The notes: generated by a model not told the origin, from the sequence alone. 64,000 nt of DNA from Desulfurispirillum indicum S5 (GCF_000177635.2 NC_014836.1:601501-665500); one strand, 5' to 3'; positions 1-64,000 are shown, counted from the first letter of the stretch. Numbers and translations: made by a program.

Positions 1-46
1 CGCGTTGGGCCAGGGAGTGAAAGAGGCTGCAATCCAAACGCTTCAT
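1..46 (-). CDS. N-terminal fragment of an unidentified CDS, cut by the left edge
   Basis: An ATG at 46-44 on the minus strand is preceded by AAGGA at a spacing of 8 bases and opens a frame of 15 codons (MKRLDCSLFHSLAQR) with no stop before the edge. The start context is good, but too little protein is present to name it. It is read away from the hypothetical gene at 230-574, from which it is separated by a strong intrinsic terminator, so it should have its own promoter in 47-130. Confidence 0.4.
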   Translation of the reverse strand, partial: MKRLDCSLFHSLAQR

Positions 47-130
47 GATATATTTCCTTTGACCTGTCAGAAACAGGATATTCAGCGGCACAATACTGCA
101 AAAGTACTTTTTACCATAAAACGTGACATG

Positions 131-178
131 AAAAAAGCAGCAGCTGTTTCCTGTTCTGCAGGAAACAGCTGCTGCTTT
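131..178 (-). terminator. Strong intrinsic terminator
   Basis: A perfect 20-bp stem (134-153 with 159-178, five-base loop TTCTG) is followed on the minus strand by a run of six T (131-136). It ends transcription of the minus-strand gene at 230-574. Confidence 0.88.
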
Positions 179-229
179 ACCGCCGGGGCGGATCAAAAGT
201 CACAAGCGGTGAAGTTTTTGGGGCAATTC

Positions 230-574
230 CTAGAGGGAGAAGATCTCCTCCAGTTTCAGTCGCTTCCATTGGGATTTGGAGAGATTCGGTATAATTATCT
301 CCATGGCTTCCACGGGTTCGGCATCTGTCCACTGGTCAAGTTGCGCGGGGTACCCCATGTAGCCGGCAAGGTGCATGAGTATTTCGTCGAGAAAATGGTA
401 GGTGTCTCCCAGGAGTTTGATCATCTTGGCGTGCTGCTCCCTGAGGTGGGTTTCGCCCCGGGTGATCTGAAAGAGGTATTCTTCGTCGCAGACACCGGAA
501 AGGTAGTGTATGACATCTTCGGCGCAGGCCTGACGCAGCAGGTATACCGCCCTGGATTTGTCTACAATGGTCAT
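230..574 (-). CDS. Conserved-looking hypothetical protein, 114 aa
   Basis: A 114-residue soluble protein that I do not recognise. It is predicted mostly helical, with no signal peptide or membrane segment, is rich in His, Glu and Leu in its middle (around residues 40-70), and ends with a charged helix. The start is well supported: GGAGG lies at 581-585, seven bases before the ATG. The gene is followed by a strong terminator at 131-178 and is divergent from the YqeK-like gene at 732, so it is probably monocistronic with its promoter in 575-731. No catalytic motif is evident, and a function should not be assigned. Confidence 0.7.
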   Translation of the reverse strand: MTIVDKSRAVYLLRQACAEDVIHYLSGVCDEEYLFQITRGETHLREQHAKMIKLLGDTYHFLDEILMHLAGYMGYPAQLDQWTDAEPVEAMEIIIPNLSKSQWKRLKLEEIFSL

Positions 575-731
575 CGCTTTCCTCCAGCCAGAGTAGTCGG
601 CAGTCTTTCCTGACTGCCGTCAGGGCTGGATGCAAGGGTCGGGCCAAGAGAGCGTCTTTCTGATTACAGGCGCTTATGCTAGAGTGCTGTGGCATCGACA
701 GGAAAAATCTTCACCCCAGGCAGGGAAAAAC

Positions 732-1304
732 ATGCATTCAGATATACGTCCTCAGCTCAGAAAACACTACCAAAATGAGCCTTTAAAGCTTCGTCAGCAT
801 GTGGAGCGGGTGGTGGCGCTTGCCCTGGAACTGGCGTGTGTTCACAGTGTTGATCTGGTAGATGTGGAGACAGCTGCCCTGGGGCACGACCTCTTCCGCT
901 CCCGCTCCGCAGAATTCTACCGGCAAAAGGCGCGGGAGTACGGCTTGAGCCGCCCGGACTATGAAGAGTTCCCATTGATGTACCACGGACCTCTTGCTGC
1001 AGCCTATATGCGCGAAACCTTTGAGTATCACCACTGGCCTGTTCTACAGGCTGTTGCCGAGCACACCAATCTCAGTGGTCAGTCTGCCCTGAACCCCATT
1101 GCTCAGATTCTTTTTCTGGCAGACAAGCTGGAACCAGGCAAGGGTAAACCCTATCAGGATGAACTTACGGCTCTGGCGCGGCAGAGTCTTCCCGTGGCCG
1201 TTTACCAGCTGTGCGGCCTGATGGCCGACTATATGGCAGGTCAGGGGAGCTTCGCAGTGCCTCACGACTTGCTGGAGGCGCGCCAGGTGCTGGCTGCTCC
1301 ATAA
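732..1304 (+). CDS. YqeK-like HD-domain hydrolase (candidate Ap4A hydrolase)
   Basis: A 190-residue HD-superfamily protein resembling YqeK, which in Firmicutes is a symmetrical diadenosine tetraphosphatase that splits Ap4A into two ADP. The full ligand set expected of the family can be placed: H23, H52-D53 in ALGHD, H85 in YHGP, H111 in AEHT and D131 in FLADK, the last within the LADKLEP stretch typical of YqeK. I chose ATG 732 over an upstream start at 630 because homology begins there and AGGGA precedes it by a few bases. The usual partner nadD is not next to it; the gene is alone, divergent from 230-574 and convergent with the copper-protein cluster. The family call is good; the substrate is inferred. 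Confidence 0.8.
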   Translation: MHSDIRPQLRKHYQNEPLKLRQHVERVVALALELACVHSVDLVDVETAALGHDLFRSRSAEFYRQKAREYGLSRPDYEEFPLMYHGPLAAAYMRETFEYHHWPVLQAVAEHTNLSGQSALNPIAQILFLADKLEPGKGKPYQDELTALARQSLPVAVYQLCGLMADYMAGQGSFAVPHDLLEARQVLAAP

Positions 1305-1328
1305 AAAAAGCCCCTGAACCAGGGCTTT
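1303..1328. terminator. Bidirectional terminator hairpin
   Basis: AAAGCCC (1307-1313) pairs with GGGCTTT (1322-1328). On the minus strand the stem runs into a seven-base T tract, so it ends the copper-protein unit whose last gene stops at 1380. On the plus strand it sits directly at the YqeK stop codon. Confidence 0.75.
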
Positions 1329-1379
1329 CGCACAGATTCAGGGGAAACAGGAGATCGCTATAATGGCTTGTGGCTTGGG

Positions 1380-1763
1380 CTATTCTACGACCAGTGTCCC
1401 TCGCAGTCTCGTATGGAGAGGGCTGCAGATGACACTGCACACAAAACCGAATTCCCCCTTGCGCTCAGGGGTGAATTCAATGGTCTTCATTTTGCCTGGC
1501 TGAATAACGCCCGCGTCAATACCCAGCTCTCCGATGATGAGTCCGTGGGTGACGTCTTCGCTGATCAGGCGCAGGCGAACCGGCTCTCCCTGCTTGACGA
1601 CGATGCGGCTTGGGGAGTAGCCACCGTTTTCCACGGTGCGAATAATCAGGTCGATGGTGTGGGGTGGCTGGCCGATATTTTTGGCCAGGGTTACGCCGAT
1701 GGGGATGCCGATAACCATCAGGGCTATGGCCGCTGCTGCCAGAATCTCTCGGTACGATTTCAT
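1380..1763 (-). CDS. Membrane-anchored CuA-like cupredoxin lacking the Met ligand
   Basis: A 127-residue protein with one N-terminal hydrophobic segment (about residues 8-27, probably an uncleaved anchor) and a periplasmic cupredoxin fold. It matches the CuA domain of cytochrome c oxidase subunit II and nitrous oxide reductase: H73 in DVTHG, then C109, C113 and H117. Canonical CuA is Cys-x-Glu-x-Cys-x3-His-x2-Met. Here the Glu position is Val and the Met position is Leu120, so a normal mixed-valence dicopper site is uncertain. A GGGAGG ribosome site precedes the ATG. It lies 18 bases downstream of the CuA/polyferredoxin fusion, as last gene of unit B. It is probably an electron carrier or copper-handling partner of that fusion, which keeps the full ligand set. 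Confidence 0.82.
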   Translation of the reverse strand: MKSYREILAAAAIALMVIGIPIGVTLAKNIGQPPHTIDLIIRTVENGGYSPSRIVVKQGEPVRLRLISEDVTHGLIIGELGIDAGVIQPGKMKTIEFTPERKGEFGFVCSVICSPLHTRLRGTLVVE

Positions 1764-1781
1764 GATTCCTCCCTTTGATGC

Positions 1782-3743
1782 TTACAGGAACAGCCAGAGA
1801 AACAGGCCGGTCACGATGGTCAAAAAAGCGGTTACCGGCAGCAGGAGGCGTATTTTCTGTCCGGCTTCCAGGGGATACTTGGCCAGCAGCCTGGCGCCGG
1901 TGTTATTGGAGAAATACAGACCGACCAGCAGGATCAGGGCCTGGATATAGGGGTAGAAGCTGGTGCCAACGGGCTTCCACTCCAGGTCACGTGTGCCGAA
2001 GAGATTCCAGCCCCAGCCAAAGGGGTCAGAAATCACGTGCAGGATATAAATCCCGTTGATAAAGAGGAAAGAGACGCTGAAGGCCATCCAGCATGCCAGG
2101 CCCAGGGGTACCAGCACGTAGGAGAGGGTGATAAACAGATCGGAGAAGGCAATGCCGCCCGCCTCGTCTTTGACTTCAGCCTTTTTGCTCTCTTCTTTGG
2201 GCCCCACAATCAGACCTTTGGTGATGATTGCCAGCTGTCGCACGGGATAGAAGATATTGGTGAACGAGGACAGGCGCTTCTGGGCCATCCCGTGACCTAT
2301 CCAGACGCTCAGGGCAAAGAGCACCGGGACGATTACCAGGTTGAGGGCCAGGAATCCGCTGGCAAAATAGGCAAAGCCGGGCATGCTCAGGTTGGCCCAG
2401 GACTTGACCGCGCCCCAGGAGCTCTGGAAAATCACCGAATAGGCCAGGGCGCAGGAGAGCATGATAAAGGCCTTGTAGGCTTCATCGATGCTTTTGCCCT
2501 TGCTGACCAGCAGGTCCTGACCGAACTTCTGCCATACCAGACGCACGTTGTTCTGGGAACAGGTCTTGAAGCATTCGGTACATATGCCGCAATAGGCATT
2601 GCGATCCATGTTCCAGGGCACTTCCAGCCAGGGGCAGCCGTAGCCCTTTTCTGTGCCCACGATGCACTCCTTCTGCTTGTGGTTGCGGCATACGTCCTTG
2701 TCGGCTACCCGCACGCCCAGAGGGGCAACCAGGGAGTAGAGGCCGATAAATCCGCTGACGGGGCAAAGGTAGCGACAGAAAATGCGCTTGCCATACATCA
2801 GCGAGAAGACGATGGCCAGGCCGATAAACAGGGAGAGCACCACGGCGGTGACAAAGGGCCGGGTGAGAATAATGCCGCTGAACATGGCCACCAGCAGGAA
2901 CGACCAGTTCTGCAGCCAGATATTCTTGAAGCGCTTGGGCCACTTGTTGGCCAGGGTCAGGGGACGCTCTTTCCCCTTATCCACAAAGGCGCGGTGGTCC
3001 ATCCACTCGCCGGGAGCTGGCAGGGGGCACATGGTGCACCACAGGCGGCCTCCCAGGGGTAGCAGCAGGAGAATCAGAGCAGCCCACCACACGATCCACA
3101 CGAAGATCAGGGAGAAGTTGGCGTTGCCCACCTTGGTTCCCGCAAATCCCGCGTAGAGAATGATGGTGAAGAAGAAGACATTGACGGCCATCAGTACGTA
3201 CTGCAGCCAGCGCTGTTTCAGCAGGGTGGCTACCCAGCGGTAGCGGCTGGAAAGGTCGATATACGTGGCAGACTCATCCTGTCCACCGAGAATGCGATCG
3301 CGTTTGCGGTACACATAGAAGAGGCTGCCCAGGGCCACCAGGACGCCCAGGATCAGGAAAAAAGGCGTTTTGGCGTTGGGCTCAACGATGAGGGTACCCA
3401 CCATGAAGGGATGCATGGGCCCGCAGACCACATTACAGCGGAAGGTGAAGTTCCCGGCCTTGTCGGCCACAAATTCCAGGGTGTTTACCTGGCGATCCTG
3501 GGGCATATCCTGGACGCTGATATCATATCCGTCTATATAGAGCCCGTGGGTGACATCTTCCGAGATGAGGGTGATGCGAACCCGGTCTCCCTGTTGTACC
3601 CGGAGAATACTGGGCTTGTATTCAAACTGACTGGCATGGACATCTATTTCCACCAGTCTTTCAGCCTGTGCCATGGTTGGAGTGGCAACCCAAAAGCCCA
3701 GAAGAAAAAGAGCCGCAAGCAGGCAGGTTGTGAAGTACTTCAT
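1782..3743 (-). CDS. CuA cupredoxin fused to a NosR/NapH-like polyferredoxin membrane protein
   Basis: A 653-residue protein. A cleavable signal peptide (about 1-27) leads into a periplasmic CuA-type domain with ligands H66, C103, C107, H111 and M114. A first membrane segment follows (about 125-145). The remainder resembles the membrane half of NosR and NapH/CcoG: several membrane helices, two paired motifs WCTMCP and CRYLCP, and a cytoplasmic ferredoxin-like region with CGICTECFKTC plus three further cysteines upstream, enough for one or two 4Fe-4S clusters. It should pass electrons between cytoplasmic Fe-S clusters and a periplasmic copper centre. The start is moved to ATG 3743, with GAAGGG before it, because upstream codons do not encode a signal peptide. 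A short hairpin at 3771-3794 separates it from the peroxidase gene. Domain calls are strong; direction of electron flow and partner are inferred. Confidence 0.85.
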   Translation of the reverse strand: MKYFTTCLLAALFLLGFWVATPTMAQAERLVEIDVHASQFEYKPSILRVQQGDRVRITLISEDVTHGLYIDGYDISVQDMPQDRQVNTLEFVADKAGNFTFRCNVVCGPMHPFMVGTLIVEPNAKTPFFLILGVLVALGSLFYVYRKRDRILGGQDESATYIDLSSRYRWVATLLKQRWLQYVLMAVNVFFFTIILYAGFAGTKVGNANFSLIFVWIVWWAALILLLLPLGGRLWCTMCPLPAPGEWMDHRAFVDKGKERPLTLANKWPKRFKNIWLQNWSFLLVAMFSGIILTRPFVTAVVLSLFIGLAIVFSLMYGKRIFCRYLCPVSGFIGLYSLVAPLGVRVADKDVCRNHKQKECIVGTEKGYGCPWLEVPWNMDRNAYCGICTECFKTCSQNNVRLVWQKFGQDLLVSKGKSIDEAYKAFIMLSCALAYSVIFQSSWGAVKSWANLSMPGFAYFASGFLALNLVIVPVLFALSVWIGHGMAQKRLSSFTNIFYPVRQLAIITKGLIVGPKEESKKAEVKDEAGGIAFSDLFITLSYVLVPLGLACWMAFSVSFLFINGIYILHVISDPFGWGWNLFGTRDLEWKPVGTSFYPYIQALILLVGLYFSNNTGARLLAKYPLEAGQKIRLLLPVTAFLTIVTGLFLWLFL

Positions 3744-3770
3744 GTTTTTCCCTTCATGTGTGCAGATAGG

Positions 3771-3794
3771 AAAAGCCGCCCCCGTGAGGGGGCG
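3771..3794 (-). terminator. Intercistronic hairpin, possible attenuator
   Basis: CGCCCCC (3777-3783) and GGGGGCG (3788-3794) form a GC-rich 7-bp stem with loop GTGA. On the minus strand it is followed by TTTT (3774-3771). It lies between the peroxidase stop codon and the CuA/polyferredoxin start and could reduce read-through into the last two genes. Confidence 0.55.
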
Positions 3795-3816
3795 ACTTCC
3801 CGGGAGAGTGGGAGAT

Positions 3817-4839
3817 CTATGGCAGTTGTGGCTTGGCAACCAGGGGCAGCTCGCCGGTCAGAGCTTCCAGGAAGGCAACCAGCTGTGCTTTTTCCTTATC
3901 GCTGAGGTTCAGAGGACGAACCAGGGGGCTGGTGTTGGGGTGCCCATCGCCGCCGCGGTTCTTGAATTCCACGACATCACGCAGGGTGCGCAGACTGCCG
4001 TTGTGCATAAAGGGAGCCGTGTGGCCGATACCACGCAGATGGGTGGTCTTGTACTTGCCGTCATCTTCAGGGTTTCCGGTGAAGCCGGCGCGGCCGGGGT
4101 TGTCATTGAGGACGCCCACATTGTGGAAGTTATTATCGGAGAGGCTGGGGCCGTTATGGCAGCTGATGCAGCTGGCTTTGCCGGCAAAGAGCTTCATGCC
4201 TTCCTGGGCATCCTTTGACATGGCGTTGCTGTTGCCCTTGAGGTACTGGTCAAAGGGCGTGTTGTCGATGACAATGGTACGTTCAAAGGTGGCGATGGCC
4301 TTGCCAATATTTGTCGGGTTGATGCTGTCAGGGCCGAAAATTTCTTCGAATTTCTGCACATAAGCTGGAACTGCATTGAGTTTCTGTACAAGCTCATCCA
4401 GGGAGAGGTTCATTTCGCCGGGATCCTGAATGGGGCCAAGGGCCTGATCTTCCAGGGTCTTCATGCGGCCATCCAGGAACTGCAGGCTGTGGTAGCCACT
4501 GTTGATGATAGTGGGAGAGTTGCGGTGTCCCTGATGCCCCTGGAAGCCCAGGAAGGTGCGGCGTCCGTCGCTCCAGCCCTTTTCCGGTTCGTGACAGCTG
4601 GCGCAGCTGAGCGTGTTGTCTCCGGACAGGCGTGTGTCAAAGTAGAGCATCTTGCCCAGTTCGATTTTCTCGGGAGTCATGGGGTTGTCAGCCGGAACGG
4701 GCATGGGGCCCAGGTTGGAAAAGACTTCCTTGGGATCAAGGGCCTGCTGGGATGAGCCACTGCAGGCGGCGATGATGAGCGATGTGCCCACGATTGCCAG
4801 TGTGCCGAAAATAATACCTTTGCTCTTCTTCTCTTTCAC
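3817..4839 (-). CDS. Di-haem cytochrome c peroxidase / MauG-family lipoprotein
   Basis: A 340-residue secreted protein of the bacterial di-haem cytochrome c peroxidase (CcpA/MauG) family, which reduces peroxide in the periplasm or oxidises protein partners. Haem c motifs are CASCH at 79-83 (N-terminal, usually the peroxidatic haem) and CISCH at 224-228 (C-terminal, electron-transfer haem). The leader ends in LIIAAC with C26 as probable lipidation site, so it is membrane tethered rather than soluble. I chose GTG 4839 because AGGAGG lies six bases upstream and this gives a proper lipoprotein leader; ATG 4854 and the longest frame from 4875 lack such a site. It follows the cupredoxin at 4865-5269, a plausible electron donor or acceptor. 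Confidence 0.9.
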   Translation of the reverse strand: MKEKKSKGIIFGTLAIVGTSLIIAACSGSSQQALDPKEVFSNLGPMPVPADNPMTPEKIELGKMLYFDTRLSGDNTLSCASCHEPEKGWSDGRRTFLGFQGHQGHRNSPTIINSGYHSLQFLDGRMKTLEDQALGPIQDPGEMNLSLDELVQKLNAVPAYVQKFEEIFGPDSINPTNIGKAIATFERTIVIDNTPFDQYLKGNSNAMSKDAQEGMKLFAGKASCISCHNGPSLSDNNFHNVGVLNDNPGRAGFTGNPEDDGKYKTTHLRGIGHTAPFMHNGSLRTLRDVVEFKNRGGDGHPNTSPLVRPLNLSDKEKAQLVAFLEALTGELPLVAKPQLP

Positions 4840-4864
4840 GTTCTCCTCCTTCATGTAACGAGAG

Positions 4865-5269
4865 TTATTCAACAATCATGGTCATTTTGATCCATGGATG
4901 CAGCGTGCACAGGGGCTCGTAGGTACCTGGTTTGTCGGTGACGGTCCAGAGACGTCGTACGGTCTGGCCACCATAGACAAGAATTTCTGAAAGTTCCGCT
5001 TCAGAGGAGAGGAAGTTGTGCTCTCCGTCTTCGTCCGTGTTTCGAATGACGAAGAGGGCTTTCTCGCCGGCGTTGAGGGTGATGGTGTTGGGGAGAATTG
5101 TCTCCGGTGTGAATTCCAGCTCCACAACGCGGGCGCCTTCAGCTCCGGGAGGAACGGGTTCATCTTTAATGTAGTCTGGAGTAGCGTATTCTGAACTTTT
5201 GTCGCTGCCGCAGGCCATGATTGTGAACGCGAGTGCAACCCCCGCCGCCAATAGCAAAAACCGTTTCAT
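4865..5269 (-). CDS. Type-1 copper cupredoxin lipoprotein (paralog B)
   Basis: A 134-residue lipoprotein with leader ending in IMAC (C20 lipidated). The mature domain has a plastocyanin-like type-1 copper set: H84 in EHNF, then C121, H124 and M129 (C-x2-H-x4-M in CTLHPWIKM). It is close to the cupredoxin at 9044-9454, sharing the blocks IKDEPVPPGAE, ARVVEL and VYGGQTVRRLW, so the two arose by duplication. It is first gene of unit B, with a Fur-box-like palindrome centred 32 bases upstream of the start, GGTGG as ribosome site, and the di-haem peroxidase following. It should be a periplasmic one-electron carrier or copper-binding partner; the exact redox partners are unknown. Confidence 0.87.
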   Translation of the reverse strand: MKRFLLLAAGVALAFTIMACGSDKSSEYATPDYIKDEPVPPGAEGARVVELEFTPETILPNTITLNAGEKALFVIRNTDEDGEHNFLSSEAELSEILVYGGQTVRRLWTVTDKPGTYEPLCTLHPWIKMTMIVE

Positions 5270-5291
5270 TTTTCCACCGCCTTAACTAAAT

Positions 5292-5310
5292 GATAATAGG
5301 AATCGTTATC
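5292..5310. promoter_or_regulatory. Fur-box-like operator of unit B
   Basis: GATAATAGGAATCGTTATC matches the classical 19-bp Fur box at 15 of 19 positions by my count. It lies 23 bases upstream of the cupredoxin start at 5269 and, read on the minus strand, contains a TATTAT that could serve as a -10 element. This implies repression by iron-loaded Fur. Confidence 0.72.
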
Positions 5311-5644
5311 TTGTGCTTTTTTTGCCAAGCTATCGCCGCGAGGGCAAACCTTTTTTTACAAGAACATAATTTAATCATGTGGGGATATTGCCATATTTAT
5401 TGGATAAGAAAATGATGTGGGAAGGAATATGATGCTGTTTGATTTATGCAATCGGGCTGCTCCTGAGGTGCAGGAGCAGCCCGATTGCCTGGAGGGTCTC
5501 GCAGGCTGCAGACCTTTGCCGGTGGCCTTGCCCGCTGGATGTTTGCGCAGGATTGTGCAGGGAGTGCGCCTCACTTCAGGTTTTGCGCGCGCCTTGCACG
5601 CGTTTCGTGGTTGCCAGCCCGATTCGAGATGTTCCAGCAAGCTG
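5311..5644. other. Gene-free interval between units A and B
   Basis: This 334-base stretch holds the upstream region of unit B (AT-rich, 5311-5440) and the terminator of unit A (5448-5488). The segment 5489-5644 directly after the ABC ATPase stop has an open minus-strand frame but no start site or recognisable product, and I see no gene in it. Confidence 0.6.
5448..5488 (-). terminator. Long hairpin ending unit A
   Basis: A perfect 18-bp stem (5448-5465 with 5471-5488) with five-base loop AGGTG. It lies about 160 bases beyond the ABC ATPase stop. The T tract on the minus strand is weak (ATAAATC), so it may terminate or mainly protect the 3' end. Confidence 0.65.
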
Positions 5645-6319
5645 TCAGCGTGCGCGCAATTGGCCGTTATCCAGATAATAACGATGTCTGGCCCAGCTGG
5701 CCCACACATCGTGGTGAGTGACCATCACCACCGCTTTACCCTGCTGGGATTGTTCCTGCAGAAGTTCCATGACCCTTTGGGCCCAGTGGGGGTCAAGGTC
5801 GTTGGTGGGTTCATCGGCGATCAGCAGTGCCGAGTCGGTAATAAGAGCTCTGGCTATGGCAATGCGACGGCGCTGGCCGACGCTGAGCTGGTAGGGCAGA
5901 AAGTGCATCCGCTCTCCGAGTCCAAGGGTGTCGAGCATGGCCATGGACCTGCGGCGCTCCTCGCCAGTGGGTGATGCGCCACGGCGCAGTCTCAGGGCAA
6001 AGAGCAGATTTTCCAGTGCACTGAGCGCTGGCAGGAGGTTTGCCTCCTGAAAGATGAAGCCGATACAGCGGGATCGCAGTGTGGTCAATTGCGCATCATC
6101 AAGGGAGGTCATATCCTGCCCTGACAGGTGTATTTCACCACTGGTGGGCCGCAGCAGCCCACCCATCATGTAGAGCAGGGTGCTCTTGCCTGTGCCCGAT
6201 GGGCCCTCAATGGTCAGAAAGTCCCCTGGCTGAACTTCCATGGTGACGCCATCCACCGGGCGCACATGCTCTTCACCCTGATACTCTTTCACCACATTGT
6301 GTAATTTGCAAAGTGACAT
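5645..6319 (-). CDS. ABC transporter ATPase, LolD/MacB type
   Basis: A 224-residue ATPase of the LolD/MacB/FtsE class that energises type VII (mechanotransmission) ABC systems at the inner membrane. It has Walker A GPSGTGKS at 39-46, a Q-loop in FIFQEAN, Walker B with ADEPT, D-loop NDLD and H-loop histidine in MVTHH. The signature is LSVGQ rather than the usual LSGGQ, which still occurs in active family members. It follows its permease by 15 bases and is the last gene of unit A. Since the permease is MacB/FtsX-like, the pair probably drives periplasmic movements (protein, cofactor or metal handling) rather than classical import. Confidence 0.92.
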   Translation of the reverse strand: MSLCKLHNVVKEYQGEEHVRPVDGVTMEVQPGDFLTIEGPSGTGKSTLLYMMGGLLRPTSGEIHLSGQDMTSLDDAQLTTLRSRCIGFIFQEANLLPALSALENLLFALRLRRGASPTGEERRRSMAMLDTLGLGERMHFLPYQLSVGQRRRIAIARALITDSALLIADEPTNDLDPHWAQRVMELLQEQSQQGKAVVMVTHHDVWASWARHRYYLDNGQLRAR

Positions 6320-6334
6320 AGGGTCTCCTCGTGT

Positions 6335-7534
6335 TCAGCGCAGGTCACTGCGGGCGATAGCTTCCTGGGGGTCGAGGCGGGCGCTGCTCCAGGCGGGATA
6401 GAGGGCACAGGCAACACCGAGCGCTGTGGCAATGGCCAGGCCAGCGGCGCCACTGGTGAGAATCACGTGCCAGGTCAGATTCCAGGGAGGAACGATCAGT
6501 GTAGTTTTCAGCCATTCCAGTGCCCTGATGGCCACCAGTACACCCGAGACAGCTCCAATTGCCCAACCGGCCACCACTACCAGCAGTACCTCCCAGAGAA
6601 CCATGGCAAAGGTATCCAGGCGCTGGCCACCCAGGGCGCGCATGACGCCGATTTCGCGCTTGCGTTCACGGGCCAGGGCCAGGAAGCGCCCCAGGAGCGC
6701 CAGGCCAGCCATAAGCACCAGGGCAACCCACAGCCACAGGAATATCTGTCCCATGGCCCGAGCCTGATTGCGCATCTCCGAGACCAGTTCACCGGAGGTC
6801 ACTGCCCGAATGTTGAGCCCGAGTTCGCTGATAGTTTCGACGACCATGGATGGCGGGAGTCCGGGATCTGCCTGAATAAGTACTACGGATATGAGCTCAT
6901 CGGGCTGCTGCTCATGCCACAGGCTTGTGAAGGCTGGGCTTTCAGCAGCCAGCCGGCGAGCGGTGGCGATGTTCATGAAAACGGTCTCATCCATGCCGGT
7001 ACCCGTGGGCTCCAGCTGCCCGGCCACCTCGAATATGCCATCAAGAATGATGGCCCGGTTGCCGAAAAAAGGGCGCACGACGCCACCGATGACGATTTCG
7101 TGGTCAGCCAGCTCGGCCAGTTCCCTGCCCTGCAACCATGGCGCGATGACGAAATCCGTCTCTGGATCATAGCCAATGAGGCGACGTGCCTCGCGCAGAT
7201 CACAGCAGCTTTCGTCCAGCGACTGGGTGAAAAACTGGGGGGTCGCCTGACGCACTCCCGGCAGACTGGCGAGAGTGTCCAGGATGTCCCTGTCCATGTA
7301 CATATTGACGGGCTCAGCCGTAAAAAGTGCCTGGTGTGGATTGACCCCGACAGCTCGGGGCAGCACGATAATATCGGCGCCCATGCGCTGTGAAGAGAGA
7401 TCCACGCTCTGTTGCAGCAGGCTGAAGACCATGTGGGCGACGGTAAAGGTGGCAATGGCCACACCGACGATGATGATGGTTATCAGCGACTGGGAAAATC
7501 GCCGCGTCACATTTCGCCAGGCCAGGAGCAGCAT
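6335..7534 (-). CDS. MacB/FtsX-like ABC transporter permease
   Basis: A 399-residue permease with the MacB/FtsX layout: one N-terminal membrane helix (about 18-40), a large periplasmic domain, and three C-terminal helices (about 265-285, 310-340, 360-385) followed by a short tail with the SARLDP-x-EA motif. The periplasmic domain carries an adjacent cysteine pair at C110-C111 in the block ESCCDLR, unusual for MacB and possibly a metal or disulphide site. It is translated just after the DUF4418-like gene (one base gap) and before its ATPase. MacB-like permeases also occur in FTR1-P19/FetMP-type iron operons, which is the closest analogy to this context. Confidence 0.88.
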   Translation of the reverse strand: MLLLAWRNVTRRFSQSLITIIIVGVAIATFTVAHMVFSLLQQSVDLSSQRMGADIIVLPRAVGVNPHQALFTAEPVNMYMDRDILDTLASLPGVRQATPQFFTQSLDESCCDLREARRLIGYDPETDFVIAPWLQGRELAELADHEIVIGGVVRPFFGNRAIILDGIFEVAGQLEPTGTGMDETVFMNIATARRLAAESPAFTSLWHEQQPDELISVVLIQADPGLPPSMVVETISELGLNIRAVTSGELVSEMRNQARAMGQIFLWLWVALVLMAGLALLGRFLALARERKREIGVMRALGGQRLDTFAMVLWEVLLVVVAGWAIGAVSGVLVAIRALEWLKTTLIVPPWNLTWHVILTSGAAGLAIATALGVACALYPAWSSARLDPQEAIARSDLR

Positions 7535-7535
7535 A

Positions 7536-7967
7536 TCAGATGCTCCGACGGCAGCGATACCACAGCAGCAGACCCGTGGCGATGGTCAGCGCGCCCTCTG
7601 CTACCAACCACTTCTGAGTGTCACGGCAGGGCATGCTGTGGTGCATGCAGACGCCGATAATGGACGATTGGGGAACCAGGATGATGGCAATGCCGATGGC
7701 GCTGACGATAAGGCCCAGCGCGGCCACCAGTTTTGTCGTTTTACGGTACAGGATAATCAACAGACCGGTTACCATCAGCAGAGCGCCCAGCAGCATCTCT
7801 GCTTTGGCGGCATAAGCACAGCGCATGGGGCGCAGGGCTCCGCTCTTCATCTCCACCAGATCTGTGCAGACGGGTATCAGGACTTCTGGAGTGAGAATAA
7901 CCAACAGGCCCAGAATCAGTGGAACGAAAACAAGGATGCGCGTCAAAATGCTGCCTTGTGGTTGCAT
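7536..7967 (-). CDS. DUF4418-like small membrane protein
   Basis: A 143-residue protein with four membrane helices (about 8-28, 55-74, 80-98, 122-138). Conserved cysteines sit in the loops: VCTD near 34, MRC near 50 and a GVCMHHSMPC block near 105-114 with two His. This pattern of Cys/His close to the membrane surface fits the DUF4418 family, which is often found beside MacB-type ABC genes. I chose ATG 7967 (AGAGGA seven bases upstream) rather than the longer frame from 8003, which would overlap the preceding gene. The His/Cys loop suggests metal binding, which is inference; the family has no known function. Confidence 0.75.
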   Translation of the reverse strand: MQPQGSILTRILVFVPLILGLLVILTPEVLIPVCTDLVEMKSGALRPMRCAYAAKAEMLLGALLMVTGLLIILYRKTTKLVAALGLIVSAIGIAIILVPQSSIIGVCMHHSMPCRDTQKWLVAEGALTIATGLLLWYRCRRSI

Positions 7968-7983
7968 GGAGTTTCCTCTCTTT

Positions 7984-9039
7984 TTACGGGGTATGGTACG
8001 CAAGTCCTACGGGTCCGCCCTGAACCTCTATGGTATGGCGAACGGCGCGCAGCTCTATGTCGAAAACCTGCACGTTTTCGGAGTCCATGTTGGATACGGC
8101 TACCAGGGTGGATGAGCCGACGGGAACCACCGCAAAGGGGTACTTGCCGGTAGGCATGCGGATCACTTCCTGGTAGGTTTCCAGGTCAAAGGAAATCAGC
8201 TCCTCCTTGTCGTGCAGGACAACGTGGAGGTATGGATCGGCGACACTCATATAGGCCGCCATTTCCCCTGTCGGGATGGTACCGGTGTTGGTTCCCTGGT
8301 TGAGGTCGTGGATATAGATTTCGTCGGCATTATCCTCACTGCCGTGTCCGCCGCTGAAGAGCAGGTTGCGGGACGGGTGCAGGGCCATGCCAGCGGATTT
8401 TGGCACGGCAGCGAAACGCTGGACGATTTCGCCATCAGCGGGATTAATCACAACCAGCAGCGCGTCGTCGTGGTTGAGCACGGCCAGGTGTCCGTTCTGC
8501 AGAAGCTCAATATTATAGGGTGCTTTTCCGGTTACCAGGTGACCGACGGCCTGGTGGGTCTGGGTGTCCACAACGGTGATGCCGTCGCCGCGGGTATTGG
8601 AAACATAAGCTTTTCCGGAGCTCTCATCCACGGTTACCATGGCCGGCACTCGACCGACGGGCAGGGTTGCGAGAATTTCCAGGGTGTCCAGGTCCAGAAA
8701 CCACAGTTCATGGGCCAGAGCGCAGACGACCAGCAGCTGATTGTGTGTGCGGTCAATGGCCAGACCATAGGGTTTGCTGCCCACCCGTTGCTCTGAAACA
8801 ACTTTCGCTGTGGTGAGGTCGATGACGGAGACCTTGTCCTCGTGCATGGCGGTGACATACAGGCGTTGCTCGGCTACCACCTGTCTGGTCTCAAGGGGAG
8901 GCCATGAAATTTCCTCACCGGAAGACGGTGACGGTTTCTGTTCACAGCCACTGATGAGCAGGGTGGCTGCCAGAAGCATCAGTATGAGCAGGAGAGCCGT
9001 GAAGCGTCTGTCCTGCATTTGTGCTTTGGACTGAAACAT
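7984..9039 (-). CDS. YncE-like beta-propeller lipoprotein
   Basis: A 351-residue secreted lipoprotein (leader LLISGC, C32 lipidated). The mature part consists of about seven repeats of the YVTN/YncE beta-propeller type, each with a V-x-D-L/D-T-x-T-x-K turn (for example VSVIDLTTAKVV and LWFLDLDTLEIL). Such propellers act as periplasmic binding scaffolds, and some bind metals or haem d1-like cofactors, though no ligand can be named here. The start at 9039 lies four bases after the upstream cupredoxin stop and lacks a clear ribosome site, suggesting translational coupling; Met8 at 9018 is an alternative. It is second gene of unit A. Confidence 0.85.
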   Translation of the reverse strand: MFQSKAQMQDRRFTALLLILMLLAATLLISGCEQKPSPSSGEEISWPPLETRQVVAEQRLYVTAMHEDKVSVIDLTTAKVVSEQRVGSKPYGLAIDRTHNQLLVVCALAHELWFLDLDTLEILATLPVGRVPAMVTVDESSGKAYVSNTRGDGITVVDTQTHQAVGHLVTGKAPYNIELLQNGHLAVLNHDDALLVVINPADGEIVQRFAAVPKSAGMALHPSRNLLFSGGHGSEDNADEIYIHDLNQGTNTGTIPTGEMAAYMSVADPYLHVVLHDKEELISFDLETYQEVIRMPTGKYPFAVVPVGSSTLVAVSNMDSENVQVFDIELRAVRHTIEVQGGPVGLAYHTP

Positions 9040-9043
9040 CGGG

Positions 9044-9454
9044 TTATTCGACCGTGAACTTCATCTTGATCCAGGGGTGGATCGTGCACATGGCATCATA
9101 GACGCCGGGTGTTTCAGGGGCGGTCCACAGTCGTCGTACCGTCTGTCCACCGTACACCATGATTTCTGGAATGGCGGCACCAGCTGAGAGGAAATTGTGC
9201 TCGCCCTCTTCGTCAATATTGGTGATGACGAAGAGGATCTTTTCCCCACTTTGCACTGTGACATGGTCAGGCTCAATATCCTGGGGGGTGAAGATCAGTT
9301 CGACAACGCGGGCATCCTCGGCTCCCGGTGGTACGGGTTCATCTTTGATAAAAGCGGGTTCCTGGGTCTGTGTTGAAGAGGTGTTGCTGTCGCTGCATGC
9401 GACGAGAGTGAAAAGTAAGGCTGCGCTCAGCAGTACGGTAATGATCCTTCCCAT
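9044..9454 (-). CDS. Type-1 copper cupredoxin lipoprotein (paralog A)
   Basis: A 136-residue lipoprotein with leader ending LVAC (C20). The cupredoxin domain has H86 in EHNF and C123, H126, M131 (C-x2-H-x4-M), a plastocyanin-like blue-copper site. It is a near copy of the protein at 4865-5269. The leader and linker differ most (a Ser/Thr/Gln-rich linker follows C20), while the segment from FIKDEPVPPG to the end is conserved. AGGAGG sits five bases before the ATG. It heads unit A, with a Fur-box-like palindrome 19 bases upstream. Expected role: lipid-anchored copper redox protein or copper chaperone working with the propeller and the ABC transporter. Confidence 0.87.
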   Translation of the reverse strand: MGRIITVLLSAALLFTLVACSDSNTSSTQTQEPAFIKDEPVPPGAEDARVVELIFTPQDIEPDHVTVQSGEKILFVITNIDEEGEHNFLSAGAAIPEIMVYGGQTVRRLWTAPETPGVYDAMCTIHPWIKMKFTVE

Positions 9455-9472
9455 GTGATCCTCCTAGTGAGT

Positions 9473-9491
9473 GATAATGATAGTTATTGTC
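9473..9491. promoter_or_regulatory. Fur-box-like operator of unit A
   Basis: GATAATGATAGTTATTGTC matches the 19-bp Fur consensus at 16 of 19 positions by my count. It lies directly upstream of the ribosome site of the cupredoxin at 9454, where Fur binding would block transcription. The same kind of site precedes the paralogous cupredoxin, so both units are probably co-regulated by iron. Confidence 0.78.
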
Positions 9492-9586
9492 ACTAGCTCC
9501 TCGAGGTTGCAAGGGAAAAATTTCACTTTCAGAGGTTATCCTGCTGGATGCCTGCGTAAAAACAATGGTATCAAGCCGTGGGGAGC

Positions 9587-10453
9587 TTAGTCGCCATTTT
9601 CCATGGCGAGCACGACGTCTTCATCTAGCAAAAGAGTGCAGTCATCATAGGGAAGAAGGTCATTGAAGCGGATGATGCTGTTCAGGCGCTTGCCGTATTC
9701 CGCGCCCAGCTGGGAATAGCGGTGCAGGTAGCGGGTCAGCTCCAGAGGGTCCTTGGTTGTGGTTCGCGCTTCGCGGAATTCGCGGTAGGCGCGATTGGTA
9801 TTCAGGTTGTGGTAGTAGGCGCGCACGGAATCCTTGAGGGTTTCGAAGATGCGCACTTCGTAGGTGGCCCCTGCGGGTCGATCTGCGGGAACAATGCCGG
9901 TGCCGGGAACATAGGTCCAGTGGCCAAAAATGTTATTGGCTTCCAGGGCGAAGCGACTGGTTCCCCAGGCCGATTCAATGGCAGCCTGGGCAAAGACGAG
10001 GCTGGGAGGGATGATATCGGCTCGCTTGAGCAGACGTTCAATGCCATCTTCCGGGCTGAGTTGGAACTGTTCATAAAGCTCGTCGTCGACATTCCCCGCC
10101 AGGATTTCCTCCCGCAGCTCGAGGATATCGTAGTTGACCTTGAGGATGATGGGGAAGAGCATCTTGAAGAACGCGTCCTTTTTCTCCTGGATGACGTCCA
10201 TGTCCTGCAGCTCTGGAGGAACGTCTCTGATGGCTACGGGGGGAACGATGCACTGATTCAGGTCGACCACTGCCAGCAGTGTTGAAAAGTCGACGATTTC
10301 CAGGGCCAGCGGGAGAGTTTCCTCTTCCAGAAGGCTCTCTTCCTGAAGGCGTTCACATGGTTGATGCGTGATGATGAAACCTGCGAGCAGGGTAACAAAG
10401 AGTATGGTGATGGCGGCTACGCTGAGCCAGGTAGCGCGTGATTCCGGTTTCAT
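9587..10453 (-). CDS. Bax-like N-acetylglucosaminidase-domain protein
   Basis: A 288-residue protein with an N-terminal membrane anchor (about 10-30) and a C-terminal glucosaminidase domain of the E. coli Bax/FlgJ-C family, which cleaves peptidoglycan in the periplasm. The family core is visible: AAIESAWGTSRFA with E160 as likely catalytic acid, then NNIFGHW, then the YR-FREAR and Y-RYS-LG-EYG-RLN stretches that close the Bax domain. It is a single gene downstream of glgP and separated from it by a hairpin and a 15-bp palindrome, so it likely has its own promoter. The family call is firm; the biological role of Bax proteins is poorly known. Confidence 0.82.
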   Translation of the reverse strand: MKPESRATWLSVAAITILFVTLLAGFIITHQPCERLQEESLLEEETLPLALEIVDFSTLLAVVDLNQCIVPPVAIRDVPPELQDMDVIQEKKDAFFKMLFPIILKVNYDILELREEILAGNVDDELYEQFQLSPEDGIERLLKRADIIPPSLVFAQAAIESAWGTSRFALEANNIFGHWTYVPGTGIVPADRPAGATYEVRIFETLKDSVRAYYHNLNTNRAYREFREARTTTKDPLELTRYLHRYSQLGAEYGKRLNSIIRFNDLLPYDDCTLLLDEDVVLAMENGD

Positions 10454-10485
10454 TCGCGGGGGCTCCTGTGGGGATGTAAGCTGGG

Positions 10486-10500
10486 CATGACAATGTCATG
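10486..10500. promoter_or_regulatory. 15-bp palindrome upstream of the bax-like gene
   Basis: CATGACA-A-TGTCATG is a perfect inverted repeat with a one-base centre, 33 bases upstream of the bax-like start. The position suits a dimeric repressor or activator site. The regulator is unknown. Confidence 0.4.
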
Positions 10501-10605
10501 GCATTTTGCATTCTGTGTGCTCGTGCTTCAATATAGACGCTCTTCCGTCGAAAGACAAGGGCGGGGAGGGGCGTCATGGCAGAAGATCGGGCGGGAGCCG
10601 GATGG

Positions 10606-10637
10606 CCCATCAGCGCCTGGATCCAGGCGCTGATGGG
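10606..10637 (-). terminator. Hairpin at the 3' end of glgP
   Basis: A 32-base perfect palindrome beginning three bases after the glgP stop codon. No T tract follows on the minus strand, so it may be a weak terminator or an mRNA-stabilising structure. Confidence 0.55.
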
Positions 10638-10639
10638 TA

Positions 10640-13204
10640 TTACCACCAGATCAGGGGTGTGATATCCAGGCGTCGGATATCCAGCGGCGAGTTATTGATG
10701 ACGCGCAGTGTGCAGGCGAAGCGTCCGCTGTTGGGGCAGGGCAGCATGCCATGGAAGCGATAGAGGTTGCCATCTATGTGTTCGACACTGTTGAGCACCT
10801 GCGTCTGCCCCTGCTGGATGCTGCGACCGGTGTGCTCCATCCTGCCGTAGTAGGCTTCGACAATGACATCCTGGGGAGTCAGATTGCCCAGGTTGACTTC
10901 GGCCACCACCGGTGCCAGTTCTCCAACTCCCAGTTCAGTGCCCTGGCCGATGGTGACGCTGCGCACAGAGACGCTGCTCCAGTGAGCTCTGACACGGCTG
11001 TTCCATGTGGCCACGTGGCGGGCGTGGGCAAAATTTTCAAACTCAAACTGATTCCAGTTAATACTGGCGTTCAGGTAATATCTGGTGGTGTAGTTTTCCA
11101 CCATGTTATTGGTGTTGAATACCGGCAACAGATTGACCATGGCCTCTTTGACCATCTGGAGCCACTTGCGCGGGATACCATCGGCGGAGCGGGTGTAGAA
11201 GGCTGGCAGCACTTCGTTTTCCAGCAGTGAATAGATGGAATTGCTTTCCACCTCGTCCTGAAAACTCAGGTCGTCGTAGGTTTCGCGTCCGCCGATACTC
11301 CAGCCCAGCTCCGGGTCGTACCCCTCTTCCCACCATCCATCGAGAATACTCATGTTGAGTCCGGCGTTGGGTGTCACCTTCATGCCCGAGGTGCCACAGG
11401 CTTCAAGGGGGCGACGGGGATTATTGAGCCACAGGTCAACACCCTGAACCAGCTTGCGGCCAAGGCTGATATCATAGTCTTCCAGAAAGACGATTTTATG
11501 GCGGAATTCCGGCAGTCCGACGGTGTGGATTATCTCCTTGATGATGCGCTTGCCGCCCTCGTCGCGGGGGTGGGCCTTGCCGGCAAAGATAAACTGCACT
11601 GGCCGGCTTTCGTCAGCCAGTATGCTGCGCAGCCGATCCAGGTCATTGAAGAGCAGGTTGCCACGCTTGTAGGTGGCGAAGCGGCGGGCAAAACCGATAG
11701 TCAGGGCTTTAGGGTCGAGCACCTCATCGGCCAGGGCCATTTCGCTTTTTGAGGCACCGCGGCGCTGCAGGGATTCCTTGAGTCGCTTGCGCACAAAGGT
11801 TATCAGGCGACGGCGCAGCCCCTCCCTGGCGTGCCACAGTTCAGGATCCGGAATGCTGCGGACTTTTTTCCAGATTTCCTTGTCATAGGGGTCATCCACC
11901 CAGCGTTCGCCCAAGTAGCGCTCCAGCAGGTCTTTCATATCGCGGGAGAGCCAGGAGAGCACGTGTACACCGTTGGTGATGTGTTCTATGGGGGTTTCCT
12001 GTTCGGGCACGGTGGGCCAGATGTTTTTCCACATCTGGCGTGAGACGCTGCCGTGCAGCTGACTGACGCCGTTTTTGAAGCCGGCCATGCGGATGGCTAT
12101 CACAGTCATGCAGAACAGTTCGCTCTTGTTGTCGGGGTTCTCCCGTCCAAGCCCCAGGAAGCTTTCTGCGTCTATGCCGAGCTCCTTGATGTATTTCCCA
12201 AGATACTTCATGACCTGCTCGGCAGTGAAGCGATCATTGCCGGCTGGAACCGGTGTGTGGGTGGTGAAGATATTGGTGGCATATACGGCTTCAAAAGCGG
12301 CGTCAAAGCCAAGGCTCTGTTCGTGCATCAGGTAGCGGATGCGTTCCAGGGGCATGAAGCCGCTGTGGCCTTCGTTCATATGGCAGACGGTGGGATTGAT
12401 GCCTATGGATTTCAGGGCACGAATACCCCCGATGCCCAGCAGGACTTCCTGCTTAAGACGCATCTCTTCGTCGCCACCATAGAGCTGTTTGGTGATCTCA
12501 CGCCCTTCCGGGGCGTTTTCATCCAGGCAGGCATCCAGGAGGTAGAGGGTGATGCGGCCGACGGCGACCTGCCAGATCTGAAAAAAGACGCGTCCAAAGG
12601 GATAGTCGATGTAGGGTTTGATGGGGGACCCGCTTTTGTCGCGTACCAGGCTGATGGGCATGTTGTGAAAGTCATTTTCCGGATAGCGCTCGTGCTGCCA
12701 TCCGTCGGCGTTGAGGGATTGCCGGAAATAGCCGTGGCGATAGAGCAGCCCCACTCCCACCAGGGGGATCCCCAGTTCACTGGCTGACTTCAGGTGGTCG
12801 CCGGAGAGGATGCCCAGGCCGCCAGAGTAAATGGGCAGGGATTCATGGATGCCATACTCCAGGGAGAAGTAGGCGATGGTAAAATTCTGCCAGTCCCGCG
12901 ACAGGCGTGAGTACCAGGTCTCCAGGGTCATATAGTGCTGGAATTCGCGGTAGACGCTGTTCATGTGGTTGAGGAAACCCTCATCCTCGGCCAGTTCTTC
13001 CAGCCGCTCCCAGCTCAGGGCGCCAATGAGGCGGATGGGGTTGTGCTCAATGGAGGGGTTGTTCCAGAGATCCTGATCTATGCGGTAGAAGAGCTCTATG
13101 GCATCGGTCTGCCAGCTCCACCACATGTTCTGGGATATTTCCTGCAAGGGTTTGAGGGGTTCAGGCAGTTTTGGCACAACGGTGTAATAAGAAAAGTTTT
13201 TCAT
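10640..13204 (-). CDS. glgP: Alpha-glucan (glycogen) phosphorylase
   Basis: An 854-residue GT35 phosphorylase that releases glucose 1-phosphate from glycogen or maltodextrin in the cytosol. It starts with the DUF3417-type N-terminal segment found in the archaeal/Thermus-like alpha-glucan phosphorylases, and the pyridoxal-phosphate lysine is in the block ACGTSGMK at about residue 605. The glycine-rich substrate region SGGLGILSGDHLK and the DRFTAEQ region are also present. Its ATG overlaps the rnc stop (ATGA), so it is translated as last gene of the fab-rnc transcript, an unusual place for a storage-carbohydrate enzyme. No other glycogen genes are nearby. Confidence 0.94.
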   Translation of the reverse strand: MKNFSYYTVVPKLPEPLKPLQEISQNMWWSWQTDAIELFYRIDQDLWNNPSIEHNPIRLIGALSWERLEELAEDEGFLNHMNSVYREFQHYMTLETWYSRLSRDWQNFTIAYFSLEYGIHESLPIYSGGLGILSGDHLKSASELGIPLVGVGLLYRHGYFRQSLNADGWQHERYPENDFHNMPISLVRDKSGSPIKPYIDYPFGRVFFQIWQVAVGRITLYLLDACLDENAPEGREITKQLYGGDEEMRLKQEVLLGIGGIRALKSIGINPTVCHMNEGHSGFMPLERIRYLMHEQSLGFDAAFEAVYATNIFTTHTPVPAGNDRFTAEQVMKYLGKYIKELGIDAESFLGLGRENPDNKSELFCMTVIAIRMAGFKNGVSQLHGSVSRQMWKNIWPTVPEQETPIEHITNGVHVLSWLSRDMKDLLERYLGERWVDDPYDKEIWKKVRSIPDPELWHAREGLRRRLITFVRKRLKESLQRRGASKSEMALADEVLDPKALTIGFARRFATYKRGNLLFNDLDRLRSILADESRPVQFIFAGKAHPRDEGGKRIIKEIIHTVGLPEFRHKIVFLEDYDISLGRKLVQGVDLWLNNPRRPLEACGTSGMKVTPNAGLNMSILDGWWEEGYDPELGWSIGGRETYDDLSFQDEVESNSIYSLLENEVLPAFYTRSADGIPRKWLQMVKEAMVNLLPVFNTNNMVENYTTRYYLNASINWNQFEFENFAHARHVATWNSRVRAHWSSVSVRSVTIGQGTELGVGELAPVVAEVNLGNLTPQDVIVEAYYGRMEHTGRSIQQGQTQVLNSVEHIDGNLYRFHGMLPCPNSGRFACTLRVINNSPLDIRRLDITPLIWW

Positions 13205-13944
13205 CCCGTAACCTCATCCCGCTTTTTTTCGAGTTCTGCCCGCAGCTTTTCCATGGCAGCTCGGGCTGCCTTCTGCTCGGCACTTTTTTTTGAAGTTCCT
13301 TCACCATGGCCGTAAACCTGGTCGTGCAAATAGAGGCTGACCGCAAAGTGTTTCTGGTGGTCGGGGCCCCACTCCCGTTCTACCCGGTATTCCGGTGCCA
13401 GTGACAGCGAGCCCTGGCTGAGTTCCTGCAACTCGGTTTTGTAGTCGCGGTGGCGATTACTGAAGACGGTTGACTCAATCTCCTCTGACATGAGTTCCAG
13501 TATGATGTTGCGAGCGGCATTAAGACCGCCGTCCAGGTAAATCGCCGCAACAACAGCCTCCATGGCATCAGCGAGAATGCTGGCCTTGTTCCGTCCGCCG
13601 GTGTTCTCTTCTCCTTTGCCGATGAAGAGATAGCGCCCCAGCTGAATCTTTTCACGGGCAACGCGGGAGAGGGTCTTTTCGTTGACGATAAAGGAGCGGA
13701 TCTTGCTGAGCTTTCCTTCGCTTTGGGCGGGGAAGCTCTCAAGCAGATAGTGGCTGATAATAAGGCCGAGAACCGAGTCGCCCAGGAATTCCAGGCGCTC
13801 GTTGTTCTCGGCCGATTTTCGATTGCTATGAAAGAAGGAGCGGTGGGTGAGGGCGGTATGCAGCAATTCCTTGCGCATAAAAACATAACCCAGCCGTTCC
13901 TCCAGGGGGGCGATACGTTCCTGGCTGCAGCAGTGGTCGTTCAT
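13201..13944 (-). CDS. rnc: Ribonuclease III
   Basis: A 247-residue double-strand-specific endoribonuclease that processes rRNA precursors and structured mRNAs. The signature ERLEFLGDSVLGL is at 49-61, with metal-binding E52 and D56, and the second pair D126 and E129 in LADAMEA. A dsRNA-binding domain follows (about 168-240), including the GTSKKSAEQKAA stretch. The start overlaps the fabF stop by one base and the stop overlaps the glgP start, so translation is coupled on both sides. Placement of rnc after acpP-fabF is a common bacterial arrangement. Confidence 0.97.
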   Translation of the reverse strand: MNDHCCSQERIAPLEERLGYVFMRKELLHTALTHRSFFHSNRKSAENNERLEFLGDSVLGLIISHYLLESFPAQSEGKLSKIRSFIVNEKTLSRVAREKIQLGRYLFIGKGEENTGGRNKASILADAMEAVVAAIYLDGGLNAARNIILELMSEEIESTVFSNRHRDYKTELQELSQGSLSLAPEYRVEREWGPDHQKHFAVSLYLHDQVYGHGEGTSKKSAEQKAARAAMEKLRAELEKKRDEVTG

Positions 13945-15194
13945 CAGCCTGTGTATTTGGCAAAGAGCAGTGAGGCGTTGGTACCACCAAAACCAAAGGA
14001 GTTGCTGATGGTGCAGTTTACTTCACCCCGCACCGCCTGGTGAGGGATGTAGTCGAGGTCGCACTCGTCGCCGGGATTATCACAGTTGATAGTAGGAGGC
14101 ATGATGCCGGTTTCCAGAACCTTGCAGCATACGACGGCTTCAAAGCCCCCGGCTGCTCCAAGCATGTGCCCCACCATGGATTTGGTTGAGCTGACTTTCA
14201 GCTTTGAGGCGTAGGTGCCAAAGGTGCTCTTGATGGCCTTGGTTTCGTTGAGGTCATTGTAAAAGGTGCTGGTGCCGTGGGCGTTGATGTAATCGACCTG
14301 CTCGGGCTTCATGCCGGCATCGTCGAGTACCATCTGCATGCAGCGTGCTGCGCCTTCGCCTTCTGGGGCCGGGCTGGTCATATGGTAGGCGTCACAGGTC
14401 ATGCCATAGCCGAGCACTTCAGCGTAAATCCGTGCTCCACGTGCCTTGGCGCGCTCCAGTTCCTCGAGTACGAGGACACCGGCCCCTTCGGCCATGACAA
14501 AGCCGTCGCGATCGCGGTCAAAGGGGCGGGAGGCTTTCTGGGGCTCATCGTTGCGGGTTGACAGCGCTGTCATGGAAGCAAAGCCGCCAATGCCCAGGGA
14601 GGTGATTGCGGCTTCTGTGCCACCGGCAAACATCAGGTCAGCGTCACCACGCTGAATGATTTTAAAGGCGTCGCCGATGGAATGAGTTCCGGTGGCGCAT
14701 GCCGTCACGTTACAGGCGTTGGGGCCTTTGGCGTTCAGGAGAATGGCCGCCTGTCCCGATGCCAGGTTGACGATGACCATGGGGATAAAAAAGGGCGTCA
14801 GGCGTTTGTAGCCCTTCTCCAGGGCGGTCGTGTGCCATTTCTCAATGGCGGGAAGACCTCCCATGCCTGAGCCGATGATGACGCCGCAGCGTACGGCGTC
14901 GGCCTCGGCAAGAGGATAGGTGATGCCGGCGTCTTTGGCTGCTTCAGCCGCTGAGGTCATGGCAAAATGAATAAAACGATCCATTTTCTTCTGGTCTTTT
15001 TTAGAGACAATGGCCTCGTCGATCTCGTAGTCTTTCACTTCACCGGCAATGCGTGCGGGAAATTCGCTGGCATCGAAGTGAGTGATGGGAGCGATACCGG
15101 ATTTTCCGGCGATCAGCGACTCCCAGGACTGTGCAACGGTGTTCCCTACAGGGCTGACAGCTCCAAGTCCGGTGACAACAACTCTTCTTTTCAT
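13944..15194 (-). CDS. fabF: 3-oxoacyl-[acyl-carrier-protein] synthase II (FabF)
   Basis: A 416-residue condensing enzyme of type II fatty acid synthesis that extends acyl-ACP with malonyl-ACP. The catalytic Cys is in NVTACATGTHS (about residue 167) and the two His are in INAHGTST and VGHMLGAAG. I chose ATG 15194, preceded by GGAAGAGG, because it gives the normal N-terminus MKRRVVVTGLG; the frame from 15212 adds six residues. It is separated from acpP by a terminator hairpin, so it may be expressed partly from its own promoter. Confidence 0.96.
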   Translation of the reverse strand: MKRRVVVTGLGAVSPVGNTVAQSWESLIAGKSGIAPITHFDASEFPARIAGEVKDYEIDEAIVSKKDQKKMDRFIHFAMTSAAEAAKDAGITYPLAEADAVRCGVIIGSGMGGLPAIEKWHTTALEKGYKRLTPFFIPMVIVNLASGQAAILLNAKGPNACNVTACATGTHSIGDAFKIIQRGDADLMFAGGTEAAITSLGIGGFASMTALSTRNDEPQKASRPFDRDRDGFVMAEGAGVLVLEELERAKARGARIYAEVLGYGMTCDAYHMTSPAPEGEGAARCMQMVLDDAGMKPEQVDYINAHGTSTFYNDLNETKAIKSTFGTYASKLKVSSTKSMVGHMLGAAGGFEAVVCCKVLETGIMPPTINCDNPGDECDLDYIPHQAVRGEVNCTISNSFGFGGTNASLLFAKYTG

Positions 15195-15320
15195 GTGCCT
15201 CTTCCTGTTCATTCTCTTGCGAGAGTCGGTTTTTCAGAGACTGCCCGTACAGAGTACCTGGAAGTTACGCAGAGAACGGGATCAGCTCCGTCAATTCCGC
15301 GTACTCCGCTTCAGCAGTGA

Positions 15321-15348
15321 AAAATGCTCACCGCAGGCGGTGAGCATT
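15321..15348 (-). terminator. Intrinsic terminator after acpP
   Basis: AATGCTCACCGC (15323-15334) pairs with GCGGTGAGCATT (15337-15348). A run of four T follows on the minus strand. It starts six bases beyond the acpP stop and limits read-through into fabF, consistent with acyl carrier protein being needed in excess. Confidence 0.8.
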
Positions 15349-15353
15349 CAAGA

Positions 15354-15584
15354 TCAGCCGTTGTTTTCGATGTAGCTGATGGCGTCCTGTACGGTGACAA
15401 TTTTTTCGGCTTCGTCATCGGGAATCTCAAGGCCGAACTCTTCTTCCAGGGCCATGATCAGTTCCACGGTATCCAGGCTGTCGGCGCCCAGGTCATCAAT
15501 GAAAGAGCTCTCGTTGTTTACCGTGTCGATTCCTACACCAAGTTGCTCTGCTACAATTTCTTTCACTTTTTGCTCAATGGACAT
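15354..15584 (-). CDS. acpP: Acyl carrier protein
   Basis: A 76-residue acidic carrier protein. The 4'-phosphopantetheine attachment serine is S36 in [10 protein letters not shown]. Length and the C-terminal helix with acidic residues are standard. It is flanked by fabG (upstream, 181-base gap) and fabF (downstream, behind a terminator). The longer gap before it suggests a dedicated promoter in 15585-15765. Confidence 0.97.
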
Positions 15585-15765
15585 AAAGACTCCTTTTGCA
15601 TTGAAAACTCAATATCTGTCTGGTTTATTGTTCATCACCCAACTTCTCCCCTGCTTTAGGGGAAAGTTGATAGTGGTGTCAAGTAAAAAACCGCGAGTGG
15701 TTTGTCACCGGTGCAGGGGGGCTTCCGGGGGGAGTTGCGTCCCGATCTGCCTCGCTGACGGGGTG

Positions 15766-16509
15766 TTACATGTACATGCCGCCGTTGACGGCAATCACCT
15801 GTCCCGTGACATAGTCAGCCAGACCGGAGGCCAGGAAGACGACGGCTCCTGCGACATCCTCGGGTTTTCCAAAACTTCCCAGCGGGATGTGGCTGAGCAT
15901 GGTCTGGCGGATGTCATCCTTGAGCTCGGCAGTCATATCCGATTCGATAAACCCGGGAGTGACGGCATTGACCAGGATATTCTTCCCGGAAAGTTCCTTG
16001 GCGATGGACTTGGTCATGCCGATGATGCCGGCCTTGCTGGCGACATAGTTGGCCTGGCCCGCATTGCCCATTTGCCCGACCACGCTGGAAATATTGATAA
16101 TGCGGCCGCTGCTTTTTTTCATCATGGGGCGGGTAACCGCCTTGCACATCAGGAAGGTACTCTTGAGGTTGGTGTTGATGACGGCGTCAAAGTCCTCTTC
16201 CTTCATGCGCATGAGCAGACCGTCTTTGGTGATGCCAGCGTTGTTGACGAGGATGTCGATGGTGCCGAGCTCACGGATGGTTCTTTCCACCAGGGCGGCA
16301 CACTCCTGAGCATCGGAGACATTGGCGCGGATCGCGATGGCACGACGTCCCAAGGCTTCGATTTCAGAGACGACTTCACGGGCCGGGCCCTCGCTGGAAG
16401 CGTAGTTCACTGCGATGTCAGCGCCATTTTTCGCCAGTTCCAGGGCAATGGCGCGGCCGATACCACGGGATGCTCCGGTGACAAGCGCCACTTTATTGTG
16501 CAGCAGCAT
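15766..16509 (-). CDS. fabG: 3-oxoacyl-[acyl-carrier-protein] reductase (FabG)
   Basis: A 247-residue short-chain dehydrogenase that reduces 3-oxoacyl-ACP with NADPH. The cofactor motif TGASRGIG is at 11-18, followed by NNAG, a catalytic serine in INISSVVG and the YVASK pair near 154-158. The C-terminus ends with VIAVNGGMYM, typical of FabG. Its start lies inside the end of fabD (17-base overlap), indicating coupled translation. Confidence 0.96.
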   Translation of the reverse strand: MLLHNKVALVTGASRGIGRAIALELAKNGADIAVNYASSEGPAREVVSEIEALGRRAIAIRANVSDAQECAALVERTIRELGTIDILVNNAGITKDGLLMRMKEEDFDAVINTNLKSTFLMCKAVTRPMMKKSSGRIINISSVVGQMGNAGQANYVASKAGIIGMTKSIAKELSGKNILVNAVTPGFIESDMTAELKDDIRQTMLSHIPLGSFGKPEDVAGAVVFLASGLADYVTGQVIAVNGGMYM

Positions 16510-17455
16510 AGAAGGCCTCCTCGATTTTCTTCAGATCCTCACAGGACTCCAGGTTGAGGATACGCGCTTCTTTGTTGATCTTGCGCATGATGCCCGAGAG
16601 CACCTTGCCGGAGCCCAGCTCCACAAAGGAGTGAATGCCGTCTCCCAGCAGAATTTCCATGCTCTCGTACCAGCGTACGGTGCCGGTCACCTGACGGGTA
16701 AGAGAGGTGGGGATATCCTCGGCGCGGTACATGTAGGCAGCATCCACGTTATTGATGATGGTGTACTGCAGGTCGTTGAAGGTAATGGACTCCATGTCCT
16801 TTTGCAGGCGGTCCTGGGCGGGCTGCATCAGGGAGCAGTGGAACGGAGCGCTGACGGGCAGCATGACCGCTTTCTTTGCTCCCATTTCCTTGCAGTAGGT
16901 GCACGCCAGCTCAACGGCCGAGGTATCGCCGGCGATGACGATCTGGCTTGGGAGGTTGTAATTCGCCACCATAACCACTTCCTGCTCCTTCTGGGCCGCG
17001 CGGCGACAGGCTTCGCGGATGGAGTCGATGTCCAGGTTCATAATGGCTGCCATGGCGCCCTTGCCCACGGGAACCGCTTCCTGCATGTATTTGCCGCGCA
17101 GGTGAACCAGCTTTACCGCGTCGGCAAAGTCGATACCTCCAGCGCAGCACAGGGCAGAGTATTCGCCCAGGGAGTGTCCGGCAGCGGTTTTCGGGGTCAT
17201 TCCCAGTTCCCGGGTCAGGACCTGGTGCGCGATGACGCTGGTCACCAGCAGCGCGGGCTGGGTGATGCTGGTCAGGCGCAGCTCTTCTTCGGGACCGTTA
17301 AAGCAGATATTCATGAGGTCGAAGCCCAGTACATCGCCGGCCTGCTCGAAAAGGTGGCGGGCATAGTGGTACTGCTGGCAAAGATCCTTGCCCATTCCGA
17401 CCACCTGTGAGCCCTGGCCGGGATAGAGAAAGGCAATATTTTTTTCCTGTAGCAT
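16493..17455 (-). CDS. fabD: Malonyl-CoA:ACP transacylase (FabD)
   Basis: A 320-residue transacylase that loads malonate onto ACP. The nucleophile is S95 in AAGHSLGEYSAL, with the N-terminal FLYPGQGSQ at 10-17 and catalytic His in PFHCSLM near residue 202. I chose ATG 17455 because GAGGAG lies seven bases upstream and the family N-terminus begins there; the frame from 17494 would overlap fabH. It sits 11 bases after fabH. Confidence 0.96.
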   Translation of the reverse strand: MLQEKNIAFLYPGQGSQVVGMGKDLCQQYHYARHLFEQAGDVLGFDLMNICFNGPEEELRLTSITQPALLVTSVIAHQVLTRELGMTPKTAAGHSLGEYSALCCAGGIDFADAVKLVHLRGKYMQEAVPVGKGAMAAIMNLDIDSIREACRRAAQKEQEVVMVANYNLPSQIVIAGDTSAVELACTYCKEMGAKKAVMLPVSAPFHCSLMQPAQDRLQKDMESITFNDLQYTIINNVDAAYMYRAEDIPTSLTRQVTGTVRWYESMEILLGDGIHSFVELGSGKVLSGIMRKINKEARILNLESCEDLKKIEEAFYAAAQ

Positions 17456-17466
17456 GAGTGCTCCTC

Positions 17467-18447
17467 TTAAATGGTGACGATGGCGCTGCCCCATGTGAGC
17501 CCACCGCCGAAGGCAGTCAGGGCAATGGTGTCACCGGTTTGAATTTTTCCCTGCTCAAGGGCTTCAGCCCAGGCAATGGGAATGGTTGCCGCAGAATTGT
17601 TGCCGTAACGATCCACCGTCACCATCACGCGGTCCATGGAGAGTCCGAAGCGTTTGGCAACAGCTTCGATAATACGTATATTGGCCTGGTGCGGAATGAC
17701 CAGGGAGATGTCCTTTTCATTGACGCCACTTGCTTCCAGCGCTTCCTGCAGGACGTCCGACATGTTTTTGACGGCGACTTTGAAGAGTTCGTTGCCGCGC
17801 ATCTGAATAAAGCCGACGTCTCCGCCGCGGGAGCGCTCGGCGAAGGGGGTGTCCGAGTTGACGCGGGGCGTCATGAGCATGTCGCCGTAATTGCCATCGG
17901 AGTGAAGGATACAGCTTTGTACGCCGGGCTCCTGCGAGGGAACCAGTACGGCTGCGCCGGCACCATCACTGAAGAGTATGCAGGTGCCGCGGTCGGTCCA
18001 GTCTGTTATGGAGGAGAGGGTTTCGGCTCCAATCACCAGTACGCGCTGGTAGCCAGCGGCACGTATCATGGAGTCGGCAACTTTCATGGCGTAGATGAAA
18101 CCGGTGCAGGCGGCCTGCAGGTCAAAGGCGGCAGCCCTGGTGGCCCCAAGCTTCCGCTGGACTTCGCAGGCGGTACTGGGCATGCAGAAGTGGTCGGGGG
18201 TAATGGTGGCCAGGATGATCAGATCGATATCTTCCGGTCTCAGCCCCGCATTATTCAGTGCTTTCCTGGCAGCTTCGCAAGCCAGATCGGAGGTCTTTTC
18301 GCCGGGTTCGGCCACATGGCGCTGGTGAATCCCGGTGCGCGTCCGTATCCATTCGTCATTGGTGTCCACCATGGCTTCCAGGTCCTGGTTACTCAGCACC
18401 CTGGACGGGACATGGTAGGCAATGGAGGCAACTTTACTGTAGAGCAC
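17467..18447 (-). CDS. fabH: 3-oxoacyl-[acyl-carrier-protein] synthase III (FabH)
   Basis: A 326-residue initiating condensing enzyme that joins acetyl-CoA and malonyl-ACP. The catalytic Cys is C114 in DLQAACTGF; His in IPHQANIRI (about 252) and Asn in YGNNSAAT (about 282) complete the triad. I chose the GTG at 18447, one base after the plsX stop, because the family N-terminus (Y-S-K-V) starts there; ATG 18462 would add five residues and overlap plsX. The longest frame from 18537 is not supported. It is co-transcribed with plsX upstream. Confidence 0.94.
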   Translation of the reverse strand: MLYSKVASIAYHVPSRVLSNQDLEAMVDTNDEWIRTRTGIHQRHVAEPGEKTSDLACEAARKALNNAGLRPEDIDLIILATITPDHFCMPSTACEVQRKLGATRAAAFDLQAACTGFIYAMKVADSMIRAAGYQRVLVIGAETLSSITDWTDRGTCILFSDGAGAAVLVPSQEPGVQSCILHSDGNYGDMLMTPRVNSDTPFAERSRGGDVGFIQMRGNELFKVAVKNMSDVLQEALEASGVNEKDISLVIPHQANIRIIEAVAKRFGLSMDRVMVTVDRYGNNSAATIPIAWAEALEQGKIQTGDTIALTAFGGGLTWGSAIVTI

Positions 18448-18448
18448 C

Positions 18449-19501
18449 TTACACCTGTCCATTGTTCTCGATATGGTTGAGTTGAGCGAATGTTTTGGTG
18501 ATGTCGTCGTATATGTGCTGGTTGACTCCGCGCTCAACGTAGATTCTGGCGGCGCGGAAGGCGTTTTTCAGTGCCTGGGGGCTGGAGCTGCCGTGACTGA
18601 TGAAGACGGCTCCGTTAACGCCCAGAAGTGGTGCTCCACCGTACTCGGTGTAGTCGAGGCGTTTTTTCAGGCGCTTGAGGGCTTTGACGGAGAGCACCGC
18701 TCCCAGCTTGTTGAACCAGCCACGCCCCAATTCTTCCTTGAGCATGGTGGAGATCATGTAGGCGAGGCTTTCGCTGACCTTGAGGGCGATATTTCCGGTG
18801 AAACCATCGCAGGCGATGACATCCACAACGCCCTTGTAGACTTCCTTGCCCTCCACATTGCCCCTGAAGTCAATCAGGCTGCACTCGTTGAGCAGGCGGA
18901 AAGTCTGGCGGGTGATATCATTGCCCTTGCTGTCTTCTTCGCCGATGCTGAGAATACCCACCGTAGGGGCGGGTTTGTTGAGGACGTAGCGGGCATAGGA
19001 GTTGCCCATGAGGGCAAACTGCAGAATGTGTTCCGGACGGCAATCCACATTGGCGCCCACGTCAAGCATGATACTGGTACCGGAAAGGGTCGGCAGAAAG
19101 GTGGCGATGGCGGCTTTGGCGACACCGGGCATGGTTTTGAGGTAGAGCAGGGAACCACCCATCACGGCGCCGGTATTGCCGGCACTGATGAAGGCGTCCG
19201 CCTCTCCCTTTTTAACCAGTTCCAGTCCCACGCGGATGCTGGAGTCCTTTTTGCGCCGCAGGGCGATCCCCGGCGCTTCCTCCATGGTGATGTACTCACT
19301 GGCATGCACGATGCGCAGCCGCTCGCGGGGACAGTCAGGGTATCGCTGCAGCTCCTGCGCAATCACCTGTTCCGGTCCGACCAGACAGATTTCGATGTCC
19401 TGATACTCTTCCAGGGCCAGAACGGCGCCTTCAATGGGGTTCTGGGGGGCAAAGTCACCCCCCATGACGTCAATGACTATCCTATGCAACGACGACTCCA
19501 A
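18449..19501 (-). CDS. plsX: Phosphate acyltransferase PlsX
   Basis: A 350-residue enzyme that converts acyl-ACP to acyl-phosphate, the first step in one route to phosphatidic acid. Typical blocks are visible: IVIDVMGGDFAPQNPIEG at the N-terminus, SAGNTGAVMG, LDVGANVDC and CDGFTGNIALK. It stands between rpmF and fabH, the usual position in bacteria. It is a peripheral membrane enzyme linking fatty acid synthesis to phospholipid synthesis. Confidence 0.96.
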   Translation of the reverse strand: MESSLHRIVIDVMGGDFAPQNPIEGAVLALEEYQDIEICLVGPEQVIAQELQRYPDCPRERLRIVHASEYITMEEAPGIALRRKKDSSIRVGLELVKKGEADAFISAGNTGAVMGGSLLYLKTMPGVAKAAIATFLPTLSGTSIMLDVGANVDCRPEHILQFALMGNSYARYVLNKPAPTVGILSIGEEDSKGNDITRQTFRLLNECSLIDFRGNVEGKEVYKGVVDVIACDGFTGNIALKVSESLAYMISTMLKEELGRGWFNKLGAVLSVKALKRLKKRLDYTEYGGAPLLGVNGAVFISHGSSSPQALKNAFRAARIYVERGVNQHIYDDITKTFAQLNHIENNGQV

Positions 19502-19521
19502 GTGGAAAGGATGGATTGATC

Positions 19522-19701
19522 CTAGAGATCAACTTCAACCACTTGCTTTTCGTTGTAACTGCCGCAGGAAAGGCAGACCCGGTGGGGGCGCTTGGGTTCG
19601 CTGCAGTTAGAGCAAGTTACAGTCTGTACGGGGCTCAGAGCCTGGTGAGCGCGACGGCTCCCTCTTCTGGAACGGCTCGTTTTCTTCTTGGGCACTGCCA
19701 T
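19522..19701 (-). CDS. rpmF: 50S ribosomal protein L32
   Basis: A 59-residue ribosomal protein. It starts [14 protein letters not shown], the hallmark of L32, and keeps the zinc-ribbon cysteines CSNC and CLSC (the C+ form). The start at 19701 follows this N-terminus; the longer frame from 19812 is not part of the protein. It leads the plsX-fab operon. The DUF177/YceD gene that often precedes rpmF is absent; a divergent histidine kinase gene lies upstream instead. Confidence 0.97.
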
Positions 19702-19986
19702 GGCAATACTTCTCCTTTGATGTACACGTATTTCGGTGTAAATGGTTGACAAGGTTACGCGTGTTTCCCTTCTTGTCAGGGAAAAACCGAGCGAATATAT
19801 AGATACCCGCAATGCTTGTCAAGGGTTCGCTTTTCGTCCGCGCTCTTCTCGCAGGAAAAGAAGTGGAGTCGACGGCCCCCTGCATTGCTTTCTTGTGGGA
19901 AAACGGTGTATAAGGTGCCCTGTTTGTAATGGGCACAAATTCGTATACTACGTTAATATGAACGAAAATAAAACCGGTTTTTATTT

Positions 19987-21267
19987 ATGTCATTCTTCAT
20001 GAAGCATATTCCCCAGAAACTCAAAGCACTCCTGCTGGTTGCGGTCTGTCTGAACGCGGTCATTATTGTGCTGAGTCTTTATTCGGCCCACCGCACCATG
20101 GAAGCCTACCGGGCCAACCTCATGGAGTTCGGGCGGGCGGTTATCCACGCCTTTGAGAGTGGAAACCGTGTCCTGATGATGTTTTCTCCCATGCATGCCG
20201 GACAGGTGGAGGTCCTTCTGCAGGAGATCTCTCAGCAGGAGGCGGTTGCGAATGTGGTCATCTACGCTGGTGACGGTTCGCCACTGGTCTCCCTGAAGCC
20301 CGTTGATCACCAGTGGCTGGTGACGGACTTTGAGGGTGAGTTCGTGGTGGAGGCGGCAGACTTTTACTTTATCTACCGGAAGCTGCGTCTGACCGATGGT
20401 GGCCGCATTATGGGTGTCTGGAACCGCTTCCATCGCGAAGAAATGTTCCGCAAAGGCCTCTACATCATGCTGAGCATCGACAAAACCCCTATCAATGCCT
20501 TGCGCAACAAACACTACTTCGATGTTTCCCTGGTGATTTTTGTGCAGGTGTTGCTGGTGGTTATCTATGGCTTCCTGGTAAAGCTGATCAATATCCACGT
20601 GCAGCGGGAGGCGAAGCTCAAGCGCATGGAGCAGGAGGCGGAACTGGGGCGCTTCTCCAGCGTGCTGGCCCATGAGATCAAGAACCCCCTCAGCTCCATG
20701 GCCGGGCTGATCGGCTTTGCCCTGAAAAAGGAAAATGATCCCCATATCCGCGATATTCTGCAGCGCTCTCTGGACGAAACCAATCGCCTGAACACCATTG
20801 CCAATGATTTTCTGGCTTACGGTAAGGATATTCCCCTGGAAAAAGCTCCGGTGCAGTTGGGTGAACTGTGGCAGAAGGCGGCGGATCTGCTGGAGCATGA
20901 GATTACCCACAAGGAGATCGACCTGCGCATTACGGGGAGTGATTTTTCCATCCTGGCCGATCGTGAAAAACTGCTGCAGGCTTTTGTGAACTTCCTGCTG
21001 AACGCGGTGGAAGCCTCTCCCCATGGGCAGCCGGTGGAAATTCTCCTGGACAGCGCTGTTCGCAGTGTTCAGGTGAAAAATGCCGTTGAATCGTCGCTGC
21101 AGTGCCATGCCGATGACCTCTTCCGCCCCTTTTTCACCACCAAAACCAAGGGTTCCGGGCTGGGGCTGTCCATCAGCCGCAAGATTCTGGAGCTGCATGG
21201 TTTTCAGTGCCGCATTTTCGCCACGAACCCCTTTACAGTACATATCGACTTCCAGGTGAGCCCGTGA
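19987..21267 (+). CDS. Membrane sensor histidine kinase, NtrB/ZraS type
   Basis: A 426-residue kinase with two membrane helices (about 12-33 and 178-200) enclosing a periplasmic sensor of about 145 residues whose ligand is unknown. The phospho-acceptor is H229 in [12 protein letters not shown], the form typical of NtrB/ZraS kinases that work with sigma-54 activators. The ATPase domain shows NFLLNAVEA (N box), a shortened G1 region and [12 protein letters not shown] (G2). The classical DxGxG of the G1 box is not evident. The stop overlaps the start of the response regulator (GTGA), so the two form one system. It is divergent from rpmF. Confidence 0.9.
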
Positions 21268-22592
21268 AAAAACAAAAGCGTATTCTGATTGTCGACGACG
21301 AAGCGAATCATCGTTTCATGCTGAAGGTCAATCTTTCGGACCATGGTTATGAGGATATCCTGGAGGCTGGCCATGGCCAGGAGGCCCTTGATCTGCTGCA
21401 GGAGTACAGCGCGGATCTGATCCTGCTGGATATGAAGATGGCGGTCATGGATGGTCTGACCTTTCTGGCGCAGCTGCGCAAGCGCGGCCTGCAGACACCA
21501 GTGATTGTCATCACCGCTTTTTCCACCGTCAAAGGCGCTGTAGAGGCCATGAAGCTGGGCGCCACAGACTTTCTGTCCAAGCCGGTGGATGTGGACGAGC
21601 TGAAGAAGCATATCGACGCGGCTCTGCAGCGTGATCCCAGCATGGTGGCTGCTCCAGTGAAGAAGAGCACCTATCACTTCCCCGGGGTCTACAGTGACAA
21701 GGGCCTGGGTGCGGTGATTGATCTGCTGGAAATGGTGGCTCCCACGGACGCGTCGGTGCTGATTCTGGGGGAGTCGGGCACCGGCAAGGAACTGGTGGCC
21801 CGCTCCATACACGACAATTCACCCCGTGCCGGGGCGCCTTTCATGGCGGTGAACTGTGCTGCCCTCAGTGAGAATCTGGTGGAGAGTGAGCTCTTCGGCC
21901 ATGAGAAGGGTTCTTTTACCGGTGCCACTGGCCAGCAGAAGGGACGCTTTGAGGCGGCCCACGGCGGAACCCTCTTCCTCGACGAGGTTGGCGAACTGAC
22001 GCCCGGGGCGCAGTCAAAACTGCTGCGGGCTATTCAGGAAAAAGTTATAGAGCGGGTCGGCTCCACCAGACCCATTCCCGTGGATGTGCGCATCCTGGCC
22101 GCCACCAACCGCAATCTGCAGGATATGGTGCACAGCGGGGATTTCCGGGAAGATCTCTACTTCCGCCTCAATGTCTTTCCGGTGGAGCTGCCTCCTCTGC
22201 GGGAGCGGCGCGAGGAGATTCCTCTGCTGGTCAAACACTTCCTGGCAAGTCACGCCAAACGTTTCAACAAGCTTATCAGTGGCTGTTCGGAAGGCTTCCT
22301 GAAGAAGATGCAGGCCTATGATTTTCCCGGCAATGTGCGTGAGCTGGAGAATCTGGTGGAACGGGCCATTATCCTGTGTCGTGGAGCGGTTCTGGAGGCA
22401 GAGCACCTTCCACCCATGACGGCCAGGCCAGGTGCTGCCACCGGCAACGGCAGCAGTATGAAAGACCAGCAGAAGCGCATGATCCAGGAAGCACTGGAAA
22501 AAGCTGACGGCAATAAGTCGGAAGCGGCGCGCGCCCTGGGCATTGCCCGCCGCACCCTGCACTACAAGATCAAAGAGTACGGGCTGGAGTGA
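21264..22592 (+). CDS. Sigma-54-dependent response regulator, NtrC/ZraR type
   Basis: A 442-residue three-domain activator: receiver with phospho-acceptor D56 ([13 protein letters not shown]), AAA+ domain with Walker A GESGTGKE at 169-176, and a C-terminal Fis-type helix-turn-helix (about 400-442, ending [15 protein letters not shown]). The sigma-54-contacting loop reads GSFTGA at 216-221 instead of the common GAFTGA. The GTG start at 21264 overlaps the kinase stop and has AGGTGAG before it. rpoN, the sigma factor it needs, is 4 kb downstream on the same strand. Target genes are not evident; the following MFS gene is a candidate because it is translationally coupled. Confidence 0.93.
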
Positions 22593-23848
22593 GCACCCCG
22601 GCATCAGCTCACCTTTCCCGCACATCCGCCCATGGGGTTGATCATCCATCAAGCCACAGGAAGAACCTCGTGCATGGGTTCTGTATTTCCCTTGCCACCA
22701 CCATTGCCGAGCCTTCCACCGTCCTGCCCCTGATCGTTCACCACTTCAGCTCAAGCCATATCCTGGTGGGACTCTTCGCTTCCCTTCTGCGGGGAGGCGC
22801 CGTTGTGGTGCAGATGTTCGCCGCGTTCTATTCCCAGAGTCTGCCGCGGGTGATGCCCTATCAGCGCATCGTTTATCTGGTTCGCTTTCTGAGCTGGTTC
22901 GGTATCGGTCTGGCCTTGTATATCTTCGGGGACGACTGGCCAGTGGCCAGTTTATGGGCGCTTGGCATCGGGCTTTTTCTCTTTTCCTTCTCCGCAGGGT
23001 TTGGCTCCATCTACTACCGCGAAATTCTCGGCAAGATCTTCAGCCACCGCTTTCTGGGGAAGACCATGGCCCAGCGCCAGTTTCTGGCCGCCTTTGGCGC
23101 GGTGCTCAGCGGTGCGGTGGCGGGCTGGGTGCTGCAGCACTTTGAGCCTCCGGCCAGCTATGCCTGGCTCTTCATGGTCAGCTCCGGTTTTCTGGTGGTG
23201 GCCTACCTCGTCTTCCTCACGGTTGATGAGCCGGTAAAGCGGAACGTGGCAGCCAGGGAAGACTCCTTTGGGCTCTTCCTGCGCCACTGCGCCGAGATAT
23301 TGCGCGATGATCGCGCCCTGCGTCAGCAGATTGTGGTCATCACCCTTTCCTACTCCTACCTCCTGGCCATGCCCTTTATCATCCTGCAGGCCAACCAGAC
23401 CATAGCGCTGAGTGGCTGGCTGATCGGCGGTTATGTTTCGGTGCAGATGATGGGAGCCATGGCGGGAAATGTGGTGTGGGGGCAACTGGCCTCCCGGGGA
23501 CGCAACCGGGCGGTGGTGACCCTGTCCTTCAGCGTGATGATCGCCGCATTTTTGCTGGTGTGGAAGAGTCAGAGCGCCCTCAGTTACGGTTTCGTCTTTT
23601 TTCTGCTGGGAGCCGGAATGGATGGCATGCGGTTGGTGGCGAACAATCTGATTATTATCATTGCTCCGGAAGCCAAACGTCCGGTATATATCGCGCTGCA
23701 GTTCAATATCACGTCCCTTGGGCTGTTTTTTGCCATCCCCGGTGGACTGATCCTGAGCAATTTTGGCTATGACGTGCTATATTTATGCACGCTTGGAGCG
23801 CTTCTGACAGGGCTGCTGTGCGCGCGGCGCCTGCAGGATCACCGCTGA
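22589..23848 (+). CDS. Major facilitator superfamily transporter
   Basis: A 419-residue inner-membrane protein with about 12 hydrophobic segments and an MFS-like R/K-rich loop between helices. The substrate cannot be read from sequence. It starts with GTG overlapping the stop of the sigma-54 activator, so it belongs to the same transcript; the first 25 residues are hydrophilic and poorly conserved in appearance. It could be an exporter or permease linked to what the upstream kinase senses. Confidence 0.82.
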
Positions 23849-23894
23849 CGCGGATGTCGGCGCTCATGCGAAACACAGTTACCTGGAGAAATAT

Positions 23895-24416
23895 ATGCGA
23901 CTGCAGGAAAAAGTTCAGCGGATCAAGGTCGTGATTTTTGACGTGGATGGCGTGCTGTCCGACGGCAAAATTACCTATGATGTCCATGGGGTTGAGTACA
24001 AGAGCTTCAACGTCCGCGATGGCCATCGTATCAAGCTCCTGCAGCGGGCGGGCTACCGCACCGGTATTATCACCGGTCGCCAGAGTCCCATTGTCGGGCA
24101 TCGCGCCCGGGAGCTGGAGATGACCATGGTGTACCAGGGCGCCATCGATAAGCTGGTGGTGTACGAGGAGCTGAAGAGCACCCACGGGCTGTGCGATGAG
24201 CAGATTGCCTACATGGGCGATGATATTATTGATATTCCCGTGCTGCGGCGGGTGGGCCTGTCGGCCTGTGTTCCCGAGGCGCCGGACGAAGTGCGCCGCG
24301 AGGTGGACATGATTACCAGGAATCGCGGTGGGGATGGCGCTGCTGCCGAATTTATCGAATTCATCCTGCGGGAGGCGGGCCACTGGCCGGGGCTGATGGA
24401 GCGCTATCAGCGATGA
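23895..24416 (+). CDS. kdsC: 3-deoxy-D-manno-octulosonate 8-phosphate phosphatase KdsC
   Basis: A 173-residue HAD phosphatase that makes Kdo for LPS inner core. The HAD motif FDVDGVLSDG places D16 and D18 as nucleophile and acid; GIITGRQS (motif II) and YMGDDIIDIP (motif IV) follow. Size matches the capless KdsC type. It is followed by lptC with overlapping stop and start (ATGA), the order seen in many Gram-negatives. Confidence 0.94.
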   Translation: MRLQEKVQRIKVVIFDVDGVLSDGKITYDVHGVEYKSFNVRDGHRIKLLQRAGYRTGIITGRQSPIVGHRARELEMTMVYQGAIDKLVVYEELKSTHGLCDEQIAYMGDDIIDIPVLRRVGLSACVPEAPDEVRREVDMITRNRGGDGAAAEFIEFILREAGHWPGLMERYQR

Positions 24417-24946
24417 GGAAAGTCGCCTATGCCGTGAGCCTGCTCCTGTTTGCCTACCTGGCCTACACCTTTTATCAGTATGGTCGGGCGGTGCCGCAGA
24501 TGGCCGAGGTGACTGGCAGGGCCGGTCTGGTCAGTACCAATGTGACCATCGACCGTCTGGATCCCGAGTCAGGAAAGCTTCTCTACTCCCTGAAGGCACA
24601 GCGCGCTGTCCACGGGCTGCAGGAAATTGCGCTGGAGGAGCTTGAGATGGCTTTTTTTGACTCCCAGCTCCAGGAGGTGCGAGCCCTCCAGGGCATCTAC
24701 CGGCAGGGCGAAGAACTGGTACTGCTGCCCCGTGATTTTACGGCGACCACCGTTGATGGTTTTGTATTGCGGGGAAAAGATGCTATATATACGGTGCAGG
24801 AGCAAAGGCTTGTCTCCGAGAACCCTTTTGTCCTGACGGGCCAGGAGGGTTTCGAGCTTTCGGGAGATCGCATTGAGGTCTGGCGGGAGCCGGCCAGGAT
24901 GCGTGCTGATGGCAATATCCGCGGAAAATGGAGTTTCGACCCATGA
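24413..24946 (+). CDS. lptC: LPS export protein LptC
   Basis: A 177-residue bitopic protein with one N-terminal membrane helix (about 5-22) and a periplasmic beta-jellyroll domain related to OstA/LptA. It bridges the LptBFG transporter to LptA in LPS transport. The sequence is divergent, so the call rests on topology, the beta-strand repeat pattern (for example GFVLRGKDAIYTV, FELSGDRIEVW) and location between kdsC and an LptA-like gene. Stop and start codons overlap on both sides. Confidence 0.85.
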   Translation: MRKVAYAVSLLLFAYLAYTFYQYGRAVPQMAEVTGRAGLVSTNVTIDRLDPESGKLLYSLKAQRAVHGLQEIALEELEMAFFDSQLQEVRALQGIYRQGEELVLLPRDFTATTVDGFVLRGKDAIYTVQEQRLVSENPFVLTGQEGFELSGDRIEVWREPARMRADGNIRGKWSFDP

Positions 24947-25416
24947 AATACACGATTTTGGCAGTTGTGGTAGCGCTTTGCTGGAATTTTGCCATGGCAC
25001 AGTCCAACGGGGTCGTTTACACCATCGAGAGTAACCATCTGGAGATCAATGCCCATATCGGTGAGAGTCGCTTCTGGGGGAGTGTCGTCTTTGAGTCCCC
25101 CAGTTATGTTCTGCACGCCGATTCCCTGGTTGTGAGCGCCGTGCAAAACGCCGCTGGTCGACAGGAACTCCAGCGCCTGCACGCCTGGGATAACGTGGAG
25201 CTGTACTATGGGGACAAGCGGGGGTTTTCCGATACCCTCTACTACTACCACGATCGACAAACCATTGTGCTGGAAGGCAACGCGCGCCTGATTGACAGTC
25301 GCAGCTCCCTTGCCGCTCCCCGTATAACCATACACGAGCCGACTGGCGAGGCCTTTGTGGAAGGCGATGAAAGCGAGCGGGTGAAAGTGATATTTGAAGA
25401 TGACCGTGCAGACTGA
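24943..25416 (+). CDS. lptA: LptA-like periplasmic LPS transport protein
   Basis: A 157-residue protein with a cleavable signal peptide (about 1-20, ending NFAMAQ) and an OstA-type beta-jellyroll with repeated strands such as LHADSLVVSA and IVLEGNARLID. LptA forms the periplasmic bridge carrying LPS to the outer membrane. ATG 24943 overlaps the lptC stop; the frame from 24928 lacks a leader and is rejected. The 3' end overlaps the start of lptB by 17 bases. Confidence 0.87.
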   Translation: MKYTILAVVVALCWNFAMAQSNGVVYTIESNHLEINAHIGESRFWGSVVFESPSYVLHADSLVVSAVQNAAGRQELQRLHAWDNVELYYGDKRGFSDTLYYYHDRQTIVLEGNARLIDSRSSLAAPRITIHEPTGEAFVEGDESERVKVIFEDDRAD

Positions 25417-26143
25417 TACCCGAGTTCTGGAAGCCCGCGGCCTGGTAAAACGCTACGGTAAACGTACCGTGGTGGACCAGGTGGATTTCCACGTCAACCA
25501 GGCTGAGGTGGTTGCCTTGCTGGGCCCCAATGGTGCCGGCAAGACGACCACCTTCTATATGACCGTTGGCCTGGTTCCGGCCGACGCCGGGTCGATATTC
25601 TTTGAAGGTCAGGATATTTCACCCCTGCCGGTGTACCGGCGCGGCCATCTGGGGCTGGCCTACCTGCCCCAGGAGCCCAGTGTCTTTCGCAAGCTCTCGG
25701 TGGAGGATAATATCTGGGCCCTGCTGGAGCTGCGTCGCGATATCAGCCTCTCCCGCAAACGCGAGATTCTGGAAGACCTGCTGCAGGAATTTCACATTAC
25801 CCACATCCGCAAATCCATGGGTTACGTCCTCAGTGGCGGAGAGCGCCGCCGGGTGGAAATTGCCCGCGCTCTGGCCCAGAATCCGAAAATGGTCCTGCTG
25901 GATGAACCCTTTGCCGGCATTGATCCCATCGCGGTGGAGGAAATCCGTACCATTATCCGGCAGCTGCAGCAACGTGGAATTGCCACTCTGATCACTGACC
26001 ACAATGTGCGCGAAACCCTGGGCACCTGTGATCGCGCCTATATTCTCTCCGACGGCAGGATTCTTGCGCAGGGCGATCCCACCACGATCACCAGTTCTCC
26101 CGCTGTGCGCCAGGCCTACCTGGGCGAAAACTACCGGGGCTGA
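25400..26143 (+). CDS. lptB: LPS export ABC transporter ATPase LptB
   Basis: A 247-residue ATPase that powers LPS extraction by LptFG. Walker A is GPNGAGKT at 42-49, the signature is VLSGGERRRVEIARAL, and Walker B is MVLLDEPFAGIDP, all typical for LptB. A TTG at 25394 could add two residues; ATG 25400 is preferred. It is followed after four bases by rpoN, the canonical lptB-rpoN arrangement. lptF and lptG are not in the window. Confidence 0.96.
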   Translation: MTVQTDTRVLEARGLVKRYGKRTVVDQVDFHVNQAEVVALLGPNGAGKTTTFYMTVGLVPADAGSIFFEGQDISPLPVYRRGHLGLAYLPQEPSVFRKLSVEDNIWALLELRRDISLSRKREILEDLLQEFHITHIRKSMGYVLSGGERRRVEIARALAQNPKMVLLDEPFAGIDPIAVEEIRTIIRQLQQRGIATLITDHNVRETLGTCDRAYILSDGRILAQGDPTTITSSPAVRQAYLGENYRG

Positions 26144-26147
26144 TGGT

Positions 26148-27551
26148 ATGCGCACAGGGATGAGCCTGGGGCAGACCCAGACACTTCAGCAATCACTGGT
26201 GATGACACCGGCCCTGCAGCAGGCCATCAAACTGCTGCAGCTCTCACGCCTGGAGCTGGAGGAGCAGATTGAAACCGAGCTGCTGGAAAACCCGGTGCTG
26301 GAAGCCGAGCCCGCTGGCAGCACTGATGAATGGGACGAGGTGCCGGCCCAGGTCTCCGAAGGGGAAAAGGAGATCAATGATTTTGAGAACTACCTGAACA
26401 GTTACGGAGAGAATTTCTCTGAAGGGGCCTCCTATGAGATCCCCGATGATGAGTATGAAACACCCATAAAAAATCGCGAGTCATTCACGGCCATGCTGCT
26501 GGGGCAGCTGGGGCTGATGAAGATCGGTGAAGAGCAGCGTGGCGCCGCGTATATTCTGGTCAACAACCTGGATGAGGATGGCTATCTGCGGGTGCCCCTT
26601 GAAGAACTGGCCAGTGAACACTATCCCGTTGCACTCCTGGAGGAGGTGCTCGTCGAGGTGGTGCAGAATCTTGAACCCCTGGGAGTTGGCAGTCGTTCCA
26701 TCAAGGAGTTTCTGCTGGTGCAGCTGGAGAACATGAGCCACCGGGAGCTGACCGCCCCCTACGATGTTGTACGGGGTATTATCGAGAAGTTCCTTGAGGA
26801 GATGGATAAAAAGGGCCTGAAGAAGATTACCCGCGTCCTGAAGTGCACGGAAGAAGAGGCCCTGGAGGCCATTGCCCTGATTCGTGACATGGAGCCGGTG
26901 CCAGCCCAGGGCTACGTGGATGACGAGAACAGTACGGTGATTCCCGATGTCTATTATGTCAAGGACAAGGATGGGCAGTTTCTGGTGCTCACCAATGACG
27001 ACGGGCTGCCCCGCCTCAACGTGAACCACAGCTACATTCAGCTGGCAAAGTCAGCTCCCGACAAGGAGAGCTATGCTTATATAGAACGCAAGTATCAGGC
27101 GGCAAAGTGGTTTATCAAGAGCATTGAGCAGCGTCAGAAGACCATACTGCGGGTTGCCCAGAGTATTCTCAAATTCCAGGGCGAATTTTTTCACCGCGGG
27201 CCCATGTATCTCAAGGGCCTGAATCTGCGTGAAGTGGCCGATGATATCGGCGTGCACGAGTCCACCGTCAGTCGGGTCACTACCAGTAAATATGCCCATA
27301 CCCCCTATGGAATTTATGAGTTGAAGTTCTTCTTCGGCAGCGGTATAAAGGGTGGTTCTCTCTCTGTCGATGTGTTGAAACACCGGCTGAGGGAGATTAT
27401 CGAAGGGGAAAATCCGCAAAAGCCCTTGAGTGATGAAAAGCTTGTGAGTATGCTGGCGGCTGAGGGCTTTGATGTGGCCCGGCGTACCGTTGCCAAGTAT
27501 CGGGCCGACCTGGGGATTCCCACGGCGTCCGCCCGCAAGAACAAGCTCTAG
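26148..27551 (+). CDS. rpoN: RNA polymerase sigma-54 factor
   Basis: A 467-residue sigma-54 that directs RNA polymerase to -24/-12 promoters and needs AAA+ activators such as the one at 21264-22592. Region I is rich in Gln and Leu (QTQTLQQSLVMTPALQQAIK); an acidic linker (about 65-105) precedes the core-binding domain; a helix-turn-helix region (DIGVHESTVSRVT) and the RpoN box ARRTVAKYR at 444-452 close the protein. I chose ATG 26148; ATG 26160 is possible. The longer frame from 26004 overlaps lptB and is rejected. Confidence 0.96.
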   Translation: MRTGMSLGQTQTLQQSLVMTPALQQAIKLLQLSRLELEEQIETELLENPVLEAEPAGSTDEWDEVPAQVSEGEKEINDFENYLNSYGENFSEGASYEIPDDEYETPIKNRESFTAMLLGQLGLMKIGEEQRGAAYILVNNLDEDGYLRVPLEELASEHYPVALLEEVLVEVVQNLEPLGVGSRSIKEFLLVQLENMSHRELTAPYDVVRGIIEKFLEEMDKKGLKKITRVLKCTEEEALEAIALIRDMEPVPAQGYVDDENSTVIPDVYYVKDKDGQFLVLTNDDGLPRLNVNHSYIQLAKSAPDKESYAYIERKYQAAKWFIKSIEQRQKTILRVAQSILKFQGEFFHRGPMYLKGLNLREVADDIGVHESTVSRVTTSKYAHTPYGIYELKFFFGSGIKGGSLSVDVLKHRLREIIEGENPQKPLSDEKLVSMLAAEGFDVARRTVAKYRADLGIPTASARKNKL

Positions 27552-27608
27552 TCTGCGGTCTTGACCTGTTCCAGAAATTTACTATCCCGCATAGAATCGG
27601 AGGATCCC

Positions 27609-28169
27609 ATGAACATTCAGATTACCGGCAAACAAATCGACCTGACAGAGCCCCTGAAGCAATACGCTGAGGAAAAAATCGGCAAACTCAGCCGTTATTT
27701 CGACACGGTTATGGATGCCCACATTGTCTTTTCGGTGAACAAGCACCGCCAGAAGGTGGAAGTGAATCTGCTGGTTAACGGTATCAATATCAGCGCCGAG
27801 AGCACCACCCAGGATATGTACGCTTCCATTGACACGGTAACCGACAAGATCGAACGCCAGGTCAAGCGCTACAAGAACAAGATTAAAAGCCATAAGCCAC
27901 GCCAGCAGGCCAAGGACATGGTTGTCAATATGAATGTCTTCGCCGCCGAGAGCTTTGAGGAGCGTGAAGAGCAGGCTGGCGGCAGCGAGCCGAAAGTCAT
28001 CAAGAGCAGCAGCTTCAAGGTCAAGCCCATGAGCGTTGACGAGGCAGTTATGCAGATGAACCTTATCAGCAATGAGTTTCTGGTATTCCGTAATGCCGAC
28101 AGCGACCAGATCAACGTGATCTACCAGCGCAAGGACGGCAACTACGGTCTGGTTCAGCCTGAAGCCTGA
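27609..28169 (+). CDS. hpf: Long-form ribosome hibernation promoting factor
   Basis: A 186-residue protein with the N-terminal HPF/YfiA ribosome-binding domain (about 1-105, MNIQITGKQIDLTEPL) and the extra C-terminal domain (about 125-186, VDEAVMQMNLISNEFLVFRN) that dimerises 70S ribosomes into 100S particles. The ATG at 27609 has GGAGGATCCC upstream, an excellent ribosome site; the frame from 27561 is too long. Position between rpoN and ptsN is conserved in many Gram-negatives. Confidence 0.95.
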   Translation: MNIQITGKQIDLTEPLKQYAEEKIGKLSRYFDTVMDAHIVFSVNKHRQKVEVNLLVNGINISAESTTQDMYASIDTVTDKIERQVKRYKNKIKSHKPRQQAKDMVVNMNVFAAESFEEREEQAGGSEPKVIKSSSFKVKPMSVDEAVMQMNLISNEFLVFRNADSDQINVIYQRKDGNYGLVQPEA

Positions 28170-28171
28170 CG

Positions 28172-28636
28172 GTGAGCCACATCCCTTTTCTGCAGCAGGA
28201 GCACATCTGCACTGCTGTTGATGCGACCACCAGGGATGAGCTGCTGCGTGTGGCAGCTCAGAAGATAAACAGCGTCTGTGCCGATCTTTCCGCCCAGACG
28301 CTTTTCCAGGCCCTCTGGGAGCGCGAGGAGCTGGGCAGCACTGCCCTTGGCTCCCAGGTGGCCATTCCTCACTGCAAGATTGAGGGGCTTGACCAGATCC
28401 GTCTCTTCGTTTTCACCAGTGCCCGGGGAATCGACTTTGGCTCTCCCGATGGGCAACCCACGTCCCTTTTTTTTGTCATCCTCAGTCCTCCCCAGCGTGT
28501 CAGCGAGCACCTGCAGGTGCTCGCCCGTATTGCTCGTCTGACCAGAAGCGATGGCTTTGTCTCCGACGCCCTGGCTGCCTCAGATCCCGTCAGAATTCTG
28601 CAGTGCATCGAACAGTATTGGGAGCGTCTGGGCTGA
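28172..28636 (+). CDS. ptsN: PTS IIA-like nitrogen-regulatory protein PtsN
   Basis: A 154-residue EIIA-Ntr protein, a phospho-relay regulator linking carbon and nitrogen or potassium status. The phosphorylated histidine is H67 in VAIPHCKI. The start is a GTG two bases after the hpf stop. No NPr or PtsP gene is in the window, so the phosphate donor is elsewhere. It ends the rpoN operon; a 151-base gap follows with a likely promoter for the transporter-phosphatase genes. Confidence 0.93.
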   Translation: MSHIPFLQQEHICTAVDATTRDELLRVAAQKINSVCADLSAQTLFQALWEREELGSTALGSQVAIPHCKIEGLDQIRLFVFTSARGIDFGSPDGQPTSLFFVILSPPQRVSEHLQVLARIARLTRSDGFVSDALAASDPVRILQCIEQYWERLG

Positions 28637-28787
28637 ACGACTCGCCTGGTTTTGTGGTCTGCCTGGAACGAAGGTGTTGACCACAGCTCCAATGTAAACT
28701 ATTCTAAACTGCGTTTTATTCTGAAGGTTTCGTACACAAGCCCTGTCTTGTCACCTCTCTGTGTCACCTGACTGACGGAGAAAAATC

Positions 28788-29042
28788 ATGAAGCATCAGC
28801 GTTTCAGTCCCCTGGCAGAGGCCTGGATTCTCTTTTTCCTGCTGGGCGTGCTGATGATCAACTATCCCTTTACCCATATTTTCAACAAGCTCACTCTGGT
28901 GCTGGGCGTTCCCATGATGGTGCTGTACTTTCTGCTGGGATGGCCGCTGTCCATCGCGGTGATTTATTTTTTCACCCGCAGCCTCAACCATGGAGACGCA
29001 GAGTCAGCTGACCATGAAGACCGCGATCAGGGGGAGTCATGA
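28788..29042 (+). CDS. Small two-helix membrane protein, symporter small-subunit-like
   Basis: An 84-residue protein with two membrane helices (about 10-27 and 36-62) and a hydrophilic, acidic tail. Its stop overlaps the start of the SLC5-type fusion protein (ATGA), so the two are translationally coupled. Size, topology and position resemble the small proteins encoded directly before SLC5-type sensor kinases and symporters (DUF4212-like or CbrX-like). It is probably an accessory subunit stabilising the transporter domain. The family assignment is an inference from layout. Confidence 0.78.
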   Translation: MKHQRFSPLAEAWILFFLLGVLMINYPFTHIFNKLTLVLGVPMMVLYFLLGWPLSIAVIYFFTRSLNHGDAESADHEDRDQGES

Positions 29043-32000
29043 TCTCTGTGTACCTGGTCGGCCTGATCTCCCTGCTCTACTTCCTCTTCCTCTTCGCGGT
29101 GGCTTACTATGCCGATAAAATGCGTGACGCCTCCCGCAGCATTATTTCCAATGCCTATATCTACTCACTCTCCCTCGCCGTCTACCTGACATCCTGGACT
29201 TTTTACGGCAGCGTCGGGCGTGCGGCCACCACGGGGCTGGATTTTCTGCCCATCTACCTGGGGCCGACCCTGATCGCATTCAGCTGGTGGTTTCTGCTGC
29301 GTAAGATGGTGCGCATCAGCAAGGAGCAGAATATTGTCAGCATTGCGGACTTCATCTCCAGCCGCTATGGCAAGTCGGCCACCCTGGGGGCGGTGGTCAC
29401 GATCTTTGCGGTGATAGGCGTCATGCCCTACATTGCCCTGCAGCTGAAAGCCGTGGCCAATACCTTTGAATTCCTGACCTTGTCTGCCAGCGCCGTCGAA
29501 CAGGGGGTGCGTCGTCCCATCCAGGGCCTGCCGACCTACATGGATTCGGCATTGGTGGCGGCCCTGCTGCTGGCCGTGTTCAGCATGCTCTTCGGAGCCA
29601 GACGCCTGGATGCCACCGAGCGCCACGAAGGTTTGGTGGCCGCCATTGCCGTGGAGTCCATCGTCAAGCTGGTGTCCTTCCTGGTTATCGGTATCTTTGT
29701 GACCTACGGGATGTTCGGCGGCTTTGGTGATATTTTCAGCCGCTTTCTGGAAACCTTTCCGGAACGCAGCCACCTGCTTCTGCTCAATACGGAGCAGACG
29801 CCGTACGTAACGTGGTTTACCCTCACCTTTGTCTCCATGATGGCGGTGATGTTCCTGCCCCGCCAGTTCCACGCCATGGTTATCGAAAACTCCGACGAAA
29901 AACATATCAGAACGGCCATGTGGTGCTTTCCTGCCTACATGTTCCTCATCAACATCTTTGTCATCCCCATTGCCCTGGGTGGCCTGCTTCTGCAAGGGGG
30001 GGACACGGCCAATGCGGACTTTTTCGTCCTGCTGATACCCCTGCAGGAGGGCCACCCCTGGCTGGCCATGCTGGTGTTCATCGGTGGCTTTTCAGCCGCG
30101 GCCGGTATGGTCATGGTGGCGTCAGTTGCCCTTGCCACCATGATCCTGAACCATCTGCTCATGCCCCTGATCCTGCGTTTCAGAATAGACACCGCGGACA
30201 TGTCCGGTCTCCTGCTGCACATGAAGCGCCTGGGAATCGCGGTGGTGGTTCTGCTGGGCTACTTCTACTACAAGGTAATCGGTGAGACCTATGCCCTGGT
30301 GAATATCGGTCTGATCTCTTTTCTTGCGGTCACCCAGTTCGCGCCGGCAGTGATCGGAGGGCTTTTCTGGAAGCGGGGGAACCATCTGGGCGCGATGGTG
30401 GGCCTGGTTCTCGGGTTTGTTGTTTGGGCCTATACCCTGCTTATTCCCTCTTTTATCCGCTCGGGCTGGATGACGAGCACGCTGCTGGAAGAGGGCCCCT
30501 GGGGTCTCTCCTTTTTGCGTCCGCTGGAGCTCTTTGGGCTGAGTGGCTTTGATATGTGGTCGCACGCGCTTTTCTGGACCATGTTCTTCAATCTCGGAGC
30601 CTATCTGGCCCTCTCCCTGCTGACCAGCGCGTCGTCAGATGAAGAAGAACAGGCAGAGCGCTTTGTGGATGTCTTTGAGGGCAATGATCCTGCGCTGGTG
30701 ACCCGTGAGCGCATCAGTCAGGCTCCCAGTGTCCATGAGTTTCGCGATCTGATGGCCAAGTTTATCGGCGAACGTCAGGCCCATGTGGCCCTGAACCAGT
30801 ATATGAAAGAGAAGAGCCTCGCCTTGGACGAGAAACACCTGCCGGAATACGAGGTCATTGGCCTGAAGCAGTTTACGGAAAAGACCCTGGCCGGCTCTGT
30901 CGGAGCAGCGCCGGCCCGCATTATTCTGGAAAATTACCTGAGTGCCAAGGGGAGCCGTATGGAGCGGGTTTTTGATCTGTTCGGTTCGGTGACTATCAGC
31001 CGCACCACCAGTCGCGAGCAGCTCAGTGTCCTCTATGAGGTGGCGCGGGAGGTATCCAGCGGCGATGACCTCTCCAGTATACTGGATAATGTCCTTGAGC
31101 TGCTGCAGGGGCAGTTCCGCTTTGACCTGTGCGTTATCCGTATGCTGGATGAAGACAAGCAGGCGCTGGTGGTGCAGAGTCAGGTAGGGATGAGCTCGGA
31201 ACACCTGGGAAAATCCGAGCGCAATCTTAGCCTGGAAACCTATATTGGCACGGCTTTCATCACTAATGCGCCAGTGGTGGTCAACGACGCCGATACGGCA
31301 GACAAGGCCATCGCCGCTCAGCTGGCCCGCGATGAAGGCATACAGTCCTTCGCCCATGTGCCCGTGACCATGGAGGGCGAACCAGTGGGGGTTCTCTCGG
31401 CCTTTTCCCGGACATCAAAGGGGATTTTCACCAAGGAGTTCATGGAGCTCTTCCAGAATATCGCCGGCCAGATCGGGGTGGCATGGCGCAATGCCCGCCA
31501 GACGCGCAAACTTATTGAAGTCAGTGAGCAGCAGCGCGAGCTGCAGATTGCCCGGGCAATTCAGGTGGGTCTGCTGCCCGCCGAAGTGCCCGATCTCCCA
31601 GGCGTATCCCTGGCGGGAATCTGCATTCCGGCCCACCAGGTGGGGGGAGACTACTATGACTTTCTCCTGCGCGAAGAGCTGCTGGATCTTGTGGTGGCCG
31701 ATGTTTCCGGTCACAACATTGGTGCCGCCCTGGTGATGACACAGGCGCGCACCTTCATCCAGTCCCGCGCCAGGGATAACCGCCATCCGTCGGAACTACT
31801 GGCTGAGCTCAATCGCTTTCTCTACGGCGATCTGCTGAAGGCGGAGCTCTTTATCACCATGTTCTATGTGCAGTATGATTCGGCCTCGCACCGCGTCACC
31901 TATGCCAGTGCCGGTCACAATCCACCCCTGCTGTGGCGTGCAGAGACCGGGCAGTGTGAACGCCTGGATGCCGATGGCCTCATTCTGGGTATCGAGCCGG

Positions 32001-32332
32001 AAGTTTCTTTTGAAGAAGAAGAGACCTTCCTGCATCCGGGGGATGTGCTGCTGCTGTACACCGACGGCATTACCGAAGCGGAGAATCGTCAGCGGAGCTT
32101 CTTTGGCGAGGAGCGGCTGCAGGTGCTTCTGCAGGAGTACCACCATCTGAGCGCACAGCAGATCATCGATGCCCTGCTGGATCAGGTCAGGCTTTTCACC
32201 GGGAGTTTTCACTTCCGGGATGATATTTCCATGGTAGTTCTGAAGCGGGAGGCAGTATCGGGACGGGTGAAAGAAAAGCGTCCCGTGTTGGTGGCGGGTA
32301 ATGGGAAGCAGGGCTCAGGAGCTGGTGCGTGA
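29039..32332 (+). CDS. SLC5 transporter-STAC-GAF-PP2C phosphatase fusion (membrane sensor)
   Basis: A 1097-residue protein. Residues about 1-540 form a sodium:solute symporter (SLC5) domain with some 13 membrane helices. About 560-640 looks like the STAC linker seen in CbrA-type sensor kinases (block EFRDLMAKFIGERQ). About 660-805 is a GAF domain, followed by a coiled helix (QQRELQIARAIQVGLLP). About 845-1065 is a SpoIIE/RsbU PP2C phosphatase with its metal-binding blocks VGGDYYD, VADVSGH, YTDGITEA and DDISMV. Where CbrA has a histidine kinase, this protein has a phosphatase. The next two genes are its expected substrate (STAS) and the anti-sigma-type kinase. It probably senses an external nutrient via the transporter domain and dephosphorylates the STAS protein. 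Domain order is seen; ligand and output are inferred. Confidence 0.92.
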   Translation: MISVYLVGLISLLYFLFLFAVAYYADKMRDASRSIISNAYIYSLSLAVYLTSWTFYGSVGRAATTGLDFLPIYLGPTLIAFSWWFLLRKMVRISKEQNIVSIADFISSRYGKSATLGAVVTIFAVIGVMPYIALQLKAVANTFEFLTLSASAVEQGVRRPIQGLPTYMDSALVAALLLAVFSMLFGARRLDATERHEGLVAAIAVESIVKLVSFLVIGIFVTYGMFGGFGDIFSRFLETFPERSHLLLLNTEQTPYVTWFTLTFVSMMAVMFLPRQFHAMVIENSDEKHIRTAMWCFPAYMFLINIFVIPIALGGLLLQGGDTANADFFVLLIPLQEGHPWLAMLVFIGGFSAAAGMVMVASVALATMILNHLLMPLILRFRIDTADMSGLLLHMKRLGIAVVVLLGYFYYKVIGETYALVNIGLISFLAVTQFAPAVIGGLFWKRGNHLGAMVGLVLGFVVWAYTLLIPSFIRSGWMTSTLLEEGPWGLSFLRPLELFGLSGFDMWSHALFWTMFFNLGAYLALSLLTSASSDEEEQAERFVDVFEGNDPALVTRERISQAPSVHEFRDLMAKFIGERQAHVALNQYMKEKSLALDEKHLPEYEVIGLKQFTEKTLAGSVGAAPARIILENYLSAKGSRMERVFDLFGSVTISRTTSREQLSVLYEVAREVSSGDDLSSILDNVLELLQGQFRFDLCVIRMLDEDKQALVVQSQVGMSSEHLGKSERNLSLETYIGTAFITNAPVVVNDADTADKAIAAQLARDEGIQSFAHVPVTMEGEPVGVLSAFSRTSKGIFTKEFMELFQNIAGQIGVAWRNARQTRKLIEVSEQQRELQIARAIQVGLLPAEVPDLPGVSLAGICIPAHQVGGDYYDFLLREELLDLVVADVSGHNIGAALVMTQARTFIQSRARDNRHPSELLAELNRFLYGDLLKAELFITMFYVQYDSASHRVTYASAGHNPPLLWRAETGQCERLDADGLILGIEPEVSFEEEETFLHPGDVLLLYTDGITEAENRQRSFFGEERLQVLLQEYHHLSAQQIIDALLDQVRLFTGSFHFRDDISMVVLKREAVSGRVKEKRPVLVAGNGKQGSGAGA

Positions 32333-32374
32333 AGAACCGATAAGGTACCGATGCGAGAAGATAGAGGAGGGTCA

Positions 32375-32728
32375 ATGGGATTCACGGTGGAAGAACAGGA
32401 TGGCATTATCGTGGTTTGTGTTGAGGGTGAACGCCTGGATGCCCATAACAGCGTAGAGCTCAAGGAGTACCTGCAGAAGTTGCAGGAAAAAGGGCCACAG
32501 CGGGTCGTCGTCGATCTTGGCCGTGTGCAGTTTATGGATTCGTCGGGCATTGGCGCTCTGGTTGCCGGATTCAAGGGATTGCGCGCTGCCGGTGGAGACC
32601 TGCGACTGTGCTGCATTGCCTCACCGGTGGAGGCAATTTTTCAGCTCACCAGATTATATCGCGTTTTCCCGATTTATGGCGGTCGCCGTGAAGCCCTGGA
32701 GAGTTTTCGTGACAAGGAAACCACATGA
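32375..32728 (+). CDS. STAS-domain anti-sigma factor antagonist
   Basis: A 117-residue single STAS domain like SpoIIAA and RsbV. The phosphorylation site motif is MDSSGIGAL, with D55 and S57 as the equivalents of the SpoIIAA Asp and phosphoserine. ATG 32375 has AGAGGAGGGTCA before it, a strong ribosome site, so I prefer it over ATG 32351. In partner switching the unphosphorylated form binds and removes the RsbW-like protein; the upstream PP2C fusion should dephosphorylate it and the downstream kinase should phosphorylate it. Its stop overlaps the next start. Confidence 0.93.
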   Translation: MGFTVEEQDGIIVVCVEGERLDAHNSVELKEYLQKLQEKGPQRVVVDLGRVQFMDSSGIGALVAGFKGLRAAGGDLRLCCIASPVEAIFQLTRLYRVFPIYGGRREALESFRDKETT

Positions 32729-33147
32729 AGGAAAAAATTGAACTGGATATCAGTGTCCCCAATCAGACCCGCTATCTGAGCCTGATTGGCAGGATCGGCG
32801 AGGAGATCGCCCGCACCCTGGAACACTATGAGGGCGATCGGGATGAGCTGGCCTACCATATCAACCTGGTGCTGACCGAAGCCACGACGAACGCTATCCG
32901 CCATGGCAATGAGGGGAATCCTGACAAGGATGTGCATATCACCATTACTATTGCGGAAGATCTTCTGTATATCAGGGTCTATGACCATGGCCAGGGTTTT
33001 GATATCAGCACGTTGCCCGAACCGGATTTTGATTTTCTGGAAGACCATGGGCGCGGAATTTTTGTGATCCGTTCGCTGATGGATCGGGTCAGCTATCTGC
33101 CCAGCAATGGTGGTTATGTACTGGAGATGACCAAGCGGCTCCTGTGA
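32725..33147 (+). CDS. RsbW/SpoIIAB-like serine kinase (anti-sigma type)
   Basis: A 140-residue GHKL ATPase of the RsbW family. The N box is LTEATTNAIRHG, with E52 as catalytic base, N56 for magnesium and H60; the ATP lid motifs are DHGQGFD and DHGRGIFVI. Such proteins phosphorylate their STAS partner and hold a sigma factor or another target. No sigma factor gene is adjacent, so the target may be encoded elsewhere or may not be a sigma factor. It closes the three-gene partner-switching set. Confidence 0.93.
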   Translation: MKEKIELDISVPNQTRYLSLIGRIGEEIARTLEHYEGDRDELAYHINLVLTEATTNAIRHGNEGNPDKDVHITITIAEDLLYIRVYDHGQGFDISTLPEPDFDFLEDHGRGIFVIRSLMDRVSYLPSNGGYVLEMTKRLL

Positions 33148-33216
33148 TCGTCTCTTGTCTTTTCGGGCGCTTTTGAGTACATCTATAGCTATATCTCTGT
33201 GGCGAGGAGGCCCTTT

Positions 33217-34182
33217 ATGGCTGTTTCTTTTAAAGATCTCGGACTCTGTAACACCCGCGACATGTTTGCGGGGGCGATGGCGGGAAAGTACGCTATTCCG
33301 GCTTATAACTTTAATAATATGGAGCAGTTGCAGGCGATAATCAGTGGTTGCGCCCAGTCGCGCTCACCCGTGATCCTGCAGGTGTCCAAGGGAGCGCGCA
33401 ATTACGCCAATGGAACTTTGCTGCGGTATATGGCCATGGGAGCCGTTGAGCTGGCTCACCAGACCGCACCGATACCCATTGCCCTGCACCTGGATCATGG
33501 AGATTCCTTTGAGCTGTGCAAGGACTGCGTGGACAGCGGATTTTCCAGTGTCATGATTGATGGCTCCCACCTGAGCTTTCAGGAGAACATGGCGCTGACA
33601 AAAAAAGTGGTGGAGTATGCCCATCAGTTCGACGTGAGTGTTGAAGGGGAGCTTGGGGTGCTGGCAGGCATAGAAGACGAGGTTTCCTCGGAGGTGAGCC
33701 ATTACACTGATCCCGAAGAGGTTGAAGAGTTTGTGCGATTTACCGGAGTCGACTCCCTGGCCATATCCATCGGAACCAGCCATGGAGCTTTCAAGTTTGC
33801 CCCCGGTAAGCCGGTGCCCCCCTTGCGTTTTGATATTCTGGAGGAGATAGAGCGGCGTCTGCCCGGCTTTCCCATTGTGCTGCACGGTGCCAGCTCGGTG
33901 GTTCCCGAGTATGTGGATATGATCAACGCCTATGGTGGTGATATCAAAGGTGCCCTGGGTGTGCCCGAAGAGCAGCTGCGCCGTGCGGCATCCTCCGCGG
34001 TGTGCAAGATCAATATTGACTCTGATGGTCGACTGGCCTTCACCGCGGCCATTCGCAAGGCACTGGCGGAAAATCCCGCCGAGTTTGACCCCAGGAAGTA
34101 CCTGAGCCCTGCCCGTGACCTGCTGGTGGAGCTGATCAAGCATAAAAACCGCGAAGTTCTGGGCTCGGCTGAGCGTATATAG
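33217..34182 (+). CDS. Fructose-bisphosphate aldolase, class II
   Basis: A 321-residue zinc-dependent aldolase of glycolysis and gluconeogenesis. The DHGDS motif (in LHLDHGDSFE) carries the catalytic Asp and a zinc His; further metal and substrate blocks are EGELGVLAG, SIGTSHGAFKF (zinc His), VLHGASS (zinc His) and KINIDSD. ATG 33217 follows AGGAGG at a spacing of six bases; the frame from 33199 is not needed. It is a single gene between the partner-switching set and trxA, with a hairpin after it. Confidence 0.93.
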   Translation: MAVSFKDLGLCNTRDMFAGAMAGKYAIPAYNFNNMEQLQAIISGCAQSRSPVILQVSKGARNYANGTLLRYMAMGAVELAHQTAPIPIALHLDHGDSFELCKDCVDSGFSSVMIDGSHLSFQENMALTKKVVEYAHQFDVSVEGELGVLAGIEDEVSSEVSHYTDPEEVEEFVRFTGVDSLAISIGTSHGAFKFAPGKPVPPLRFDILEEIERRLPGFPIVLHGASSVVPEYVDMINAYGGDIKGALGVPEEQLRRAASSAVCKINIDSDGRLAFTAAIRKALAENPAEFDPRKYLSPARDLLVELIKHKNREVLGSAERI

Positions 34183-34203
34183 AATCTTGACAACAGTACC
34201 CTT

Positions 34204-34225
34204 TTCTGGGAGCATGCTCCCAGAA
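34204..34225 (+). terminator. Palindromic hairpin after the aldolase gene
   Basis: TTCTGGGAGC-AT-GCTCCCAGAA is a perfect 22-base palindrome 22 bases past the aldolase stop. No T tract follows, so termination may be partial and some read-through into trxA is possible. Confidence 0.55.
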
Positions 34226-34276
34226 CATGACTAATCCGTCATAAATCCTGAAAATACTCATAAAAGGCGGTGTACT

Positions 34277-34606
34277 ATGGCAGCAGAAAGCGTTCTGAAT
34301 TTTACTGACGCAAGTTTCGATAGTGATGTTTTGCAATCCTCCACTCCGGTTCTGGTAGACTACTGGGCCAGCTGGTGCGCACCCTGTCGCATGCTTTCCC
34401 CCACCATTGATGCTCTGGCAGAAGAGTTTGTGGGCAAGGCCAAGGTGGGCAAGGTGAATGTGGATGAAAATCCCCAGACCAGCCAGAAGTTCGGCGTGCG
34501 CAGCATCCCCACCATCATGATCTTCAAGGGTGGCCAGGTGGTTGATCAGGCTGTGGGTGTACAGTCCAAAGAGGCCCTTAAAGCGCTCCTGACAAAACAC
34601 CTGTAA
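34277..34606 (+). CDS. trxA: Thioredoxin
   Basis: A 109-residue cytosolic thioredoxin with active site WCAPC (C34, C37) and the cis-proline in RSIPTIMIF. Length and fold elements are standard (VDYWASWCAPCRM, GKVNVDENP). It stands alone with a ribosome site upstream (AAAGGCGG) and a strong terminator directly after the stop. Confidence 0.97.
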   Translation: MAAESVLNFTDASFDSDVLQSSTPVLVDYWASWCAPCRMLSPTIDALAEEFVGKAKVGKVNVDENPQTSQKFGVRSIPTIMIFKGGQVVDQAVGVQSKEALKALLTKHL

Positions 34607-34619
34607 GATGAAATGAAAC

Positions 34620-34654
34620 AGCCGGAAGCCAGTCAGGCTTCCGGCTTTCTTTTT
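34620..34654 (+). terminator. Strong intrinsic terminator of trxA
   Basis: AGCCGGAAGCC (34620-34630) pairs with GGCTTCCGGCT (34636-34646) around a five-base loop, followed by TTTCTTTTT. It makes read-through into the next gene unlikely. Confidence 0.9.
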
Positions 34655-34657
34655 ACC

Positions 34658-35137
34658 ATGAAGTCACCTCCTCCCCCACCGGTTATACCTCGCTGGTCCC
34701 TGAAGAATCTCTTCGTCATGGGTTGTGTCGCCCTGTCATTTTATATCCTCTATTCCGCGGCTTTTCGCTCCCTTGGGCAAACGCACAGCGTACCCCCGGA
34801 TCTGACGCTTCATACCCCCGATGGGCAGCCCATCGAACTGATTCACAATCTGGGAGAACCCTTTTTCCTCTATATCGGCCCAGTGGACCGACAGACATAC
34901 CTGAAGTGCCTGGAAAGCACATCGCCCTACAGAACCTACCTCATCCCCGTCAATATCCACCAGCTTCCCCGGGTACTGGGCTCTCTGGAGGGCCTGGAAA
35001 GCAGTCCCCGTTGCGTGCTCGCGCTGGTGAGCGCTGAGCAGCTGCGCAGCCATAGTCGCCGGCTCGGGATTTCACGCTATCCCGCCGTGCTGGAAGTGGG
35101 CGGAGATTTTTCCATTCTGAGCAGGATAGAGCCATGA
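34658..35137 (+). CDS. Membrane-anchored protein with possible thioredoxin-like fold
   Basis: About 159 residues: a short Pro-rich N-terminus, one membrane helix (about 18-40) and a periplasmic domain. The domain pattern VPPDLTLHTPDGQPIEL, FFLYIGPVDRQTYLKCLE and LGISRYPAVLEVGGD resembles a thioredoxin fold, with YP as the cis-proline loop, but the CxxC is missing and only a single Cys is near the expected place. I do not recognise a family. The start is uncertain: ATG 34658 directly follows the trxA terminator and has no ribosome site, so ATG 34718 is possible. The stop overlaps the prepilin peptidase start, so it may belong to the pilus/secretion genes. Confidence 0.6.
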   Translation: MKSPPPPPVIPRWSLKNLFVMGCVALSFYILYSAAFRSLGQTHSVPPDLTLHTPDGQPIELIHNLGEPFFLYIGPVDRQTYLKCLESTSPYRTYLIPVNIHQLPRVLGSLEGLESSPRCVLALVSAEQLRSHSRRLGISRYPAVLEVGGDFSILSRIEP

Positions 35138-35901
35138 TGTCGGTGCTCCTGCCAGCGGCGCTGGCATTTGTGCTGGGCGCCTGTCTGGGGAGCTTTGTGG
35201 CAGCCTGCTCCTATCGCATGCCGCGGGATATCAGTATCGTGTTTCCCGCTTCCCACTGCCCTCGCTGCCAGGAGCACATTGCCTGGTTTGCCAATGTGCC
35301 GGTGCTGGGCTATGTGTTCTGTCGGGGGCGCTGCCTGCACTGCCATGGCTCCATCAGCCCTCTCTATCCTCTACTGGAAGCCTCCCTGGGGTTGCTGTTT
35401 GCCGCAGTCACGTTTCACTTCCTGCCGGACATTCCCCAGGTGATCTGGTACCTGAGCCTGGTATTCTTTCTCTTCGCCTGTGGTGTCATTGATGCGGTCA
35501 GTGCCAGCCAGTTTGGTGGGGGTGAAGGTATTATTCCCGACTTTTTCAGCGTTGGCGGGCTGGTGGCAGGGCTGGCACTGGCCATATGGTTTGGGCACTT
35601 TGCCGCCTCACTGGCCGGGGCGCTGGCGGGCGGCGGCATCCTGCTGGCAGTGTACCTGTACTACCGGTACGTGCGCCAGATAGAGGCGCTGGGCCTTGGT
35701 GATGTGAAAATGCTGGCCATGATCGGCGCCTTTGTCGGGGTGACCGGTGTCCTCTATACCCTGTTTCTGGCGTCGCTGACCGGTTTGGCGGCTGCAGTGT
35801 TCTTTATGATCTATCACCGGAGTTTCAGCCTGCAGATGAAAATACCCTTCGGGCCTTTTCTGGCCCTGGGAGCGCTGCTGGTTGTTTTTGTGCGGGGGTG
35901 A
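35134..35901 (+). CDS. pilD: Type IV prepilin peptidase / N-methyltransferase
   Basis: A 255-residue inner-membrane aspartyl protease with about seven to eight helices that cleaves and methylates prepilins. The zinc cysteines CPRC (42, 45) and CLHC (67, 70) of the methyltransferase part are present. The catalytic aspartates are D120 in GVIDAV and D190 in GLGDVK. The first region has an extra GGGEG insertion between D120 and the IIPD block. It serves type IV pili or type II secretion and is grouped here with PilM/N/O-like genes. Confidence 0.9.
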   Translation: MMSVLLPAALAFVLGACLGSFVAACSYRMPRDISIVFPASHCPRCQEHIAWFANVPVLGYVFCRGRCLHCHGSISPLYPLLEASLGLLFAAVTFHFLPDIPQVIWYLSLVFFLFACGVIDAVSASQFGGGEGIIPDFFSVGGLVAGLALAIWFGHFAASLAGALAGGGILLAVYLYYRYVRQIEALGLGDVKMLAMIGAFVGVTGVLYTLFLASLTGLAAAVFFMIYHRSFSLQMKIPFGPFLALGALLVVFVRG

Positions 35902-35904
35902 AAC

Positions 35905-36699
35905 ATGTGGTTTTCCAGGGATGCCAACGCGGTGGGTTTTCTGGATCAGCGTCAACTGACACTGTCCGCGAGATCTTTGCCGCAGCGGGGTTTTCGCTAT
36001 TCCACGGCGCTGCAGGATGACTCAGAAAAGCAGCCTGAGCGTGGCTTTATGGGGCCTGCCCGCCGCTGTCGCCTCTTTCTCTCCCCGGATGAGGTTGAGG
36101 TGGTGCTGCTGGATCTTCCGCAACTACCAAAGGACAAGGCCCGCCTGGCGATCGGGTCGATGCTGGAGCAGAAGACAAGGCGCAGCCGGGATGAACTGGT
36201 CTGGGATTGCACCTGTCTCACTCCGGGACGCCAGTCACAGACCATGAGCTACAGTGTCTGTTATGGCAACCGGGCCCGGGTGTTCGAAAGGTGCCAGGGA
36301 GTGACGGCCACTTCTGGCTGGCAGGTGGCGGAAGTTTCCACCTTCCTCCATGTGGCGCTCAAGGCGACAGAGCGCGAGACTGCTCCAGTCGGGCACCGTG
36401 TTGGATATGTCCTGTGCGGGCCGTCAACCTGCACTATCGCTCTGGGTGTGGGAAGTCACCTGCTGTGCAAGCGGACCATACCCCGCCACCAGTATGAGCA
36501 CCCGGAACTCTGGCGAACCTTCCACGCTTTTGCCGCTCAGCATCCACTTGCGACCATGCCACGGAGTGTGTATGGCTGGGATAGTGAGCAGGTGCTGGAC
36601 TTGTGGGGGGACCGTGAAGAGCCGATATTGGTGCAGCCCTTTGCCGTGCGCCGCGGGGTACCGGGTGATGGCCCGTTTCCGTGGGCGGTGAAGCCATGA
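35905..36699 (+). CDS. PilM/GspL-like assembly protein (divergent)
   Basis: A 264-residue protein with no membrane segment. The block FLSPDEVEVVLLDLPQLPKDKARLAIG followed by LEQKTRRSRDELVWDCTCL resembles the first subdomain of PilM and cytoplasmic GspL, actin-fold scaffolds of type IV pili and type II secretion. The ATP motifs of true PilM are not evident and the protein is shorter, so it is degenerate or a remote relative. It overlaps the next gene by four bases. Position before PilN- and PilO-like genes supports the call. Confidence 0.6.
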   Translation: MWFSRDANAVGFLDQRQLTLSARSLPQRGFRYSTALQDDSEKQPERGFMGPARRCRLFLSPDEVEVVLLDLPQLPKDKARLAIGSMLEQKTRRSRDELVWDCTCLTPGRQSQTMSYSVCYGNRARVFERCQGVTATSGWQVAEVSTFLHVALKATERETAPVGHRVGYVLCGPSTCTIALGVGSHLLCKRTIPRHQYEHPELWRTFHAFAAQHPLATMPRSVYGWDSEQVLDLWGDREEPILVQPFAVRRGVPGDGPFPWAVKP

Positions 36700-37235
36700 A
36701 GAAGCCGCAATGGGCCTACGGTGTGAACCTGGTGGCGGCTCGTTCGCGGAAAGCGCGCTCCCGTCCCTGGGCCCTGGTGTCAGGCGCTCTGGTGCTGCTG
36801 GGTTTGCTGCTGGGTGATCCCCTTTGGGAGAGGTGGCACTTGCAGCGGCAGCTGAATGCTATTGATGCTTCACCGTTGCCGGTATCTGCCATGGCCCGTG
36901 AAGAACTTCCAGCCGTCTTCTCCGGCGATGCAACACTGGTGGAAGGCCAGGAGTTGTTTGCGACGGGGATGGTCATGGGTGTCGCCGGGCTGCAGTGGCT
37001 GCTGGAAACCTTTGTGGGGCAGATGGAGGGCGTGGCAGTGCGTGAAATTGTTCAGTCGGAGCCATCGCTCCTGCGGGTGCAGGTGCAGGCGGAGGATATG
37101 CGGAGCCTGACGGAGTACCTCTCTGTTCTGGGAGAGCGGCGTGGAGTTCTGGGAGTTGACATGGTTTCGGTGCAGCAAAGGGGAGGTGTCACCCTGGCGT
37201 CCGTGCATGTGGAGCTTGGGGGGGAAGTGCGGTGA
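36696..37235 (+). CDS. PilN-like inner-membrane protein
   Basis: A 179-residue bitopic protein: a short cytoplasmic N-terminus with the sequence YGVNLVAAR (PilN proteins carry an INLLP-like tail that binds PilM), one membrane helix (about 30-45), then a periplasmic domain with the ferredoxin-like pattern seen in PilN and GspL. The ATG at 36696 overlaps the previous stop; the frame from 36681 adds five residues. The next gene starts with GTG overlapping its stop. Assigned by topology and gene order; sequence similarity is weak. Confidence 0.6.
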   Translation: MKKPQWAYGVNLVAARSRKARSRPWALVSGALVLLGLLLGDPLWERWHLQRQLNAIDASPLPVSAMAREELPAVFSGDATLVEGQELFATGMVMGVAGLQWLLETFVGQMEGVAVREIVQSEPSLLRVQVQAEDMRSLTEYLSVLGERRGVLGVDMVSVQQRGGVTLASVHVELGGEVR

Positions 37236-38038
37236 AGGGGGTGTTTTCCGGGTCACGCCGTGAGAGATTCCTGGTGGTGGTGACCCTGTTCATGGTGTTG
37301 ATGACATTGCTTTGGAGCGTGCGCCAGGCGATCCTTGCCGAGAATCGGCGTCTGGCGGATGAGATCGCACGCGTCCGTGCGGCGCTTGAGCATGCGTCCG
37401 AGTTGTCTGCATCGACGTCTCCCTCTGCTGTGGCCGCATCGGAGGTTTTTGGGGGGAGTTTTGTGCGCGATCTCCTGCCCTGGTACCTGGAAAATCATCA
37501 TATTCAGGTGCTGCAGTTGCACGGTAGCCCTGCCGTATCGGGATCTGGCGGCGCAGCGCGGGTAAGTGGCTATGGTCTGACCTTGCGGGGCAAATCCCAC
37601 AGCCTCAGCGACTTTTTTGAGTTTCTGCAGGAGTTGCCGGGAATCCTGGCGCTGGATCAGGTGCGCTTGCTGGGTACTGATGGTGGGGAGTTTGAACTCT
37701 CTTTACGGCTGTACGTGGCGGAAGATGTGTACCGCCGCTGGCAGTCTCCTGCTCTGGTGTCAGGGTCAAAAGCTCATCCTGTGGAGGAGAGTGCGGGAGC
37801 AGGGTCGGTGACTTTGGCTGAAGCTGAGGCGGTGACGACAGCTGTTTCCCTTGAGGGGGCGCTCCTGCGTGGGGGGCGGTGGTGCGTAATTCTGCAGGAT
37901 AAGTGTTTTGAAGTTGGTGAAGCGCTTCCAGGGCGACACTGGTCTGTGGAGGAAATTTCTCCAAACGGTGTTACGCTGACTGCTCTTCACGGAAATGTGC
38001 GTGAACGTCAACTTCGTATACTTTTTAACCAGGAGTAA
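37232..38038 (+). CDS. PilO-like protein with PilP/GspC-like C-terminal domain
   Basis: A 268-residue bitopic protein: membrane helix (about 13-30), coiled coil (about 32-52), then a PilO-like periplasmic domain (about 70-165, with ending LDQVRLLGTDGGEFELSL). After a Ser/Ala/Glu-rich linker (about 170-205) it ends in a small beta domain with the pattern GRWCVILQDKCFEVGEALPG and VEEISPNGVTLT, like the homology region of PilP and GspC. This suggests a fusion of PilO and PilP in one chain. The GTG start overlaps the preceding stop. No secretin or motor ATPase gene follows; nuoA is next after 236 bases. Confidence 0.6.
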   Translation: MKGVFSGSRRERFLVVVTLFMVLMTLLWSVRQAILAENRRLADEIARVRAALEHASELSASTSPSAVAASEVFGGSFVRDLLPWYLENHHIQVLQLHGSPAVSGSGGAARVSGYGLTLRGKSHSLSDFFEFLQELPGILALDQVRLLGTDGGEFELSLRLYVAEDVYRRWQSPALVSGSKAHPVEESAGAGSVTLAEAEAVTTAVSLEGALLRGGRWCVILQDKCFEVGEALPGRHWSVEEISPNGVTLTALHGNVRERQLRILFNQE

Positions 38039-38274
38039 TGGCGCCAAAGCGTGTGTCGGGACATGTGAAGAAAGTCTCAAATCCTCTGTGTGCCTTTCAG
38101 TGCGCCATTTTTGCTCTTTGTCGCCCAGAATTTCCTTTGGTGGATTATTGACAAAAAAGCACTTCTGCGGTGGAAATTGTATACGATTATATGCTATAAA
38201 AGGCTGTTTGAGTTCTATGTTGCCCCGAAGTACAGATTAAACACGTGTGAAGCGTGTATTCGGAAGGAGTTGCC

Positions 38275-38634
38275 ATGGTTATTGACGGGTACGGTCCCTT
38301 GCTGGGCATCATCGCCATCGGTGTGATCTTGCCAACGGCTCTTGTGACGCTGGCGTGGCTGCTGGGTCCCAAATTCGGGACGCGGTTGAAGTACACGACC
38401 TATGAGTGCGGCATGGAGCCCACCAGTGAGGCAAAAAGCCGTTATCACATCGGCTACTATCTCTATGCCTTGCTCTTTTTTGTCTTCGAGATCGAAATGA
38501 TCTACATCTTTCCCTGGGCTGTCGCATTCCACGACCTGGGACTGCTGGCGTTGATTGAGATGTTCATCTTCGTCGCCATCCTGGTTATTGCGCTGGCCTA
38601 TGCCTGGAGAAAAGGAGGATTGCAGTGGACGTAG
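38275..38634 (+). CDS. nuoA: NADH-quinone oxidoreductase subunit A
   Basis: A 119-residue membrane subunit of complex I with three helices. The conserved loop between helices 1 and 2 is visible (LKYTTYECGMEP, including the invariant Cys) as is FFVFEIEMIYIFPWA. I chose ATG 38275 because GGAAGGAG precedes it by six bases; the frame from 38254 has no such site. First gene of the nuo operon; the 236-base region upstream is AT-rich and should hold the promoter. Confidence 0.95.
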   Translation: MVIDGYGPLLGIIAIGVILPTALVTLAWLLGPKFGTRLKYTTYECGMEPTSEAKSRYHIGYYLYALLFFVFEIEMIYIFPWAVAFHDLGLLALIEMFIFVAILVIALAYAWRKGGLQWT

Positions 38635-39251
38635 TCAGCCCAGTGCGTAAACCCTATGAAATCGACATGCTGGACAAGTACGCTGACGACGGCAGCCAGG
38701 GGGTGATCATCACCACGCTGGAAAAGGTCTACAACTGGGGGCGCTCAAACTCCCTGTGGCCCCTCTCCTACGCGACGGCCTGCTGTGGTATTGAAATGAT
38801 ATCGTCTTCCTGTCCCCAGCACGATATCGCCCGCTTCGGTTCCGAGGTCTTCCGGGCCAGCCCCCGCCAGGCTGACCTGATGATTCTGGCCGGTACCATT
38901 ACCAAGAAGATGATGCCCCAGGTTGTGACCCTGTGGGAGCAGATCGCTGAGCCCAAGTACGCCATTGCCATGGGCAACTGTGTGATTACCGGGGGGATAT
39001 TCAAGTACTCCCCGTCCGTTGTTGCCAATGTTCCCGATTACATTCCCATCGACGTCTTTATTCCCGGCTGCGCACCGCGCCCCGAAGCCCTCTTCAACGG
39101 CATTATCACGTTGCAGCACCAGATCCGTCGCCAGAAGATGCTCAAACGCAAGGAGTATCTTGGCAAGCAGCCCAAGCGGCTTAAGGACGGTTCGCTGAAT
39201 CCCAACTACGTTGAGGGGAAACACTACCCCATTATCCTGGGAGAGAGTTGA
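38625..39251 (+). CDS. nuoB: NADH-quinone oxidoreductase subunit B
   Basis: A 208-residue subunit binding the terminal 4Fe-4S cluster N2. Cluster ligands are the tandem CC in ATACCGIEM, then Cys in MGNCVITGG and IPGCAPRPE. The start is a GTG within the end of nuoA, preceded by AAAGGAGG. The C-terminal 45 residues are basic. It hands electrons to quinone together with NuoD. Confidence 0.95.
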
Positions 39252-39252
39252 T

Positions 39253-39864
39253 ATGGCTGAAGAAACACCCAAACCGAAATTTACTCCCGAGCAGATTGAA
39301 GAGATGAAAAAAGCTGCCGCTGCCAAGAAAGCCGCTGCTGCCGCCAAGGCTGCCGAAGGCGCTGAAGGCGCAGCCGAAGAAGTCGCCGCGCCCGCTGCTC
39401 CCCCTGAGCCGCCCGCCTGGCTGGCAGAAATCATCAAGGATGTCAGCGGCGTGACCTATAAAGGTACCGACTCTAACCAGTGGGACATCGTTGCCGTGGA
39501 GAGCGCCCAGGTGGTTGCCCTGTGTCGCAGGCTCAAGGAAGCTGGTCTTGACTACCTCACCTGCCTCAGCGGCGTGGAGTACTCCGATCGTTTCGGCACG
39601 GTGCTGCACATGTACAGCACTACCGATAAGCGGCAGCTTTGCGTTCAGTACGCTACCGCCGACAAGAGCGAGCCTGTTACTCTGCCTTCCGTCTCGGCCA
39701 TCTGGTCCACCGCTGAGTGGCACGAGCGTGAATCCTTTGACCTGCTGGGGATCCGCTACGAGGGACACCCCGATCTGCGGCGCATTCTCCTGCCCTCCGA
39801 CACCCAGGGTTACCCCCTGCGCAAGGATTTTGTACCCTCAAACGACGGGAGTTTGAAGATATGA
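39253..39864 (+). CDS. nuoC: NADH-quinone oxidoreductase subunit C
   Basis: A 203-residue peripheral-arm subunit (30 kDa family). The domain with [24 protein letters not shown] and GYPLRKDF is canonical. The first 55 residues are a low-complexity Ala/Lys/Glu/Pro extension not typical of NuoC. ATG 39253 begins one base after the nuoB stop. The stop overlaps nuoD (ATGA). NuoC is not fused to NuoD here. Confidence 0.93.
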
Positions 39865-41015
39865 CAACAACACCCCAAAGCACCCTGGCACCCGCCCTGT
39901 TCAAACACGATTACGAAAGTGATCTGATGACCCTGGCCATGGGACCGCACCACCCATCCACCCACGGCGTACTGCAGATTATGCTGAAGCTTGATGGTGA
40001 GGTCGTGGTGGAAGCAGAGCCGGTTATCGGCTTCCTGCACCGCTCCATGGAGCGCATGGGCCAGGAACGTCCCTGGATCCAATATACGGCTGCCCTCAAC
40101 CGGGTAGACTATCTGGCCACGATCCACAGCGAGGTTCCCTACTGCGTGGCCGCCGAGCGTATCGCCGGACTCGAAGTCCCCGAGCGCGCCCAGTGGCTGC
40201 GTGTTCTGATGATGGAGCTCAACCGCATCCACTCCCACCTGCTGTGGGTGGGAACCTTCCTGCTGGATATGGGCGCCACTACCATCGTCATGTACTCCCT
40301 GCGTGAACGTGAACTCATTCTGGATATCATGGAAGAGGTCACGGGCATGCGCATGATGAACAACTACACCCGCATCGGTGGTGTTCGTTACGACATGACC
40401 CCCAACTCCATTGAAAAGACCCGGGAATTCATCAAGAGCTTCCCTCAGGCCCTCAGCGATATGGAAGCCATTATTACCGGCAACCCCATTGTGCGGGGCC
40501 GTCTGATCGGCAAAGGCCTTCTCACAAAACAGCAGGCCATCGACTTTGGCGCCATGGGCCCCATATCCCGTGCCTCCGGCGTGGATTTTGACCTGCGCCG
40601 TGATCGCCCCGATTTCGTCTACGACAAGCTGGACTTCAAGGTTCCCGTCTTCCAGGAGGGCGACAACTTTGCCCGTTACATGGTGCGCATGGAGGAGATG
40701 AAAGAGTCCCTCAGGATGGTTGAGCAGTGCCTGGATATGATGCCCGAGGGCCCGGTCAAGGTGGAAAAACCGAAAATCGGCCCCATGTGGAAAGCCCCCG
40801 CCGGCGAGGCCTATGCGGAAGTGGAGTCTGCCCGCGGCATCCTGGGAACCTACGTGGTTTCCGATGGCAGCGGCAACCCCATGCGTACCAAGTTGCGCGG
40901 AGCTTCCTTCAGCAACCTGCACGCCTTTGCCCAGACCCTGGTGGGCATCAACATTTCCGAAGTGGTAATTTTGCTTGGAACCTACGACGTAGTCCTCCCA
41001 GAGATCGACAGATAG
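39861..41015 (+). CDS. nuoD: NADH-quinone oxidoreductase subunit D
   Basis: A 384-residue 49-kDa-type subunit that forms the quinone pocket with NuoB. The [12 protein letters not shown] block near the N-terminus contains the quinone-contacting His, followed by [12 protein letters not shown] and NRVDY. The C-terminal stretch DVVLPEIDR is typical. The protein is of normal length, so the quinone module of complex I is complete. Confidence 0.96.
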
Positions 41016-41025
41016 AGGTGCCCTG

Positions 41026-42063
41026 ATGTTCTTTTCCTTTACACAGGCCTGGCCACTGTGGGCTCAGCAGATTTTTTACGCCGTTGTGCCTGCTGTGCTG
41101 GTGGTGGCGGTGGCTCTGACTTCCGTTATCCTGCTTGTCTGGTATGAGCGCCGCTGGCTTGGCTTTCTCCAGCACCGCTATGGTCCCAACCGCGTTGGAC
41201 CCTTCGGCCTGCTGCAGCTCATCGCCGATTCCATAAAGATGCTGACCAAAGAAGACATCATGAATCGTGGTGTCCACAAGGCTCTGTTTACCATTGCTCC
41301 CATTATTGCCATGAGTGCTGCCATCATTGCCTGGGCGGTTATTCCTTTCGGGGAGAACCAGGTGATCAGCAATATGGACATGGGGATTTTCTTCCTCTTC
41401 GCCGTTGCTGGCCTGGGAACCTTTGCCACCATTATTGCCGGCTATGCCAGCGACAACAAGTGGAGTACCCTGGGCGCCATGCGCGGTGTGGGGCAGGCGA
41501 TCAGCTATGAAATTCCCCTACTCTTCTCCATCGTGCCCATCTTCCTCATGGCAGGTTCCTTCAACCTGCAGGAAATTGTGCTGCAGCAGCAGGGTGGCTG
41601 GTACTTCTGGCATCAGCCTCTGGCCTTTATCCTCTTTTACATATGCATGACCGCTGAGGTGAACCGCACGCCCTTTGACCTGCCCGAGTCGGAAAGTGAG
41701 CTGGTCTCCGGCTTTAACACCGAGTACTCCGGCTTCAAGTTCGGCGGCTTCTTCATGGCGGAGTACATCGCATCCCTGACCATGTGCGCCCTGCTGACCC
41801 TGCTGTTCTTCGGCGGCTGGTACCTGCCCTTCGCCAACATCCCCGCCATTGCGTCACTGCATACGGGCATGAGCGGCTACTTCATCAACCCCATTGTCTT
41901 CCTGGCCAAAACCTACTTCTTCTTCGGTGTCACCGTCTGGGTACGGGCTACCCTGCCCCGGGTCACCATCGGCATGCTGCTGAGCCTGGCCTGGAAGGGT
42001 CTGATTCCCCTGACCATCCTGAACATCTTTGTGACAGGCATTGTCCTGTACCTTGTGAGGTAA
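41026..42063 (+). CDS. nuoH: NADH-quinone oxidoreductase subunit H
   Basis: A 345-residue membrane subunit with eight helices that joins the quinone pocket to the proton-pumping arm. Family blocks include LVWYERRWLGFLQHRYGPNRVGP and EVNRTPFDLPESESELVSGFNTEYSG, the latter with the acidic residues of the E-channel. AGAGG precedes the ATG. It follows nuoD directly because NuoE, F and G are absent from the operon. Confidence 0.96.
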   Translation: MFFSFTQAWPLWAQQIFYAVVPAVLVVAVALTSVILLVWYERRWLGFLQHRYGPNRVGPFGLLQLIADSIKMLTKEDIMNRGVHKALFTIAPIIAMSAAIIAWAVIPFGENQVISNMDMGIFFLFAVAGLGTFATIIAGYASDNKWSTLGAMRGVGQAISYEIPLLFSIVPIFLMAGSFNLQEIVLQQQGGWYFWHQPLAFILFYICMTAEVNRTPFDLPESESELVSGFNTEYSGFKFGGFFMAEYIASLTMCALLTLLFFGGWYLPFANIPAIASLHTGMSGYFINPIVFLAKTYFFFGVTVWVRATLPRVTIGMLLSLAWKGLIPLTILNIFVTGIVLYLVR

Positions 42064-42069
42064 TGCGCT

Positions 42070-42600
42070 ATGGCTCATGATGAACACTCCACTGCCACTC
42101 CAGCCAGCGAACCAAGCGTGGCTGTGAAGACAATTGAAGCGGTTGCAGCCGGGGCAAAGGCCATCAGCATCGGCATGAAGACCGTTCTCAAATATGCTGG
42201 CGGTCCCCGCCCCACCCGGGAATATCCCGAAGTGGTGCGACCACTGCCCGAGCGCTCCCGCGGCCGCCTGTACTTCATTGAAGAAAAGTGCATCGCCTGC
42301 AATATGTGCGTCAAGGCGTGCCCTATCGATGTCATTCAACTGGAATTCCATCGCGAGGACCGCGAAGTGGATGGCAAGGTCAAGAAGGTACCCGTCATCG
42401 ACAAGTACACCGTGGATATCGGCGAGTGCATCTCCTGCGGCCTGTGCGCCGAGCACTGCCCCACCGATGCGGTATTCCAGTCTCAGGAGTACGAGACGGC
42501 GTACTACTATAAGGAACTCTTTGTCATGAACAAAGATGAACTGGCCATGACGTTTCCTGAGTACATCGAGAAAAAATCACGGGAACTGAAAGGAAAGTAG
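42070..42600 (+). CDS. nuoI: NADH-quinone oxidoreductase subunit I
   Basis: A 176-residue Fe-S protein with two 4Fe-4S motifs, CIACNMCVKACP and CISCGLCAEHCP, clusters N6a and N6b. These are the most distal electron carriers in an 11-subunit complex, so the unknown donor (ferredoxin or another module) should dock here. The N-terminal 60 residues carry an Ala-rich, hydrophilic lead-in longer than in E. coli. Confidence 0.95.
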   Translation: MAHDEHSTATPASEPSVAVKTIEAVAAGAKAISIGMKTVLKYAGGPRPTREYPEVVRPLPERSRGRLYFIEEKCIACNMCVKACPIDVIQLEFHREDREVDGKVKKVPVIDKYTVDIGECISCGLCAEHCPTDAVFQSQEYETAYYYKELFVMNKDELAMTFPEYIEKKSRELKGK

Positions 42601-42604
42601 GATT

Positions 42605-43123
42605 ATGGCAGAATTTGTATACCATCTCGTGTTCTACATGCTGGTTGTGACGATCCTGGCCAGTGGTCTTGCCATGATTTTCACCCGCAATATCGTCGCC
42701 AGCGTTACCTGTCTGGTGGGCACCTTCCTGGGTGTGGCCGGCATCTTCTTCCTGCTCAATGCCGAGTTTATCGGCGTTGTCCAGATCATGGTCTATGCGG
42801 GCGGTCTTTCCCTGCTGATCATCTTCGCCATCATGCTGACCGACCCCCGCGACCATGAGGTTGACCGTCCCAAATCCGGCAATGTGATGCTGGCGGCGGC
42901 GGTAAGCGGTATTCTCTTCATCATGATGGTCATTGCCATCAGCACGGCCCAGTGGAGCTTCTCCGACGCCGAGCCTCTGACGACGCAGCCAGCGGTCTAC
43001 ATCGGCATCCAGTACTTCACCAACTACATAGTACCCTTCTACCTGGCGGCCATTCTCCTCTCCATGGCCCTGACCGGTGCCATTGTTCTGGCGAAGAAGG
43101 AAGGGGAGGATGAAAAATGCTGA
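42605..43123 (+). CDS. nuoJ: NADH-quinone oxidoreductase subunit J
   Basis: A 172-residue membrane subunit with five helices; the conserved helix 3 region EFIGVVQIMVYAGGLSLL is present, including the pi-bulge-forming residues. It overlaps nuoK by seven bases. Part of the membrane arm linking NuoH with the antiporter-like subunits. Confidence 0.94.
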   Translation: MAEFVYHLVFYMLVVTILASGLAMIFTRNIVASVTCLVGTFLGVAGIFFLLNAEFIGVVQIMVYAGGLSLLIIFAIMLTDPRDHEVDRPKSGNVMLAAAVSGILFIMMVIAISTAQWSFSDAEPLTTQPAVYIGIQYFTNYIVPFYLAAILLSMALTGAIVLAKKEGEDEKC

Positions 43124-43431
43124 GTATAACCCTGAACCACTTTCTCTTTCTGGCATCGGCAGTCTTCTGCCTGGGGATTTTCGGCATTATTGCCAGCCGC
43201 AATGCCATTAAAGTGCTCCTGAGTATTGAAGTCATGCTGGCAGGCGTTACCATGGCCTTTATCGCCATATCCAAGTACGTCACTCCCGATACCCTTGAGG
43301 GTCAGATCATCACCATCTTCATCCTGACGGTGGCTGCGGCGGAAGCGGCAGTGGGTCTGGCTATCCTTCTGGTCGTGTACCGCAACTACAAGACGGTTGA
43401 CATGTCCAAATTCAACGTGCTGAAGTGGTGA
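43117..43431 (+). CDS. nuoK: NADH-quinone oxidoreductase subunit K
   Basis: A 104-residue membrane subunit with three helices. The two conserved acidic residues of the proton path are in SIEVMLAG and AAAEAAVGLAI. It starts inside nuoJ and is followed by nuoL after seven bases. Confidence 0.95.
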   Translation: MLSITLNHFLFLASAVFCLGIFGIIASRNAIKVLLSIEVMLAGVTMAFIAISKYVTPDTLEGQIITIFILTVAAAEAAVGLAILLVVYRNYKTVDMSKFNVLKW

Positions 43432-43438
43432 GGTAACT

Positions 43439-45322
43439 ATGATTGAATTTGCCATATCAAACGCGTGGCTTATCGGTATCATGCCCATCCTGGCGGGCTG
43501 TGTGGCCCTGCTGGTGGTCAAGCCGTGGCCGAAGCTGGCCCACACTGTGGTGATTGTGCCTTCGGCCATTGGCTGGTATCTGGCGACGCTGATTCTCATC
43601 GGGGCCTTCATGGGCTACGATCTGTCATCCTCCCAGTGGAGCTACCGACTGCTCACCACCGGGGACTTTGACCTGAATTTCGGCATCCGGGTGGATAACC
43701 TGACGGCCCTGATGCTCTTTATCGTCATGACCGTCAGCACCCTGGTGCAGCTGTTTTCCACCAAGTATGTGGAAGGCGATGGCGGCTACTCCCGTTTCTT
43801 CGCCTTCCTGGGCCTGTTCACTTCGTCCATGCTGGGGCTGATCCTGGTGGACAACCTGCTTGGCCTGTTCATCTTCTGGGAGCTGGTGGGTGTCTCTTCC
43901 TTCCTGCTGATCGGACACTGGTATCAGAAGCCTTCGGCGGCGGCAGCGGCCAAGAAGGCCTTCATCACCAACCGGGTGGGCGACTTCGGTTTCCTCATCG
44001 GTATCATGATTATCTTCGCCACTACCGGAACCCTGGAGTTCTCAGGGCTGCGTGAAGCCATTGTGGCCGGTGATCTCTCCGGCTGGATTCTGACCGCTGC
44101 CGGTATCGGTATCTTCTTTGGTGCCATTGGCAAATCTGCCCAGTGGCCCCTGCATGTGTGGTTGCCCGATGCCATGGAAGGCCCCACTCCCGTTTCGGCC
44201 CTGATCCACGCCGCCACCATGGTTGCCGCTGGTGTCTACATGGTGGGCAAGATCTACTTCCTCTTTGAAGCTTCTGCCACGACCCTGCAGTTCATTGCCT
44301 GGATCGGTGCGGTAACCGCCTTCCTGGCGGCCTGCATTGCGGTGGTACAGTATGACATCAAAAAGGCCCTGGCCTACTCCACTGTATCCCAGCTGGGCTT
44401 CATGATGTTCGCCCTGGGCATGGGCCCTATCGGCTACGCGGCCGGTCTGTTCCACCTCATGACCCACGCCTTCTTCAAGGGCATGATGTTCCTGGACAGT
44501 GGTTCCGTCATTCACGGCTGTCACCACGAACAGGATATGCGCCGCATGGGCGGCCTGCGCAAGAGCATGCCCTTCACGGCAGGCATCATGCTGCTGGGCT
44601 GTCTGGCCATTGCGGGCGTTCCTCCCTTCAGCGGCTTCTTCAGTAAGGATGAAGTGCTGGCGGCTGCAGCGGCCATGAACCCGATGATCTTTATCCTGGG
44701 TGCTGTGACGGCTGGTCTGACCGCCTTCTACATGTTCCGCATGTACTTTATGACTTTCCACGGCGAGTACCGCGGCCATGCTCACCCCCACGAGTCTCCC
44801 TGGCAGATGACCGTGCCCCTGGGTATTCTTGGCTTCTTCACCGTCACTGCTGGCTGGCTGGCCCTACCCCACTTCTGGGGAGGACCCAATTATATTGCCG
44901 AATTCCTCGTCTACACGCCGGTGACCGATGCCAGCACCTACCTGAAGCTCAACGTGGGCGTCATGGTACTGGCCACCCTCATCAGCCTTGGCAGCATCAC
45001 CCTGGCCTACCTCATGTACTCCAAGGGAACCATCTGCCCCGAGAAGATGAAGCAGCGCTTCAGCTACCTGCACAAACTGCTGACCTACAAGTTCTTCTAC
45101 GATGAAGTATATAACGCCATGTGCAAGCACGTGGTGGTAGGCGCGGCGAACGTGAGCTGGTGGTTTGACCGCGTGGTTATCGATGGAATCGTCAACAGCA
45201 TCGGTTCTGGCACCTACAGCGGTGGCAACACCCTGCGTCGCCTGCAGTGGGGCAGTGCCCAGTCCTACCTGTCTGTCCTGGTCATCGCTGTCGCCATTAT
45301 CGCAGCGCTGCTGTTTATTTAG
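43439..45322 (+). CDS. nuoL: NADH-quinone oxidoreductase subunit L
   Basis: A 627-residue distal antiporter-like subunit with about 16 helices including the long lateral helix region at the C-terminus. The pump motifs include FWELVGVSSFLLIG (acidic residue in helix 5) and GAIGKSAQWPLHVWLPDAMEGPTPVSALIHAATMV (lysine and following broken helix). It is of normal length. Confidence 0.95.
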   Translation: MIEFAISNAWLIGIMPILAGCVALLVVKPWPKLAHTVVIVPSAIGWYLATLILIGAFMGYDLSSSQWSYRLLTTGDFDLNFGIRVDNLTALMLFIVMTVSTLVQLFSTKYVEGDGGYSRFFAFLGLFTSSMLGLILVDNLLGLFIFWELVGVSSFLLIGHWYQKPSAAAAAKKAFITNRVGDFGFLIGIMIIFATTGTLEFSGLREAIVAGDLSGWILTAAGIGIFFGAIGKSAQWPLHVWLPDAMEGPTPVSALIHAATMVAAGVYMVGKIYFLFEASATTLQFIAWIGAVTAFLAACIAVVQYDIKKALAYSTVSQLGFMMFALGMGPIGYAAGLFHLMTHAFFKGMMFLDSGSVIHGCHHEQDMRRMGGLRKSMPFTAGIMLLGCLAIAGVPPFSGFFSKDEVLAAAAAMNPMIFILGAVTAGLTAFYMFRMYFMTFHGEYRGHAHPHESPWQMTVPLGILGFFTVTAGWLALPHFWGGPNYIAEFLVYTPVTDASTYLKLNVGVMVLATLISLGSITLAYLMYSKGTICPEKMKQRFSYLHKLLTYKFFYDEVYNAMCKHVVVGAANVSWWFDRVVIDGIVNSIGSGTYSGGNTLRRLQWGSAQSYLSVLVIAVAIIAALLFI

Positions 45323-45336
45323 GGGAGGAGTAATAT

Positions 45337-46845
45337 ATGTTTGTGAATCCAACCGAACTCAATACCCTGTCAATCACGGCATTGATGCTCATTCCTCTGA
45401 TTGGTGTGCTCATCATTGCCCTGCAGGGCAAGTCGGAGAACACGAAGGCTCCCCACTTTATTGCGGCAGCAACCACCTTTACGGTATTCGTGCTCTCCCT
45501 CGTTATGGCTTTTGCCTACTGGCCCCATGCCGGTGGTGAAAACCAGTACCTGTTCCGCGATACCTGGAACTGGATCCCTTTCCTGAACACCAGCTATGAC
45601 GTGGCGGTGGATGGGCTGTCCATGCCCATGGTGGTTCTGACCACGTTCCTGCTGTTCATCTGTGCTCTGGCATCGTGGAATATCGGTGACAAGCGGCCCA
45701 AGCTCTACTTCGCCCTCTTCCTGTTCCTGGAGACGGCTCTCATCGGGGTATTCACCTCCGTTGACATGCTGCTGTTCTTCATTTTCTGGGAGCTGGAGCT
45801 GATCCCCATGTACTTCCTGATCGGAATCTGGGGTGGCGCGCGCCGTGAGTATGCCTCCACCAAATTCATTCTCTACACCGTACTGGCTTCCGCGGGCATG
45901 TTTATCTCCCTGCTGGCCATCTACTTCTTTGTTGGAGCCTACAGCTTCGACTACGTGACTGTTTCCCAGAGTGGAATCCTGCGTGAACTGAGCATGTTTG
46001 TACAGGTACTCCTGTTTGCCGGTTTCTTCCTGTGCTTCGCCGTCAAGCTGCCGGTGGTGCCCCTGCACACCTGGTTGCCCGACGCTCACGTGGAAGCGCC
46101 CACTCCCGTTTCGGTTCTGCTGGCGGGTGTGCTGCTGAAGATGGGTGCCTACGGCCTGTTCCGCTTTAACTTCGGCCTCTTCCCCGAGGCAACCCAGTAC
46201 CTGGCCACCACTCTGGCGGTGCTTGGTGTCATCAATATTGTGTATGGCGCCATGCTGGCCCTGGCCCAGACGGATATGAAGAAGGTTATCGCCTACAGTT
46301 CCGTTTCCCACATGGGCTTTATCCTCCTCGGTCTGGCCAGTCTCAACCACATGGCCTTTAACGGCGGTATTCTGCAGATGTTTGCCCACGGCACCATCAC
46401 AGCCATGATGTTCCTCATGGTGGGCGTGGTTTACGACCGCACCCACACCCGAGACATCGCCAAACTGGGCGGCCTGGCGCAGCAGATGCCCATGGCTTCG
46501 GCCCTGTTCCTGATCACCTCTTTTGCCGCCGTGGGTGTGCCAGGCTTCAATGGCTTTATCGCTGAAGTTCTCACCTATGTGGGCGCCTTCCAGGCCTTCC
46601 CCGTGCTGACCATCATCGCCTGTCTGGGTGTGGTTCTGTCAGCAGCCTATATGCTGTGGCTGCAGGAGCGGGTCTTCTTTGGACCCCGCAAGGCAGTGTG
46701 GAATGGGCTCAGGGATATGAACGGTCTGGAGAAATTCAATATGTTCGCCTGTCTGTTTGTCGTCATGCTTACCGGTATCCTGCCATTCCTTATACTGGAT
46801 ATTATCAACCCGGCGACAGTTCAGCTCCTCGGGCTGTTAGGTTAG
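45337..46845 (+). CDS. nuoM: NADH-quinone oxidoreductase subunit M
   Basis: A 502-residue antiporter-like subunit with 14 helices. Pump residues are in FIFWELELIPMYFLIG (Glu of helix 5) and VKLPVVPLHTWLPDAHVEAPTPVSVLLAG. GGGGAGG lies eight bases upstream of the ATG at 45337. It forms the middle proton channel of the membrane arm. Confidence 0.95.
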   Translation: MFVNPTELNTLSITALMLIPLIGVLIIALQGKSENTKAPHFIAAATTFTVFVLSLVMAFAYWPHAGGENQYLFRDTWNWIPFLNTSYDVAVDGLSMPMVVLTTFLLFICALASWNIGDKRPKLYFALFLFLETALIGVFTSVDMLLFFIFWELELIPMYFLIGIWGGARREYASTKFILYTVLASAGMFISLLAIYFFVGAYSFDYVTVSQSGILRELSMFVQVLLFAGFFLCFAVKLPVVPLHTWLPDAHVEAPTPVSVLLAGVLLKMGAYGLFRFNFGLFPEATQYLATTLAVLGVINIVYGAMLALAQTDMKKVIAYSSVSHMGFILLGLASLNHMAFNGGILQMFAHGTITAMMFLMVGVVYDRTHTRDIAKLGGLAQQMPMASALFLITSFAAVGVPGFNGFIAEVLTYVGAFQAFPVLTIIACLGVVLSAAYMLWLQERVFFGPRKAVWNGLRDMNGLEKFNMFACLFVVMLTGILPFLILDIINPATVQLLGLLG

Positions 46846-46858
46846 GAAGGGGGAAAAC

Positions 46859-48355
46859 ATGACGCACCAAGCGGATCTCATTATGATATTTCCCGAACTG
46901 CTGGTCATAGCAGCCATATTCATCGCCACGGTCGCTGACCTGTTCATCCGCAAGGAGAACAAACATGCGGTCGGCTACATGTGCATACTGGGCCTGATAG
47001 CGGCCCTGGCAGTTCTGATCGGCATCAAGGATTACGCAACCACGTTTACCTACTCGGGCATGTTTGAGCACACGGGCTACTCCTGGTGGTTCCGGGTCAT
47101 GATGCTCTGTGGCGGTATTCTGACTCTCATGATGTCCTTTGTCTATGCGCGCGAGCGGCAGACCAAAGAGGGCGAATTCTACTACCTGATTGCCATTGCC
47201 ACCCTGGGTGGCATGGTGCTGGCGGGTGCCGGAAACATGGTGACCGTGTTCCTGGGCCTGGAACTGCTGAGCATTACCTCTTACGTGCTGGTAGGCATGC
47301 AGCGGGAGAAGGCTTTCGCCGCCGAGGCTTCCTTTAAATACATGCTCTATGGAGCAGTCTCCTCAGCGGTCATGCTCTTCGGCTTTGCCATCATCTTCGG
47401 CCTGACCGGAACGCTCAATCTGGCGGAAGCTGGCGCGGTGCTTGGACAGGTGCTGCAGGGTGAGTCGAGCCCCGCTGCCACCATGGCCATGATCATGGTT
47501 CTGGGTGGTCTGGGCTACAAGCTGGCCGTAGTGCCTTTCCACCAGTGGTGTCCCGATGTGTACCAGGGCGCCTCATATCCCGTAACCGCATTTTTGTCCG
47601 TGGTTTCCAAGATTGCGGGCTTTGCCATCATCATCCGTCTCATTGACTATGTATTCATGGGCAATGGCCTGGATGCCCTGGCAGGACAATGGGCGGTGGC
47701 TTTTGCGGTCATCGCGGCTGCCAGTATGATTCTCGGGAACATGGCGGCGCTGGCGCAGACCAATGTCAAGCGCCTGCTGGCCTATTCCAGTATCTCCCAC
47801 GCCGGTTATGTGCTGGTGGGCATCGTGGCCTTCATGGCCGTCAATGACACACCAGCCAATATCGCCTTCCTGGATGGCGCCACCTCTGCGGTGTTTTACC
47901 TCTTTGGCTATCTGTTCATGAATATTGGCGCTTTCGCTGGTCTGATGCACTTCAGCCGCATGGCGGGCAGTGCCGAGATCAGCGATATTGCCGGCCTGGC
48001 CAAACGCAGCCCGGCTGTGGCCTTTGTCACCGCCTCCTGCTTTGTAAGTCTGGCGGGCCTGCCGCCCTTCATTGGCTTCCTGGGGAAATTCTACCTCTTT
48101 GGGGCGGCGGTGCAGAGCGGGTATATCTGGCTGGCCCTGCTGGGTCTGCTCATGAGCATTGTCTCCCTGTTCTATTACGCCAAGGTTATCAAGGCACTGT
48201 ACTTTGACGAGCAGACCGTGGAACTGAAGGAGACATCTCCTTCCGGTGCTGGCGTTACCAGTGCGCTGGGCTTCAGCTTTGCCGGTATCCTGTTGACCAT
48301 GTTCCTGGCAGAGCCCATTATCAATGTCATCCGTTGGTCAATGGAGCGCCTCTAG
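46859..48355 (+). CDS. nuoN: NADH-quinone oxidoreductase subunit N
   Basis: A 498-residue antiporter-like subunit with 14 helices, last gene of the nuo operon. Typical blocks are FLGLELLSITSYVLVG, GYKLAVVPFHQWCPDVYQGASYPVTAFLSVV and LAYSSISHAGY. It is closed by an intrinsic terminator 33 bases downstream. Confidence 0.95.
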   Translation: MTHQADLIMIFPELLVIAAIFIATVADLFIRKENKHAVGYMCILGLIAALAVLIGIKDYATTFTYSGMFEHTGYSWWFRVMMLCGGILTLMMSFVYARERQTKEGEFYYLIAIATLGGMVLAGAGNMVTVFLGLELLSITSYVLVGMQREKAFAAEASFKYMLYGAVSSAVMLFGFAIIFGLTGTLNLAEAGAVLGQVLQGESSPAATMAMIMVLGGLGYKLAVVPFHQWCPDVYQGASYPVTAFLSVVSKIAGFAIIIRLIDYVFMGNGLDALAGQWAVAFAVIAAASMILGNMAALAQTNVKRLLAYSSISHAGYVLVGIVAFMAVNDTPANIAFLDGATSAVFYLFGYLFMNIGAFAGLMHFSRMAGSAEISDIAGLAKRSPAVAFVTASCFVSLAGLPPFIGFLGKFYLFGAAVQSGYIWLALLGLLMSIVSLFYYAKVIKALYFDEQTVELKETSPSGAGVTSALGFSFAGILLTMFLAEPIINVIRWSMERL

Positions 48356-48388
48356 GCATCTGTTCCCCTGATATTCCATGCTTCACAG

Positions 48389-48428
48389 CTCCCGGATACC
48401 CATGAGGGTTTCCGGGAGTTTTCTTTTT
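48389..48428 (+). terminator. Intrinsic terminator of the nuo operon
   Basis: CTCCCGGA pairs with TCCGGGAG (48411-48418), with additional CCC/GGG pairing inside, followed by TTTTCTTTTT. It separates nuo from the chemotaxis genes. Confidence 0.9.
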
Positions 48429-48447
48429 CCCGACAGTGAAATTCCCT

Positions 48448-48465
48448 TTGTGGTATTATTCACAA
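48448..48465. promoter_or_regulatory. Inverted repeat upstream of the chemoreceptor gene
   Basis: TTGTG-N8-CACAA with AT-rich centre, 156 bases before the chemoreceptor start. It has the size of a dimeric activator or repressor site; it is not a match to the FNR consensus. The regulator is unknown. Confidence 0.3.
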
Positions 48466-48620
48466 GAGTGAGCTGCGAAGGAGTGCGTCTGTCAGGGGAT
48501 TTCTTCCTTGTGTGCTGCAATTGATGCAATTCAGAACAGGATCAGGAAACATCCTTTGCAATGTTTCATATGGAGTGTTATAGATGATATGTGACAAATG
48601 CTACGGAAATGGGAGGATAT

Positions 48621-50322
48621 ATGGGCTGGTTGCGGGGAATATCAATATCAAAACGACTGTACCTTGGATTCGGAGGGCTGTTTGTGTTTCTGATGCTGGC
48701 AGTGCTGCTCACCGCCCGCATCCAGACGCTGCAGATGAGCCATGCGGCTGAACAGCGCGAGCTGAATTCCCACTTCCAGGGCATCATGAACCAGATTGAA
48801 GCGCAGCGACAACTCTCGATTGTTCTCAGCGAAGCCGTGGCGGCAATGCCCCTGGCCCAGGAGATGTTTGTGCGGGAGGATCGTGAGGGCCTGGCAGAGC
48901 TTTTTTCAGTCGGTGAAGGAGCGTTCTGGTGTAGATGTCGCTCTGTATACCGTACGTGACGCAAAGGTGGAAACCTTTGCGTCCACTTTCCGCGATGCCG
49001 GTTCATTCTTCAGTGAGGAACAGGCCCGTCAGATTGCACGCAACGACCAGCAGGTGATGCTGCAAGGTGAGCTTGACGGGGTGCCGGTAAGCGTGCTGGG
49101 CCGGGCGGTTACCGATTTCTCCGGCAATCCCCTGGGTGTGCTGGAAATCGCGATGGATCGCAGTATCTATGAATCCTATATCGCCGGGTTTCGTGCGGCG
49201 CTTATCTCTATCAGCGTGATTGCGGTTATCGTTGGCACACTGGTAGCCTATGTCATCTCCCAGTCGGTGCTTACGGCGCTCAATCAAGTGCGCAGCGTGA
49301 CGGAGAACCTGGCAGTGGGCGATGGAGACCTGACGGTGCGGCTGCCTGAACAGGGCTCCGATGAGCTGGCCTGCCTGAGCAATAATATCAATGTGTTCCT
49401 GGCGAAAACAGAAGGGATCATCACCAATGTCAGGGCTTCCACGGAAGGCGTTGCTTCATCCAGCGAGCAGCTCAGCAGTTCATCCAACGAGATGTCTGTG
49501 GGCATGAACATGCAGGCCCAGGCGATCACACAGATATCCACAGCGGTCAGCGAAATGGCTGAGACCGTCAATGTGGTTGCCCGCAATATGTCAGAGGTGC
49601 TGGGGAGCTCGCAGAATGCGCTGCAGGTTGCCCGGGCTGGTGGCGATACGGTAGGTCAGTCGGTGCAGGAGATGACTACCATTGCCAGCGAAGTGGATCG
49701 CACGGCACACTCTGCCCGCGAACTGGAAGAGAAGAGTCGCCGGGTGGAAGAGGTCATTCAGGTGATCAATGATATCGCCGATCAGACCAACCTGCTGGCT
49801 CTCAACGCCGCCATTGAGGCGGCCCGTGCCGGCGATGCCGGCAGAGGATTTGCCGTGGTGGCTGACGAGGTGCGCAAGCTGGCCGAGCGCAGCACCCAGT
49901 CGACAGGTGAAATCATCGGTATCGTCAAGACAATTCAGACCGGGGTGAACACGGTGACAAACGCCCTGGCCAAGGTGAACGAGAAGGTTCAGAACGGCGC
50001 ACAGCTCTCGGAACAGACCAGTGGGGCTTTCGCCAGTATTCTGCGGGAGATGGACGCCCTGATGCACCTGATTGAAGATAATGTGGCCGCTATTGAGGAG
50101 ATGTCCAAGACCACCGACCATATCAATGATGATATTCAGTCCATTTCGTCGGCTTCGGAAGAGACCGCCAAAGCTTCGGAGGAGGTTTCCTTTGCAGCAG
50201 GTGACCTGGCGCGGCTGGCAGCTGAGGTGCGGCAGCATATCAGCGCCTTCAGGACAGGCTCTTCTTCCGAGGAGGCAAACGATATCAAAAGGATAGCGCT
50301 CTATGACAACTCACGCAAGTAA
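48621..50322 (+). pseudogene. Methyl-accepting chemotaxis protein split by a one-base frameshift
   Basis: The frame opens at ATG 48621 behind GGAGG (membrane helix at about residues 14-32, then the start of a periplasmic sensor) and runs to a T6 run at 48901-48906. Continuation of the same protein (KERSGVDVALYTVRDAKVE onward) is found one frame over and stays open to 50322. Removing one T restores a single protein of about 566 residues: Cache-type sensor, second membrane helix (about 195-215), HAMP, and a full signalling domain with the hairpin tip [21 protein letters not shown]. As written, translation stops at 48959 after about 112 residues. This is a recent mutation, a phase-variable tract or a sequencing error. 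The 3' end overlaps cheV by 20 bases. Confidence 0.85.
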
Positions 50323-51286
50323 ACAGGAAATTCTGCTGGAGAGCGGAACGAACGAGCTTGAAATCATAGAGTTTCAGCTGCGGCGGCAGTTGCCCGATGG
50401 CAGTGAAAAGATAAGTTACTTTGGCATCAATGTCGCCAAGGTGCGGGAGATCATCAAGGTTCCCGAGACCACTGACTATCCCAATGCCCACCCCAGCGTC
50501 GTTGGTATTTTCAACCTGCGTGAGCGACTGATCCCCCTGCTGGATATCGCCCACTGGCTGAAGATTCCCGTCGCGTCTGATCTCAGTGAGAAACGGGTCA
50601 TCGTGACCGAGTTCAACAAACAGTTCAGCAGCTTTCTGGTGGATGGAGTGACGCGGATATACCGGATTTCCTGGGGAAACGTAGAGTCGCCAAGCCAGTT
50701 CCTGGAGAGCCGCGACACCGATTGTGTGGTTGCTGTTATCCGTATGGAGGAGCGACTCATCATGATTCTGGATTTTGAAAAGATCTTTGCTGACATCAAT
50801 CCGGCGCAGAGTATGGAGAGTTATGATATCTCCCTGGATCAGAAGGTGCTCCAGAGTGAGCAGATGGTCCAGCGTCGTGGTGACAAAACCGTACTGGCGG
50901 TGGATGACTCCGCCTTTATCCGAAAGCTGATCGAAAAAACCCTGATCACTGCAGGTTACCGGGTTATCAGCGCCAACGATGGCGCCGAAGCCTATGACAT
51001 GCTGATGGAGTTTGAACAGATCGCCCACTCGGAAGGTGGGAACATTGGGGATCATGTCAGTCTGATTATCAGCGATGTGGAGATGCCGCGCATGGACGGT
51101 ATGCATCTGGTAAAACGATTGCGTGAAAGAGAAATATATGTAAAACTACCAGTCATCATGTTCTCGTCAATTATGAGCGAGGAAAACCGTCGCAAGGCTC
51201 TGCTGGTAGGGGCCGATGACACGGTGACCAAACCGGAAATCGGTACACTGGTAGAGATGGTCGACAGGTATATTTTTGGCCCGTAA
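50303..51286 (+). CDS. cheV: Chemotaxis coupling protein CheV
   Basis: A 327-residue fusion of a CheW domain (about 15-170, with GIFNLRERLIPLLDIAHWL) and a receiver domain (about 190-327, phospho-acceptor in LIISDVEMPRMDG). It links chemoreceptors to CheA and adapts signalling by phosphorylation. It starts within the end of the chemoreceptor gene, so the two were expressed together; the frameshift upstream may reduce coupling. No cheA or cheY is in the window. Confidence 0.94.
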   Translation: MTTHASKQEILLESGTNELEIIEFQLRRQLPDGSEKISYFGINVAKVREIIKVPETTDYPNAHPSVVGIFNLRERLIPLLDIAHWLKIPVASDLSEKRVIVTEFNKQFSSFLVDGVTRIYRISWGNVESPSQFLESRDTDCVVAVIRMEERLIMILDFEKIFADINPAQSMESYDISLDQKVLQSEQMVQRRGDKTVLAVDDSAFIRKLIEKTLITAGYRVISANDGAEAYDMLMEFEQIAHSEGGNIGDHVSLIISDVEMPRMDGMHLVKRLREREIYVKLPVIMFSSIMSEENRRKALLVGADDTVTKPEIGTLVEMVDRYIFGP

Positions 51287-51312
51287 ACCGCGGGCGAAAA
51301 GGAACACAGACG

Positions 51313-51654
51313 GTGCCGGTAATACGAACCAAGTATCTTGAAGTGGGAATGGTGGTCTCCGCCGATGTCTTTGATCAGAGCGGGCGGTTGCTGTTTTCGG
51401 CTGATACAGAGATTACCGAAAAGCATATCAAGGTTCTGAAGACCTGGGGGGTAACAGAAGTTGCCGTGTACGGCAGTGATCCCGACTCCGCCGATGAGCT
51501 CCTGGAGCATATAGACCCCGCCCGAATCGAGGCTGCGCGCAAACGTGTCGCGCAGCTTTTCCGCTATGCATCTTCCAGCGATGACCCCTGCACCGCTGAG
51601 CTGAAGCGCCTGGCGCAGCAGCGCATCCTCATGCGCGCTTCAGCGGGGGTGTGA
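51313..51654 (+). CDS. Small DUF3391-like protein
   Basis: A 113-residue soluble protein starting with GTG. Its first 60 residues (IRTKYLEVGMVVSADVFDQSGRLLFSADTEITEKHIKVLKTWGVTEVAV) look like the short beta-rich domain that precedes HD-GYP domains in many c-di-GMP phosphodiesterases (DUF3391-like); here it stands alone. The C-terminus is helical and basic. It overlaps the HDOD gene start region, so the two proteins may function together. Function unknown. Confidence 0.72.
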   Translation: MPVIRTKYLEVGMVVSADVFDQSGRLLFSADTEITEKHIKVLKTWGVTEVAVYGSDPDSADELLEHIDPARIEAARKRVAQLFRYASSSDDPCTAELKRLAQQRILMRASAGV

Positions 51655-51656
51655 TC

Positions 51657-52520
51657 ATGCAGATACAAAGCGCGGACGAACTTATCAGCGCCATGGGGCA
51701 GCTGCCATCGCTGCCCGAAATTGTCCACCGCCTGAATCGCTCCCTACAGGATCCGCGCTCCAACTTCAACGACTTCGCGAATATTATTGCTGAGGACAGC
51801 GCCCTTTCAGCCCACTTGCTGAAAGTGGCCAACAGTGCTCTCTACCAGTTTCCTGAGAAGATTGATACCATTTCGCGGGCGGTAACCCTCATCGGCACCA
51901 AACAGTTGCGTGAGCTGGTTATCGCCTCCAGCGTTACGCACCTCTTCAACGGGCTTCCCAATGACCTGGTGGATATGGAGCAGTTCTGGCGCCACAGTAT
52001 TGGCTGTGGCATCGCGGCCAAAGTCATTGCGGGCTACTGTCGCCTCGGCAACACCGAGCGCTACTATCTGCTGGGCCTGCTGCACGATATTGGACGTCTG
52101 GTGCTCTACGGAGGCTACTCTGCGCTGGCGATCGAGGCTTTCCGGATAGGTGCAGAGGAGTCTCTGCCCCTCTACCAGGCGGAAGCGCGGGTGCTCGGCT
52201 TTGACCATTCCGCTATCAGTGCCGCCTTGCTGAAAAGCTGGAAACTGCCTGTCTCCATGCGTGATCCCGTCGCCCATCATCATGATCCCTCCCAGGCCCG
52301 CTACCACATGGAGGACGCCTATATCGTGCATCTTGCGGATGCCATTGCCCACGCCATGGAGCTCGGGCGAACCGGTGAGGCCTGTGTTCCGCCCCTTGAC
52401 GCCAGCCTGTCGCAGAATCTGAATCTTGGTGTGGCCAAGCTGGAGCCAATTCTGCAGCAGGTTGATCGTGAATACGAGGATGCGGTGAGCATCTTCCTCC
52501 TCTCCTCAGCTGGCGGGTGA
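51657..52520 (+). CDS. HDOD-domain signalling protein
   Basis: A 287-residue HDOD protein (degenerate HD hydrolase fold used as signalling or scaffold module). Typical blocks: [18 protein letters not shown] near the start, [34 protein letters not shown], and [14 protein letters not shown] with an HD pair retained. Some members keep phosphohydrolase activity, so enzymatic function cannot be excluded. ATG 51657 is used; a GTG at 51651 overlapping the previous stop is possible. Flanked by chemotaxis and two-component genes. Confidence 0.9.
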
Positions 52521-52524
52521 GCCT

Positions 52525-55119
52525 ATGGCTACGAACATGCAGGCGCTGCAGGAACGGGTTGAGCTGCTGGAAGAGAATCTTCGCTGGTACGCCCACTCCC
52601 TGGGCATTCTCGCTTCCATGGGCGATATTCACACCAACACACGCGACCAGGCGAATCTCGATCAGATTCTGCGGCGGAGTCTCGAATACCTCAATCAGGT
52701 TTTTCACTTTACCCAGATGGGTTTCCTGCTGGTCAATGAAGATGACTCAAGCTTTGATCTGGTGCTCAGTCATCCGGCTTCGCGGAGCGCGGAGATTCAG
52801 CGGGCACTGGATATTATAATCGAAAATGGTGAATTTGCCTGGGCCATCAACCAGAATCGTCCCGTGGTCGTTGGGGAGAGTGACACTGCTGACAGCGCGC
52901 AGATTCTGCACGTGCTCACCACCCGCAATCGCGTTCGAGGTATGTTTTATGGCTTGCGACAGGGCTCCATGCATCGCACTTCGGTGGCTACCATGGAGCT
53001 GCTCTCCATAATTCTGACGAGTACCGCTTACGCCCTGGAGAGCGCTGAGCTGTACCGGCTGCTCTCCCAGGATAACGAAAGGCTTCAGAAACTGGTGGAA
53101 AAGCGCACGGCTGAGCTTGAACGTGCCAGGGATCAGGCCGAGGGAGCCAACCGTGCCAAAAGCCAGTTTCTGGCGAACATGAGCCATGAACTACGCACTC
53201 CTCTCAGCGGTATTATCGGCATGGTTGATCTCCTGCTGGATACCCGCCTTGACAACGAGCAGCAGGAGTACGCCAGGCTTGCTTCTGACTCGGCCCATGC
53301 CCTGCTGGCTCTTATCAACGATATCCTCGACTTTTCCAAAATAGAAGCCGGCAAACTGGAAATCGAAGAGGCCGAATTCTCCCTGGGCTCACTCACTGAA
53401 GGCGTGACCGAACTCTTTGCCCTGGCAGCCCAGAAAAAGGGCATTGTCCTGACTTCTTATGTGGATCCACAGCTTCCCGCCTATGTGCGAGGCGATGCTC
53501 TGCGCCTGCGTCAGGTGCTGGCCAATCTGCTCTCAAATGCGCTGAAATTTACGGAAAAGGGCAGTGTGCAGCTGCAGGTGAAGATTCTCGGTGATGGTGG
53601 CCAGGCGCCCCTGATTCGTTTCGAGGTCTGTGATACGGGTATTGGGGTTGATGCTGAGGTTGCCGAGCGACTTTTTCAGTCGTTTACGCAGGCCGATTCT
53701 TCCACCACACGCAAATATGGTGGCACCGGACTGGGGCTTGCCATCTGCCGCAACCTCGTTGAGTTGATGGGGGGGGAAATTGGTATTGAAAGTCGCCTTG
53801 GACAGGGGTCAACCTTCTGGTTTACGCTGCCTCTGCTGCCTGCCCTCAATCATGCTGAGCCGCAGTGGGCGTTGCCGGAGCGGCCTTTCCGCGTCCTGGT
53901 GATTGAGAAGAATGCCCAGTATCAGAACGTGCTGGGCGAGTACCTCAGGGCCTGGAAGATGGAATGCACCATCACTGCCACCCGCCAGCAGGCGCTGCAA
54001 TCCCTTATCACCACGGGAAAGAGTCAACGGCCTTTTCACGTCGTTATTCTGAGCGCGCAGCTTGCCGGTGATGGTGCATGGATCTCGCAGATGCTCGCTT
54101 TGCACCGCCAGTGCCGTCTGGTGCTCCTGACGCCCTTTGGTGGCAGCAATGGCCTGCCTATGGGCCTTGACCCGAATATGGACACCTGCATCCTCTCCCA
54201 TCCGATATCCTCCATAAAGCTGTGGCGTGCGTTGACCAGCAGTGTTCAGTCTGAGCCTGTGAGCGCCGTTTGCCCTGTGGTTCCTGAGGGGAAAGCTGTT
54301 ACACAAGGTGACAGAGAACCTGGGGTCCGGGATGTTCTGCCGGTGCTCCTGGTGGAGGACAACCGGGTGAATCAGCTGGCAGTCCGAATGCAGCTGGAGA
54401 AGATGGGCTTTGAGGTGCACCTGGCGGCCCATGGCCGCGAGGCCCTGGAGAAACTCGAAAAAAACACCTATGCCCTTGTTCTTATGGACTGCCAGATGCC
54501 AGTGATGGATGGCTATGAGGCTACGCGGGCTATTCGGGCCAAAGAGTGCGGTACGGACAACCACCTGCCCATCATCGCTCTCACTGCCAATGCCATGGAG
54601 CAGGATCGGGAGAAATGCCTTGCTGCCGGCATGGATGGTCATCTTACCAAGCCGGTGCGCCCTGAGCTGCTGCAACCGGTCCTTGAACAGTTCGCCATAG
54701 CAGCGCGCCTGACTCCCCAGTATCAGCAGAATATCATGGATATGGATATGGTGATGAAGCGCCTTGGCGGTGATCGCGAAATGTTCGCGATCATTGCCCA
54801 GACCTTTATTGAAGAGTATCCTTACGTGCTGCAGGCTATTGCTCAGGCTGTCGCCGACAAGGAGAGCTTTGCGCTGCAGCAGCAGGCGCACCTCATGAAG
54901 GGGATGTTGGCAAACTTCTCTGCGCCGGTGGCCATTGAACTGTGTAATACCCTGGAGCGGGCCGCCCAGGGGCAGGCAGGGTGGCAGGATATCGAGCTGC
55001 TTTATATTCGCCTGGAAAGGGAGCTGACTCAGCTGTCAAAAGTCCTTGAGGCTACCGGAAAATGGGATCGCGCTGCCGGAGGGATCCCTGCGAAGTCGCA
55101 AGAGCCGGGCAGACAGTGA
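52525..55119 (+). CDS. Hybrid histidine kinase with GAF, receiver and Hpt domains
   Basis: An 864-residue cytoplasmic hybrid kinase with no membrane segment. A GAF-like sensor (about 40-175) and coiled coil lead to the dimerisation domain with H221 in [11 protein letters not shown], then an ATPase domain (N box LLSNALKF, G1 DTGIGVD, G2 [10 protein letters not shown]). A degenerate receiver follows (about 455-560, no clear Asp in place), then a true receiver with D655 in [11 protein letters not shown], and an Hpt domain with H789 in [17 protein letters not shown]. This is a multistep phosphorelay of BarA/ArcB type. The partner may be the response regulator at 55212. Confidence 0.93.
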
Positions 55120-55211
55120 AAAAGCCGCACTGTCCCATGGAAAATGATGGCAACATATTGCGACAACATGTTATAAAATAAAAACCTTTGATGCAGGGGA
55201 GTGGCGCCGAT

Positions 55212-55925
55212 ATGGACGAAAAACTCAAAGAACTTGTGGTCCTTTATGTGGAGGACGAAGTTATTATAAAGAAGATCCTTGAGCGCTCACTGGCCCACAA
55301 GGTCAAGCAACTGTATATGGCTGGTGACGGACGTGAGGGACTGGAGTTATTCCGTCGGCATCGTCCGGATATTGTCGTGACGGATATCAATATGCCAGTG
55401 ATGAACGGCCTGGAAATGATACGGCAGATCCGGGCCATTGACCCTGATGTTCCGATTATTGCCGCCACGGCTTTCAGCGAGGAGGACTACTTCTCTGAAG
55501 TGGTGGACATGGATGTGAATGCCTTTCTCATCAAGCCGGTGAATGTCTCTGATCTCCTGGAGAAGATCAGCGAGGTGCTGGCAGCTCCCGGGACTGAGGC
55601 GGAATCTGACCAGATGCTCGTCATCGGCCCCGATGACGAAGAGGAGTATGTCTTTCCGCTGATCTATCAGTTTCTGCGCAAGAAAGGTCATCTGGCCAAA
55701 AATATAACCAGCAGAAAACTGCTGCACTCCGAGGAACTCCTGGAGGAAGCGTTTCGCATTGTGCGTCAGCTGCAGGATGACGGGGAGATCCTTTTTCTGA
55801 ACAGCGACCATTTGCCGGTGCTGGACACTCAGACCACCATAGCCCCGTGTAATCGCTCCATTGAAGGCACAGAGGCGTACCTGCGGGCTCAGTGTCAAAG
55901 CAAGACATCCGATTCTCCCTTGTGA
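55212..55925 (+). CDS. Response regulator with unrecognised C-terminal domain
   Basis: A 237-residue protein. Residues 1-120 are a receiver (D58 in IVVTDINMPVMNG; acidic pocket VEDE near 13-16; K in FLIKPVN). Residues about 135-237 contain a domain I do not recognise: a short acidic stretch (DDEEEYVF), then helices with a KKGHLAKNITSRKLLHSEELLEEAFRIV pattern, and a tail with two Cys. ATG 55212 has GGGGAG upstream; earlier starts at 55188 or 55191 are possible. It follows the hybrid kinase and could receive phosphate from its Hpt. Confidence 0.82.
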   Translation: MDEKLKELVVLYVEDEVIIKKILERSLAHKVKQLYMAGDGREGLELFRRHRPDIVVTDINMPVMNGLEMIRQIRAIDPDVPIIAATAFSEEDYFSEVVDMDVNAFLIKPVNVSDLLEKISEVLAAPGTEAESDQMLVIGPDDEEEYVFPLIYQFLRKKGHLAKNITSRKLLHSEELLEEAFRIVRQLQDDGEILFLNSDHLPVLDTQTTIAPCNRSIEGTEAYLRAQCQSKTSDSPL

Positions 55926-55929
55926 AACT

Positions 55930-55950
55930 CCTCCTGCCGGAGGCAGGAGG
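55930..55950 (+). terminator. Short GC-rich hairpin after the response regulator gene
   Basis: CCTCCTGCC-GGA-GGCAGGAGG forms a 9-bp stem five bases after the stop. No T tract follows, so it is a weak terminator or processing site between the response regulator and the GGDEF gene. Confidence 0.5.
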
Positions 55951-56003
55951 CCGAATCCGTGATTGCGGAAGCGCCATAATCCACCCCCAAGGAACTGGTA
56001 TTC

Positions 56004-58442
56004 ATGAGCAAGATGATCATACTCGCCGTCGATGACTCAAAAACCATCCTGGCCCTGATGAAGCAGATGACCAAGAATATGGAGAACTGCCAGCTTGAAG
56101 GGTTCGTCAATTCCCGTGATGCCCTTGAATGGTGCCAGGACCAGCACATCGACCTGCTCATCGTCGACTACATGATGCCGGATCTTGATGGCATTACCTT
56201 CCTGCGTGAGTTTAAAAGCAACTCCCGTCATCGTCATGTTCCGGTACTCATGATCACCGCCAGCGAGGATCTGGACATTCGACACCGCTCCCTGGAGCAT
56301 GGCGCCAATGATTTTCTCACGAAACCTCTGGATATGCTTGAGTTTACCACCAGGGTTCGCAATATGCTTTCGCTGCGTCGTTACCAGAAGGCCCTTGAGG
56401 AGAATATCAAACTCCTGCGACAAAGCGAGGAAAGGTGGCAGTTTGCCCTGGAGGGCAGTGGGGATGGCGTTTGGGACTGGGACACCCAAACGGACGCCAT
56501 GTTCCTCTCAAAAAACCTGAAGGCCATGCTGGGCTACGCGGATCACGAACTCTCCAGCAACTACACTAGTTTTATGGATTTGCTGCATCCCGATGACCTG
56601 CCGTTGATCCAGTGGGAGGTACAGCTCCACCTCCAGGGCAAGACCCCGACCTTTGTCGTGGAAAAACGCATGCGCTGCAAGGATGGTAGTTACAAGTGGG
56701 TGCTGACCCGGGGGAAGATCATCGAATGGGCCACTGACGGCAAACCCTTGCGCGCGGTGGGAACCATGAGTGACATCAGCGAACGCAAGGATATGGAGAA
56801 CTACCTGAAGGACTCCTCCGATCGCATGCGCAAGATTCTTGATGCGGTGGATGCGCTTATCGTCGTCACCCAGATGGAAGGTGATGAACAGATTCTCTTT
56901 GTCAATCACCACGCCCGAAAACTGTACGGTGACATTGAGGGACAGCCCTGGAGCTGTTTCAATCGGGATACAGCCCCGGCTCAACAGGCGCTGGTTGACC
57001 GACATGGGAACCCCAGTGGTGAAGTGGTCGCCTGGGAAGAATACGATGCGTCACTGGGGCGCTGGTTCCTGCGCCATGACCAGGGAATCCGCTGGGTTGA
57101 TGGCAGTGTCGTGCGCATGCAGGTAGCCACCGATATCACGGAGCGTCACCAGATCATGGAAACGCTCCAGAAGAATGAAAAAAAGTACCGCGAACTTTTT
57201 GATAACATGAAAAGCGGCGTGGCCATCTACGATGTAGAAAGTGGCGGTGATGTCTTTGTCTTCAAAGATGTGAACAAGTCGGCAGAGAGCATTCTGTGTG
57301 CCCGCAAAGAGGATCTGATCGGTCGTAATCTGACCAAAGCACTGCCCGGTGTGGAGGATTTCGGTTTACTGACAGTGTTGCAGGACGTGTACCGCTCAGG
57401 CTCCCCACAGTACTTTCCCCCCGCGCACTATCATGATGACTCGCGGCAGGGGTACTTTGAGAACTTTGTCTATCGCCTGCCTTCCGGAGAAGTGGTCGCC
57501 ATATTCGACGATGTCACCGAGGAAAAGCTGGCGGAGCAGGAGCTGCGCCTGGCTGCCAAGGTTTTTGAGAGCAGCATGGACGCCATTGTCATTACCGATC
57601 GCAATAACGCCATTGTCTCCGTGAACCAGGCTTTTACCACGATCACCGGCTACAGTCGTGAAGAAGTGATTGGCCACAACCCCAACCTTCTGAGCTCCGG
57701 CCGTCAGGATGAGGAATTTTACCACCAGATGTGGCAGTCACTGCTGCATCTGGGTCAGTGGAAGGGTGAGATATGGAACCGTCGGAAAAACGGTGAAATC
57801 TATCCCCAGTGGGTGAGTATAAGCACCGCCACGGATGCGGACAACGCCATTACCCATTATATTGCCATCTTCTCCGACATCAGCGAGCGTAAAGCCGCTG
57901 AAGAACGCATTCAGTACCTGGCCTGGCACGATCCGCTCACCGGTCTGCCCAATCGGGCCCTGCTGCAGGATCGTCTGGAGAGAGCCCTGGTGCTGGCTTG
58001 CCGTAATGAACACCAGCTGGCCGTACTTTTTGTGGATCTCGACCGTTTTAAAATCATCAATGATACCCTCGGGCACCATATGGGTGATCTGCTGCTGCAG
58101 GAGGTGGCAAAGCGTCTGTGTGCCTGCGTGCGACAGAGTGATACTGTCAGCCGCCAGGGGGGAGACGAGTTTGTGATACTCCTGCTGGATATCACGGGAG
58201 CCGATGCCGCTGCGATGGTGGCCAGCAAGATCGTGGAGGCCATCGCACGCCCCTTTACCATTGACGGGCACTGCCTGCACACGAGCCCCAGTGTCGGTAT
58301 CAGCCTCTACCCCCATCATGGCAGGGACAAGGCATCTCTGTTGAAAAAAGCCGATGGTGCCATGTACAAGGCCAAGGACATGGGGCGCAATAATTTCCAG
58401 TTCGCCGATGATGACGAGAGTGAAGGCGAACAGCAGGAGTAA
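56004..58442 (+). CDS. REC-PAS-GGDEF diguanylate cyclase
   Basis: An 812-residue soluble protein. A receiver (about 1-125, D55 in LLIVDYMMPDLDG) is followed by about four PAS/PAC units (roughly 140-265, 275-390, 395-505, 515-640; PAC blocks such as GTMSDISERKDME and IFSDISERKAAEE). A C-terminal GGDEF domain has the active motif RQGGDEF near residue 720 and an RQSD inhibition site five residues before it. It should make c-di-GMP and be product-inhibited. No EAL domain is present. The ATG is preceded by AAGGAA. The receiver may take phosphate from the upstream hybrid kinase. Confidence 0.93.
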   Translation: MSKMIILAVDDSKTILALMKQMTKNMENCQLEGFVNSRDALEWCQDQHIDLLIVDYMMPDLDGITFLREFKSNSRHRHVPVLMITASEDLDIRHRSLEHGANDFLTKPLDMLEFTTRVRNMLSLRRYQKALEENIKLLRQSEERWQFALEGSGDGVWDWDTQTDAMFLSKNLKAMLGYADHELSSNYTSFMDLLHPDDLPLIQWEVQLHLQGKTPTFVVEKRMRCKDGSYKWVLTRGKIIEWATDGKPLRAVGTMSDISERKDMENYLKDSSDRMRKILDAVDALIVVTQMEGDEQILFVNHHARKLYGDIEGQPWSCFNRDTAPAQQALVDRHGNPSGEVVAWEEYDASLGRWFLRHDQGIRWVDGSVVRMQVATDITERHQIMETLQKNEKKYRELFDNMKSGVAIYDVESGGDVFVFKDVNKSAESILCARKEDLIGRNLTKALPGVEDFGLLTVLQDVYRSGSPQYFPPAHYHDDSRQGYFENFVYRLPSGEVVAIFDDVTEEKLAEQELRLAAKVFESSMDAIVITDRNNAIVSVNQAFTTITGYSREEVIGHNPNLLSSGRQDEEFYHQMWQSLLHLGQWKGEIWNRRKNGEIYPQWVSISTATDADNAITHYIAIFSDISERKAAEERIQYLAWHDPLTGLPNRALLQDRLERALVLACRNEHQLAVLFVDLDRFKIINDTLGHHMGDLLLQEVAKRLCACVRQSDTVSRQGGDEFVILLLDITGADAAAMVASKIVEAIARPFTIDGHCLHTSPSVGISLYPHHGRDKASLLKKADGAMYKAKDMGRNNFQFADDDESEGEQQE

Positions 58443-58478
58443 CTGCAGTCCGCTGGATCTCGCCACCAGAGCCCGCCG

Positions 58479-59603
58479 CTAGAGTCGGTGTGCGGGTTCC
58501 TCGCCATGCCACTGCAGGCCGGGAATACTTCGCCAGATATCACTGCCTGTCACACCCGCTCCGGTGGTGAATCCTCCGGGAATCTCCTTTTCCAGCATAT
58601 GCTTCACCACCGCCAGGCTGCCGTACACCGTCAGATCATAGCCTGCCAGCGCGGAAGACGGGGTATGGGTCATCCGTCCCTGTACCCCTTTGCCGGTGGT
58701 GTTTTCCAGCCGTATCCAAAAGGTGCTGCGTGCGCCTTCGTGGAAATGCACTGCGTATTGATGGCGGGCAGCCCTTTGCAGTAACCACTCGAGAATTTTC
58801 GGACGCAGCAGTGGCTGTACCAGGTTCAGGCACTTCATAGCCATGAGCTCCCAGCGGTGGACGGCCAGGTATGCCTCAACGTTTGGGATGCCGTGGCTGT
58901 GCGCTGCGCAGATGACGTCGCCCCAGGGAAAGATGACGCCCAGGGCTGGCCCATGGCGGAAGATGGGGCGTTGCAGGAGGCGCGAGGCCCAGGGTACCTG
59001 GCAAAGGTGTGAATCCTGGCGCAGGACAGGTCGGTTGCGCAGGCTTTCCAGGGCGGTAGCCACCGAGCCTGGCCCGACCATGATACCGTGCTTCATTCCC
59101 AGCAGCGCCCGCAGGATGCTCCCCAGCAGGGAGGCTTCGGGGTGGTCGCTGTACTGGATGGCGACGGTGAGTCTGCTGGCATCGGGAAGTCCGGGCAGCA
59201 GCATCCGGGTCATGCAGTCTGTGGGAAGAACAGCCAGCCCTGCTGCGCCCACCAGGGCCACTTGGGAGCTCTGTGCCTGCTGATGAAGTGCCTGAAGTGC
59301 TTCCAGCCCCTGAAGTTCTCCGCCAATATCCACATAGTGCGTTTTGCTGCGCACGCAGAGTTGGCCAAGGTGGGGAGCCGTATGGCTGAATGGGCCGGCG
59401 CAGTTCAGCACCAGGTCAATATCGGCCAGGGAGTGCGGCGCTTTTTCATCACCAAGGTCAAAGGCGCGCCAGGGAAGTTCCAGGTTGCGGGAGAGTGTCT
59501 GCACTGCCTTGGGGTTGCGGCCAGCCAGAATCGGCCGCAACCCGGCTGTGACTGCCTGGGCGGCGATGAGTCTGCCGGTAAAGCCGGTGGCGCCATAGAT
59601 CAT
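58479..59603 (-). CDS. Saccharopine-dehydrogenase-like NAD(P)-binding oxidoreductase
   Basis: A 374-residue protein of the family that includes mycobacterial trans-acting enoyl reductases and LYS9-like proteins. The N-terminal Rossmann motif is MIYGATGFTGRLIA with GRN further on, then NCAGPFSHTAP and the THYVDIGGELQ block. The biochemical substrate is unknown. The first codon gives the family N-terminus but has no good ribosome site. It lies 30 bases after the small DUF6485-like gene and is convergent with the GGDEF gene. Confidence 0.85.
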   Translation of the reverse strand: MIYGATGFTGRLIAAQAVTAGLRPILAGRNPKAVQTLSRNLELPWRAFDLGDEKAPHSLADIDLVLNCAGPFSHTAPHLGQLCVRSKTHYVDIGGELQGLEALQALHQQAQSSQVALVGAAGLAVLPTDCMTRMLLPGLPDASRLTVAIQYSDHPEASLLGSILRALLGMKHGIMVGPGSVATALESLRNRPVLRQDSHLCQVPWASRLLQRPIFRHGPALGVIFPWGDVICAAHSHGIPNVEAYLAVHRWELMAMKCLNLVQPLLRPKILEWLLQRAARHQYAVHFHEGARSTFWIRLENTTGKGVQGRMTHTPSSALAGYDLTVYGSLAVVKHMLEKEIPGGFTTGAGVTGSDIWRSIPGLQWHGEEPAHRL

Positions 59604-59632
59604 CCAGGTTCTTGCGGCGCCATGATTCTGGC

Positions 59633-59824
59633 TCAGAGCAGGCCCTTGTCTCTGGCGAGATTGGCAATGGAGCGATCATAGGTTCGCTCTGCAGCCGGGG
59701 AGAAAAAGCAGGCGGTCACCTGATTCTTTCCACGGTGGTAGGCGACGCACTCACAGCACCGACCGTGGCGTGGGCAGCCGGGATACGAGCAGGCACAATC
59801 CTTCGTGTTGGGTTTGCAGTCCAT
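59633..59824 (-). CDS. DUF6485-like cysteine-rich small protein
   Basis: A 63-residue protein with seven cysteines in the pattern CKPNTKDCACSYPGCPRHGRC followed by CECVAYHR, and the conserved tail ACFFSPAAERTYDRSIANL. The composition fits the DUF6485 family, probably a small metal-binding (zinc or Fe-S) protein; its function is unknown. A clear ribosome site (GGAGGTGAAAA) precedes the ATG. It is first in a two-gene unit with the saccharopine-dehydrogenase-like gene. Confidence 0.85.
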   Translation of the reverse strand: MDCKPNTKDCACSYPGCPRHGRCCECVAYHRGKNQVTACFFSPAAERTYDRSIANLARDKGLL

Positions 59825-59999
59825 TTTTCACCTCCAGAGAAAAACTGTACCAATTTTTTTCGCGAAAGGCAGTAGATCATTTCGCCGCAGGGGAAGTATG
59901 GTAAGGTAACTGCGTTGTGGGGAGAATTACCCGCTGCTGGTGCGAAGGCGTGGGTTTGTGGTAGCATAGTGATCTTCATTTGCGTAAAGGGGATGGCCA

Positions 60000-60989
60000 G
60001 TGAGCAGGTTCGCGTCGTTTGCCTTGATTGCCAGTTTACTGTTGTGTTGCGTGCTTCCGGCTTCCGGGCAGCAGCCCGGGGAGCAGGTACTCCTGCTGGA
60101 GGAGCTTCCGCAGCTGCCGGATGTGGGCATATCAGTGCCGGAAAATGACTTTCTGGTAGCTCTGAAGTGGTATAGTCGTGGTGACTATGAGGCCGCCTGG
60201 CGCACCCTTGAACCCCTGGCCCAGGAAGGCGATGCCCGCAGTCAGTGGCTGCTGGCCACTCTGTATCAGCATGGCCTTGGGCTGGCTCCCAGTGCTCAGG
60301 ATGCTGCCATATGGTATGAGCGGGCAGCTCAGCAGGGCGTTGCTGAAGCCCAGGAAGCCCTTGCCTTCCTCTATGCCACCGGATCCGGGTTGTCCCGCAA
60401 TATTCCCCGGGCGTTTGAATGGTATGAGAAGGCGGCTCGCCAGGGAAACCCTCAGGCGCAGTTCGCCCTGGCTTTCCTGCTTGCCGCAACCCTGGAGAGC
60501 GACGATGTCAGCGAGGAGGTACACAGCTGGTATCGCCAAGCGGCTGAGCAGGGCCACCTCCTGGCCCAGTACAATCTGGCTACTTTGTATATCAATGAAC
60601 CGCAGTGGCGTAATGAAACTGAGGCAGCCCGCTGGTATGAATCGGCTGCCCGCCAGGGCTACTGCCGTGCCCAGTATAACCTGGCACTGCTCTACAGTCA
60701 GGGGCTGGGGATCGAGCGGAGCGAAGAACGGGCCCTGTACTGGTATGAGCGGGCAGCTCAGCAGGGAGAGCCCGCCGCGATGAATAATCTTGGTGCCATA
60801 TATGCCAATGGATTCTATGGTGTGGAGAAAGATCTGGTGAAGGCCTATGTCTACTTCCACCGCGCAGCCGCAGCAGCCCATGAGCGGGCAAGGATAAATC
60901 GCAATGCCCTGCTGGAACAGCTGGAGAGTGAGGCCCTGCTGGATGCGCAGAGAATTCTGCAGCAGCACGACCATGTCAGCTGCCGTTAA
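60000..60989 (+). CDS. Sel1-repeat (TPR-like) secreted protein
   Basis: A 329-residue protein with a signal peptide (about 1-23) and six to seven Sel1-like repeats from about residue 55 to 300 (recurring AAIWYERAAQQG, AFEWYEKAARQG, AARWYESAARQG, ALYWYERAAQQG). Such solenoids act as adaptor proteins in envelope stress and secretion. The start is GTG 60000, taken because it directly begins the leader; no strong ribosome site is visible. It overlaps the methyltransferase gene by 17 bases and is divergent from the DUF6485 gene. Confidence 0.87.
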   Translation: MSRFASFALIASLLLCCVLPASGQQPGEQVLLLEELPQLPDVGISVPENDFLVALKWYSRGDYEAAWRTLEPLAQEGDARSQWLLATLYQHGLGLAPSAQDAAIWYERAAQQGVAEAQEALAFLYATGSGLSRNIPRAFEWYEKAARQGNPQAQFALAFLLAATLESDDVSEEVHSWYRQAAEQGHLLAQYNLATLYINEPQWRNETEAARWYESAARQGYCRAQYNLALLYSQGLGIERSEERALYWYERAAQQGEPAAMNNLGAIYANGFYGVEKDLVKAYVYFHRAAAAAHERARINRNALLEQLESEALLDAQRILQQHDHVSCR

Positions 60990-61623
60990 TCCGTGCCCTT
61001 TATGTGGTGATGGTGCAGGGAAAGCGATGGTCTTTCAGACCCGCAAGGGACGAGCCTACTGGCGCTGCTTCCGCTGTGCGCTTATCTTCATGGACTCCGA
61101 ACATCTGCCGGATCGCCAGACCGAACGCGGTGTCTATGAGAAGCATCAGAACCATCTGGGGCACGCCGGATATGTGAATTTTCTGCGCCGCATTCTCGAT
61201 CCAGCCCTGGTGTACCTGCATCCCGGTATGCGCGGACTGGATTATGGCTGCGGTCCGGGTCCGACCCTTTCGCAGCTCCTGGAGTTCCACGGTATCAGCT
61301 GTGAGAATTATGACCCGCTCTTTTTCCCCAGCTGTCCTGCCGGCCCCTTCGACTTTATCTTTGCCACGGAGTGCTTTGAGCACTTTCACCGGCCCATGGA
61401 ACAGTTGCAGCATCTGAGTTTATTGCTCAAGCCGGGAGGCTGGCTGTTTGTCATGACGCAGCTGTGGGATGAGTCCATCAATTTCACCGACTGGTACTAC
61501 AAGTGTGACCCTACCCACGTCAGTTTCTATCATCGTCAGACCATAACCTACCTGTGTCGCGAGTATGGCCTGAGGCTGATCGAAGAACAGCAGCAGCGGG
61601 TGCTGCTGCTGCGCAAAAGGTAG
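60973..61623 (+). CDS. Class I SAM-dependent methyltransferase with zinc-ribbon N-terminus
   Basis: A 216-residue protein. The N-terminus has a zinc-ribbon pattern CPLCG (residues 9-13) and CFRC (near 32-35). The methyltransferase core shows the SAM-binding glycine motif LDYGCGPGPT, the acidic block YDPLFF, and FATECFEHFHRP. It resembles methyltransferases acting on small metabolites or lipids; the substrate is unknown. ATG 60973 lies within the end of the Sel1 gene. It ends 10 bases before a bidirectional terminator. Confidence 0.85.
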   Translation: MSAAVNPCPLCGDGAGKAMVFQTRKGRAYWRCFRCALIFMDSEHLPDRQTERGVYEKHQNHLGHAGYVNFLRRILDPALVYLHPGMRGLDYGCGPGPTLSQLLEFHGISCENYDPLFFPSCPAGPFDFIFATECFEHFHRPMEQLQHLSLLLKPGGWLFVMTQLWDESINFTDWYYKCDPTHVSFYHRQTITYLCREYGLRLIEEQQQRVLLLRKR

Positions 61624-61628
61624 CGAAG

Positions 61629-61660
61629 CAAAAAAGCCCCCTGAGCAGCTCAGGGGGCTT
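61629..61660. terminator. Bidirectional terminator between methyltransferase and chemoreceptor
   Basis: AAGCCCCCTGAG (61634-61645) pairs with CTCAGGGGGCTT (61649-61660). On the minus strand it runs into a six- to seven-base T tract (61629-61635), giving a good terminator for the chemoreceptor gene; on the plus strand it ends the methyltransferase transcript less strongly. Confidence 0.82.
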
Positions 61661-61667
61661 GGTGTCT

Positions 61668-63638
61668 TCAGGTGTAAGGGGTCAGCGCCCGTGATTGCGA
61701 AGCGTTGTCATCGGAAACGCGGAAGGCGGAGATGGTCTGTTGCACGTCGGACGCCAGGCGTGCCAGATCGGAAGAAGCCCGTGAAACTTCATCGGAAGCC
61801 CGCGCCGTTTGCTCCGACGCCACGGAAACACTCTGGATATCGTCGCTGATATGTTCCGAAGTGCGGGACATCTCTTCCATGGCGGTAACATTCTGGCTGA
61901 TGTACTCCTGCAGCCCTTCGATGCCCTGCAGGATTTTGCTGAAGGCGTCCGAGGTGCGGCTGGAAAGCTCAGAGCCGTGCTGCACTCTGCGGTTGACTCC
62001 TTCCATGGCTTTGGTGACACCCTGGACGCCTTCCTGAATGCTGCCGACGATCTGGATAATTTCCCGGGTGGAGTCTGTGCTGCGTTCGGCCAGTTTGCGG
62101 ACTTCGTCGGCCACGACGGCGAACCCTCTTCCGGCGTCACCGGCTCTGGCTGCCTCAATGGCGGCGTTGAGAGCCAGCAGGTTGGTCTGGTCGGCGATAT
62201 CGTTGATGGCCTGAATGATTTCCTCGACGCGGCGGCTCTTCTCTTCCAGAGATTGGGCCATTTCCGTGGCCTGCTCGACCTCACCGGCAATGCTTTCCAT
62301 CTCCCGCCGCGATTCAGATACCACCGCTCCGCCCTGTTGAGCAGCTTCATGGGAATTCTGAGAATACTGCTGCACTTCATTGATGGCCTGGGTAACGCTG
62401 CGGGCTGTCTCGTTCATCTCCCGGATAGCTGAGGCAATCTGGGAAACGCTCTCAGACTGGTTGACCATGCTGTGGGACATTTGTGTCGAAGCGCTGCTGA
62501 GTTCTTCGCTGGCGGAAGCAACCCCTTCAGAAGAGGCCCGTACATTGGCAATCGTATCGTGGAGCTTGGCGACAAATATATTGAACCAGTGGGCAACCTG
62601 ACCGATTTCATCGCGTCCGCGCACTTCCAGGCGCGCGGTGAGGTCGCCATCTCCCTGGGCGATGTCCTGCAGGGCTTCCGCCGCGCGGACCAGTGGACGA
62701 CTGATGGAGTGGGCGATGACGTAGATGACGATGGCGATGAACAGGAGCATGATAACCACTACGGCGATGATGGTGTTGAGTATGGCGTAGGAGGTTTCCA
62801 TGAAATGACTGGAGGGGATGGAGACCGCAAAGCTCCAGCCAGGTGATGATGGCACCGGGGAGTAGATCAGGGTGCGCTCTATGCCATCGGGCTCCTGGTA
62901 TGTCCCTCTGCCGGGATTCTGTCGCAGCATTCCGGCGGCAGCCTGCTCCAGGTTGCGAAAGCCCTTTTCTCCGGCGCTGTTTACCTTCAGGGCCAGGCGA
63001 TATTCCGCATTCGGGTGGGCAAAGACCTGGCCGGTACCATCCACCAGCCACCCCTGGTTATGGGGAGCGATGGTGATATTGTCGGCAATGCGCGAAAGGG
63101 TCTGGGTATTGATGGAGGCAAAGATCAGCCCGGTCACATCACCTTCATAGTTGGTGACAGCGTGGGCTACGGCCACGATGACGTTGCCGGTGCTGCGGGC
63201 CAGAAAAGGGTTGGTCAGCAGGCGATCCTCAATGCGATCTCTGATGATGCGGGTGTAGTAGAAGCGGTCAGAGAGGTCGGTGACCGTTCCATTGTGATAG
63301 TAGCCCATGCCGTCTTTGTCCGTATAGAGCAGAACTTCGTATTCACTGCTCAGGGAGCGTCCGTAGTACTGCAGAAAGCTGGCGATTTCATCGGTGTTCC
63401 CTTCACGGAAGACTGGCATGCGCGCCAGGCTGCCAATCAGATTATGGTGCCCGTCAAGCCATTTGCCGATCTCCTGGGCTTTTGAGCTCACTACCTCGTG
63501 GGTCAGCTCCTGTTCAAGGGGCACAACCCTGCTGGTAACCTGGTAGACAACGACGACGGCCATGAGAATACACAGCGCAGCAATAGCAACACCAAACTGA
63601 ATCATCATTTTGGCGGTCAGCTTCATTGACCGGAACAT
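61668..63638 (-). CDS. Methyl-accepting chemotaxis protein with dCache sensor
   Basis: A 656-residue chemoreceptor. Membrane helix 1 (about 10-33) is followed by a periplasmic double-Cache domain (about 40-280, with [18 protein letters not shown]), helix 2 (about 288-310), HAMP (about 310-365), and a signalling domain whose tip reads [21 protein letters not shown]. Amino acids or carboxylates are typical dCache ligands; this cannot be decided here. GAGG precedes the ATG. The signalling domain is close to that of the broken receptor at 48621-50322. It ends on a terminator shared with the methyltransferase. Confidence 0.93.
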
Positions 63639-63943
63639 AACAACCTCGCACTATTTGTATCAATATTCTTGTGGTTCGGGAGAGGAAACCGCAATGGGCA
63701 TGCTACCCATTTGACCTGGAAAAAAATCACCTTTTTGGTGGATGGTGCAAAGTGGGAGTTGTACAACAAAAAACCTGAAGTGGAATGCAGATTCAAGGGA
63801 GAAAGTATCGTTAAGTAGTTGTGTGAATGTGCGTTACATCACTTGAGACATTCATGTGACATGGGCGTCAGGTTGATAGTAGTTCCTTGTTGTACAGAAA
63901 GTGGCTTGAGGGGAAATGTTACAAGATGCCGCAGCGGGCGGCT
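63639..63943. other. Gene-free interval upstream of the chemoreceptor gene
   Basis: A 305-base stretch without a gene. It carries two copies of TGTACAACAA in opposite orientation: one at 63761-63770 on the plus strand, within a perfect GTTGTACAAC palindrome (63758-63767), and one on the minus strand at about 63887-63896. They are roughly 120 bases apart and may bind a regulator. A weak 5-bp hairpin (63928-63942) follows the phosphatase stop. Confidence 0.5.
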
Positions 63944-64000
63944 TTACTCGGGGAGCGTTCTGGCGATAAGGACGACACTGATGTCGTCGGGAATGATCCC
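63944..64000 (-). CDS. C-terminal end of a PP2C/SpoIIE-type phosphatase, cut by the right edge
   Basis: The last 18 codons of a minus-strand gene read GIIPDDISVVLIARTLPE before TAA at 63946-63944. PDDISVVLI is the C-terminal metal-binding block of SpoIIE/RsbU PP2C phosphatases (compare DDISMVVL in the fusion at 29039-32332). The gene is the upstream neighbour of the chemoreceptor on the same strand. Only the tail is visible, so the call rests on one motif. Confidence 0.6.
   Translation of the reverse strand, partial: GIIPDDISVVLIARTLPE

Follow-up and report, generated by a model that had tools for sequence, protein, structure and literature searches.

A candidate SLC5-STAC-GAF-PP2C transceptor encoded with STAS and RsbW-type partner-switching proteins in Desulfurispirillum indicum S5

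Desulfurispirillum indicum S5T is anaerobic and can use pyruvate, lactate, and acetate for growth (PMC3368425). The genome of strain S5 is a single contig of 2,928,377 bases, and the window analyzed here is a stretch of 64,000 nucleotides from it (NC_014836.1:601501-665500). Four reading frames on the + strand at positions 28788-33147 of the window encode a two-helix membrane protein, an SLC5-STAC-GAF-PP2C fusion, a STAS protein, and an RsbW-type kinase; all four frames described in the first-pass annotation were recovered at these positions, together with Pfam and structure matches. The overlapping codons claimed for the whole operon were found at two of its three junctions, as ATGA between the small gene and the fusion gene (29039-29042) and between the STAS and RsbW genes (32725-32728), while a gap of 18 nt separates the fusion gene from the STAS gene. 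In D. indicum the cassette lies in a ptsN/fba context. A candidate sigma-70-like promoter (TTGACC-17-TATTCT; 28677..28705, + strand), a weak match to the consensus, was located between ptsN and the operon, and about three matches of such quality are expected by chance in the scanned region. The remark that no sigma factor is adjacent had to be qualified, as rpoN (sigma-54) is encoded three genes upstream (26004-27551); it was unlinked to the cassette in the Desulfuromonadia loci. Sigma-54 is not known to be a target of partner switching.

The first gene (28788..29042, + strand) encodes a membrane protein of 84 amino acids that was assigned as a CbrX-like putative accessory subunit of the SLC5 part, based on two hydrophobic segments and a family alignment with the motif G..N.P..IF...P..Y....W. 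Searches against Pfam and the PDB placed this protein in no family and gave weak matches only, to DUF3311 and DUF4212, both of which we take to be small partners of SLC5 carriers. Its likeness to CbrX is one of upstream position, gene overlap, and two hydrophobic segments. CbrX is a close structural precedent that the first-pass annotation had missed: it is bound to CbrA in a cryo-EM structure from 2026, and AlphaFold predictions suggest that it mediates dimer contacts (PMC13022988). By analogy, the small protein probably has a stabilizing effect on the SLC5 part, perhaps in dimeric form, and, like CbrX, a role in translational coupling; more speculatively, dimer contacts of the CbrX type would suit a dimeric PP2C output.

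The fusion protein is 1097 amino acids long and begins with an SLC5 transporter-like domain (approximately residues 1-544; 29039..30670, + strand) followed by a STAC four-helix domain (approximately residues 565-636; 30731..30946, + strand). This SLC5-STAC part had no significant Pfam match. Residues 7-638 were aligned with the solved CbrA SLC5-STAC chain 10ed_A (E=1.7e-71), in agreement with the likeness to CbrA that had been noticed initially, and Foldseek matched the transporter-like domain to SGLT2, NIS, and SMCT1. Thirteen transmembrane helices are expected, as in CbrA. The AlphaFold model of the fusion (mean pLDDT 68) contained transporter helices, a four-helix STAC, a GAF domain, a long helix, and a PP2C domain. 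The STAC domain was assigned from this model and from alignment with the CbrA STAC region, with helices at residues 565-576, 578-591, 603-621, and 623-635, where the model is of low confidence; the published STAC motif LGPx(x)A reads VGAAPA in the fusion. Lys210, which is kept in 23 of 25 sequences, aligns with CbrA Lys196, the residue that fills the Na2 site in a protein with proton-gradient-dependent transport (PMC13022988). The aromatic pocket residues of CbrA (Y51, W55, F71, Y75, and F406) were conserved. Four other pocket positions differed from CbrA (A56T, C74I, F248S, and H257R), and histidine is therefore not expected as the ligand. The closest named family model for the SLC5 part was MctP, far below its cut-off; the natural ligand is probably a small carboxylate, a guess based on this weak similarity and on the diet of the organism.

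The cytosolic part of the fusion begins with a GAF domain (approximately residues 677-818; 31067..31492, + strand; Pfam GAF_2, E=1.9e-18), for which Foldseek gave 42% identity to 2qyb, a GAF structure from G. sulfurreducens. In the AlphaFold model a long helix (residues 799-845; 31433..31573, + strand) joins the GAF domain to the PP2C domain and, by comparison with the linkers of RsbU/SpoIIE-type proteins, is a putative signal linker. The SpoIIE/RsbU-type PP2C domain (31640..32248, + strand) was matched by Pfam SpoIIE over residues 882-1070 (E=2.1e-57), and its first metal-binding Asp motif begins at residue 868. The metal-binding motifs GGDY, DVSGH, TDG, and DD were kept in all 19 aligned proteins (GGDYF being accepted for GGDYY), and the PP2C domains of RssB, Rv1364c RsbU, and SiaA were matched by Foldseek. 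HisKA was absent from the fusion in the Pfam search and the output is PP2C, so the protein lacks the two-component (histidine kinase) output of CbrA-type transceptors.

The third gene (32351..32728, + strand) encodes a STAS protein resembling anti-sigma antagonists (Pfam STAS, E=5.3e-22; TIGR00377 above its cut-off). The better start is probably the ATG at 32375, which is preceded by GGAGG and aligned with the starts of orthologs. The phospho-acceptor serine motif DSSG, present in the D. indicum protein, was found in 11 of 12 aligned STAS proteins, the exception reading DSTS (locus L129). The fourth gene (32725..33147, + strand) encodes an RsbW/SpoIIAB-type serine kinase or partner-binding protein (Pfam HATPase_c_2, E=1.1e-24). 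Its N-box (E52 and N56) and G-box residues were invariant in 19 sequences; the RsbW and SpoIIAB equivalog models matched it, but below their cut-offs.

A search for the SLC5-PP2C architecture in other genomes, as proposed in the first-pass annotation, recovered it in Desulfuromonadia and in the phylum of the window, Deferribacterota. A scan of genome contigs gave 20 loci, mostly labelled Desulfuromonadales, and in Desulfuromonadia the STAS and RsbW genes followed the fusion at every scan locus with enough downstream DNA (15/15). A sample of Desulfobacterota comprised 395 genomes, of which 78 encode SLC5-STAC relatives and 17 the PP2C form. The full cassette was present at 16 of the 17 PP2C-form loci fetched from this sample; genome G080, the source of the exception (L098), carries two copies, and STAS adjoins the other one. 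The remaining SLC5-STAC relatives were aligned only through GAF or STAC, and the seven that were examined carry HisKA-HATPase after the GAF domain. A protein encoded on a betaproteobacterial plasmid (Azoarcus, L195) joins SLC5-STAC to GGDEF-EAL. Since SLC5-STAC, with or without GAF, was found with both histidine-kinase and GGDEF-EAL outputs, the output domain is swappable.

The small gene was found upstream of the fusion in all 17 fusion-bearing Deferribacterota genomes and at all Desulfuromonadia scan loci with upstream DNA except the frame-split L020. Among the loci fetched, it preceded the PP2C forms and most kinase forms, and it was recognizable upstream of the GGDEF-EAL form and of the Cupriavidus and Paracoccus loci; the SLC5-STAC loci retrieved from S. 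fredii, Azospirillum, and P. aeruginosa plasmids showed no CbrX-like gene. Its occurrence upstream of PP2C, kinase, and GGDEF-EAL outputs alike assigns the small protein to the front end, and supports the view that CbrX is a real front-end subunit and not only a translational leader peptide.

In the phylum of the window, 51 genomes were sampled, including three of the window's class; the names Chrysiogenaceae and Deferribacteres given to the relatives are inferred. The fusion was present in 17 of the 51, with STAS-RsbW next to it in only two, D. indicum and G002. In 13 other fusion-bearing genomes (Deferribacteres), STAS-RsbW forms a separate pair beside a gene for a CBS/DRTGG/DHH pyrophosphatase-like protein. 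A matching standalone RsbW encoded with STAS was thus found in 15/17 fusion-positive versus 0/34 fusion-negative genomes (Fisher p=4e-11 by genome, uncorrected for kinship; 0.0048 by family). Of the two fusion-positive genomes lacking such a match, G049 is a 64% complete assembly with no clear RsbW match, and G001, from the window's family, has kept the fusion and the small gene without the cassette STAS-RsbW, its sole RsbW being a different paralog; another substrate of the phosphatase is therefore possible there. The complete antagonist and kinase set described initially was accordingly upheld, through conservation alongside the fusion in Desulfuromonadia and through co-occurrence in the window's phylum. 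That the fusion might be an ordinary SLC5 transporter with an acquired phosphatase tail, having no regulatory coupling to the neighbouring STAS-RsbW, was considered very improbable: the SLC5 part of CbrA is reported to transport (PMC7918813), but conservation extends across two phyla for both the PP2C active site and the linkage of the genes, and STAS-RsbW accompanies the fusion even where the two are unlinked.

In a tree of the SLC5-STAC-GAF region, read with a midpoint root only, the three sequences of the window's family were placed inside a clade of Desulfuromonadia PP2C sequences (100/100), apart from the remainder of their own phylum. The flanks in Desulfuromonadia differ from the ptsN/fba context of D. 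indicum, and both observations indicate that the cassette was spread by horizontal transfer to Chrysiogenaceae.

From the sequences and their conservation, the four genes likely form one signalling unit, a CbrA-like transceptor in which a phosphatase replaces the histidine kinase and starts partner switching. At rest, RsbW would phosphorylate STAS and hold its own target. Upon activation of the transceptor, a signal would reach a PP2C dimer by way of STAC, GAF, and the 799-845 helix, and this dimer would dephosphorylate STAS; the dephosphorylated STAS would then bind RsbW, and the target, presumably encoded elsewhere in the genome, would be freed. The conformational state of SLC5 and the cytosolic GAF domain would most likely both feed in.

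Direct control of the phosphatase by the transport or binding of a solute, which the first-pass annotation had suggested as possible, was not supported by the present results. The literature on CbrA and CrbS opposes transport itself as the trigger: in both proteins kinase activation is independent of transport through SLC5, and CbrA without its membrane domain still signals if overexpressed, with the cytosolic PAS domain being essential (PMC5715377, PMC6591292). The GAF domain may play the role of PAS here. These findings give SLC5 a roughly even chance of contributing to the signal and make GAF the safer sensor. It is not much less probable that the output is partner switching and the signal purely cytosolic, in the form of a GAF ligand, with SLC5-STAC acting as an anchor or transporting independently. 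The signalling of overexpressed CbrA without its membrane domain and the need for PAS agree with such a signal, as do the little effect of SLC5 swaps and STAC deletion (PMC5715377, PMC6591292) and the presence of GAF in place of PAS in the fusion. Arguing against it are the strong conservation of Lys210 and of the SLC5 pocket, the docking of STAC onto SLC5 seen in the structure of CbrA (PMC13022988), and the retention of the SLC5-STAC front end when outputs are exchanged. In the strongest form of a role for SLC5, a widespread, horizontally spread class of transceptors would let pocket occupancy act directly on a serine phosphatase and so release a global regulator, perhaps a sigma of the RpoS type; a single protein would then connect a nutrient at the membrane with the partner switch and dispense with a histidine kinase. 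This form appears unlikely.

A sigma factor had been proposed as a final target of the switch. Six sigma-70-type factors were identified in the D. indicum genome (RpoD, a group 2 sigma, FliA, and three ECF factors), and neither it nor any of five Desulfuromonadia genomes yielded a SigB/F/G-type sigma above the family cut-off, so that the proposal was not confirmed across these six genomes. The nearest model for the group 2 sigma of D. indicum (L040) was TIGR02394 rpoS, below its cut-off. To assess linkage, the sigma factors of D. indicum were compared by BLAST with 63 loci (612,915 bases in total) that hold the cassette or STAS-RsbW. No sigma was found near any of them except in genus g5, where the small-fusion operon is preceded, two genes upstream and on its own strand, by a gene for an RpoS-like sigma (L081 and L082). 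Other Deferribacterota, the fusion-negative G017 among them, carry the same pair of sigma and M24-peptidase genes apart from any fusion, and the g5 linkage is therefore treated only as a lead. The presence or absence of the sigma does not track the fusion.

Binding of RpoS by RsbW-type domains has precedent (PMC6482189), which makes the group 2 sigma the first candidate target. A metabolite-gated general stress switch acting on this RpoS-like sigma, similar to CrsR-CrsA of Shewanella or HsbR-HsbA of Pseudomonas, is a possible, if rather doubtful, reading: the binding precedent (PMC6482189), L040, and the g5 loci speak for it, but the same sigma type occurs in the fusion-negative family f7, the link to the fusion is confined to one genus, and no sigma lies near any other cassette or STAS-RsbW locus. 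Somewhat short of an even chance was given to a non-sigma target, such as a diguanylate cyclase, an anti-sigma such as FlgM, or an enzyme, as in SiaABCD-like and HsbA-like switches. This is consistent with the lack of sigma linkage in the 612,915 bases outside one genus and of a SigBFG-type sigma, with the structural resemblance of the PP2C domain to SiaA and RssB, and with the constant position of the unlinked STAS-RsbW pairs beside the pyrophosphatase-like gene; yet this divergent gene may be linked to the pairs by position alone, and no candidate is conserved beside the cassette in Desulfuromonadia. Conserved flanking genes were also considered as targets and rejected, as those of Desulfuromonadia (opp-type transporter genes, and lgt, rluD, sppA, rpsA, and ispH as read from the sequences by eye) look housekeeping and are unlike the ptsN/fba neighbours in D. 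indicum.

The unit combines features of several described systems. With CbrA/CbrX of Pseudomonas (SLC5-STAC-PAS-histidine kinase) it shares SLC5 and STAC, the overlapping upstream gene for a two-helix protein, the Na2-site Lys, and the aromatic pocket (PMC13022988), and it differs in having GAF-PP2C with STAS-RsbW in place of PAS-histidine kinase with CbrB and in pocket positions 56, 74, 248, and 257. The SLC5-STAC kinases CrbS/CrbR and RpuS/RpuR (acetate, pyruvate) have the same front end, whereas their output is a histidine kinase (hybrid in CrbS). The RsbU/SpoIIE, RsbV/SpoIIAA, and RsbW/SpoIIAB proteins of Bacillus correspond to the PP2C, STAS antagonist, and HATPase_c_2 kinase found here with motifs intact, but the present phosphatase has a transporter-type membrane domain and no linked SigB/F-type sigma. 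CrsR-CrsA and HsbR-HsbA (RpoS) and SiaA-SiaB-SiaC-SiaD are likewise Gram-negative partner switches whose targets are unlinked or non-canonical; CrsR and HsbR are response-regulator fusions, and none of CrsR, HsbR, or the Sia systems has an SLC5-STAC input. SSS-GAF-PP2C_SIG-HATPase_c proteins of Actinobacteria combine SSS and a PP2C output in one protein; a review touches on them only as a domain search result, with HATPase_c in the same polypeptide, and its passage on them describes no cassette, CbrX-like protein, or function (PMC7918813). Fusions of SLC5-STAC to histidine kinases or GGDEF are already known (PMC5715377), and the Azoarcus protein shares the front end and an upstream CbrX-like gene and differs in its cyclic-di-GMP output. 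No description of the SLC5-STAC-PP2C and STAS-RsbW cassette, its co-inheritance, or the shared small subunit was found in the open-access literature, where absence is no proof.

Transceptors such as CbrA are rare, and their transporter part may or may not inform the output; a PP2C output on the SLC5-STAC front end offers a cleaner test, as the phosphorylation of one small STAS protein is directly readable. No description of an input to partner switching was found for Desulfuromonadia, Chrysiogenaceae, or Deferribacteres in the literature searched, and the fusion is a candidate for this role in all three; nutrient sensing may act directly on a partner switch that had no previously known link to a sensor of the SLC5-STAC type. 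The GAF domains of two relatives with the full cassette (L096 and L097) are even closer to 2qyb than that of the fusion, and by this similarity Geobacter sulfurreducens probably has an ortholog.

At all 13 Deferribacterota loci with a separate STAS-RsbW pair (L119-L126 and L128-L132), a CBS/DRTGG/DHH pyrophosphatase-like gene adjoined the pair in divergent orientation. Further partner-switching genes were located on contig C1 of the D. indicum genome (G000), including a cluster at G000:C1:776131-780493 that encodes a PAS-SpoIIE phosphatase, a STAS protein and a STAS-HEAT protein, followed by what looks to be a CheR-like protein. A second standalone RsbW (G000:C1:992151-992552) adjoins a phenylacetate-CoA-ligase-like gene, an arrangement shared with G001, a genome of the same family. 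Two HATPase_c_2-receiver-SpoIIE proteins, encoded at and past the right end of the window (G000:C1:665459-667132, minus strand) and at G000:C1:1639825-1641489, are like CrsR and HsbR in domain content but differ in domain order.

In Geobacter sp. UBA698, the SLC5-STAC-GAF-PP2C fusion was broken into frames of 237 and 809 aa (L020:8001-11143) by either a frameshift or an assembly error; the small gene was not seen upstream of it. The SLC5-STAC front end was joined to GGDEF-EAL on plasmid pAZKH of Azoarcus sp. KH32C (L195:2730-6120), where the gene upstream encodes a CbrX-like protein of 64 aa.

Outside the window, short repeated units at G000:C1:994838-997172, read as the repetitive peptides SVHCRIGSSE and FLSCLCGSE, look like a CRISPR array.
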